From: an uncultured Eubacteriales bacterium
GTDB lineage: Bacteria > Bacillota > Clostridia > Lachnospirales > Lachnospiraceae
DNA: 34,348 bases
Direction of reading: 5' to 3'
Assembly (NCBI GenBank): GCA_900314565.1
Contig: OMVU01000069.1
Location: forward strand, 1-34,348
The position numbers were made by a program, and so were the translations under genes. Positions 1 to 34,348 of this stretch are shown here, one piece after another. Within the stretch, counting starts at the first letter, position 1. The number at the start of each line of letters is the position of its first letter. The notes under the pieces were generated by a model. It had not been told where the DNA came from. It was given only the letters and a program-made list of their open reading frames with translations, and did no database searches.

Positions 1-80
1 GGATACGTCCTTTTTTGATTATATTATAGCACATATGTTCGAGAATTGACGAACGAATTATACATCAGCAGAACAAAAAA

Positions 81-122
81 AGCGCATTCCTCTCATGACT
101 CAAGTCACGAGCATCCTGCGCT
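81..122. repeat. Intergenic palindrome family, copy 1 (minimal form)
   Basis: This is a near-perfect inverted repeat. Its outer arms AGCGCA (81-86) and TGCGCT (117-122) enclose a 20-bp palindrome at 92-111. The core has GACT/AGTC where the other copies have GATT/AATC, so both sides of the stem changed together. Only the hairpin is present here; the 89-bp companion module of copies 3 and 4 is absent. It lies 136 bp upstream of the transporter gene. It may be a terminator for a gene left of the window or a dispersed REP-like element. Confidence 0.75.
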
Positions 123-257
123 AGTTGGTGAAATTCTCTTTTACAGGATTTTTACATTGGAACGGACGGGATAATGCTATACTAAAGGGTAAGTTTGCTT
201 CATCAGAGCACACTTTCTTAATGAATCTGGTTTTTCTTCTAAAGGAGAATAAAAAAA

Positions 258-2099
258 GTGGACATATTTTATAAGGTCGTAGCCCTCCTTGGAGGTCTTG
301 CAATGTTCCTCTATGGAATGCGCCTCATGGGTGACGGACTGAAACAGTCTTCGGGAAGCGCCATGAAAGTGGCCCTTGCCAAGGTTACCAACAGACCTGT
401 CATCGGATTTATTTTCGGTATGCTCGTCACCTGCATGATCCAGAGCTCTACGGCTACGATCGTTCTGACGGTGGGTCTTGTCGGGGCGGGTTTTCTCACT
501 TTTTATCAGTCGATCGGTATTGTACTCGGTGCAAATGTCGGTACAGCGATCACGGCGCAGATCATCCGTCTCATGGATGTAAGCGCGGGGACGACGAGTA
601 TTCTGTATTTCTTCAAGGCAGACAATCTGGCACCGATGGCCCTGATCTTCGGTATCATCTGCATCATGTTCCTCAAGGGAGACCGTTTCCACAATGTGGG
701 GACGATCCTTATCGGATTCGGCATCCTCTTCATGGGACTGATCTTCATGAGCGATTCTGTAGGGCAGATGAGCGATCAGCTGAGCAGACTTCTCGTGGCC
801 TTTGAAGACAATTACTTTTTCGGTTTTCTGTCGGGCGTTTTCGTTACCGGAATCATTCAGAGTTCCTCGGCGGTCGTCGGTATCCTGCAGTCCATGGCAA
901 GTTCTGTCGGAGTCCGTTTCTGCGGAGTTTTTGCGGTCATCATCGGCGTCAATATCGGAGACTGTCTCACGACTTACCTTGTCAGCCGCATCGGCGCAAA
1001 GCCGGATCAGATCCGTACAGTCACAGTCCACGTGATCTATAATATTTTCGCGGCGCTGCTGATCTCCACGTGTGTTGCGATCGGGAGATTTACAGGTCTG
1101 ATCGGGGATGGATTCTGGAATTCGACACTCAATTCGGGCGGCGTCGCCAATGTACACGGGGCCTTCCGTCTGATCCCTGCAGTTGTCCTGCTGCCGCTCA
1201 CCGGCGTATTCGCGAAGATCGCGGTGAAGATCGTCCCGGATGAGCCGGTCGATAATAAGGATGCAGACATTGAGAACAATCTGAGGGAACTGGACAGCCG
1301 TCTTTTCTCGAATCCGGTACTGGCGATGAGCCAGTCCAAGCATCTCATTCTGCATATGGCTGATGTCGCGCTGCACAATTTTGACGCGTCCATCGAGCAG
1401 GTCAGAAATTATGATGAAGCGCGGGATAAGAGAATTATGGAACGGGAAAGCCTTCTTGACCGGATGGCTGACGCTTCGAACCAATATCTGGTCGATATGT
1501 CGGCGTATATCGTTCAGGAGTCCGATGCCCGAAGACAGGGAATGCAGATCAAGGCGCTCACCTGCTACGAACGGATCGGGGATCATGCGGTCAATATCTC
1601 GAAGGATATGAAGAACCTCGCAAAGAATGGCGGAGTCTTTTCCGAGGAAGCCCGTAAGGATCTCGATATTGCGTTCGTTGCGGTCAAGGATATCCTTGAG
1701 CTGACTTACCGGGCTTTTCAGGGCAGGGACGGCAATCTTGCCCGACAGGTCGAGCCGCGGGAGGAAGTCATTGATGAGCTGATCGAGACACTGAAAAATT
1801 ATCACATAAAGCGAATGACCAAGGGGATCTGCGATCTTTACAGCGGTATCCAGTTCGAGAATATCCTGTCAAATCTGGAGAGGATTTCAGACCTGTGTTC
1901 CGACCTTGCCATTTCCATTCTCGGCAGTCTGGATCTCTCGATATCCGGCGCGGAGCATGATTATGTGCATAAGCTGCATCACTCGGATGATTTCCTGTAT
2001 CAGAAGAATCTCGAGGAAAATTACACCAGATATTTTGACATGTTGAAAGAAAGCAGAGAGCAGGCTGACAGTAAGAGCGGCCAGGGGCTTTCAGAATAG
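258..2099 (+). CDS. Na/Pi cotransporter family protein with C-terminal PhoU-like domain
   Basis: Predicted membrane sodium-dependent phosphate importer of the NptA/SLC34-like family, 613 residues. The N-terminal half (about residues 5-330) carries the two inverted Na_Pi_cotrans repeats, each with the diagnostic QSS motif: QSSTAT at 62-67 and QSSSAV at about 201-206. Hydrophobic helices surround both. The C-terminal part (about 350-590) is helical and PhoU-like, the usual architecture of the bacterial family. The start is GTG at 258, preceded by AAAGGAG at 241-247. A plausible promoter is TTGGAA (157-162) with TATACT (178-183), although the 15-bp spacing is short. A terminator follows directly, so the gene is probably monocistronic. 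The family role in phosphate uptake or homeostasis is established; regulation by phosphate is inferred only. Confidence 0.93.
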   Translation: MDIFYKVVALLGGLAMFLYGMRLMGDGLKQSSGSAMKVALAKVTNRPVIGFIFGMLVTCMIQSSTATIVLTVGLVGAGFLTFYQSIGIVLGANVGTAITAQIIRLMDVSAGTTSILYFFKADNLAPMALIFGIICIMFLKGDRFHNVGTILIGFGILFMGLIFMSDSVGQMSDQLSRLLVAFEDNYFFGFLSGVFVTGIIQSSSAVVGILQSMASSVGVRFCGVFAVIIGVNIGDCLTTYLVSRIGAKPDQIRTVTVHVIYNIFAALLISTCVAIGRFTGLIGDGFWNSTLNSGGVANVHGAFRLIPAVVLLPLTGVFAKIAVKIVPDEPVDNKDADIENNLRELDSRLFSNPVLAMSQSKHLILHMADVALHNFDASIEQVRNYDEARDKRIMERESLLDRMADASNQYLVDMSAYIVQESDARRQGMQIKALTCYERIGDHAVNISKDMKNLAKNGGVFSEEARKDLDIAFVAVKDILELTYRAFQGRDGNLARQVEPREEVIDELIETLKNYHIKRMTKGICDLYSGIQFENILSNLERISDLCSDLAISILGSLDLSISGAEHDYVHKLHHSDDFLYQKNLEENYTRYFDMLKESREQADSKSGQGLSE

Positions 2100-2105
2100 G
2101 TATAA

Positions 2106-2160
2106 AAGGATCCTTCGGAAAATGCAGTGAGCAGGCAGTTTTTCGAAGGATCTTCTTTTT
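2106..2160 (+). terminator. Rho-independent terminator of the Na/Pi cotransporter gene
   Basis: Arms GGATCCTTCG (2108-2117) and CGAAGGATC (2144-2152) form a stem extended by an A-run/T-run, followed by TTCTTTTTC. It begins only a few bases after the stop codon. Confidence 0.8.
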
Positions 2161-2251
2161 CTTCATCGCGAGATTGTACGCACGATGAAGCAAGAGTTCA
2201 CTTTGCGCCCGTATCTCATGATTAAAATCACGAGTATTGCGCGATGAAGAA
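2159..2251. repeat. Intergenic palindrome family, copy 2 (three-arm form)
   Basis: The core palindrome CTCATGATTAAAATCACGAG is at 2215-2234. The outer arm CTTCATCGCG (2161-2170) can pair either with CGATGAAG (2183-2190) or with CGCGATGAAG (2240-2249). The sequence AGTTCACTTTGCGC between the inner arm and the core is shared, as reverse complement, with copy 4. The arm sequences differ completely from copies 3 and 4, but the arm relationships are the same. The element begins inside the T-run of the preceding terminator. Confidence 0.75.
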
Positions 2252-2397
2252 TAAGCGGGAATATTATGTGGAAACTAACCGAATTCGTGTTATACTAATA
2301 CAGCGTGCGCTGAAAAGGATTTTTCACCATACGACTTTTTATGCAAGCGCAGGACATTCCAATGTAAACGTACATCGTGTAATGAACAGGGAAGCGA

Positions 2398-4203
2398 ATG
2401 GCCAGAAATAATACTAAAAGAAAAACTGCTAAAAAGAGAATAAAAGGCGCTGCAAATAATCCGGTCCGCAGTGAAGCGCGCCCGCCTCGCAGGGAAGATT
2501 CTGACCGGGTGGCGGCGGCAAGACGCATTTATGCGGATGAGGAGTCGATCCTGAAAGCGGACGCGGCAGATGAAGGCGTGGACGGAACGGGGAAGAGACC
2601 GGCTGTGCATGAGAGCAACAGCACGAAGCGGGCGAAGAAAAAGGCCGCCGGTTCCCGTCCTGCGGGAAAGACAAAGAATCGCAGGTCAGGGAAACCTGAA
2701 GCCGGCCGAACAGAAAGCGCGGGCGCGAAAGACCGCAAGTCGGGGAAACCTGTAGCCGGCCGGGCAGAAAGCGCGGGTGTGAAAGACCGTAAGTCGGGGA
2801 AATCTGAAGCCGGCCGGGCAGAAAGCGCGGGCGCGAAAGACCGCAAGTCGGGGAAACCTGAAGCCGGCCGAGCAGAAAGCGCGGGCGCGAAAGACCGTAA
2901 GCCGGGGAAACCTGAAGCCGGCCGTGTGGAGAGCGCAGGCGCAAAAGACCGTAAGTCAGGGAGACCTGAAGCCGGCCGTACAGAGAGCGCGGGCGCGAAT
3001 CCCCGAAAGCGGGGAGAGTCCGGAGCATCTTCTGAAAAGACAGAGTCGGGGACATTAAAAATCAGCAGACCACATTCTGAATCTTCAGAGGAGACCGGAG
3101 AGTCTGCTGCAGGTACTAACACAGGGAAGAAAAAACCCGAGAAATCCGGAAATTCGAAAAGAAAAACCGAAAAATCCGCAAAAGCGAACAAAGCAGAAAG
3201 ACCTGCTGCAGGAACAAAATCAAGGAAGCCTTCTGAAAAGCGTTCCGGAATGGCGGCAGCAGTAAGGAAGCCGTTCAAAATGCCTTCCGGAGAGGCTCTG
3301 ATCCGGGAGTTCCGTCAGGCGGTACATTTTGATAAAAAGGTATTTGCCGGCATGCTCTGCGCAGTTGTGATCGTTTCCATTATCCTGATCAATATCACGG
3401 AACTTGAGGGAATCTCCCATCTGCCGCTCACAGATGTCTCTGCTGGACACGATGCGCTCGCAAATCAGATGATGAAGGATCTTACCGTCCAGACACAGTC
3501 GATCACGGACATCGAGGATGCGGAGCGGGCGGCGGAGGAAGAGGCAATGCGGGCTCAAATGGATGCGGAAGCGTATGAGGCCCAGCTCGCCGCGGAACAG
3601 GCGGCCTACGACGCGGCGCACGGAGATGAAAGTGACCTCTACACTACGATGGAGGTCCGGGATCCGGACGAGCTGCGGAGCACACTGGTGGAGAACAATG
3701 CCTACGCGATCGGGGATTCGATGATCGAAGGCATGAATGACGGCCAGTACGTAAACACCGAGAATCTGATCTTCAGGAGAGGCTGCGGGACATACGACTC
3801 TCTTGAACTTTTTGAGCGTGCGGTCAATCTGCAGGCTTCTGTTGTATGGGTACAGCTGGGCCTCAACGATATGGATATGTACATTTCGGATGTAGGTCAG
3901 TTCAAGGAGAATTACCGGAAGCTTGTCCTCTATCTTCAGGAGAATCTGCCGGATTGCAGGATCTTCCTGTGCAACATCAACCCGATCTCGCCGGATGCCT
4001 GCAGAAGACATCCTCAGTATGAGTACGCAGGACAGTATAATCAGGCGATCATGGAGCTTTGTGAGGAGCTCGGCGTGACCTATGTGGATAATACGACGCT
4101 CGTCCTGGGTCATCCGGAGCTCTGGGATACTGACGGGATCCATCCGGTACAGGATGTCTATCTCTGGATGCTCTCACATATGTGCTATGAGGCGGGGATC
4201 TGA
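2398..4203 (+). CDS. Membrane-anchored SGNH/GDSL hydrolase with long basic repeat N-terminus
   Basis: A 601-residue protein in three parts. Residues 1 to about 310 are Lys/Arg/Ala/Gly/Ser-rich and disordered-looking, including six 18-residue repeats at 93-200. A single hydrophobic segment at about 315-335 should anchor it, with positive charge placing the N-terminus in the cytoplasm. An extracytoplasmic part follows: an Ala/Glu-rich linker (about 365-415), then an SGNH domain with GDS (Ser441), GLND (488-491) and DGIH (Asp579/His582), a complete catalytic set. This family removes or transfers acyl groups on carbohydrates. The gene heads a cassette with DUF4358, MBOAT and DHHW genes, so a role in O-acylation of an envelope polymer is inferred. 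The start is ATG with a weak CAGGGAAG at 2387-2394. A TATACT -10-like box lies at 2291-2296. The next gene follows after 2 bp. Confidence 0.85.
   Translation: MARNNTKRKTAKKRIKGAANNPVRSEARPPRREDSDRVAAARRIYADEESILKADAADEGVDGTGKRPAVHESNSTKRAKKKAAGSRPAGKTKNRRSGKPEAGRTESAGAKDRKSGKPVAGRAESAGVKDRKSGKSEAGRAESAGAKDRKSGKPEAGRAESAGAKDRKPGKPEAGRVESAGAKDRKSGRPEAGRTESAGANPRKRGESGASSEKTESGTLKISRPHSESSEETGESAAGTNTGKKKPEKSGNSKRKTEKSAKANKAERPAAGTKSRKPSEKRSGMAAAVRKPFKMPSGEALIREFRQAVHFDKKVFAGMLCAVVIVSIILINITELEGISHLPLTDVSAGHDALANQMMKDLTVQTQSITDIEDAERAAEEEAMRAQMDAEAYEAQLAAEQAAYDAAHGDESDLYTTMEVRDPDELRSTLVENNAYAIGDSMIEGMNDGQYVNTENLIFRRGCGTYDSLELFERAVNLQASVVWVQLGLNDMDMYISDVGQFKENYRKLVLYLQENLPDCRIFLCNINPISPDACRRHPQYEYAGQYNQAIMELCEELGVTYVDNTTLVLGHPELWDTDGIHPVQDVYLWMLSHMCYEAGI
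2674..2997 (+). repeat. Six tandem 54-bp coding repeats (18-residue units)
   Basis: Six in-frame units of 54 bp encode residues 93-200 of the SGNH protein. The consensus unit runs KDRKSGKPEAG followed by RAESAGA. Units differ by scattered substitutions and keep frame exactly. Expansion or contraction by slippage would change linker length without breaking the gene. Confidence 0.9.
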
Positions 4204-4205
4204 TC

Positions 4206-4682
4206 ATGAAAAAATCAAGAATAATGCTAATCCTTAGCGGACTGGGGCTTGTCGTCTTTATGGCAGCCCTCATCTGGTCTCAGTACTATCCGGATATTCC
4301 GATGGAGCGGATCGCTGCGGCTCTTGCGGAACAGCCGGGAATAGCAGAGATGAGGACTGAAGACGCGTCCGGTCTTCGCAGATATTATTCGATCGACAGT
4401 GCGGAGACGGAAGGCTTTGTATTTTTCCGCTCGAATTCAATCATGTCGGCGGATGAGCTTCTGGTCGTTCGTGCAAAGGATCACGAGGAAGCGCTTCTCT
4501 ATTTGGAAAGCGCAAGAAAACGTCTCGGAGAAGTTACGGAGAATTTTGAGAACTACGGGGCGGAGGAAATGACAAAAATCGAGAGTGCCATCTGCGAAGT
4601 CAGGGGAAAATATCTGATCTTCGCAGTTTCGGACAATGCGTCTGACTGGGAAAGGGACATACTGGGGGAGATTAAAAAGTGA
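4206..4682 (+). CDS. DUF4358-like membrane-anchored or secreted protein
   Basis: A 158-residue protein with an uncleaved-looking N-terminal signal anchor (about residues 5-25, after a KKSR start). The extracytoplasmic alpha/beta domain that follows resembles DUF4358, a family whose function I do not know. I based this on overall sequence pattern and gene context. It begins 2 bp after the SGNH gene, and its TGA stop overlaps the GTG start of the MBOAT gene (GTGA, 4679-4682). That implies translational coupling and membership of the same acylation cassette. An accessory role for the acyltransferase is inferred. Confidence 0.75.
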   Translation: MKKSRIMLILSGLGLVVFMAALIWSQYYPDIPMERIAAALAEQPGIAEMRTEDASGLRRYYSIDSAETEGFVFFRSNSIMSADELLVVRAKDHEEALLYLESARKRLGEVTENFENYGAEEMTKIESAICEVRGKYLIFAVSDNASDWERDILGEIKK

Positions 4683-6076
4683 CTTTTTCATCGCTGATCT
4701 TTATATTTGCTTTTTTGCCTGCCGTCCTCCTTCTTTACGGACTTGTAAGACCGGCACGTGCCCGCACAGTCATTATGATCGCCGCGTCGCTCATCTTTTA
4801 TGCCTGGGGAAATCCGGTCTATGTGATCCTGCTCGTCCTGTCCACTGTCTTTAACTACTATGCAGGGTGTGATCTGGCTGAGACGGAGCGGGGGAGCCGG
4901 CTGCAGCAGCGGATTTTTGTCGCAGCTGTCATCGTCAATCTCCTTATCCTCGGATATTTTAAGTATTGCGGATTTCTGGTCGGGACAGTCAACGCACTCT
5001 TAAAGACGAGCTTTTCGGCACCGGAGATGCCGCTGCCGCTGGGCCTTTCATTTTTCACATTCAAGGCGATCGCATGGATCGCGGATGCCCGTTCCGGGAA
5101 AATCAATCCCCGGTGCGGCCTCTTATGGTTCGCAGCGTCGATCATGATGTTCCCGACGATCTCCATGGGACCGATCGACCGGATGCAGGACATTGTTCCG
5201 CAGATGAGAAGACCGGACTTTTCGATCGCCAATGTAGAGAAGGGTCTGGTCCTCTTTATCGTCGGTCTTATAAAGAAGGTCCTGCTGGCGGACAATATTG
5301 TGGATCTCTACAATTCGTTCAGAGCGCTGCCTGTCGGAAAAGTATCCGTACTCATGGCGTGGCTCGGGATGGCGGCTTTTGCTTTCCAGCTTTATTTTGA
5401 CTTTTCAGGATACTCGGATATGGCGAAGGGGATTTCGCTCATGTTCGGGATCCGGGCAGGGGACAACTTTGACCATCCCTATACGGCGGTCTCTGTCACG
5501 GATTTCTGGAGAAGATGGCATATTTCACTGTCGAGATGGTTCCGGGACTATATCTATATTCCGCTTGGCGGAAACAGGGTCACGGTCGGCCGGCATGTGC
5601 GGAATATCCTCATAGTGTGGGCGCTCACCGGACTGTGGCACGGAGCGGCCTGGACATATGTCGCATGGGGAGTCTACTATGGACTTGTCCTTCTTCTGGA
5701 GAAGTATTTTCTTATAAAAATTCTTGAGAAGCTTCCGAAGCCTGTGAGGATACTCTATACGATGTTTATCGTCATGATCGGCTGGGTCTTCTTCTCGAGC
5801 CGGAGCTTTGCGGAGGCGGCAGCAACGTGCGGAGCACTTTTCGGAGGAGGGATGCATTCCTTTGCGGACAGCCGGGCTCTGTATTATCTGCGGACGAATC
5901 TCCTTCTGCTCGTCTTCTGTGTTCTCGGGTCGACTGCGTGGCCTTTCAGGTTTTATACCTGGACGCAGAAAAAATACCCGGTCATTTCGGCCGTCGGGAC
6001 GGTGCTCCTTACGTTTCTTGCCGTTGCCTTTATGGTCTACAGCACGTATCAGCCGTTTTTGTATGCGGCATTCTGA
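4679..6076 (+). CDS. MBOAT family O-acyltransferase (cassette 1)
   Basis: A polytopic membrane acyltransferase of the AlgI/DltB type, 465 residues. It shows the family signature around DFWRRWHISLSRW (His281) and the catalytic-type GLWHGAAW (His321), with many hydrophobic segments across its whole length. Members pass acyl groups across or at the membrane onto polysaccharides, teichoic acids or other extracellular acceptors. The start is GTG at 4679, overlapping the upstream stop. The downstream DHHW gene starts 55 bp later. SGNH, DUF4358 and DHHW partners make an O-acetylation machine likely. The acceptor polymer cannot be told from the sequence. Confidence 0.92.
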   Translation: MTFSSLIFIFAFLPAVLLLYGLVRPARARTVIMIAASLIFYAWGNPVYVILLVLSTVFNYYAGCDLAETERGSRLQQRIFVAAVIVNLLILGYFKYCGFLVGTVNALLKTSFSAPEMPLPLGLSFFTFKAIAWIADARSGKINPRCGLLWFAASIMMFPTISMGPIDRMQDIVPQMRRPDFSIANVEKGLVLFIVGLIKKVLLADNIVDLYNSFRALPVGKVSVLMAWLGMAAFAFQLYFDFSGYSDMAKGISLMFGIRAGDNFDHPYTAVSVTDFWRRWHISLSRWFRDYIYIPLGGNRVTVGRHVRNILIVWALTGLWHGAAWTYVAWGVYYGLVLLLEKYFLIKILEKLPKPVRILYTMFIVMIGWVFFSSRSFAEAAATCGALFGGGMHSFADSRALYYLRTNLLLLVFCVLGSTAWPFRFYTWTQKKYPVISAVGTVLLTFLAVAFMVYSTYQPFLYAAF

Positions 6077-6131
6077 TGGCCTCGTGTGTGAATGATTTGA
6101 CACGTTCCTGATTGCTTTTTGGAGAGAACAG

Positions 6132-7328
6132 ATGAAGAAAAAAACGAGGAGTCAGCAGGACCCTGCACAGACAGAACAGGAAAAGGTCTGTATTTTCCGG
6201 CACATACTTCTGGGAGCCTGCGTTCTCTTTACGGTACTTATGCTTCTGCTTTTTATCGTGCTTCCGGACAATTCTTTCTCGGAAATGGAGAACCGGTCAC
6301 TGGAAGGGATTCCGTCCTTTGACAGGACGGATCTTCTGAACGGGAGCTTCATGAAAAATGCGGAGAAATGGGCTGCAGATCAGTTCCCGGGAAGGACCGG
6401 CTGGGTCAGGATCAGGACAGAGACAGCCCGGATCGCCGGGCAGAACAGGATCGGCGGAGTGTACATTTGTGACGGCGGCTATCTTATGGAAGAGGCGGTA
6501 CAGCCGGATGAGGAGTTTTTGTCGCGGCTGGTTCAGAATCTTACGGTTTTCCGTGCGAACCATCAGGATATGAATTTCTATATGATGATCGCGCCCACAG
6601 CTGTGACGGTGCTTCGGGATAAACTTCCGGCAAATGCCCCGGCTGAGGACCAGAACGCACTCATCCGGGACTTCTATTCCACAATGCAGCTTGTCGGTTA
6701 CACGCCGATCGATGTCGGAGATGTGCTCGCCGCGAAGAAAGATGAATACATCTATTACCGCACGGACCATCACTGGACTACGTACGGCGCATACAATGCA
6801 TTCCGCCACGCAGCGGGGATCATGGGGCTTGATCCGGATTCCGTGTACTACAATGCGCTCGCTGTCACGGCGGACTTTAACGGGACCCTCTCCGGGAAGA
6901 GCTGTACATTCGGGAATGAAGAGGATGTCATCTCGGTCTGGTTCCCGCAGGATGGCTCGCAGCCTGCCGCGAACTACGTCGTCGAGTATGTGGACAGACA
7001 GATGAAAACGACCACTTTTTATGATGAGACATTCCTCACCCAGAAAGATAAATACAGTGTCTTTTTCGGAGGGAACCACGCACTGGTCCGCATCAAATCT
7101 CCGACAGCGGAGAATCGGAGACTGCTGGTACTGAAGGACAGCTACGCGAACTGCTTCCTGCCGTTCCTGGCGCAGTACTATCGACAGATCGATATCGTCG
7201 ATCCTCGGTACTATACGGAGAATCTGGAGACGCTGATCGCGACGGACGGGATCGACGAGGTCCTTTTGCTCTATAATGCGAATACATTCTTCAGTGATTC
7301 ATCCCTGGCAGGGCTTGTGGCACAGTAA
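6132..7328 (+). CDS. DHHW (AlgX/AlgJ-like) family protein, likely acyl-transfer partner
   Basis: A 398-residue protein with one N-terminal membrane segment (about residues 22-45, after a Lys/Arg/Gln-rich start). Its extracytoplasmic domain carries the name-giving motif TDHHWTTYGAY with Asp212-His213-His214-Trp215. A later LVLKDSYANCF segment resembles the nucleophile Ser region of AlgX/AlgJ-like SGNH folds. Such proteins work with MBOAT transferases in polysaccharide O-acetylation. The start is ATG at 6132 with GGAGAG about 5 bp upstream. It is the last gene of the cassette before the thioesterase, 35 bp upstream of that start. Confidence 0.87.
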   Translation: MKKKTRSQQDPAQTEQEKVCIFRHILLGACVLFTVLMLLLFIVLPDNSFSEMENRSLEGIPSFDRTDLLNGSFMKNAEKWAADQFPGRTGWVRIRTETARIAGQNRIGGVYICDGGYLMEEAVQPDEEFLSRLVQNLTVFRANHQDMNFYMMIAPTAVTVLRDKLPANAPAEDQNALIRDFYSTMQLVGYTPIDVGDVLAAKKDEYIYYRTDHHWTTYGAYNAFRHAAGIMGLDPDSVYYNALAVTADFNGTLSGKSCTFGNEEDVISVWFPQDGSQPAANYVVEYVDRQMKTTTFYDETFLTQKDKYSVFFGGNHALVRIKSPTAENRRLLVLKDSYANCFLPFLAQYYRQIDIVDPRYYTENLETLIATDGIDEVLLLYNANTFFSDSSLAGLVAQ

Positions 7329-7363
7329 GATGGATGAAAGCAGATATTGCAGGGAGGTTTTTT

Positions 7364-7849
7364 ATGTATGAGAAGGGATATCGAAATGTAGAATATTCGA
7401 GGACCGAAGTCAGCCGCTGCCTTCGTTATCCGGACATCAACGGACAGGGACGGCTTTTTGGCGGACGCCTTCTTGCCTGGATCGACGAGATCGCTGCGAT
7501 TGCCGCGACCCGGCACGCCGGGGTCAATGTTACAACAGCTGCCATTGAGCATCTGGAATTCAAGCGCGGTGCCTACCTCAATGATGTGCTCGTCCTGATC
7601 GCCAATGTGACCCACGTCGGCCGGACTTCCATCGAGGTCCGGGTGGATACCTATATCGAAAATCAGGAGACCGGGTTCCGCTATGCCATCAACCGCGCAT
7701 TCCTCACGGAGGTCTGTATCGATAAGGAAGGGAAGCCTACGCCTGTCCCGTACGGTCTTACGCTTGAGACCGAGGCTGAGAAGGCCCGGTGGGCGGGAGC
7801 TGAGAAGCGGATCGAGAGCAGGAAGAAGGCTGCGAGGGAAGGATACTGA
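7364..7849 (+). CDS. Hotdog-fold acyl-CoA thioesterase
   Basis: A 161-residue protein resembling the YciA/BACH acyl-CoA hydrolase group. It has the hotdog helix region with NGQGRLFGGRLLAWIDE (Asp in the usual catalytic position), a TTAAIEHLEFK strand and a VGRTSIEVRV strand. These enzymes hydrolyse acyl-CoA to free acid and CoA in the cytoplasm. I chose ATG 7364 because GGGAGG sits at 7352-7357; the in-frame ATG at 7334 has no comparable site. It follows the acylation cassette by 35 bp and could be co-transcribed. A link to acyl-donor supply is conjecture. Confidence 0.85.
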   Translation: MYEKGYRNVEYSRTEVSRCLRYPDINGQGRLFGGRLLAWIDEIAAIAATRHAGVNVTTAAIEHLEFKRGAYLNDVLVLIANVTHVGRTSIEVRVDTYIENQETGFRYAINRAFLTEVCIDKEGKPTPVPYGLTLETEAEKARWAGAEKRIESRKKAAREGY

Positions 7850-7955
7850 TCCCTGATGCCCGTGCTTCAGGCGGTCCTGATACTGCCTGATACAGACGGG
7901 CTGATGAAGCGGACGGATCCGGGGTGAAATCGGGCAGAGATCAGGCAAAGATTTT

Positions 7956-8102
7956 ATCAAGAACGCCTCGGCGTTCTTGCCGCGCCGCGCGAGGTGCGAA
8001 GCACCTTCCTAATTGCGCGGCTGCGATCCGCCGGAGGCTTTAATCTCTGACGCGCATTCATCTCATGATTGAAATCACGAGAATTCTGCGTCAGAGATTA
8101 AA
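7956..8102. repeat. Intergenic palindrome family, copy 3, with 89-bp hairpin module
   Basis: It occupies most of the 7850-8284 spacer. 7956-8044 is an 89-bp module identical, in reverse complement, to 29088-29176. It contains two perfect hairpins, AAGAACGCC/GGCGTTCTT and AGGTGC/GCACCT. Next come long arms TTTAATCTCTGACGC (8039-8053) and GCGTCAGAGATTAAA (8088-8102) around the core CTCATGATTGAAATCACGAG (8062-8081). The inner third arm of copies 2 and 4 is missing. The preceding 7850-7955 stretch shows only weak GC-rich inverted repeats. Confidence 0.85.
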
Positions 8103-8126
8103 AATGGTTGGCCCGCCCCCCTGATC

Positions 8127-8212
8127 GTTCGTATATATCTGTGAGCCGGTAAAAAAGGTTCACAGATTGTTCGTATATAACTGTGAACCGGCAAAAAGGT
8201 TCACAGTTTTTT
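8127..8212 (+). terminator. Tandemly duplicated terminator-like hairpin
   Basis: Two consecutive near-identical units of about 40 bp each begin GTTCGTATATA. Unit 1 has stem CTGTGAGCC (8139-8147) and GGTTCACAG (8157-8165). Unit 2 has CTGTGAACC (8181-8189) and GGTTCACAG (8198-8206), followed by TTTTTTC. Only unit 2 has a proper T-run. The pair could end transcription from the thioesterase side or act as an attenuator ahead of the gene at 8285. Confidence 0.7.
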
Positions 8213-8284
8213 CTTATTTCAAACACAGTTCGTTAGCATTAAGAAGGTATACTTCTTGAAAATAAATCAAAAAGGAGGCTGACT

Positions 8285-8710
8285 ATGGATTCTGTTATTA
8301 TTATTCCGACAAATAACCCGGGAAGAGAGCTTGTAAGCTATGTAGAAGAACTGATCAGCGCATGCGTTCCCCATGTCATTATCGTCAATGACGGAAGTGA
8401 CGCGGATTATAGTCAGATCTTCGAAGAACTCTCAATGCTGCCGGGCGTAACACTTCTTGCGCAGGCAGAAAAAGACCGCGAGAGCGCGATGGCACTGGCC
8501 ATCGATTATTATGAGGCACATCTGCTCCCACTCGGTGTTTCGGGTGTTCGGACGGTGCTCTTTGAAAATGAAGAGCAGGCCGAGCGTGTGCTCCATGCAG
8601 CGGAGGAACACAGCACGTTCAGAAAGACCGCTGAGAAAACGAACCCTGCAAAGAGAATGATGGAGAGGATCCTGCTCGCGATCCGGCCGGTCCGGATCGC
8701 CCCCTCATAA
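8285..8710 (+). CDS. Short GT2-like protein, probably truncated or degenerate glycosyltransferase
   Basis: A 141-residue protein. Its N-terminus follows the first Rossmann strands of family 2 glycosyltransferases: VIIIPTNNPGREL, then VIIVNDGSDADY (the nucleotide-sugar-binding NDGS). After residue 60 the usual GKG..AL..G motif is replaced by KDRESAMALAIDYY. The DXD metal site and the whole acceptor half are absent. A strong site (AAAGGAGG, 8271-8278) sits 6 bp before the ATG, so it is probably translated. A long terminator hairpin begins about 20 bp after the stop, leaving no room for a frameshifted remainder. It may be a remnant, or a stand-alone nucleotide-sugar-binding or regulatory domain. 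Catalytic activity is doubtful. Confidence 0.65.
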   Translation: MDSVIIIPTNNPGRELVSYVEELISACVPHVIIVNDGSDADYSQIFEELSMLPGVTLLAQAEKDRESAMALAIDYYEAHLLPLGVSGVRTVLFENEEQAERVLHAAEEHSTFRKTAEKTNPAKRMMERILLAIRPVRIAPS

Positions 8711-8730
8711 GAGAAGATCAGGGATCCGAT

Positions 8731-8832
8731 AAAAGGCTGCCGCACGAAGGAAAGGCTGCGCTGCCTGCGGACGACATTTGCAACCAATGCCGTTCGCAGG
8801 GGCGGACCGAATTCCCGGTGCGGCAGCCTTTT
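8731..8832. terminator. Long hairpin terminator with imperfect inner stem
   Basis: Outer arms AAAAGGCTGCCGCAC (8731-8745) and GTGCGGCAGCCTTTT (8818-8832) are perfectly complementary over 15 bp and end in T-runs on both strands. The 70-bp interior holds a second imperfect stem (CTGCG..ACG.CATT against AATGCCGTTCGCAG). It suits bidirectional termination. Confidence 0.8.
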
Positions 8833-8842
8833 CTATATGTTT

Positions 8843-8919
8843 CCGCGCACAGCTGCGCGATGGGGAAGGTGCTTTGCACCTCGCGCGGCGCGGCAAAGAC
8901 GCCGAGGCGTTCCTGAAAT
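8843..8919. repeat. Diverged partial copy of the 89-bp hairpin module
   Basis: It matches the right part of the module at 29130-29176: the hairpin AGGTGCTTTGCACCT, then CGCGCGGCGCGGCAA, then AGACGCCGAGGCGTTCCT. The AAGAACGCC/GGCGTTCTT stem has decayed. No core palindrome is attached. It lies in the 8711-9055 spacer between the terminator and the XRE-HD gene. Confidence 0.65.
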
Positions 8920-8988
8920 TGGATCGGGAGCATCTGAATCCGTACTGGTAATTTGTCCCTGAACAGTCTAAGATAAAGATAGCACAAG

Positions 8989-9006
8989 ACACGTATGTTT
9001 ACGTGT
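8989..9006. promoter_or_regulatory. Perfect 18-bp palindrome upstream of XRE-HD gene, possible operator
   Basis: ACACGTA-TGTT-TACGTGT lies 50 bp before the start codon of a gene whose product has an XRE DNA-binding domain. Autoregulation through this site is inferred from position and symmetry only. No convincing -35/-10 pair was identified beside it. Confidence 0.4.
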
Positions 9007-9055
9007 TTTGCTCCTGTGACCTTTTTGAACGAACACTGAAGAGAGGGTTGTGAAC

Positions 9056-9904
9056 ATGCAGATAAATATGGGTGACCGCATTGTGAATCGTAGGAAGCAG
9101 CTCGATATGACACGGGCCATGCTTTCAGAAGTCCTCAATACACCGGAGGAGACGATCCGTTCCTGGGAAATGAATGAGACCCTTCCCGAGACGGAAATGC
9201 TTCCCAGGATATCCATTGCACTCAATACAAGCGTCAGCTACCTGATGGGAGAGAGCGCTCCGCGGGAGGTCCGCTGGAAGCTCAAGGAGCGTCTGTTCTC
9301 GGAGGACGCGATGTTCACATTTATCCTGAATGCCTGCACGCGGCTGGGGATGGATCAGGCGGTCAGATCCCTTGATTTTATGCAGAAGAGCCACAGCGGC
9401 CAGTACCGCAAAGGTACGCAGCATGTCCCCTATATCAATCACCCCCTTCTGATGGCCTGTCAGGCCTTTGCGCTTCATATCGCGACCGACGACCTGATTT
9501 CCGTGATCCTCCTGCACGATGTCGTGGAGGACTGCGGGGTCACTACGGAAGAGCTTCCGGTCAATGAGGAAACGCGCGAGGCGGTGGAGCTTCTCACTTT
9601 TAAAATGATCCCGGGATTTACCCGGAAAGAATCCAAAAAGATCTATTTTGACAGGATCGCCGGGAACCGTACGGCGACGATCGTCAAAGTGCTTGACCGC
9701 TGCAATAATATCTCCGGAATGGCGACATGTTTTTCAGCCCAGCGGATGGCGGCATATATCGACGAGACAGAGACCTATGTCATGCCGCTCCTTGACAAGC
9801 TGAAGTATACCTATACCGAGTACAATGACGTGTCGTTCCTGCTGAAATATCACATGAAGAGTGTCCTCGAGACGATCAAGTTCCTTCTTTCGGAGGATAA
9901 GTGA
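9056..9904 (+). CDS. XRE-family HTH fused to SpoT/MESH1-like HD hydrolase domain
   Basis: A 282-residue protein. Residues about 3-65 form a Cro/C1-type helix-turn-helix (GDRIVNRRKQLDMTRAMLSE). Residues about 75-280 resemble the HD hydrolase domain of RelA/SpoT proteins and small alarmone hydrolases: YINHP (His129), LLHDVVED (His154, Asp155, Glu158, Asp159) and KVLDRCNN (Asp214). These are the metal and catalytic positions of that fold. There is no synthetase, TGS or ACT domain. Family knowledge points to (p)ppGpp or related nucleotide hydrolysis. The fused HTH suggests a DNA-binding sensor or a self-regulated enzyme. ATG 9056 has GAGAGGG 8 bp upstream, whereas the GTG at 9050 lies too close to it. 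The gene stands alone, ahead of a TetR gene. Confidence 0.78.
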   Translation: MQINMGDRIVNRRKQLDMTRAMLSEVLNTPEETIRSWEMNETLPETEMLPRISIALNTSVSYLMGESAPREVRWKLKERLFSEDAMFTFILNACTRLGMDQAVRSLDFMQKSHSGQYRKGTQHVPYINHPLLMACQAFALHIATDDLISVILLHDVVEDCGVTTEELPVNEETREAVELLTFKMIPGFTRKESKKIYFDRIAGNRTATIVKVLDRCNNISGMATCFSAQRMAAYIDETETYVMPLLDKLKYTYTEYNDVSFLLKYHMKSVLETIKFLLSEDK

Positions 9905-10011
9905 GGAACAGCAGTGACGTCTGTGCATGTATGTCCTGTGCTTCGGGAACGCCGGGATGTTCATGATTGATGTGCAGAATGAAATGCTAGAAAGGACCCT
10001 GAATTCGTACT

Positions 10012-10593
10012 ATGAATGAGACATCCAGAGATATCCGCTATCGACAGACAGAGGAGGATCTGCGTGATGCCTTTGAACTTCTGTGCCTGAAAAAGGATCC
10101 GCAGAAGATCACCGTCGCCGAGATGGCGGAGCGGACAGGCGTGACGCGGAGCACCTTTTATAATCATTATACCGATATGCCGACGCTTATCATGAAGATC
10201 GAGGATGATATTCTGGATGAGATCTTCAGCATGCTGGATGGGTGCAGGGCAGAAGGAACGGACAGCAGAAAGCTGGTCCGCAGCTTTTTTTCCGCGCTCT
10301 GCCGTTATATCAGAAAGAGCGGTTATCTGATCCGAACGCTCAGCCGGCTGTCCTCGGTACGGTTCATAGAAAAGGCGCTTCTGAGGTTTCGGGAATATGT
10401 TCTCCTCGATATGAGCCGGATGGAGGGCTCCCCGGCAAGACAGCAGCACGGTGCGTACATGATGGCCGGATCCATCGGAGGCGTGGTGGGTATTCTTCAC
10501 AAGTGGACGCTGGAGAACTGTGAAGATTCCCCTGAGTCTGTAGCCAGACTTCTCACGGACGTCTGGATCGGAAGTTTTTCATCATTTTCCTGA
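10012..10593 (+). CDS. TetR/AcrR family transcriptional regulator
   Basis: A 193-residue protein. An N-terminal HTH spans about residues 10-60: ITVAEMAERTGVTRSTFYNHYTD is the standard TetR recognition region (TV..IA...GVS..TFY.HF). The remaining all-helical part is a ligand or dimerisation domain I could not classify. The ribosome site is poor: AAAGGA lies about 16 bp before the ATG, but an in-frame TGA at 10000-10002 excludes an earlier start. Targets are unknown. The neighbouring histidine kinase operon downstream is one candidate. Confidence 0.88.
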   Translation: MNETSRDIRYRQTEEDLRDAFELLCLKKDPQKITVAEMAERTGVTRSTFYNHYTDMPTLIMKIEDDILDEIFSMLDGCRAEGTDSRKLVRSFFSALCRYIRKSGYLIRTLSRLSSVRFIEKALLRFREYVLLDMSRMEGSPARQQHGAYMMAGSIGGVVGILHKWTLENCEDSPESVARLLTDVWIGSFSSFS

Positions 10594-10607
10594 AGGGGCT
10601 CCGCAAA

Positions 10608-10686
10608 CAGGCAATTGCGAAAGCCTGTGCAGATTGTTTGAATGGTTCACACAATTCCTTTTCGCACAGAGTTTCGCAAGAGCCTG
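10608..10686. repeat. 79-bp palindrome, second repeat family, copy A
   Basis: Symmetric blocks run CAGGC, TTGCGAAA (10615-10622), CTGTGC (10625-10630), ATTGTTTGAA (10633-10642), then TTCACACAAT (10646-10655), GCACAG (10664-10669), TTTCGCAA (10672-10679) and GCCTG. The same sequence recurs at 14604-14665 in the opposite orientation, and as a half copy at 14770-14819. It sits between the TetR stop and the histidine kinase start. Confidence 0.8.
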
Positions 10687-10717
10687 GATTTCCGCAAAAA
10701 CTGAAAGGATTTATATT

Positions 10718-12070
10718 ATGAATCAGATCAATGTGGCGGTCTCAGGCTTCGCCCTGCTCACTATGCTGATCGTTCTGGCCTATATTACACTTGAAAAGGG
10801 TGCGCGGAAGAGAGTATCCGTTTATTTCAGACTGACCGTGAGTGCGGATATCCTGATGCTCACAACGGCGATCATCATGTGGATCCTGATCGATTCCGGA
10901 TATCCCGCCGTTGACGAAGACTATCTGTTCCTGCTTCGCATTCTTGAGAGCCTCACGTATATATTCTATTATTCGGTCCTCTGCTTCTATGTTTTTTATA
11001 TCTTCGAAGTCTGCTCGGAATACCGTCCGGTCCCTCCTGATCTCTATTATATCATTGTGGCCGTATGTCTCATTGAAGCGGTGGCATGGACGGTATCCAG
11101 TTTCAACGGAGCGATTATTACAGTGAGTCAGGAGGGAGTGAAGCCGGGTCCGTACTATCTGATCGGTCAGCTGGGCGGATACGTCGTCGCGGGGGCGATT
11201 ATCAGCATAATCCTGTACAGCAGCAGGGCGATGGGGCTTTCAAGTACGGCAGCCATGATCTCCTTTGTCGCTGCTCCTGTTCTCGCCGTCTGGATCCGTG
11301 GAAAGATCAGCATTTCTATTGAGCTCATGCCCCCGGCGCTGAGTCTCTCGCTGCTCATCACATCGAATTTCATTTACATGAGGGAAGTCCGGAAGGCCTA
11401 TGAACGCGAGAAGAAAATGTCGGATGAGCGGGTCATGCTCATGATGAGCCAGATGCGGCCGCACTTTCTCTACAACGTGCTCAATTCGATCTATTATCTG
11501 TGCGAGAAGGATCCGGAGACAGCGCAGAAGGCGGTCGGAGACTTTGCCGAGTATCTGCGGACGAATCTTGACAGCGTGGAGAAGGGCCGGGAAGTCGATT
11601 TTTCGGAAGAGCTCAGTCATATTAAGCGGTATCTGAGCCTTGAAAAGATGCGTTTTGAGGAAGAGCTGCAGGTAGAGTATGATATTCGTGCTGTCGATTT
11701 CCGGATTCCCGTGCTTACGCTGCAGCCGATCGTGGAAAATGCGGTGAAGCATGGGATCAACAAAAAAGAGGGCGGCGGAACAGTACGTATCTCCTCGGCC
11801 GAAAAAAGAAATTCCTTTGTAGTTCAGATCGAGGATGACGGCGTAGGATTTGATATGAGCAGGGTCTCCGATCCGAAAAAAGGTGAGAAGGATGACCGTG
11901 CGCATATCGGCATTCAGAGTGTTGAGGAACGGCTCAGGACGATCAGTCATGCGAAACTGTTGATACAGAGCCGTGAGGGGATCGGGACGATCGTGACGAT
12001 CACGGTCCCTAAGAGCGCTATGAAAGATGTTGAGGAGACGAATGGAGCTGTTGGCACGAAGAATCACTGA
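10718..12070 (+). CDS. LytS/YehU-type membrane sensor histidine kinase
   Basis: A 450-residue protein. About seven hydrophobic segments fill residues 5-220. A short coiled linker (EVRKAYEREKKMSDER) follows, then the His_kinase domain with the phospho-acceptor motif QMRPHFLYNVLNSI (His249). The HATPase_c domain carries an N box (PIVENAVKHGI) and G boxes (DDGVGFDM, HIGIQSVEERL). Family members sense membrane or extracellular cues and phosphorylate LytTR-type regulators. No response regulator lies next to it; the closest in the window is at 19021. The start is ATG 10718 with GAAAGGA at 10703-10709. The end overlaps the LRR gene, suggesting co-translation. Confidence 0.9.
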   Translation: MNQINVAVSGFALLTMLIVLAYITLEKGARKRVSVYFRLTVSADILMLTTAIIMWILIDSGYPAVDEDYLFLLRILESLTYIFYYSVLCFYVFYIFEVCSEYRPVPPDLYYIIVAVCLIEAVAWTVSSFNGAIITVSQEGVKPGPYYLIGQLGGYVVAGAIISIILYSSRAMGLSSTAAMISFVAAPVLAVWIRGKISISIELMPPALSLSLLITSNFIYMREVRKAYEREKKMSDERVMLMMSQMRPHFLYNVLNSIYYLCEKDPETAQKAVGDFAEYLRTNLDSVEKGREVDFSEELSHIKRYLSLEKMRFEEELQVEYDIRAVDFRIPVLTLQPIVENAVKHGINKKEGGGTVRISSAEKRNSFVVQIEDDGVGFDMSRVSDPKKGEKDDRAHIGIQSVEERLRTISHAKLLIQSREGIGTIVTITVPKSAMKDVEETNGAVGTKNH

Positions 12071-12950
12071 GAGAAACGGTGATTATGCGGAAATAACAGG
12101 CGGAAGAGATATCGGAAGGATCCTTCGAATACCGGATGAAATCGAAGGCCTTCCGGTCTGCTCTGTCGCAGGGCACGCGTTCGAGAGGAATCAGATGATC
12201 GAGGAAGTTATTCTTCCGGACAGTCTGCTGCAGGTGGGCGGGTTTGCGTTTTACGGATGCGGGAAGCTCAGAAAGATCAGCCTGAGCGATCATACGGAGG
12301 GCTGGGGAAACGGAGTCCTGCGTCTGTGTGATTCGCTCTCTCATGTAGAGTTCCGTGTGCTCAGAGAAAGATACGGAATCCTCCGGGATCTGCTCGCAGG
12401 CACTGACTGCAGGCTGTATGTGAAGATCGTCAGGGATACCGAAGAGACAGAGCTGTATTTTCCGGCCTATGTGCGCGGCTTTGACGAGGATACGTTCGCG
12501 CGGGCCATCCACTCGTGGATCGAGGGGGCGGGCTACGCATACAGGGAGGCCGTCGAGCGGAAGGGCGTGAACATGAGGACCTACGATTCGCTGTTTGCCC
12601 GGGCGCGCAGCGCGGGCACGGAGAGCAGCGCACGGGTCGCGCTCTCGAGGCTCATGTATCCTGAGGCGCTCCGCATGGAAATGAAGACAGAATACGAGCG
12701 CTGGCTCAGAGAGAATTCGGAAGATGTCCTCCGTCTGCTCCTTGGCGAGCGTTCCATGGAAGCCCGGGAACGGGTGTTTTTTCTTGCCGGGAACGGTCTT
12801 CTGACTCCCGAGGCAGCGGATGCAGGAGCGCTGATCGCCTCGGGGATGCGGGATGGAGAGCTGACAGCGCTTCTTATGTCCTGCGGGACGATGGGCAGGG
12901 CGGTCGGTGAGGAGCCGGACAGTGATCTGTTCGACCTCGGGGATCTGTGA
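12042..12950 (+). CDS. Leucine-rich-repeat (BspA-like) protein with helical C-terminal domain
   Basis: A 302-residue protein. Residues about 28-105 show LRR_5/BspA-type repeats (IPDEIEGLPVCSVAGHAF, VILPDSLLQVGGFAFYGC). Residues about 120-290 are mostly helical, with Glu/Arg/Ala-rich repeats that I do not recognise. There is no signal peptide, so it is probably cytoplasmic, unlike most BspA-type surface proteins. ATG 12042 follows GAGGAG (12032-12037) at a short spacing; ATG 12027 in the same frame is possible. It overlaps the histidine kinase gene by 29 bp and precedes the VWA gene. A scaffold or adaptor role in the VWA/MoxR system is inferred from context only. Confidence 0.72.
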   Translation: MELLARRITERNGDYAEITGGRDIGRILRIPDEIEGLPVCSVAGHAFERNQMIEEVILPDSLLQVGGFAFYGCGKLRKISLSDHTEGWGNGVLRLCDSLSHVEFRVLRERYGILRDLLAGTDCRLYVKIVRDTEETELYFPAYVRGFDEDTFARAIHSWIEGAGYAYREAVERKGVNMRTYDSLFARARSAGTESSARVALSRLMYPEALRMEMKTEYERWLRENSEDVLRLLLGERSMEARERVFFLAGNGLLTPEAADAGALIASGMRDGELTALLMSCGTMGRAVGEEPDSDLFDLGDL

Positions 12951-13130
12951 GGAGAGCGGGCTTACTTACAAAAACTCCGCATCCAGATTTCTGAGGCTCC
13001 CGGAATAGATATTTCCGCATCGGGACGCTCCCGCTCGCTCGCACCGGCAATGGTACTGAACAGGAACCTTTTGTAAGGCGGACATTCGCAGTCCGCTTCG
13101 CTATCTGCAATGCAGTTACAGGAAAGTAAG

Positions 13131-14486
13131 ATGAAAGCCACCGATGCACTCAGGGAGGCAGGGGAAAAAATCATAAATGAGATGCGGACAGAACTCTACC
13201 TGTCGCTCCCTTTCATGGGTCCTGCCATGGATGCTCTCCCCTGTATCCCGGACCGAACGACGCTGACGCTTGGAACGGATGCGGAGTATCTGCGCTATAA
13301 TCCGCGTTTTCTCATTGATACGTATCTTACAGATCCGGACAGTCTTCCCCGGGTCTATATGCATGTTCTCCTGCACTGTCTGTTCCGCCATATGTACGGG
13401 ATGCCGAAGGGCGGAGATATTATTTTGTGGAACCTGTCCTGCGACATAGCGGTGGAATCGGTCATGGATTCGATCGGGAACGCGCCGGCTGTGACCCGGG
13501 TCGTGCCGGATTATCGCAGGGGAGTCTATGACATGCTGGGCCGAGCCATGAAGACTTTCACGGCTGAGCGGATCTACCGTTATTTTTCGGAGAACAGGCC
13601 GGACGGCGAGGAGGAGGCGAAGCTCCGGGCGGCGTTTCTTTCGGATGATCACAGCTTCTGGGAGGAGATGAGAGAGCAGGAGGAAAAGAAGGGCAGCGGA
13701 GATTCGGACGGAGAAAAGACCGAATCGTCCGCGGAAGAGCTGGAGAAAGCCCTGCGCGAGGCCTGGAAGGAGCGCGCGGAACGCCTGCAGGATGAGCTTC
13801 TCACATTCGGATCGGAGCGCGGTGAGGGCACGGGAGAATTTGCCCGGGTACTGGCTGTGCAGAACAGAAAGCGGGTGAGCTACCGCGACTTTCTCCGGCG
13901 CTATGCCGTGGTGCGGGAGGAGGCGAGAGTCGACCCGGATTCCTTTGACTACGGATTCTACAACTATGGGATGGAGCTGTACGGGAATCTGCCGCTCATC
14001 GAGGAAAATGAATACCGCGAATCCAGGAAGATCGAAGAGCTGGTGATTGCGATTGACACTTCCGCGTCGTGTCAGGCGGAGCTGGTCGCGCAGTTCCTCA
14101 GCGAGACGGCGGCTGTTCTGCAGAGCCAGGAAACCTTTTTCCACAAGATCGACCTTCGCATCATAGAGTGCGATGATCAGGTCAGGAAAGATATAAAAAT
14201 AAAGTCTCCGGAAGACATAAAGGCCTTTCTGGATGCCTTCGAGGTCCGCGGAGGATACGGGACGGATTTCCGCCCGGTCTTTGCGTACGTGGATCAGCTT
14301 CAGAACGCAGGGGAGCTCAGGAACCTTCGCGGGCTTCTCTATTATACGGACGGGTTCGGCATTTATCCGACGCATCCGACGCCCTATGAGACCGTGTTCG
14401 TCTATCGGAAGGACAATGCGTTCGAGGACCGGCTGGCTCCCGGCTGGGCTGTCCGGCTGTTTCTTGATGACTCGGACCAGATATGA
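13131..14486 (+). CDS. DUF2201-type protein: metallopeptidase-like N-domain plus VWA-like C-domain
   Basis: A 451-residue protein. The N-terminal region matches the putative metallopeptidase part of DUF2201, with HVLLHCLFRH (His78, His82, His87). The Glu of a classic HExxH is absent, so peptidase activity is uncertain. A charged Glu/Lys/Ser linker (about 175-225) follows. The C-terminal VWA-like domain holds the MIDAS-type motif DTSAS (Asp309, Ser311, Ser313). VWA proteins of this group pair with MoxR ATPases, which lie next here (14957). ATG 13131 has AGGAAAG just upstream; ATG 13110 is an alternative. The 12951-13130 gap contains small hairpins (GCGGAC/GTCCGC at 13078-13096) and no gene. 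Confidence 0.85.
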   Translation: MKATDALREAGEKIINEMRTELYLSLPFMGPAMDALPCIPDRTTLTLGTDAEYLRYNPRFLIDTYLTDPDSLPRVYMHVLLHCLFRHMYGMPKGGDIILWNLSCDIAVESVMDSIGNAPAVTRVVPDYRRGVYDMLGRAMKTFTAERIYRYFSENRPDGEEEAKLRAAFLSDDHSFWEEMREQEEKKGSGDSDGEKTESSAEELEKALREAWKERAERLQDELLTFGSERGEGTGEFARVLAVQNRKRVSYRDFLRRYAVVREEARVDPDSFDYGFYNYGMELYGNLPLIEENEYRESRKIEELVIAIDTSASCQAELVAQFLSETAAVLQSQETFFHKIDLRIIECDDQVRKDIKIKSPEDIKAFLDAFEVRGGYGTDFRPVFAYVDQLQNAGELRNLRGLLYYTDGFGIYPTHPTPYETVFVYRKDNAFEDRLAPGWAVRLFLDDSDQI

Positions 14487-14603
14487 GCGTCATAAGAAAT
14501 ATGAGCTGTGGCAGTACGCTGCAGAAAATTGCGAAGTGCTGCCTGTAACGGAATTACCTGCAAAATTCCTGTAAGGACAGCTTTTTGCAGGAAACTGAGT
14601 ATG

Positions 14604-14819
14604 CAGGCGCTTGCGAAACTCTGTGCGTAATGGAATTGTTTGAACAATTCAAACAATCTGCACAAGCCCTGGAACTTCTTCATGAACGAAAGATGTGGAA
14701 TGAGCAAAAACCGTGCTGTCTGAGCGCAGCGAGTTCACGATTTTTGCGAATGCCTTTCCACATCTTGAGTTTGAATGTTCATACAATTCTCATGAAGCAC
14801 AGATTTTCGCAAAAGCCTG
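14604..14819. repeat. 216-bp nested inverted repeat, second repeat family, copies B and C
   Basis: The outer arms are 14604-14653 and 14770-14819, 50 bp each and roughly 80% complementary. Both are related to the palindrome at 10608-10686. An inner imperfect stem pairs 14690-14715 (AAGATGTGGAA..., ...AAAAACCGTG) with 14736-14766 (CACGATTTTTGCG..., ...CCACATCTT). Copy B is itself palindromic through TTGTTTGAACAATTCAAACAA. No open reading frame with a ribosome site lies inside. It fills much of the 14487-14956 spacer between the VWA and MoxR genes and resembles a MITE or a compound hairpin. Confidence 0.8.
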
Positions 14820-14940
14820 CAACTGAGTAATTGCCTGTAACTGAGTAATTGCCTGTAACTGAGTAATTGCCTGCAACTGAGTAATTACCTGTAACTGAGG
14901 AATTGCCTGCAACTGAATAATTGCCTGTAACTGAGTATTT
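14815..14940. repeat. Seven tandem 18-bp repeats upstream of the MoxR gene
   Basis: Seven contiguous units have the consensus GCCTGYAACTGAGTAATT, starting at 14815, 14833, 14851, 14869, 14887, 14905 and 14923. Changes are few (A/G at position 1, GAGG and GAAT variants). The first unit overlaps the end of the big inverted repeat (AAGCCTG), which suggests growth by slippage from its edge. The array ends 16 bp before the MoxR start codon, immediately before its ribosome site. Confidence 0.93.
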
Positions 14941-14956
14941 CATGAAAGGAACTGAC

Positions 14957-16573
14957 ATGAATATCAAAGCAGCAAAAGAAGAAATCATACGCACCGTCCG
15001 CGCCTACCTGCAGAAGGACGAGCTCGGCACCTATGTGATCCCGCCGGAGCGGCAGCGTCCGGTCCTCCTCATCGGACCGCCCGGGGTCGGCAAGACAGCC
15101 GTCATGCGGCAGATCGCGGAGGAAATGAACATAAATCTCGTCTCCTACACGATCACGCACCACACGCGGCAGAGTGCGATCGGTCTTCCCTTCATCGCAA
15201 GGAAGAGCTATGGGGGAGAAGAGCACGCGATCACGGAATATACGATGAGCGAGATCGTCGCCTCCGTCTATGACCAGATCGAGCGTTCGGGGATCCGGGA
15301 AGGCATCCTGTTCCTTGACGAGATCAACTGTGTGTCCGAGACCCTCGCACCGACAATGCTCCAGTTCCTGCAGTACAAGATGTTCGGGACGCACAAAGTG
15401 CCGGAAGGATTCGTCCTTATCACGGCGGGCAATCCGCCCGAGTATAACCGGTCGGTCCGCGACTTTGATATCGTTACGCTGGACCGCGTGAAGAGGATCG
15501 ATGTCACGGCGGATTTTCCGGTATGGAAGGAATATGCTTATCAGAACGGGATGCACGGAGCGGTCACGGCTTACCTGGAGATCCGGAAGGAGCATTTCTG
15601 CCGGGTCGTGAACGACCCGGACGGCAGGCACTTTGTCACTCCCCGCGCCTGGGAGGACCTGTCAGACTCGCTGCGTGTCTATGAATCCCTCTCTCTGCCG
15701 GTCGGCCGGGAGCTCATCGCCGGCTTTATCCAGGATCCGGAGATCATGAAATCCTTTGCGGTCTACTATGAACTCTGGAATCGCTATCGGACCGTATACC
15801 GGATCCCGGATATCCTCGAAGGGACTGCCTCCGGAGGGGACGAGAGCCTTCGGAACGCAGTATTTGACGAAAAGCTCAGCCTGATCGGACTTCTGGTCTC
15901 TGCGCTCGGCAGCAGGTTCTTGCAGGTCGATACCCGGAAGGAAGTGCAGAGAGAACTTTTCGGCATCGTAAAGAAGATCCGTGATGATCTGAGACGCGAA
16001 CGGGATGCGGAGACAGACGGAACAGGGGACAGCGCTGTCCCTGCGCAGCCGGCCGGCAGACAGGACAGAGCGGCTGCAGCAGCGGGTCTCGAAAACGGCC
16101 GCATGACCGTCCTTGAACGGCTCCGGACAGCGTCCGGGGAGCTTCAGGGGAAGATCGATGCAAAGCGGGCGGCCCGCATGCTTGCCCGCGAGAGGGAGAA
16201 GCGCCTTCTCATGACAGTCCGCGCGCTGGATGAACTTTGTGACGGTCTTGCCCGGGAGGCGAGCGGCGACGCCGCACGGGATTATGCGCTCATGCGGAAC
16301 CGCTTTGCGGAGAGTGAGGCGGAGCGCAGGGCCTTCTCCCTGAAGACGGGACAGGAGCTTGAGAACGCTTTTCATTTTCTGGCGGAGACCTTCGGGGAAG
16401 GTCAGGAGATGGTCATCTTTCTCTCAGAGCTTTCCGCTTCGGTCTATGCGATGAAATTCATACAGGAGTACGGGAGCAGGGAGTATGACCGTCAGAGCAG
16501 GCTGCTTCTGCTGAAGGACCGGAGGCAGGCTCTTCGCGAGGAAATTTTCAGCCTGACGGAGGAGAAGGAGTGA
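14957..16573 (+). CDS. MoxR-type AAA+ ATPase
   Basis: A 538-residue protein. The AAA+ core is at about residues 20-270, with Walker A GPPGVGKT (40-47), Walker B ILFLDEIN (Asp121, Glu122) and a sensor 1 region ITAGNPPEYN. The long C-terminal part (about 330-538) is helical, Arg/Glu-rich and probably coiled coil; it may bind the partner. MoxR ATPases act as chaperones with VWA proteins to mature or remodel complexes, and the DUF2201 VWA gene lies directly upstream. ATG 14957 is preceded by GAAAGGA (14944-14950), right after the 18-bp array. Inclusion in the kinase/LRR/VWA operon is likely, but the 470-bp repeat-filled gap could uncouple its expression. Confidence 0.9.
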   Translation: MNIKAAKEEIIRTVRAYLQKDELGTYVIPPERQRPVLLIGPPGVGKTAVMRQIAEEMNINLVSYTITHHTRQSAIGLPFIARKSYGGEEHAITEYTMSEIVASVYDQIERSGIREGILFLDEINCVSETLAPTMLQFLQYKMFGTHKVPEGFVLITAGNPPEYNRSVRDFDIVTLDRVKRIDVTADFPVWKEYAYQNGMHGAVTAYLEIRKEHFCRVVNDPDGRHFVTPRAWEDLSDSLRVYESLSLPVGRELIAGFIQDPEIMKSFAVYYELWNRYRTVYRIPDILEGTASGGDESLRNAVFDEKLSLIGLLVSALGSRFLQVDTRKEVQRELFGIVKKIRDDLRRERDAETDGTGDSAVPAQPAGRQDRAAAAAGLENGRMTVLERLRTASGELQGKIDAKRAARMLAREREKRLLMTVRALDELCDGLAREASGDAARDYALMRNRFAESEAERRAFSLKTGQELENAFHFLAETFGEGQEMVIFLSELSASVYAMKFIQEYGSREYDRQSRLLLLKDRRQALREEIFSLTEEKE

Positions 16574-16598
16574 ACGGACCGCCACGGAGCGTTCACGC

Positions 16599-16640
16599 GC
16601 TGCACAGGCTCGGCAGGGACGCCCGGGTGTTCCTGAAGGC
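16599..16640. repeat. Possible decayed fragment of the 89-bp hairpin module
   Basis: GGCAGGGACGCCCGGGTGTTC resembles the module end GGCAAGAACGCCGAGGCGTTC with several changes. The match is short and could be chance. Confidence 0.3.
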
Positions 16641-16707
16641 TCAAAATACTTCCGGGAAGGAAAGCGTTCCGCAATTTCCTGCAGCAGCATAAAATTGTAA
16701 GGAATGT

Positions 16708-16736
16708 TTGTAAAATATCCCGGGGCGTTGTATGAT
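16708..16736 (+). promoter_or_regulatory. Sigma-A-like promoter for the GGDEF-EAL gene
   Basis: TTGTAA (16708-16713), a 17-bp spacer and TATGAT (16731-16736), 58 bp upstream of the start codon. No factor site was recognised. Confidence 0.5.
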
Positions 16737-16793
16737 TATAGTGAGTATTTAGGGTAATAGTCTGTATTTTTGCAGATATCCGGGTGGGGGATT

Positions 16794-18494
16794 ATGAAAA
16801 TCACTGAATATACTTACGAAGAAATGCAGCGTTTCCTCGATGTGATGAGCGGTATTTATTCATCGCTTCGACTGGTCGATCCGAGAGAGTGCAGGGAGGT
16901 CCTGCTCATAGGGGACGGGAAGGTCTCTTATGGGGACAGCTGTTTTTCCGTATGGGGGAAGCAGAAGAGATGCGGCAACTGCAGCAGCTATCGCTCCTGG
17001 CAGAGCGGTCAGCGCTTTGTCAAGGAGGAACCGTATGAGGGTGAATTTATCACAGTCCAGTCTGTCCCTGTCCGGGTGCGGCTGGACAGCGGGGAGGTCC
17101 TGAACCTTGTCCTTGAGCTTTTGATGGCTCACGGGGAGGACACCGGAGCCAGAGTCCGTTATGAAAGGGGCTCAGGATCCGCGGAAGAGGAAATCTATGC
17201 AGACCATGCGGTCACACACGACCTCCTGACAAGACTTTACAACAGGGAAGGCTTTTACATGGCGGTCCGCCGCGAGCTTGCGGATCATCCTGTGGAACCC
17301 TGGCTCATCCTTGTCGTCAATATACGCCATTTCAAGCTTCTGAACAGTCTGTTCGGGAAGGAGAAGGGCAATGAAGTCCTTCTTGATATCTCTTCCGCGC
17401 TCAGCACGAGATGCGGGAAGGGGGCAGTCTGCGGAAGGCTGGAGAGTGACCATTTTGCAGTCTGCATGCATAAGTATGAGTTCAACGAGAGACGCATGTC
17501 CCGGATGATCAGGGATATTGAGAACCGATTTGAAAGCAGCGTCTTCAGCCTGCACATACACATGGGCGTGTATGAAGTCACAGACCGCGCGATTGCGGTA
17601 TCTGCCATGTGCGACCGCGCGAATCTGGCGATTCGATCTATTGAGAACAGCAGTGAGCGGAGCATTGCATTTTTTACGGAGGAAATGCTCTCGGAAATGC
17701 TGAAAGAGCAGCGGGTCGTAAGCAGCTTTGAGAAAGCGATCGGCACGAAACAGATCAAGCTGTTCCTGCAGCCGGTCTTTGATCTTGAAGGAAATGCGGT
17801 CGGCGCCGAGGCCAGAGCGCGCTGGGTCAAATCGAACGGGGAGACGCTCAAGCCTGACGATTTCAGAGAAATTCTGGAAAAGACGGAGCTGATCGCCCGA
17901 CTTGACGAGAGCGTCTGGGAGCTGGCGATCAAAATGCTCCATATCTGGAAGGAACGCGGACGGGATGATATTCAGATCGCGGTCAAGATCTCCGGGCAGG
18001 ATTTCTTCTATATTGATGTCGCGAGATCCATCACCAACATGGCGCACTGGTATAACGTAAGTCCTGAAAATCTTCATCTTGATATCACCGGTATGGCGCT
18101 GCTTGCCGGTTACAGAGAAATTCTCAAGTCGATCAGCCGCCTGCGCCGGGAAGGCTTCAGTGTGGGGATCGACGAGTTCGGAGCCGGATTTACATCCCTC
18201 GGGATCTTAAGGGACGTGAAAGCGGACCGGCTGAGGCTGAATATGGATTTCATCGAGGGCGGTGAGATCGGTTATCGCGGCGAGATCATCCTCAATTCGA
18301 TCGTTGGCCTCGGGCGGGAGCTCGGTATGAAGGTCCTTGCAAGCGGCGTGGAAAATGAAGAGCAGAGAGAACTCCTTACGGAGATGGGGTGCAACCTGTT
18401 CGAGGGATCTCTTTTTGCAGACCCGATGACAGCCAACGAGTTCGAGAAAAAGTATGTAGGGAAGCAGGAACCCCGGGCTGCGGAGCTTTCCTGA
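16794..18494 (+). CDS. Degenerate GGDEF-EAL protein with N-terminal Cys-containing sensor region
   Basis: A 566-residue soluble protein. Residues 1-125 form a PAS-like or otherwise unknown sensor with Cys50, Cys60 and Cys63 (RCGNC), a possible metal or redox site. The GGDEF fold (about 138-300) is recognisable (HDLLTRLYNREGF), but the signature is ESDHF (217-221) and no RxxD inhibitory site is seen. The EAL fold (about 305-550) has EAR (339-341) instead of EAL, DEFG (460-463) for DDFG, LNMDF for the K-x-D site and ASGVEN for AEGVET. Cyclic-di-GMP synthesis is very unlikely and hydrolysis unlikely. A binding or scaffold role is inferred. The start is ATG after GGGTGGGGG. A STAS gene lies 95 bp downstream with its own promoter. 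Confidence 0.88.
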   Translation: MKITEYTYEEMQRFLDVMSGIYSSLRLVDPRECREVLLIGDGKVSYGDSCFSVWGKQKRCGNCSSYRSWQSGQRFVKEEPYEGEFITVQSVPVRVRLDSGEVLNLVLELLMAHGEDTGARVRYERGSGSAEEEIYADHAVTHDLLTRLYNREGFYMAVRRELADHPVEPWLILVVNIRHFKLLNSLFGKEKGNEVLLDISSALSTRCGKGAVCGRLESDHFAVCMHKYEFNERRMSRMIRDIENRFESSVFSLHIHMGVYEVTDRAIAVSAMCDRANLAIRSIENSSERSIAFFTEEMLSEMLKEQRVVSSFEKAIGTKQIKLFLQPVFDLEGNAVGAEARARWVKSNGETLKPDDFREILEKTELIARLDESVWELAIKMLHIWKERGRDDIQIAVKISGQDFFYIDVARSITNMAHWYNVSPENLHLDITGMALLAGYREILKSISRLRREGFSVGIDEFGAGFTSLGILRDVKADRLRLNMDFIEGGEIGYRGEIILNSIVGLGRELGMKVLASGVENEEQRELLTEMGCNLFEGSLFADPMTANEFEKKYVGKQEPRAAELS

Positions 18495-18526
18495 GAAGGG
18501 CAGCATATTTTTTACCCGAAAGAGGT

Positions 18527-18554
18527 TTGCAAATTCTGTAAAACAAGGTATACT
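18527..18554 (+). promoter_or_regulatory. Sigma-A-like promoter for the STAS gene
   Basis: TTGCAA (18527-18532), a 16-bp spacer and TATACT (18549-18554). The start codon is 35 bp further on, after TGGAGG at 18577-18582. Confidence 0.6.
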
Positions 18555-18588
18555 TTAATAGAATCATATACTGATATGGAGGTTCATC

Positions 18589-18885
18589 ATGACGATAAAG
18601 AAGACCGTTGAAGGCGGAAAACTTATAATTGCTCCGGAAGGAAGACTTGATACAATGACATCACCGCAGCTCGATGCGGAACTCGACAATTCCATTAAGG
18701 GCGTAAGCGAGCTCGTATTTGATTTTGCGGGTCTGGATTATATTTCATCCGCAGGGCTTCGTGTTCTTCTTAAAGCCCAGAAGGTTATGAACAGACAGGG
18801 AAGCATGGTCATTCGCAATGTCAGCGATGAAATTCGTGATATTTTTGATGTGACAGGATTCCTGGATATCATGACGATCGAATAA
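18589..18885 (+). CDS. STAS domain protein (anti-sigma factor antagonist-like)
   Basis: A 98-residue single-domain protein of the SpoIIAA/RsbV type. It has the family strand-helix pattern with LVFDFAGLDYISSAGLRVLL. Ser53/Ser54 in YISSAGL occupy the position phosphorylated by anti-sigma kinases in this family. Classic members, when unphosphorylated, bind an anti-sigma factor and free a sigma factor. No anti-sigma kinase or PP2C phosphatase gene is adjacent. Instead the flanking genes are a degenerate GGDEF-EAL protein and a response regulator, so partners must lie elsewhere or be unusual. Confidence 0.92.
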   Translation: MTIKKTVEGGKLIIAPEGRLDTMTSPQLDAELDNSIKGVSELVFDFAGLDYISSAGLRVLLKAQKVMNRQGSMVIRNVSDEIRDIFDVTGFLDIMTIE

Positions 18886-19020
18886 AGAAGCGATCATGTA
18901 CATGGAGCAGGAAGGCTGCGGTATCGGCTACAGGATGACCGATACAGCAGCCTTTTCATCGTGCAGACAGATCGATATCCGGAGAGCAGCCTGTGCGATA
19001 TGCTTAAGGGGGTGTTTTCG

Positions 19021-19815
19021 TTGGTGATTTTTGCTGTTGACGACGAGCGTCTCGCTCTGGAAAGCCTGATCGGCGCAGTCAGAAAATGTGTTCCTGACGC
19101 TGAAATATACGGATTCCGAAAGGCCTCCGAGGCCATCGAAGGCGCACAGGAGAAAAAAGCCGACATTGCATTTCTGGACATTGAAATGCGGGAGACGAAC
19201 GGAATCTCTCTCGCGGACGCACTTATTGAGCTCAATCCGAAAATCAACATCATTTTTACGACGGGATACAGCGAGTATGCCGGCAAAGCCTTTGAGCTGC
19301 ATGCAAGCGGGTATATTCTGAAGCCTGTCACGGTGGAGAAAGTAAAAAACGAACTGATGCATCTTCGCTATGAATCAGAGGAAAGCGGGAGCAGCAGGCT
19401 CTTTGTGAGGGCGTTCGGAAACTTTGAAGTCTATCAGAACGGCATACCGTTACGTTTTCAGTACAATAAAACGAAGGAGCTCTTCGCATATCTGATCGAC
19501 CGGAAGGGAGCGGTCTGTTCGCTCGAGGAGATCGCAGCTGTTCTCTGGGAAGACGATGATTCGGGCAAAAGTCATATTTCCTACCTCAAGAATATGCGGA
19601 TGGATCTGATCTCTACGCTCAAAAAGCAGGAGGCGGATGATGTGATCCTGCGGACAAGAGGAGGGCTTGCGGTCATTACCGAAAAACTGGACTGTGATTA
19701 CTTCTATTATCTGGAGCACGGCAATGACGGGAACCGGTCATACCGGTACACCGGCGAATATATGACCCAGTACAGCTGGGGAGAATATACACACGGGCAG
19801 CTGGAGAGGATCTGA
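19021..19815 (+). CDS. Response regulator with SARP-like winged-helix output domain
   Basis: A 264-residue protein. The REC domain spans residues 1-115: acidic pair Asp7/Asp8, phospho-acceptor Asp53 (FLDIEM), Thr80/Thr81 and Lys101 (ILKPV). The output part at about 127-225 opens with VRAFGNFEVYQNG, then NKTKELFAYLIDRKG and a winged-helix pattern. That is the DNA-binding module of SARP/AfsR-like regulators without a large BTAD domain. I chose TTG 19021 because AAGGGGGTG lies 6 bp upstream; GTG 19024 is an equal option. Longer readings from 18961 lack a site. No kinase gene is adjacent; the LytS-type kinase at 10718 is one possible partner. Confidence 0.87.
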   Translation: MVIFAVDDERLALESLIGAVRKCVPDAEIYGFRKASEAIEGAQEKKADIAFLDIEMRETNGISLADALIELNPKINIIFTTGYSEYAGKAFELHASGYILKPVTVEKVKNELMHLRYESEESGSSRLFVRAFGNFEVYQNGIPLRFQYNKTKELFAYLIDRKGAVCSLEEIAAVLWEDDDSGKSHISYLKNMRMDLISTLKKQEADDVILRTRGGLAVITEKLDCDYFYYLEHGNDGNRSYRYTGEYMTQYSWGEYTHGQLERI

Positions 19816-19947
19816 GAAGCCTGTACGGAAGCTGCCGTACTGTGCGCGGTGCGAGCATGGAGCATAAGCGGAATGCTGCAGGCATCGCCGGGCAGGCCGG
19901 AATTTCAAAAGGGGAATAGCCCGCCTGTCGAAAGGATCGTATAAAGT

Positions 19948-20679
19948 ATGGAGATAGAAAGATATAAGGCGGTCATATTTGATCTTGACGGAACGTTATA
20001 TGACTATCAGAAGGCGGACGGTGCAGGAGTGGATGCCGTGAACCGCTATGCGGCGGAGCATTTCGGACTGACTGAAGAGGAGACGAAGCGCGGTGTGCGC
20101 GAAGCGATGGCCGAGGCGAATGCAAGGATCGGCCAAAAGACCGCGTCCACACACAATCGGCTGATCAGATATCAGGTCTTCTGTGAACTGCACGGGTACC
20201 CTGTCTGGCCGCATGCGCTCCATATGGCGTACGCTTACTGGAATACATTTCTTGAAAATATGGATCTGGATCCGGATGTCCCGGCACTTTTTGCCGCACT
20301 GAAAAAAGCGGGTGTTCAGACCGGTCTCGGGACCAATATGACATCCTTTATTCAGTACAGAAAGCTTGAAGTCCTTGGAATCGCCGGGGCATTTGATTTT
20401 GTCGTGATGAGCGAGGAAGCCGGTCTGGAGAAGCCGGACCCTGCGTTCTTCGCGCTCTGCGCGGCAAAGGCAGGGGCGGAGCCCCGGCAGTGTATCTTCA
20501 TCGGCGACAACCATCCGATGGATTATCTCGGCGCAAAAAACGCAGGGATGTACGGCATCTGGAGGCATCTGGACCGCCGGATCCCGGAGGGGACGCCCGA
20601 GGAGGAGACGGTAGGAGAGTACAGATCCTGTCTTCTGCCGTCGGGGATCCGATTCGGGAACGCATTCATCCCGTACTGA
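19948..20679 (+). CDS. HAD-superfamily hydrolase, YjjG-like phosphatase
   Basis: A 243-residue cytoplasmic phosphatase. Motif I is FDLDGTLYDY (nucleophile Asp12, acid Asp14), motif II is GLGTNMT, the motif III Lys is in EKPDPAFF, and motif IV is FIGDNHPMDYLGAKNAGM. The helical cap after motif I makes it a subclass I HAD such as the YjjG nucleotidase. The substrate cannot be assigned from sequence. The start is ATG with AAAGGA about 12 bp upstream. It is a single gene between the response regulator and the sigma factor. Confidence 0.9.
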   Translation: MEIERYKAVIFDLDGTLYDYQKADGAGVDAVNRYAAEHFGLTEEETKRGVREAMAEANARIGQKTASTHNRLIRYQVFCELHGYPVWPHALHMAYAYWNTFLENMDLDPDVPALFAALKKAGVQTGLGTNMTSFIQYRKLEVLGIAGAFDFVVMSEEAGLEKPDPAFFALCAAKAGAEPRQCIFIGDNHPMDYLGAKNAGMYGIWRHLDRRIPEGTPEEETVGEYRSCLLPSGIRFGNAFIPY

Positions 20680-20788
20680 TTCTTTAAAAGAAATGCCGTT
20701 TGTGGTATCATAAAAGGCAGCATTTGGATTACTGAAAATAATCTTCCGGAGAGACAGCTCTTCGGATTCATGATATGGAGGAGAGCAT

Positions 20789-21280
20789 ATGCCTTCAAAA
20801 GTCATTGGGAAAGAGGAACTTTATATTGAGTATGCGGATAAGGTCATGGGCTATATCCGCTCCAAGATCACAAATCAGGCTGATGCAGAGGATCTTCATT
20901 CTACTGTGTTTCTCAAGATCTATCAGAAGTTTGATACGTTTGATCAGACAAAGGCATCCGTCTCGACCTGGATCTATACAATTACGAAGAATACGGTGAC
21001 AGATTTCTTCCGCACACGCCATGTCCACAGTGAGATCGAGGAGGATATCCTCGATGAGGGGGATGAATATCAGGGGATCCTCGATGAGGAAACACTGAAT
21101 GAGCTTGCGGACGCGCTTGAGAAGCTTCCGCAGAGGGAGAGAGATCTGATCATCCTGCACTATTATACGGGACTTACCCTGAAGGAAGTCGCTGTCAAGA
21201 TGAGCATGTCCTACAGCAACACAAAGCTGGTCCACAATAAGGCGCTCATGCTTCTTCGGAATCGGATGGATATTGACTGA
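20789..21280 (+). CDS. ECF-type sigma-70 family RNA polymerase sigma factor
   Basis: A 163-residue protein. Region 2 is at about residues 8-75 (ADAEDLHSTVFLKIYQKFDTFD, then STWIYTITKNTVTDFFR). Region 4 is at about 105-160 (LEKLPQRERDLIILHYYTGLTLKEVAVKMSMS). There is no sigma region 1 or 3, which is the ECF layout. ATG 20789 follows TGGAGGAGAG. No anti-sigma gene with a membrane segment follows. The next gene, 125 bp on, encodes a 66-residue leader-like protein. The acidic insert EEDILDEGDEYQGILDEE between the domains is long and negatively charged. Confidence 0.92.
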   Translation: MPSKVIGKEELYIEYADKVMGYIRSKITNQADAEDLHSTVFLKIYQKFDTFDQTKASVSTWIYTITKNTVTDFFRTRHVHSEIEEDILDEGDEYQGILDEETLNELADALEKLPQRERDLIILHYYTGLTLKEVAVKMSMSYSNTKLVHNKALMLLRNRMDID

Positions 21281-21405
21281 AAATACGCTCTGAATAAGTT
21301 TTGAGATTTTTTGGCCCCCTGCCTTTAAGCTTCGTATAAATAGACAGAAAGGCAAACAACAACACACTTTGTTGAAGATAGATAAGAATAAAAGGAGAGA
21401 GCGTC

Positions 21406-21606
21406 ATGTCCAAGAATTTAAAACATCTTTTTGATTTTCAGAAGTTTGAAGGCAACAGCCGTCTGTCCAGCATGATCGCTGAGACGGAGAGCCGCTACGG
21501 AGTGGGAATGAGCCACAATCTGGAGCTTTCAGATGACGAACTGACACTTGTCAGCGCAGCAGGCAATACGGATATCATGAAGGACGACAAGGACTTCTGG
21601 AACTGA
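21406..21606 (+). CDS. Small leader-like protein downstream of ECF sigma factor
   Basis: A 66-residue protein, well supported by AAAGGAGAGAG before its ATG. The N-terminal half is charged (SKNLKHLFDFQKFEGN). The C-terminal half contains LELSDDELTLVSAAG, which resembles the leader end of ribosomally made peptides (ELSDEEL..V.GG), followed by NTDIMKDDKDFWN. No modification enzyme, protease or transporter gene lies nearby, so a RiPP precursor is unproven. It could also be a small regulator of the sigma factor. Two small hairpins precede it: TGCCTTT/AAAGGCA (21320-21354) and CAACAA/TTGTTG (21357-21374). The 21607-21840 stretch is AT-rich and shows no gene. Confidence 0.7.
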   Translation: MSKNLKHLFDFQKFEGNSRLSSMIAETESRYGVGMSHNLELSDDELTLVSAAGNTDIMKDDKDFWN

Positions 21607-21860
21607 AATACAGGAAGATCAAAAAGCAAAGATTTTAGGTACAGAATATAAATAATTAAGACAGAGTAACATTTAGGAACCGAATTAGAACAGATAAAAA
21701 AAGATTCAGGAACTGAACATGGACCGCAGCGGGATGCAGGCAGCACCGCTGCAGCGGACCGGAACCTGGGAACAGGAGACCGGATACTGAAAAACTGAGT
21801 ACAGAAAGAAAGAACATTGGAATTACTTTAAGAAAGTAAATGGGAACAGAAGAAAAGAAG

Positions 21861-21893
21861 AGGGCTCTGCGCAGATGCGCGGAGCCCTGTTTT
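21861..21893. terminator. Bidirectional terminator between the small protein and the mraY-like gene
   Basis: The stem AGGGCTCTGCGC/GCGCGGAGCCCT (21861-21888) is followed by GTTTTC on the plus strand and by CTTCTTTTCTTC on the minus strand. It separates convergent transcripts. Confidence 0.85.
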
Positions 21894-21902
21894 CGATTCC
21901 TG

Positions 21903-22856
21903 TCATACAAAGAAGAAATAAAAGGCGACGGCCAGCAGGATCTGGATGATCGTCAGACGGACAACGACCTGCGTATCAGACCAGCCGTTCACCTTCCGGA
22001 GCTGATCGTGCAGCGGGAACCTTGTATTTTTGAAGATCGCGATCTTCAGGAAGCGGAGCAGGAATACTTTTACGAGCCCGAGCCCGCCGTCAATGATGAA
22101 GACCAGCGAAAGGATCAGGAAACTCAGCGGATGACCGGACTTCATCGCGAGAAGTGCAATGAAAAATCCGAAGGTGCGCGAGCCCGCATCTCCCATGAGC
22201 ATGCTGCTCGGTGACGAGTTGAAGAGCAGATATGCGCCGATGACCGCAGCCATCACACAGCTGTACCCTGCATACTCCCGCATGCTGTCCCTGAAGATCA
22301 GGGCGTAGGACAGGATAATGCAGATCGTAACGGTTCCGCACAGGCCGTCCACACCGTCCGAGCAGTTCGTCACGTTGATCGCAGTCCAGATCAGAATGAT
22401 CCCCAATATGAAATAGACCGGAGCCGGAAGAGCAATGCTCCAGCTCAGGATATGAATTTCAGGAGAATCATTCATGAGGAAGGTGACCATCGTGGCGACC
22501 GAGATCACCAGATCGATGAATCCTTTTTTGTAATCGCTCCACGGCGTTTCAGCCGCGTCATCGAAGTAACCGCTGAGCATGATCAGGATGATCAGGACAC
22601 AGTAGATCAGATATTCGATCGTCGAGTGCAGGATCAGCACGGAGACGATCGCGTAGGATGCTGTCAGGACCAGGCCGACCCCGCGCAGCTTTCCTTTTGA
22701 AAGAGCTCCGTTTATGGCGTATGCCCGCCCGTGGTCTCGGGGCAGGAACGGAAACGGACGCAGGAGCAGGATCCAGGTCAGAAGGAATGCGATGAGCGAT
22801 GCCAGAATAATGACCTGTCCTTCGCTTAGAATAGTTGAGAACAAAAAATGCAGCAT
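21903..22856 (-). CDS. Divergent MraY-like phosphoglycosyl transferase
   Basis: A 317-residue polytopic membrane protein of the MraY/WecA superfamily with about ten hydrophobic segments. Conserved acidic sites are GYFDDA (after helix 3), TNCSDGVDGLCG and MGDAGSRTFG. The late cytoplasmic loop, HHH in classical MraY, reads PLHDQLRKVNGWSDTQVV. Members transfer a phospho-sugar from a UDP donor to a polyprenyl phosphate, in MraY making lipid I. The gene lies outside a dcw cluster, so it may be a clade-specific MraY or a paralogue for another polymer. The only in-frame start lacks an adjacent ribosome site; see the hairpin entry. It follows carB at 117 bp. Confidence 0.82.
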   Translation of the reverse strand: MLHFLFSTILSEGQVIILASLIAFLLTWILLLRPFPFLPRDHGRAYAINGALSKGKLRGVGLVLTASYAIVSVLILHSTIEYLIYCVLIILIMLSGYFDDAAETPWSDYKKGFIDLVISVATMVTFLMNDSPEIHILSWSIALPAPVYFILGIILIWTAINVTNCSDGVDGLCGTVTICIILSYALIFRDSMREYAGYSCVMAAVIGAYLLFNSSPSSMLMGDAGSRTFGFFIALLAMKSGHPLSFLILSLVFIIDGGLGLVKVFLLRFLKIAIFKNTRFPLHDQLRKVNGWSDTQVVVRLTIIQILLAVAFYFFFV

Positions 22857-22889
22857 TTTAATGTGACAGCAGAAGCTGTCTCCCCCTTT
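22857..22889 (-). promoter_or_regulatory. Ribosome site separated from start codon by a hairpin (mraY-like gene)
   Basis: On the minus strand AAAGGGGGA (22889-22881) is followed by the perfect stem-loop GACAGC-TTCT-GCTGTC (22880-22865), then ACATTAAA and the ATG at 22856. Unfolded, the spacing is about 24 nt, too long. With the stem folded it becomes about 8 nt, a normal distance. No alternative in-frame start was found. Confidence 0.6.
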
Positions 22890-22902
22890 GGTAAGAAATC
22901 AG

Positions 22903-22933
22903 GAATGCCCCGGCAGTTCTGCCGGAGGCATTC
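22903..22933 (-). terminator. Hairpin between carB and mraY-like gene
   Basis: Arms GAATGCC.CGGCAG and CTGCCG.AGGCATTC form a strong stem with a 2-nt loop. On the minus strand it is followed by CTGATTTCTT, only a weak T-run. It may cause partial termination or processing between the two genes. Confidence 0.45.
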
Positions 22934-22973
22934 ATTGTTGGTCACGCGGATGCCCAAAGGGCATTATACGTTT

Positions 22974-25900
22974 TTATTCTTTATCGCGGATCATCGCATG
23001 CCATTCCTGAAGAGAACGGACATCGGTATCCGCAGTCTTTTTGGCAAGCGAGATCCCTTCAACAGCGGCCTTGGCGGCAGCCATCGTCGTGATATAAGGA
23101 ATCCTGTACTTGATCGCTGACTTTCTCAGGTAGCTGTCATCGTGTATGGAATCCTTTCCGACCGGAGAGTTGATGATGAGCTGAATATCTCCGTTCGTCA
23201 TATGGTCAAGGATGTTCGGACGTCCTTCATAGAGCTTCCGGACTCTCTTGACCGGGATCTGCGCTTCCATGAGAAGGTCACAGGTCTTGCCGGTAGCCAT
23301 GAGCTTAAAGCCGGATTCGCAGAGCGATTTCGCGATCGGGACAACTTCAAGCTTGTCCTTGTTGTTGACGGAAATAAGAGCTGTTCCCCTGAGCGGAAGA
23401 GTCGCCTGCGCACCCTCCTCAGCTTTGTAGAACGCCATGCCGGACGTCGTCGCAAGGCCCAGGACTTCGCCTGTGGAGCGCATCTCGGGACCGAGGACCG
23501 GATCGACTTCCTGGAACATGTTGAACGGGAAGACAGCTTCCTTGACACCGTAATACGGGATCTCACGCTCGCCGAGTCCGGGGACCGGTGAGGGTCTTCC
23601 GGTAATTTCCGAGGTGATGATATCCGTTGCCAGCGGGACCATGGAGATACCGCAGACCTTTGAGACGAGCGGGACCGTGCGGGATGCGCGCGGATTTGCC
23701 TCGAGAACATAGACGACACCGTTCTCGATCGCGTACTGCATGTTCATGAGGCCGACGACGTGCATCTCCTCAGCGATCTTTCTTGTATACTCCTTGATCT
23801 GCTCAAGGTTCTCCGGCCAGATGTGCTTTGCGGGCAGGATGCAGGCCGAGTCTCCGGAGTGGATACCGGCGAGCTCGATGTGCTCCATGACAGCCGGGAC
23901 ATAAGCGTGAGTTCCGTCGGAGATCGCGTCCGCCTCGCACTCCAGAGCGTGGTTCAGGAATCGGTCGATCAGGATCGGGCGGTCCGGTGTGACGCCGACT
24001 GCGGCAGCCATGTATTCTTCCATGGATTCGTCGTCATAGACTACTTCCATGCCGCGTCCGCCGAGAACGTAGGACGGGCGGACCATGACCGGGTAGCCGA
24101 TCTTGTTCGCGATCGTCTTCGCCTCGTCAACGCTGACAGCCATTCCGGATTCCGGCATCGGAATTCCGAGCTTGTCCATCATGTTGCGGAAGAGGTCGCG
24201 GTCCTCAGCGAGGTCGATGACTTCCGGAGACGTTCCGAGAATATTTACGCCGTTCCGCTTCAGGTCTGCGGCGAGATTCAGCGGAGTCTGTCCGCCGAAC
24301 TGCGCAATGACACCGACCGGTTTCTCTTTATAGTAGATACTGAGGACATCCTCGAGCGTCAGCGGCTCAAAGTAGAGCTTGTCGGATGTGTCGTAGTCTG
24401 TGGAGACCGTCTCCGGGTTGCAGTTGACGATGATCGTCTCAAAGCCGAGCTTCCGGAGAGATTTCGCGGCGTGGACACAGCAGTAATCGAACTCGATACC
24501 CTGGCCGATCCTGTTCGGGCCTCCGCCGAGGATCATGATCTTCTTCGTATCCGGGTTGACCGGGTCGTTGTCCGGCGCGTTGTAGGTCGAGTAGAAATAG
24601 GAAGAATCTTCCGTTCCCGAGACGTGGACGCTGTCCCAGGTCTCTGTCACGCCGAGCGCTTCCCTGCGGTTCCGGATCGTGTCTTCCGAGACACCCAGGA
24701 TTTCGCTGAGGTACTTATCTGCAAAGCCGTTCTTCTTTGCGCTTATGAGCATTTCATCTGTAAAGTCCGCACCGGCTGCGATGAGCGCTTCCTCTTCCTC
24801 TACGAGCTCTTTCATCTGCTCGACGAAATACGCTTTGATCTTCGTATGCTCAAAGATCTCGTCGACCGTTGCTCCCTTTCTCAGCGCCTCATACATGATG
24901 AAATGGCGCTCCGAGGAGGGTGTATCGAGCATTTTTATGAGGGTCTCTTTGGAGAGTTCCCCGAAGTTCTTGACATGGCCGAGCCCGTAGCGGCCTTTTT
25001 CGAGAGAACGAATTGCCTTCTGGAAGGCCTCCTTGTAGGTCTTGCCGATGGACATGACCTCTCCGACGGCGCGCATCTGCGTGCCGAGCTTGTCCTGGAC
25101 CCCTTTGAATTTCTCGAATGCCCAGCGGGCGAACTTCACGACGACGTAATCGCCGTCGGGAACATACTTGTCGAGCGTCCCGTACTTTCCGCATGGCAGA
25201 TCAGCCAGTGTGAGGCCTGTCGCGAGCTTTGCGGAGACGAGGGCGATCGGGAAGCCGGTCGCCTTGGAGGCGAGCGCGGAGCTTCTGGAGGTACGCGGGT
25301 TGATCTCTATTACGATGACGCGGTCTGACACCGGGTCGTGCGCGAACTGGACATTTGTCCCGCCGATGACGCCGATGTGCTCGACGATTTTGTATGCCTG
25401 CTCCTGCAGTCTTGCCTGAAGATCTTCAGAGATCGTGAGCATCGGAGCAGTACAGAAGGAATCGCCTGTGTGGACACCGAGCGGGTCAACATTTTCAATG
25501 AAGCAGACCGTGATCATGTTGTTGTTCCGGTCGCGGACTACTTCGAGCTCAAGCTCTTCCCAGCCGAGAACAGATTCCTCGACGAGGACCTGATGAACGA
25601 GGGATGCCTGCAGGCCGCGGGCCATGATGACCTTGAACTCTTCCCTGTTGTAGACAAGTCCGCCGCCGGCGCCGCCCATCGTATAGGCCGGACGCAGAAC
25701 GACCGGATAGCCGAGACGGTCGGCGATCTCAAGACCTTCCTCCACAGAGTAGGCTACCTCGCTCCTGGCCATCTCGATGCCAAGCTCTGTCATGGTCTTC
25801 TTGAATTCGATACGGTCCTCGCCGCGCTCAATGGCGTCGACCTGGACACCGATGACCTTGACATTGTACTTGTCGAGAATGCCTTCCTTATAGAGCTCGG

Positions 25901-26198
25901 AGGCGAGATTCAGACCGGACTGGCCGCCGAGGTTCGGCAGCAGGGCGTCCGGACGCTCCTTTGCAATGATCTGTTCGAGCCGCTTGACGTTCAGCGGTTC
26001 GATATAGGTGACATCGGCCATTTCGGGATCCGTCATGATAGTGGCCGGGTTCGAATTGACCAGAATAACTTCGTAGCCGAGGCTGCGGAGGGCCTTGCAT
26101 GCCTGTGTGCCGGAGTAATCGAACTCGCAGGCCTGACCGATCACGATCGGTCCTGAGCCAATGATCAGTACTTTGTGTATATCTGTTCTCTGTGGCAT
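22974..26198 (-). CDS. carB: Carbamoyl-phosphate synthase large subunit
   Basis: A 1074-residue protein, the normal length for CarB. It makes carbamoyl phosphate from bicarbonate, ammonia (delivered by CarA) and two ATP, for pyrimidines and arginine. It has two homologous ATP-grasp halves, starting near KVLIIGSGPIVIGQ and KKIMILGGGPNRIGQ, each with its glycine-rich and GG(R/A)G-type ATP loops. An oligomerisation region lies between them, and a C-terminal MGS-like allosteric domain closes the protein (LMATGKTCDLL). The start MPQRTDIH at 26198 is 9 bp after AGGAGG; ATG 26213 is too early. carA is not adjacent in this window, which is uncommon. No PyrR-binding or attenuator structure was recognised upstream. 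Confidence 0.97.
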   Translation of the reverse strand: MPQRTDIHKVLIIGSGPIVIGQACEFDYSGTQACKALRSLGYEVILVNSNPATIMTDPEMADVTYIEPLNVKRLEQIIAKERPDALLPNLGGQSGLNLASELYKEGILDKYNVKVIGVQVDAIERGEDRIEFKKTMTELGIEMARSEVAYSVEEGLEIADRLGYPVVLRPAYTMGGAGGGLVYNREEFKVIMARGLQASLVHQVLVEESVLGWEELELEVVRDRNNNMITVCFIENVDPLGVHTGDSFCTAPMLTISEDLQARLQEQAYKIVEHIGVIGGTNVQFAHDPVSDRVIVIEINPRTSRSSALASKATGFPIALVSAKLATGLTLADLPCGKYGTLDKYVPDGDYVVVKFARWAFEKFKGVQDKLGTQMRAVGEVMSIGKTYKEAFQKAIRSLEKGRYGLGHVKNFGELSKETLIKMLDTPSSERHFIMYEALRKGATVDEIFEHTKIKAYFVEQMKELVEEEEALIAAGADFTDEMLISAKKNGFADKYLSEILGVSEDTIRNRREALGVTETWDSVHVSGTEDSSYFYSTYNAPDNDPVNPDTKKIMILGGGPNRIGQGIEFDYCCVHAAKSLRKLGFETIIVNCNPETVSTDYDTSDKLYFEPLTLEDVLSIYYKEKPVGVIAQFGGQTPLNLAADLKRNGVNILGTSPEVIDLAEDRDLFRNMMDKLGIPMPESGMAVSVDEAKTIANKIGYPVMVRPSYVLGGRGMEVVYDDESMEEYMAAAVGVTPDRPILIDRFLNHALECEADAISDGTHAYVPAVMEHIELAGIHSGDSACILPAKHIWPENLEQIKEYTRKIAEEMHVVGLMNMQYAIENGVVYVLEANPRASRTVPLVSKVCGISMVPLATDIITSEITGRPSPVPGLGEREIPYYGVKEAVFPFNMFQEVDPVLGPEMRSTGEVLGLATTSGMAFYKAEEGAQATLPLRGTALISVNNKDKLEVVPIAKSLCESGFKLMATGKTCDLLMEAQIPVKRVRKLYEGRPNILDHMTNGDIQLIINSPVGKDSIHDDSYLRKSAIKYRIPYITTMAAAKAAVEGISLAKKTADTDVRSLQEWHAMIRDKE

Positions 26199-26402
26199 TT
26201 GCTTCCTCCTCATGGATCAGACAGTAGAATAGAATGTGCTGCGGTGCGGCCGGTCAGGCAGACTTTACGCACATTGATACTATTTTGCATCAAAAGAGTC
26301 TGTTTGAAAAGATGAAACTGAAAAAGAATTAAACTAAAATGAAGACCGTGAATACGTAAAATCCGTTACTTTATACAAAAATATGACTAAAAGGGGATGA
26401 TA

Positions 26403-26597
26403 ATGCATAATTATGCGATTGTTTTGAATAATATGCAGGCGAATGTTTTCAGTCTCCCGGAGATTGGCGGTCTTCATTTTCCATGTCGTGTTTACGGAAG
26501 AAAACATCTGACGTACCTGCGGGATCTCCGAATGGGAATAATGATCTGTGCGGCAGTATTCAAGTTTGACATGGGAGAACTCGAAAGGTATCATTAG
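26403..26597 (+). CDS. Possible small orphan protein in the carB-coaBC spacer
   Basis: A 64-residue reading frame whose ATG follows AAAAGGGG with about 6-bp spacing. No homologue or domain is recognised. The product (MHNYAIVLNNMQANVF...) has mixed composition, without a signal peptide or membrane segment. It lies in the 505-bp gap between divergent carB and coaBC, which otherwise shows only AT-rich sequence and a few short inverted repeats (GATCTCCG/CGGAGATT near 26457-26530). It may equally be untranslated leader. Confidence 0.3.
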   Translation: MHNYAIVLNNMQANVFSLPEIGGLHFPCRVYGRKHLTYLRDLRMGIMICAAVFKFDMGELERYH

Positions 26598-26703
26598 TTT
26601 AAAGACTGAAATCTTTGAAAATCGCTGAGATTCTTCGGGTGCTGCGGCGCATCTTGCTGCAGATCGGTCTTTATTCGGAAAAAATGCAGAAGGAGAGGAT
26701 AGT

Positions 26704-27963
26704 ATGCTGAATGGAAAAAAGAACGTCCTTCTTGCTGTCACGGGTTCGATCGCGGCTTACAAGGCTGCAGACATCGCCCGGGGCTTTATAAAGAAGGGCT
26801 ATACCGTGACAGTAATGCTCACGGCGAACGGCGCAAAGTTCATCACGCCGATGACCTTTGAGACGCTGACAGGCAGCAAGTGCCTGGTCGATACCTTTGA
26901 CAGGAATTTTAAATATGAAGTCGAGCATATCGCTGCAGCCAAAGCCTGCGACCTTCTCCTTGTCGCGCCTGCTTCGGCAAATGTCATCGGAAAGATCGCC
27001 GGCGGGATCGCGGACGACATGGTGACGACGACGATCCTTGCGGTCACGTCCCCGAAGCTGATCGCTCCGGCCATGAACACAGCGATGTACGACAACCCGA
27101 TCGTGCAGGATAATATGAAGAAACTTAAGGCATACGGCTATCAGTTCATCGATCCGGCGGAGGGGCTTCTTGCCTGCGGCGATACAGGCAGAGGAAAGCT
27201 CGCGGATGTGGAGGACATCCTCTCCGTGTCGCAGGGGATCCTCATGAGCTCTGAGAAAAGCGGTGCTTTAGCACAGGAGATCCCGGAGGAATCGGAGGAC
27301 GGCGGTACTTTGGATTTTGAAGGAAGAACGGTCGTCGTCACGGCGGGTCCGACTCAGGAGGCGCTCGACCCGGTCCGCTACATCACGAATCACAGCTCCG
27401 GCAAGATGGGCTATTCTCTGGCGGAGGCTGCTGCAAAGAGGGGCGCGAAGGTCGTCCTCATCTCCGGTCCGACTGCCCTCAAAAAGCCGGAAAATGAAAA
27501 CATCTCCTTCGTTCCGGTCGTCTCGGCTTCGGATATGGCGGAAGCGGTCTTTACGCACTTCGAGAAGGCCGATATCCTGATCATGGCGGCAGCGGTCGCG
27601 GACTACACGCCGAAAACGGTCGCGGATCAGAAGATCAAGAAGGCGGACGGGGGAATGACGATCGAGCTGGCCCGGACAACGGACATCCTGGGGACGCTGA
27701 AAGACCGGAAGAGAGAAGGCCAGTTCATCTGCGGTTTTTCGATGGAGACAGAGAACCTGATCGAAAATTCCAGGAAAAAGCTCTTCAAAAAGAACCTGGA
27801 TATCATAGCGGCGAACAGCATCGTGGATCCGGGAGCCGGTTTCGGCCACGATACCAATAAAGTGACGATCATAGCGAGAGACGGGGAGGAGTCGCTGCCG
27901 CTCATTTCCAAGGCGGAGACTGCAGACCGGATCCTCGACGCGATCATAAAGAGAGTAAAATAA
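26704..27963 (+). CDS. coaBC: Bifunctional phosphopantothenoylcysteine decarboxylase / phosphopantothenate-cysteine ligase
   Basis: A 419-residue enzyme for two steps of coenzyme A synthesis. The N-terminal CoaC flavoprotein domain (about 1-185) has TGSIAAYKAAD, the catalytic His75 (EVEHIAA), PAMNTAMY with Asn125, and the flap Cys158 (GLLACGDTGRG). These positions match well-studied Dfp. The C-terminal CoaB domain (about 205-415) has VVTAGPTQEALDPVRYITNHSSGKMG for nucleotide binding and later AAVADY and KKNLDIIAAN motifs. The start is ATG after AAGGAGAGG. coaX follows 57 bp downstream, forming a CoA operon. Nothing looks truncated. Confidence 0.97.
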   Translation: MLNGKKNVLLAVTGSIAAYKAADIARGFIKKGYTVTVMLTANGAKFITPMTFETLTGSKCLVDTFDRNFKYEVEHIAAAKACDLLLVAPASANVIGKIAGGIADDMVTTTILAVTSPKLIAPAMNTAMYDNPIVQDNMKKLKAYGYQFIDPAEGLLACGDTGRGKLADVEDILSVSQGILMSSEKSGALAQEIPEESEDGGTLDFEGRTVVVTAGPTQEALDPVRYITNHSSGKMGYSLAEAAAKRGAKVVLISGPTALKKPENENISFVPVVSASDMAEAVFTHFEKADILIMAAAVADYTPKTVADQKIKKADGGMTIELARTTDILGTLKDRKREGQFICGFSMETENLIENSRKKLFKKNLDIIAANSIVDPGAGFGHDTNKVTIIARDGEESLPLISKAETADRILDAIIKRVK

Positions 27964-27990
27964 CCCGCATAAAGCCGGGAGAAGGGATAA

Positions 27991-28016
27991 TCCGATCCTT
28001 CAGCGAAAGGATCGGA
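27991..28016 (+). promoter_or_regulatory. Hairpin sequestering the coaX ribosome site
   Basis: TCCGATCCTT (27991-28000) pairs perfectly over 10 bp with AAGGATCGGA (28007-28016) across a CAGCGA loop. The only Shine-Dalgarno candidate for coaX, AAAGGA (28006-28011), is inside the 3' arm. No T-run follows, so termination is unlikely. Confidence 0.6.
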
Positions 28017-28020
28017 ATGC

Positions 28021-28866
28021 GTGCGAAAAATGATTCTTGCAATAGATATGGGAAACACCAACATTGAAATCGGGTGTCTCGACGATGAGAAGATCTACTT
28101 TACGGAGAGAGTCTCGACGGACAGGACGAAGACCGAGCTTGAATACGCGGTCCTTCTGAAGACGATCCTGGAACTGCACGGCGTTCAGGGAAAGAATATG
28201 GAGGGGGCAATCATCTCCTCGGTCGTTCCGCCGCTCACGAAGATCCTCAGGCTGGCAGTGAAAAAGGTCACGGACTGTGACGCGTTCGTTGTAGGAGCAG
28301 GCGTCAGGACCGGCCTCGATATTCGGGTAGATAATCCCGCCCAGGTCGGTGCCGATCTGATCGTCGATGCGGTCGCGGCTGCCGAGGAGTACGGGTATCC
28401 GTGCATAGTCATCGACATGGGAACGGCGACGACGATCGAGGTCCTGGACCGGCGGGGGTACTATATCGGGGGTACGATCATTCCCGGAACGAACGCCTCG
28501 CTCGACTCACTTGTGGCGAAGGCGTCCCAGCTTCCGGCGATTCCGCTTGAAGCACCTAAGCGGGTCATCGGGAGAAATACTGTCGACTGCATGCAGAGCG
28601 GAATCGTGTTCGGACAGGCATGCATGCTTGACGGAATGCTCGACCGATTCATTGAAGAGCTTGGGTATGACTGCAAAGTCGTCGCGACCGGCGGTCTGTC
28701 CGGCGCGATCATACCGCACTGCAGACGGGACATCATCATTGATCCGATGCTGATGCTGAAGGGGCTCAAGATCATTTATGACAAGAACAGGGAGACAGAT
28801 CCGGCGCGCAGCCGTGAGACGGCGAGATCCAGAGACCGGCATGCGGAAGAATCCGGTCAGATGTAA
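28021..28866 (+). CDS. coaX: Type III pantothenate kinase
   Basis: A 281-residue ASKHA-fold kinase that phosphorylates pantothenate, the first committed step to CoA. Motifs are AIDMGNTNIEIG (phosphate 1), NPAQVGADLIVDAVAA, VIDMGTATTIEVLD (phosphate 2) and VVATGGLSG near the C-terminus. The last 25 residues are Arg/Glu-rich and extend past the usual end. The start is GTG 28021, about 9 bp after AAAGGA; ATG 28030 would be too far. It is the second gene of the coaBC-coaX operon, with its ribosome site folded in a hairpin. The enzyme type is known to be insensitive to CoA feedback, so translational control would be meaningful. Confidence 0.95.
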   Translation: MRKMILAIDMGNTNIEIGCLDDEKIYFTERVSTDRTKTELEYAVLLKTILELHGVQGKNMEGAIISSVVPPLTKILRLAVKKVTDCDAFVVGAGVRTGLDIRVDNPAQVGADLIVDAVAAAEEYGYPCIVIDMGTATTIEVLDRRGYYIGGTIIPGTNASLDSLVAKASQLPAIPLEAPKRVIGRNTVDCMQSGIVFGQACMLDGMLDRFIEELGYDCKVVATGGLSGAIIPHCRRDIIIDPMLMLKGLKIIYDKNRETDPARSRETARSRDRHAEESGQM

Positions 28867-28899
28867 GCGTATGATCGCCGTGGAAGACATATGATCAGG

Positions 28900-28974
28900 A
28901 ACGCACATGTCGAAAGAGCGTGCCGCCGCGGAAGATGTCGCGTGCGCAGCGCGCTCCGGTCATGTGCGTTTTTT
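28900..28974 (+). terminator. Terminator of the coaBC-coaX operon
   Basis: AACGCACATG (28900-28909) pairs with CATGTGCGTT (28961-28970), followed by TTTTAA. The 51-nt interior is GC-rich and can fold further. Confidence 0.75.
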
Positions 28975-28985
28975 AACATTTGGTT

Positions 28986-29176
28986 TTTAATCTCTGACGC
29001 AGAATTCTCGTGATTTCAATCGTGAGATGAATGCGCAAAGTGAAACTTTTCTCTGACGTGGGATACAAACCCGCGTCAGAGACAGAGATTAAAGCCTCCG
29101 GCGGATCGCAGCCGCGCAATTAGGAAGGTGCTTCGCACCTCGCGCGGCGCGGCAAGAACGCCGAGGCGTTCTTGAT
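28986..29176. repeat. Intergenic palindrome family, copy 4 (three-arm form) with 89-bp module
   Basis: The order on the plus strand is as follows. Arm 1 TCTCTGACGC is at 28991-29000 and the core CTCGTGATTTCAATCGTGAG at 29007-29026. GCGCAAAGTGAA comes next, then arm 2 TCTCTGACG (29050-29058), loop GGGATACAAACCC and arm 3 GCGTCAGAGA (29073-29082). A 6-bp duplication CAGAGA follows, then the 89-bp module 29088-29176, identical to the reverse complement of 7956-8044. Arms 1 and 2 are direct repeats and both complement arm 3. The rest of the 28867-29412 gap is the coaX terminator and the DUF4349 leader. Confidence 0.88.
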
Positions 29177-29258
29177 CATTGGTCTTAACAATTCTTTTTT
29201 TGAACTGCAGCAATTTCCGTCCCTGAAAACAATTAAGGATGAACGTATAAAGAGAGAG

Positions 29259-29390
29259 ACTGCGGGAGTGAGGGTACTCGCTGCAGATCGGCCGCAGTAT
29301 GATTCCGGAACCGTATAAGCAGTTCCCGGAATATGTGCCGAAGGCCCGCAGGGACGCATCTGCCGTGAACGGTAAACAGCGAAATGCGTC
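29259..29390 (+). promoter_or_regulatory. Structured 5' leader of the DUF4349 gene
   Basis: Three successive inverted repeats lie upstream of the start codon. They are ACTGCGG/CCGCAGT (29259-29299), ATTCCGG/CCGGAAT around 29302-29332, and GACGCAT (29353-29359) with ATGCGTC (29384-29390), which encloses CTGCCG/CGGTAAACAG. There is no T-run after the last. It could be a regulatory leader or an mRNA stabiliser. No known riboswitch consensus was recognised. Confidence 0.4.
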
Positions 29391-29412
29391 TTATTAAGAG
29401 AGGAGAAACAGT

Positions 29413-30789
29413 ATGAAATTCGCAGAGAGAAAAAAACGACCGTCGTACGGAATCGCCGTGCTGTCACTTTTCCTTATCCTTGTGCTCACTGCATGCGGAA
29501 GCGGATCCTCGTATCAGGCTGCCAGCCCGTCTGCGGAGGCAAAAGCTTCCTATGACGGGGAGGCCTATGCGGATAACTATGCAGCCGCAGAGGCGGCCTA
29601 TGATACGGCGGATGCAGCCGGAGGTGCCGAAGCGGGATCCCACGGTGAAGAGAACGCAACGGAGCCCGCTGAATCAAAACAGAAGCTCATCTATACATGC
29701 AGCATGGAGATTCAGACGCTCACTTTTGCAGAGACAGCGCAGAAGATCCATGAGGTGATCCGCCAGTATGACGGGATCATCGAGAGCGAGTCGAGTACAG
29801 ACAGCGATTATGAGTGGTACAAGGACGAAAGCGCCAAGAGACGGGGCACACTCTCCTCGTTCATGGTCATCCGGATCCCCACCGAAAAGTACGAGGACTT
29901 CCTTGCCGGGATCGAGGGAACAGGCGGAAAGATCACGAACCGCAGCATGGACGTTCAGAATATCACCCGGGTCTACAATGACCAGACCGTCTATATTGAA
30001 TCTCTTGAGAAGCAGGAAGCGCGTCTTCTTCAGATGATGGAGCAGGCGCAGACGATCGAGGAAATGATCACGGTAGAAGAACGTCTCACGGAGGTGCAGA
30101 CAGAGCTCAATCAGGCCCGTTCGAGACTGGCCGGAATGGACACCGACGTCGCCTATTCCACGATCAATATTTCTCTGACAGAGGTCGTTAAGTACACGGA
30201 TAACCCGGTGAAGAAGAAGACGTTCCTTGAGCGGACCGGGGCAGTGATCGCCGGCTCCATAAGCGGGTTCCTCGATGTAATGGAGATGCTGCTCGATGTT
30301 GTCATCTATCTGCTTCCGTATGCTGTCCTTGCCGGAGCGATCGTTGCAGCTGTCCTCTTCGGCACCAGGAAAAAGAGAGCCGAGCGCCGCAGGCAGAGAG
30401 AGGAAATGAGAAAACAGATGCAGGCCCGTGAGCCTTACGGTTTCAGAGGAGGAAGACGGCCGAACGGTCCGCAGATGAATGGCCCGCAGGCGAACGGTCC
30501 GCAGGCGAACGGTCCGCAGATGAACGGCCCGCAGGTGAACGGTCCGCAGATGAACGGTCCTCAGATGAACGGTCCGCAGATGAACGATCCTCAGCCGAAC
30601 GGTCCGCAGATGAACGGTCCGCAGGCGAATGGCCCGCAGATGAACGGTCTGCAGCCGAAGGATCCCCATTTGAACGATACCCGTATGAACGGTCCCGAGC
30701 CGGAGGATATGAAAGAGCCGTCCCCGGATGCCGGGCCGTCTGTCAGGGAGGATGCGCAGCCGGAGAATAAAAAGAAAGATACACCTTGA
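29413..30789 (+). CDS. DUF4349 lipoprotein with NGPQM repeat tail
   Basis: A 458-residue protein. A lipoprotein signal ends in LTAC (lipid-modified Cys28), followed by a low-complexity Ala/Glu/Tyr linker to about residue 85. The DUF4349 domain (about 90-265) includes a probable coiled coil at 195-245 (EKQEARLLQMMEQAQ), then a membrane segment at about 285-316. A basic stretch (RKKRAERRRQREEMRKQ) and 13 pentapeptide units NGPQM-like (351-415) end the protein in the cytoplasm. The domain function is unknown. Anchoring at both ends, lipid and transmembrane, is family-typical. The start is ATG after AGAGGAG. The gene is flanked by a structured leader and a bidirectional terminator. Confidence 0.88.
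   Translation: MKFAERKKRPSYGIAVLSLFLILVLTACGSGSSYQAASPSAEAKASYDGEAYADNYAAAEAAYDTADAAGGAEAGSHGEENATEPAESKQKLIYTCSMEIQTLTFAETAQKIHEVIRQYDGIIESESSTDSDYEWYKDESAKRRGTLSSFMVIRIPTEKYEDFLAGIEGTGGKITNRSMDVQNITRVYNDQTVYIESLEKQEARLLQMMEQAQTIEEMITVEERLTEVQTELNQARSRLAGMDTDVAYSTINISLTEVVKYTDNPVKKKTFLERTGAVIAGSISGFLDVMEMLLDVVIYLLPYAVLAGAIVAAVLFGTRKKRAERRRQREEMRKQMQAREPYGFRGGRRPNGPQMNGPQANGPQANGPQMNGPQVNGPQMNGPQMNGPQMNDPQPNGPQMNGPQANGPQMNGLQPKDPHLNDTRMNGPEPEDMKEPSPDAGPSVREDAQPENKKKDTP
30463..30657 (+). repeat. Thirteen tandem 15-bp coding repeats (NGPQM/A/V/P)
   Basis: In-frame units of consensus AACGGTCCGCAGATG encode NGPQM with variants NGPQA, NGPQV, NDPQP and NGLQP at residues 351-415 of the DUF4349 protein. 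Silent GGT/GGC and CCG/CCT changes show the array is not brand new. It is part of a coding region, not a CRISPR array. Confidence 0.95.
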
Positions 30790-30792
30790 GAT

Positions 30793-30860
30793 AAAAAACC
30801 CACTGTATACGGCAGACTTCAGTGCAGAAAATGCTGTCAGCCGCTTGCAGTGGGTTTTCT
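30793..30860. terminator. Bidirectional terminator between DUF4349 and SGNH genes
   Basis: AAAAACCCACTG (30795-30805) pairs with CAGTGGGTTTTC (30848-30859), with an A-run before and a T-run after. It serves convergent genes ending at 30789 and 30872. Confidence 0.85.
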
Positions 30861-30871
30861 TTGTTCAGAGA

Positions 30872-31858
30872 TCAGAGCTTTCCGTTTTCTATCAGTTTTG
30901 GAAGATCAATGGCCAGCACAGCCGAGAAACTGTAGGCCGAATCAAAATACATATGCCCGTCGTAGTCATCGTAATCCGCGAGATCGTGGGTGATCCCGTC
31001 CCGCCCATCTGTAAGATAGGAGTGGAAAGGCACGTCATAGCTCTCACACAGTGCGGTGAAGTAAGCGATGGAGTCTTCGCTGAATGGCTGGTCCTTGCTG
31101 AAGGTCACTTCCGGGACCGGTGTCATGATGCAGACCAGCTGAATTTCATTTTCACGGCAGAAGTCGACGAGCCTTTTGAAGTTTTTCAGATGCTTCTCCT
31201 TGACATTTTCGCGGTGCCAGGTCATGGAGGTGTCCGCTTTCGGCGCATCTTCCTCAAAGCGCTGGATCGCGATGAATCCGTTCTCCTGCATCAGCTGGAC
31301 GGGGCTCCTGAAAGGCTCGATGCTGTAGTTTTTGTAGGCGTCGGACGATTTCATTTCGCGCAGAGAATCGATCCTGCCGAGATAATTCCTGTACAGATAC
31401 CACTCGAAGGGAACCGTGCGGAAGTCGGATTTCAGTATCTTGTCCTGGAAATAGCGGAATTTCAGCTTTGAGGGGGGAAACTCATGGTAGACCTTAACGA
31501 GTTCGCAGTTCTCCGCCTCATCGAGCATCCAGTATGCGCTGTCGATCTCGTAAATGACAGTTTTGAGATCTGCAGACTGGGCTGCAAGCCGGACGAGATA
31601 GTAGGCGTCGATCACGAATTCATTGCCCGACGCGGCGTTGATCGCATGCATTCCGCCGAACTGCTCCAGGGCGACCGGATCAATTCCGCACTGACCGTGT
31701 GAGTTCCCGATGATGAGCGTATCATAGTCGGCGGTCTGTATTTTGTGTACGACGACCCGCATCTCATTGTACGGATACAGGAAATCCGTCATCTTTGCGT
31801 TGACGACAAGGACCGCCGCGCAGACAAGAAGGCAGATGAATATTTTAAAATTGCGCAT
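30872..31858 (-). CDS. SGNH-like (DltD-like) acyl-transfer partner protein (cassette 2)
   Basis: A 328-residue protein with an N-terminal signal anchor (about residues 5-22) and an extracytoplasmic alpha/beta domain. It carries a nucleophile motif TLIIGNSHGQCGIDP (Ser53) and a C-terminal catalytic-type DGHMYFDSAYSFS (Asp/His). This is the DltD/AlgX-like pattern of proteins that work with MBOAT transferases. The start MRNFKIF at 31858 has GGAGG 8 bp upstream. It overlaps the end of the MBOAT gene by 14 bp, which implies translational coupling. The substrate polymer is not evident. Confidence 0.83.
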   Translation of the reverse strand: MRNFKIFICLLVCAAVLVVNAKMTDFLYPYNEMRVVVHKIQTADYDTLIIGNSHGQCGIDPVALEQFGGMHAINAASGNEFVIDAYYLVRLAAQSADLKTVIYEIDSAYWMLDEAENCELVKVYHEFPPSKLKFRYFQDKILKSDFRTVPFEWYLYRNYLGRIDSLREMKSSDAYKNYSIEPFRSPVQLMQENGFIAIQRFEEDAPKADTSMTWHRENVKEKHLKNFKRLVDFCRENEIQLVCIMTPVPEVTFSKDQPFSEDSIAYFTALCESYDVPFHSYLTDGRDGITHDLADYDDYDGHMYFDSAYSFSAVLAIDLPKLIENGKL

Positions 31859-33353
31859 AGATGAAACCTCCGGATGAGAGGGGTGCCTGGCCAACGAGCG
31901 GCAGCAGCATCAGGATGATCACATATACCAGGATACGTACAGCGAAATTCGCACTGCGGATCCTGCCGGCGACATCAACGCCCCGCTCCTTCAGAACACT
32001 GACGATAAAGACGATGATGCAGCCGATCGCAATGACAAGGATGGCTGTCGGTGCCTTAAAGGACGCCGCGACCGTACCGACGTCGATCTCAAGGAGCTGA
32101 GACGGCTCGAACTTTGTGAAGCAGTTGCGGATCATGATGAGTGCGTCCTTAAAGCCATTGCCCATGTCAAAGAAGAAGCTGATGAGAACAAGGACAAATG
32201 TCCGGACGATCTGGAACACATAGAACCACCGGGTGTCCTTCGTGATCTTCAGCTTTTTTCTCATTTCACGGTACTGCGGTGCAAGAAGACCGCTCAGACC
32301 TATGATAAATCCGTTGTAGAGACCGTAGGCAATGTACTTCCATGCGGCTCCGTGCCAGATACCGACGATCAGAAAGACGATGACGTTCGCGACACAGATC
32401 GGGAGAGCGCGGCCTGTCTGCTTGCCGAAGGTCTTTTTCGACCACTTGCCGAAGCGGCCCATCCATTTCGACAGAGAGATCGGGTAAAAGACGTAATCCT
32501 TCATCCAGGTACCGAGCGTGATGTGCCATCTGTGCCAGAAATCCGTGATGCTGACCGCGAAATACGGCTGGCGGAAGTTCTCATCCATGGTCACGCCGAA
32601 AAGATCCGCGATGCCGATCACGACATCGATTCCGCCGGAGAAATCCATATAGAGCTGGATCGCGTAGAAGACCGTTGCGAAAAGTGCCACGCCGTCGTAT
32701 GTCTGATACTCTTTGAACAGCGGGTTCACAAAATAAAGCGCGTTGTCCGCGATGACCATCTTCTTGAAAAAACCCCAGAGGATGCGCTGGAAGCCGCGCT
32801 CGAAGCGGCCCGGATCGAAGCTGTGCTCTTCGTAGAGCTGGTGGGCGAGTCTTGAGTAGCGGCCGATCGGACCCTGCAGGATCTGCGGGAAGAAGGAGAC
32901 GAACAGCGCGAACCGGAAAAGATTCTTTTCGGCGGCCGTCCGCTTCCAGCAGATGTCGAGCAGATACCCCATCGACTGGAACGTGTAAAATGAAATGCCC
33001 AGCGGCAGTGCCCAGGAGAACTGGAGAATGCTTGTGTGGAACAGATCATTGATATTTACAATAAGGAAATTTGTATATTTCAGGACAGCCAGGATGCCGA
33101 AATTGAAGAGCAGCGTCAGAGCGACGATCAGCCGCCGCTTTTTGTTCTCTTCCGTCTTTTCGAGCGTAAGTCCGGCGTACCAGGTCGTCAGGGTCGTTGA
33201 GGCGATGAAGACGACGAGCCCGCGGCTGTTCGTAATATAATACACGTAGCTTATGACGAGCAGCCAGATCCACTGGAGCTTTTTGGGAATGACATAATAT
33301 ATAAAAAGCGATATGACAACAAAAAGGACGAATAGAAATGAATTGAGCCCCAT
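31845..33353 (-). CDS. MBOAT family O-acyltransferase (cassette 2)
   Basis: A 502-residue polytopic membrane protein of the AlgI/DltB-like group. The signature DFWHRWHITLGTWMKDYVFYP and catalytic-type GIWHGAAWKYIAYG are intact. About ten to twelve hydrophobic helices span it, including a C-terminal trio near 390-500. It differs clearly from the cassette 1 enzyme, so this is not a recent duplication. The start MGLNSFLF at 33353 has AAAGGA about 9 bp upstream; the longer frame to 33530 lacks a site. A TATACT -10-like box lies at 33402-33397 on the minus strand, without a clear -35. It forms a two-gene operon with the SGNH partner. Confidence 0.93.
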   Translation of the reverse strand: MGLNSFLFVLFVVISLFIYYVIPKKLQWIWLLVISYVYYITNSRGLVVFIASTTLTTWYAGLTLEKTEENKKRRLIVALTLLFNFGILAVLKYTNFLIVNINDLFHTSILQFSWALPLGISFYTFQSMGYLLDICWKRTAAEKNLFRFALFVSFFPQILQGPIGRYSRLAHQLYEEHSFDPGRFERGFQRILWGFFKKMVIADNALYFVNPLFKEYQTYDGVALFATVFYAIQLYMDFSGGIDVVIGIADLFGVTMDENFRQPYFAVSITDFWHRWHITLGTWMKDYVFYPISLSKWMGRFGKWSKKTFGKQTGRALPICVANVIVFLIVGIWHGAAWKYIAYGLYNGFIIGLSGLLAPQYREMRKKLKITKDTRWFYVFQIVRTFVLVLISFFFDMGNGFKDALIMIRNCFTKFEPSQLLEIDVGTVAASFKAPTAILVIAIGCIIVFIVSVLKERGVDVAGRIRSANFAVRILVYVIILMLLPLVGQAPLSSGGFIYAQF

Positions 33354-33548
33354 AGGTTTTCCTTTCGTGTCCGTGAAACGGATGCATAGTAAAATCAGTA
33401 TATCATAAAAGCAACGGAAATACTTTTCGTTATTGTTAAGATTAGTTTGATGTTTGCTTAACATACGGGTCTTAAGATCCGGCATGGAGTCATGATCGGG
33501 AACACGGAGGCAGTTCTGCCTGTACTGCACACAAATGTTCGAAAAAAT

Positions 33549-33580
33549 GAGCCGTTGTCCGTCTGTGCGGACAGCGGCTT
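33549..33580 (-). terminator. Hairpin in the 33354-33665 divergent spacer
   Basis: AGCCGTTGTCCG (33550-33561) pairs with CGGACAGCGGCT (33568-33579), one G-T wobble. On the minus strand it is followed by CATTTTTTC, a usable T-run. It could be an attenuator or a barrier upstream of the MBOAT gene. The rest of this 312-bp gap is AT-rich and holds the presumed divergent promoters; no further gene was seen. Confidence 0.45.
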
Positions 33581-33665
33581 ATTTATGATATAGACATCAA
33601 AGGAAACATCAAAGCATAAAACTTAACCATCAAAGACAAAGTGTTTGAAGAGAGGAGGTATCTTC

Positions 33666-33767
33666 ATGAAAGGATATTCAACAGAAAGCGGATATATGGG
33701 ACTGGTCGAAGGCAGATATATGTTATTTGCCTCGGAAGAAGACTACCGGGATTATATGGAGGACTGA
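33666..33767 (+). CDS. 33-residue small protein
   Basis: A short reading frame with a strong site, AGGAGG at 33653-33658, 7 bp before the ATG. The product starts MKGYSTESGYMGLVEGRY and ends FASEEDYRDYMED. It is acidic, rich in Tyr and Gly, with no membrane segment. I recall similar tiny proteins (MKGY..E.GYMG...) in Lachnospiraceae genomes, but I know no function for them. The next small gene starts 49 bp downstream, so the two may be co-transcribed. Confidence 0.65.
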   Translation: MKGYSTESGYMGLVEGRYMLFASEEDYRDYMED

Positions 33768-33816
33768 CGGCTGCATTTACTTATGGAGTATGAATTATTA
33801 AGGGGAGGTAATCATT

Positions 33817-34029
33817 ATGTCATTTAACAGGGAACAGTTGAGAGCGGTACTTTTGATCAGCGGGCGGGGATGGTCAGCCGGCTTCAGAGACAGGAGAAGC
33901 GGAATATTCAGAGCGGTCTGCCCGATCAGCACACCGCTCGACGTCGATGAATTTATGGATGCTTATAATGTGAGTGTTCTTACAATTGAATGTATTCCCG
34001 AGCCGTGCGCAGAGGAAGCCGCCGCGTGA
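33817..34029 (+). CDS. 70-residue small protein of unknown function
   Basis: The ATG follows AAGGGGAGG at about 9-bp spacing. The product begins MSFNREQLRAVLLISGRG and is mixed alpha/beta-like, with Arg-rich early and acidic late sections (EPCAEEAAA). It has two Cys residues (CPISTP and ECIPEPC regions) plus a late third. No domain is recognised. It sits with the 33-residue protein and just ahead of a decayed repeat module and an AT-rich boundary. Confidence 0.6.
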   Translation: MSFNREQLRAVLLISGRGWSAGFRDRRSGIFRAVCPISTPLDVDEFMDAYNVSVLTIECIPEPCAEEAAA

Positions 34030-34057
34030 GAACGCTTTTCGAACCGCCGTAAAGAGA

Positions 34058-34101
34058 GGAAGGTGTTTCGCACTCTGCGCGGCGCGTCAGGAACGCCTGT
34101 T
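34058..34101. repeat. Diverged partial copy of the 89-bp hairpin module
   Basis: GGAAGGTGTTTCGCACTCTGC followed by GCGGCGCGTCAGGAACGCC matches the module segment GGAAGGTGCTTCGCACCTCGC onward with several changes. The stems are damaged and the final GGCGTTCTT arm is lost. Confidence 0.55.
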
Positions 34102-34137
34102 GGAGCAGTCAGGGGTTATTTTACAGTAACATAGAAC

Positions 34138-34220
34138 GGTATATAGTAGTGTAGAAATATACTATTACATACCATTTTTATTTACACAGGTGAACATTTG
34201 TTCTATTATATATGTGTAAA
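34138..34220. other. AT-rich tract with nested palindromes
   Basis: Two inverted repeats lie in sequence far richer in A/T than the rest of the window. GGTATATAGTA..TACTAT..ATACC spans 34138-34173. TTTACACA (34181-34188) and TGTGTAAA (34213-34220) enclose GAACATTTGTTC (34192-34203). They precede a gene for a DNA-binding protein. They may be operators or the end of a mobile element. Confidence 0.5.
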
Positions 34221-34252
34221 TGTGTACTTTGAAAGTAAGGCGGTTTCTGTGT

Positions 34253-34348
34253 ATGTACAAGAGCAGTGATTTTACCAAGCCGGTCTATAAGACCGGAGAA
34301 ATCATGGAGATACTGAATATCAGTTATTCCACCATTAAAGTGTATGAT
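34253..34348 (+). CDS. N-terminal fragment of a MerR/excisionase-like helix-turn-helix protein (cut by window end)
   Basis: Thirty-two codons are visible before the window ends. They read MYKSSDFTKPVYKTGEIMEI and then LNISYSTIKVYD, a MerR-type HTH start (T.GEIMEILNIS.STIK.YD). Such heads occur in MerR regulators, excisionases and IS607-type serine recombinases. The missing rest decides which. The site AAGG at 34237-34240 is modest. The AT-rich, palindrome-bearing upstream region favours a recently acquired element, but this is inference. Confidence 0.5.
   Translation, partial: MYKSSDFTKPVYKTGEIMEILNISYSTIKVYD

Follow-up and report, generated by a model that had tools for sequence, protein, structure and literature searches.

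The insertion sequences of the IS200/IS605 family, IS608 and ISDra2 among them, have subterminal imperfect hairpins, a Y1 transposase (TnpA) and TnpB, and insert 3' of a short site that is kept in the left flank. The cleavage site of IS608 is paired by a four-base guide on the 5' side of the hairpin, crosswise at the first two positions, and insertion has been redirected in the laboratory through changes of the guide (both as given in excerpts of PMC5934647). PATEs are short gene-less elements with transposon ends, and their movement is believed to depend on TnpA acting in trans; one PATE-like copy is reported among 23 elements in the part of PMC7290912 that is drawn on here. REP/BIME sequences and REPINs, with their TnpA-REP (RAYT) proteins, are intergenic palindromes that number in the hundreds and bear a guide-like tetranucleotide at the foot of the hairpin (excerpts of PMC8266576 and PMC6006769), this tetranucleotide being GTAG in REP hairpins (PMC8266576, likewise in excerpt).

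The DNA analysed here, referred to as the window, is a stretch of 34,348 nucleotides from an uncultured bacterium of the Lachnospiraceae. Its four dispersed palindromes most probably do not represent a new RNA. They are, with high probability, the left-end hairpins of IS200/IS605-type single-stranded DNA transposons, copies 2-4 being short non-autonomous, PATE-like relatives. The likeness to IS200/IS605 covers the imperfect hairpins close to the ends, the presence of Y1 TnpA and of TnpB, insertion 3' of a short site retained in the left flank and, as in IS608, a guide 5' of the hairpin that cross-pairs with this site. Unlike the known members of that family, several guide/site combinations are found on one hairpin core within one genome, and most copies are gene-less. 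Unlike PATEs, two classes of small element (C and D, below) account for 65 classed copies in one genome, and their body is a modular folded domain rather than just two ends. Abundance between genes and a guide-like tetranucleotide at the hairpin base are also traits of the REP/BIME and REPIN palindromes; here, in contrast, a constant GTAG is absent and the presumed cognate transposase is an insertion-sequence TnpA encoded beside tnpB. The BOX and RUP elements of pneumococcus are short modular intergenic repeats with variable modules, comparable in that respect and different in their ends and in the type of transposase proposed.

An earlier note on this DNA had described four palindromes sharing one core. 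At up to three mismatches the core, CTCATGATTGAAATCACGAG, is found four times in the window (92-111, plus strand, 3 mismatches; 2215-2234, plus, 1; 8062-8081, plus, 0; 29007-29026, minus, 1), the mean for shuffled sequence being 0.01, with 0 of 100 shuffles reaching four. The 4.22-Mb genome holds 95 copies at the same threshold and none of the reversed pattern that serves as control. The family is therefore borne out, and the possibility that it has no further copies in the genome is excluded. The noted exchange of GATT/AATC for GACT/AGTC in copy 1 is real, and the letters of the outer arms do vary from copy to copy with complementarity kept. The description of the copies is corrected in three respects: copies 3 and 4 continue into a right-hand module, copy 4 is oriented opposite to copies 1-3, and copy 1 is no free-standing palindrome but the final 127 bases of a long element, present in many copies, that the contig end cuts.

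Read in the orientation CTCGTGAYT..ARTCATGAG, the copies divide into classes that are defined by the letters preceding the hairpin. The fetched loci contain 103 sites at no more than five mismatches: 38 of class C, 27 of class D, 12 of class B, 10 of class A, 11 class A right ends and 5 unclassed. Class A left ends consist of TTCAC followed by CAACTAGCGCAGGATG (the 11 right ends read ...GGTACAAG), class B of TTGAA and AAACAACCGGCGCATT, class C of TTTAA and TCTCTGACGCAGAATT, class D of TTTAT and TCTTCATCGCGCAATA. The five-base site is separated from the hairpin by 16 nt in every class consensus; exceptions are the left end of the element on contig C107 (17 nt) and two D copies with an extra base. 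Copy 1 of the window belongs to class A, copy 2 to class D, and copies 3 and 4 to class C. Two loci combine classes: C160:107378 (L049) is a hybrid in which one hairpin joins a left end of class B to a right end of class A, and at C169:37156-37198 (L070) a class B copy is directly followed by a class A left end.

Its sequence identifies copy 1 as the left end of a tnpB-carrying element that is complete in the related genome G041. In the window this end occupies 1..127 on the minus strand, with its hairpin, CTCGTGACTTGAGTCATGAG, at 92..111 (minus), its guide GATG at 112-115, and the insertion site TTCAC (GTGAA on the plus strand) retained in the left flank at 128..132 (minus). Of 13 matches to the class A end, ten span 99 or more of the 141 query bases, and each of these ten lies no more than 90 bases from a contig end, as is expected of a long multi-copy repeat. 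Thirty bases of the class A end recur without mismatch in RUG13128, RUG13087 and one more MAG. The complete G041 element, whose end the window end matches, is 1480 bp long (L132, 886-2365), with a hairpin copy at each end, the right-end copy being followed by TTGAC. It encodes a TnpB of 392 aa (PF07282, 4.2e-21; PF01385, 1.3e-10; NF040570, 4e-57). The element lies inside galT and is inserted exactly after TTCAC. When the galT flanks are joined without it, they read ...FIGTVNAK*; galT is uninterrupted in G000 and G034, where it ends ...FIVTVNAQ* and has GTGAA (TTCAC on the opposite strand) at the same place. For this one class A element, exact insertion 3' of a short site without target duplication is thus directly visible. 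A 45-nt remnant at C62 consists of a left end, one hairpin and a right end, and has its right flank in common with a long class A copy in G034, which implies that short solo forms can arise from long ones.

A second gene-carrying element, on contig C107 of G000, has both genes. It comprises TTGAA, a left-end hairpin (CTCGTGACTTTAGTCGTGAG), a Y1 TnpA (PF01797, 3.1e-43; NF033573, 7.9e-43), a TnpB-like protein (guided_TnpB, 8.7e-22, below the model cut-off) and a right-end hairpin (CACGCGACTTTAGTCGTGTG) followed by AGGC and then TTCAC. The two hairpins differ by compensatory outer pairs, CTC/GAG on the left and CAC/GTG on the right. Class A and C107 elements, with TnpA and/or TnpB between their ends and a subterminal hairpin at both, have IS200/IS605 ends; the class C/D left end likewise has the features of this family, in its hairpin and in its guide/site match. 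The TTGAA ... GCGCATT-CTCGTG hairpin left end lies upstream of five of seven examined TnpA genes whose products are at least 58% identical to C107 TnpA (C107, C100, G026:C28, G005:C61 and G030:C84), and is missing upstream of the other two (C189, and G025:C110, which is decayed and has two stops). In G026, the left end next to TnpA is the sole match of the hairpin model in the whole genome. Autonomous elements whose left end is of class C or D did not turn up.

The sequence on the 5' side of the hairpin corresponds to the insertion site. For the last two guide positions, the pairing rule applied is in part general background on IS608. All four positions pair at the left ends of class A (TCAC/GATG), class B (TGAA/CATT), class C (TTAA/AATT) and class D (TTAT/AATA), the C and D sites having first been placed one base later (TTAAT, TTATT) and then shifted to fit the 16-nt spacing of A and B. 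The right ends of class A and of the C107 element pair at three of four positions, the third place being A opposite A. Left ends in relatives score four (G032, TCAA/GATT), three (G025, TGAT/CACA) and three (G027, TTAA/GATT). Over the 11 ends scored, 40 of 44 positions pair. Removal of two TTGAA/CATT repeats and of the G027 variant (3/4) leaves eight distinct ends with 29 of 32 positions paired, a value that is equalled or exceeded by 2 of 40,320 permutations. Single copies are less uniform: among the 87 left ends of classes A-D (that is, excluding the 5 unclassed sites and 11 right ends), 56 pair at all four positions and 31 at fewer. Their mean is 3.40 pairs, as against 2.52 for shuffled assignments and a maximum of 2.77 in 2000 shuffles. 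The consensus of class C and that of class D pair at all four positions, as do 21 of the 38 C copies and 15 of the 27 D copies. The short targeting sequences seem to have shifted along with the sites of insertion.

The remaining three window copies are small elements of classes C and D. Copy 2, of class D, is gene-less and consists of a left module only (2161..2250, minus strand, the left limit being set by eye); its hairpin, CTCGTGATTTTAATCATGAG, is at 2215..2234 (minus), its guide AATA at 2235-2238, and its insertion site at 2251..2255 (minus) reads CTTAT, the class consensus being TTTAT. Copy 3, of class C (7956..8097, minus), has suffered an internal deletion and retains a right module; the hairpin, CTCGTGATTTCAATCATGAG, is at 8062..8081 (minus), the guide AATT at 8082-8085 and the site TTTAA at 8098..8102 (minus). 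A second match to the right module, in reverse orientation, is found at 8850-8916, just downstream of copy 3, within another palindromic intergenic stretch (AAAAGGCTGCCGCAC arms at 8731-8832), and direct repeats around CGTATATA.CTGTGA.CCGG.AAAAAGGTTCACAG occupy 8125-8210, between copy 3 and the next gene. Copy 4, also of class C, is a full-length gene-less element of 186 nt (28991..29176, plus) preceded by TTTAA (28986..28990, plus). It is made up, in order, of left arm, left-end hairpin (CTCGTGATTTCAATCGTGAG, 29007..29026, plus, with guide AATT at 29003-29006), second hairpin, closing arm, and a right module with the terminal letters ...CAAGAACGCCGAGGCGTTCTTGAT (29094..29176, plus), which is the best of 40 scored among 235 genome candidates.

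The common plan of C and D elements has a nine-base arm before the guide, a repeat of this arm at 21-24 nt beyond the hairpin, and the arm's complement, which closes the module, at 44-49 nt; repeat and complement are both present in 24 of the 65 G000 copies. The arms occur in three versions across the genus (TCTCTGACG, TCTTCATCG, TCTTTGACA). The 83-nt right module follows the left module in 23 of the 65 copies, is also abundant alone (40 scored of 235 genome candidates), and also follows another left module, E. This E module (TTTATCTCAGTGGGGAAGACCCCCGCTTCTATAAGCGGGGG...CCCCACTGAGATAAAC), which has a different hairpin and precedes the right module at L133-L162 (for example at L149, L150 and L158), may represent the left end of a further IS200/IS605 group. 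At L144, L153, L024 and L109, extra modules (GCCTCAGCTACACAATG...CATGCTTAGGC; GATCTTATCGGAAG...) stand between left and right modules, and the result is a mosaic of small stem-loop domains. C/D right modules end in CTTGAT or CTTGAA. The base after the final CTTGA varies with the left module (T in 10 of 13 C, A in 8 of 10 D and in 10 of 11 E), suggesting that left and right modules travel together. This right end is unlike the known autonomous right ends in the ten tnpA/tnpB and neighbouring loci scanned. The right module is present in none of the same ten, and the idea that C/D elements carry omega RNA was rejected. Insertion of C/D elements into terminators, an impression gained from their flanks, was also discarded: a terminator-like hairpin lies directly upstream of 14 of 65 copies and of 137 of 1000 control sites, which is not a significant enrichment (p 0.096).

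Copies 2, 3 and 4, which is to say all three gene-less copies of the window, are missing at the matching sites of both relatives compared, G034 and G041, the intergenic DNA being diverged there; at two of the three sites G034 has other elements of the same kind. It follows that no gene depends on the copies at these places. No target duplication is seen by eye at C/D elements.

The earlier note took the covariation of the arms as a sign that a folded RNA or a hairpin DNA is under selection. That a folded strand is under selection is supported. The alignment used (A1) contains 72 distinct sequences drawn from 84 distinct 55-mers, 11 right ends and L112 being removed and L066 shifted by one base. 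Of its stem cells, 93.5% are paired, G-T and T-G wobbles being held on the CTCGTG strand, and arms that vary without complementarity are confined to single decayed copies. Two-sided stem changes number 25 cells, as against 5.3 in shuffles (0 of 500 reach this value), and are concentrated in two pairs. As many pairs with two-sided changes (3) arise in 238 of the 500 shuffles, and as many pair types (11) in 78 of them; the shuffles ignore kinship. The covariation is real, and it reflects transposon hairpin families rather than RNA; the GACT/AGTC exchange, in particular, is an exchange between transposon families and not inside one palindrome family. The inner stem of C/D elements is species-dependent, being GACT/AGTC in G009, G011, G012, G030 and G035 and GTCT/AGAC in G021, as though it were tracking the local transposase (L217, L232, L219, L215, L220, L221).

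Of the two forms that the folded strand might take, hairpin DNA is favoured over RNA on three grounds: the core forms the subterminal hairpin in elements of IS200/IS605 type from this genome and its relatives; in single-stranded DNA folds the CTCGTG strand of all four window hairpins pairs without mismatch, whereas the complementary strand has mismatches in three and does not fold in one; and there is a match between the insertion site and the letters 5' of the hairpin. A structured RNA family, transcribed and serving as 3' end hairpins, terminators or stability elements, with RNA folding as the source of the covariation, is accordingly improbable. Its attractions are that the copies are mostly intergenic, that the arms covary in three versions and that copy 4 has a strong RNA fold with a closed multi-branch left module (-93.1 kcal/mol, z -7.3, for the 191 nt that include the site). 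On the other hand, the same 191 nt also fold strongly as DNA (-57.6, z -8.7). Rfam 15 yields no match above the gathering score over the window and none up to E 0.1 over L132, L009 and L066. An RNA family would also leave unexplained the guide/site match and the sharing of the hairpin with tnpA/tnpB element ends, and it sits poorly with the absence of copies at the matching sites of relatives and with the unenriched terminator-like hairpins upstream. The intergenic placing itself is marked: ORFs of at least 100 aa contain 16 of the 65 C/D copies, as against 422 of 565 random positions. A riboswitch-like alternative pairing, in which the closing arm has two possible partners, was dropped when the hairpin proved to lie at the ends of tnpA/tnpB elements.

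REP-like sequences moved by a domesticated RAYT, and not by an insertion-sequence TnpA, would also be numerous, intergenic, palindromic and species-patterned, as these hairpins are. This explanation is quite unlikely. C107 TnpA, the one protein scored against the RAYT model, gives 145.7 bits as an IS200/IS605 transposase (cut-off 55) and 38.1 as a REP-associated one (cut-off 80). It is located between element ends and is followed by tnpB, and the four bases ahead of the hairpin change with the site (GATG, CATT, AATT, AATA) instead of being a constant GTAG. That C and D are ordinary MITEs, mobilized by a DDE transposase and merely carrying the hairpin, is very improbable even though the left module, that of E (with other letters) included, is bounded by inverted repeats of ~15 bp (TTTAATCTCTGACGC / GCGTCAGAGATTAAA), as further modules usually continue beyond the inner repeat, the inverted repeats are class-specific and the inner hairpin common (the reverse of an ordinary MITE), and no target duplication is apparent by eye.

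If the palindromes are ends of IS200/IS605-type transposons, their movement can be pictured by analogy with IS608. A Y1 TnpA encoded elsewhere in the genome would bind the hairpin on one DNA strand, and the four guide bases 5' of it would pair with the site (TTCAC, TTGAA, TTTAA and TTTAT in A, B, C and D, respectively), so that the element is inserted just 3' of the site without target duplication. TnpA of the C107 type would move classes C and D in trans, and would presumably cut their right end, CTTGAT or CTTGAA.

An extension of this scheme, put forward tentatively and with a little less than an even chance of being right, is that one hairpin and one TnpA lineage serve several families in which guides have drifted together with sites (TTCAC, TTGAA, TTTAA, TTTAT, TTCAA, TTGAT), making up a natural retargeted series within which non-autonomous families multiplied. 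These families may have exceeded 100 copies after gaining an AT-rich intergenic guide and the folded arm-hairpin-arm-complement domain. What sets these small non-autonomous elements apart is the use of several guide/target codes on one hairpin and the arm-hairpin-arm-complement layout. Within one genome and throughout the genus, families with a common hairpin differ jointly in guide and site, and natural retargeting is therefore open to experiment with ready-made pairs. The families also show a possible direct origin of REP-like repeats from a still recognisable insertion sequence. The literature covered, which takes in few subscription journals and is represented in part by excerpts, contains no report of such a family in Lachnospiraceae or of natural guide/site covariation inside one genome.

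Across the genus, the hairpin model matches 18 of 42 genomes, in numbers from one copy to at least 136 (per-genome counts were made with stricter filters and are lower bounds where only 136 candidates were scored). Hairpin-rich genomes are G034 (at least 136), G011 (at least 96), G041 (49) and G027 (26); a close TnpA was not found in these four, which are many-contig assemblies. The seven genomes that do have a close TnpA, defined as at least 58% identical (a limit chosen after the list was seen), all fall within the 18 genomes with hairpins (p 0.0012).
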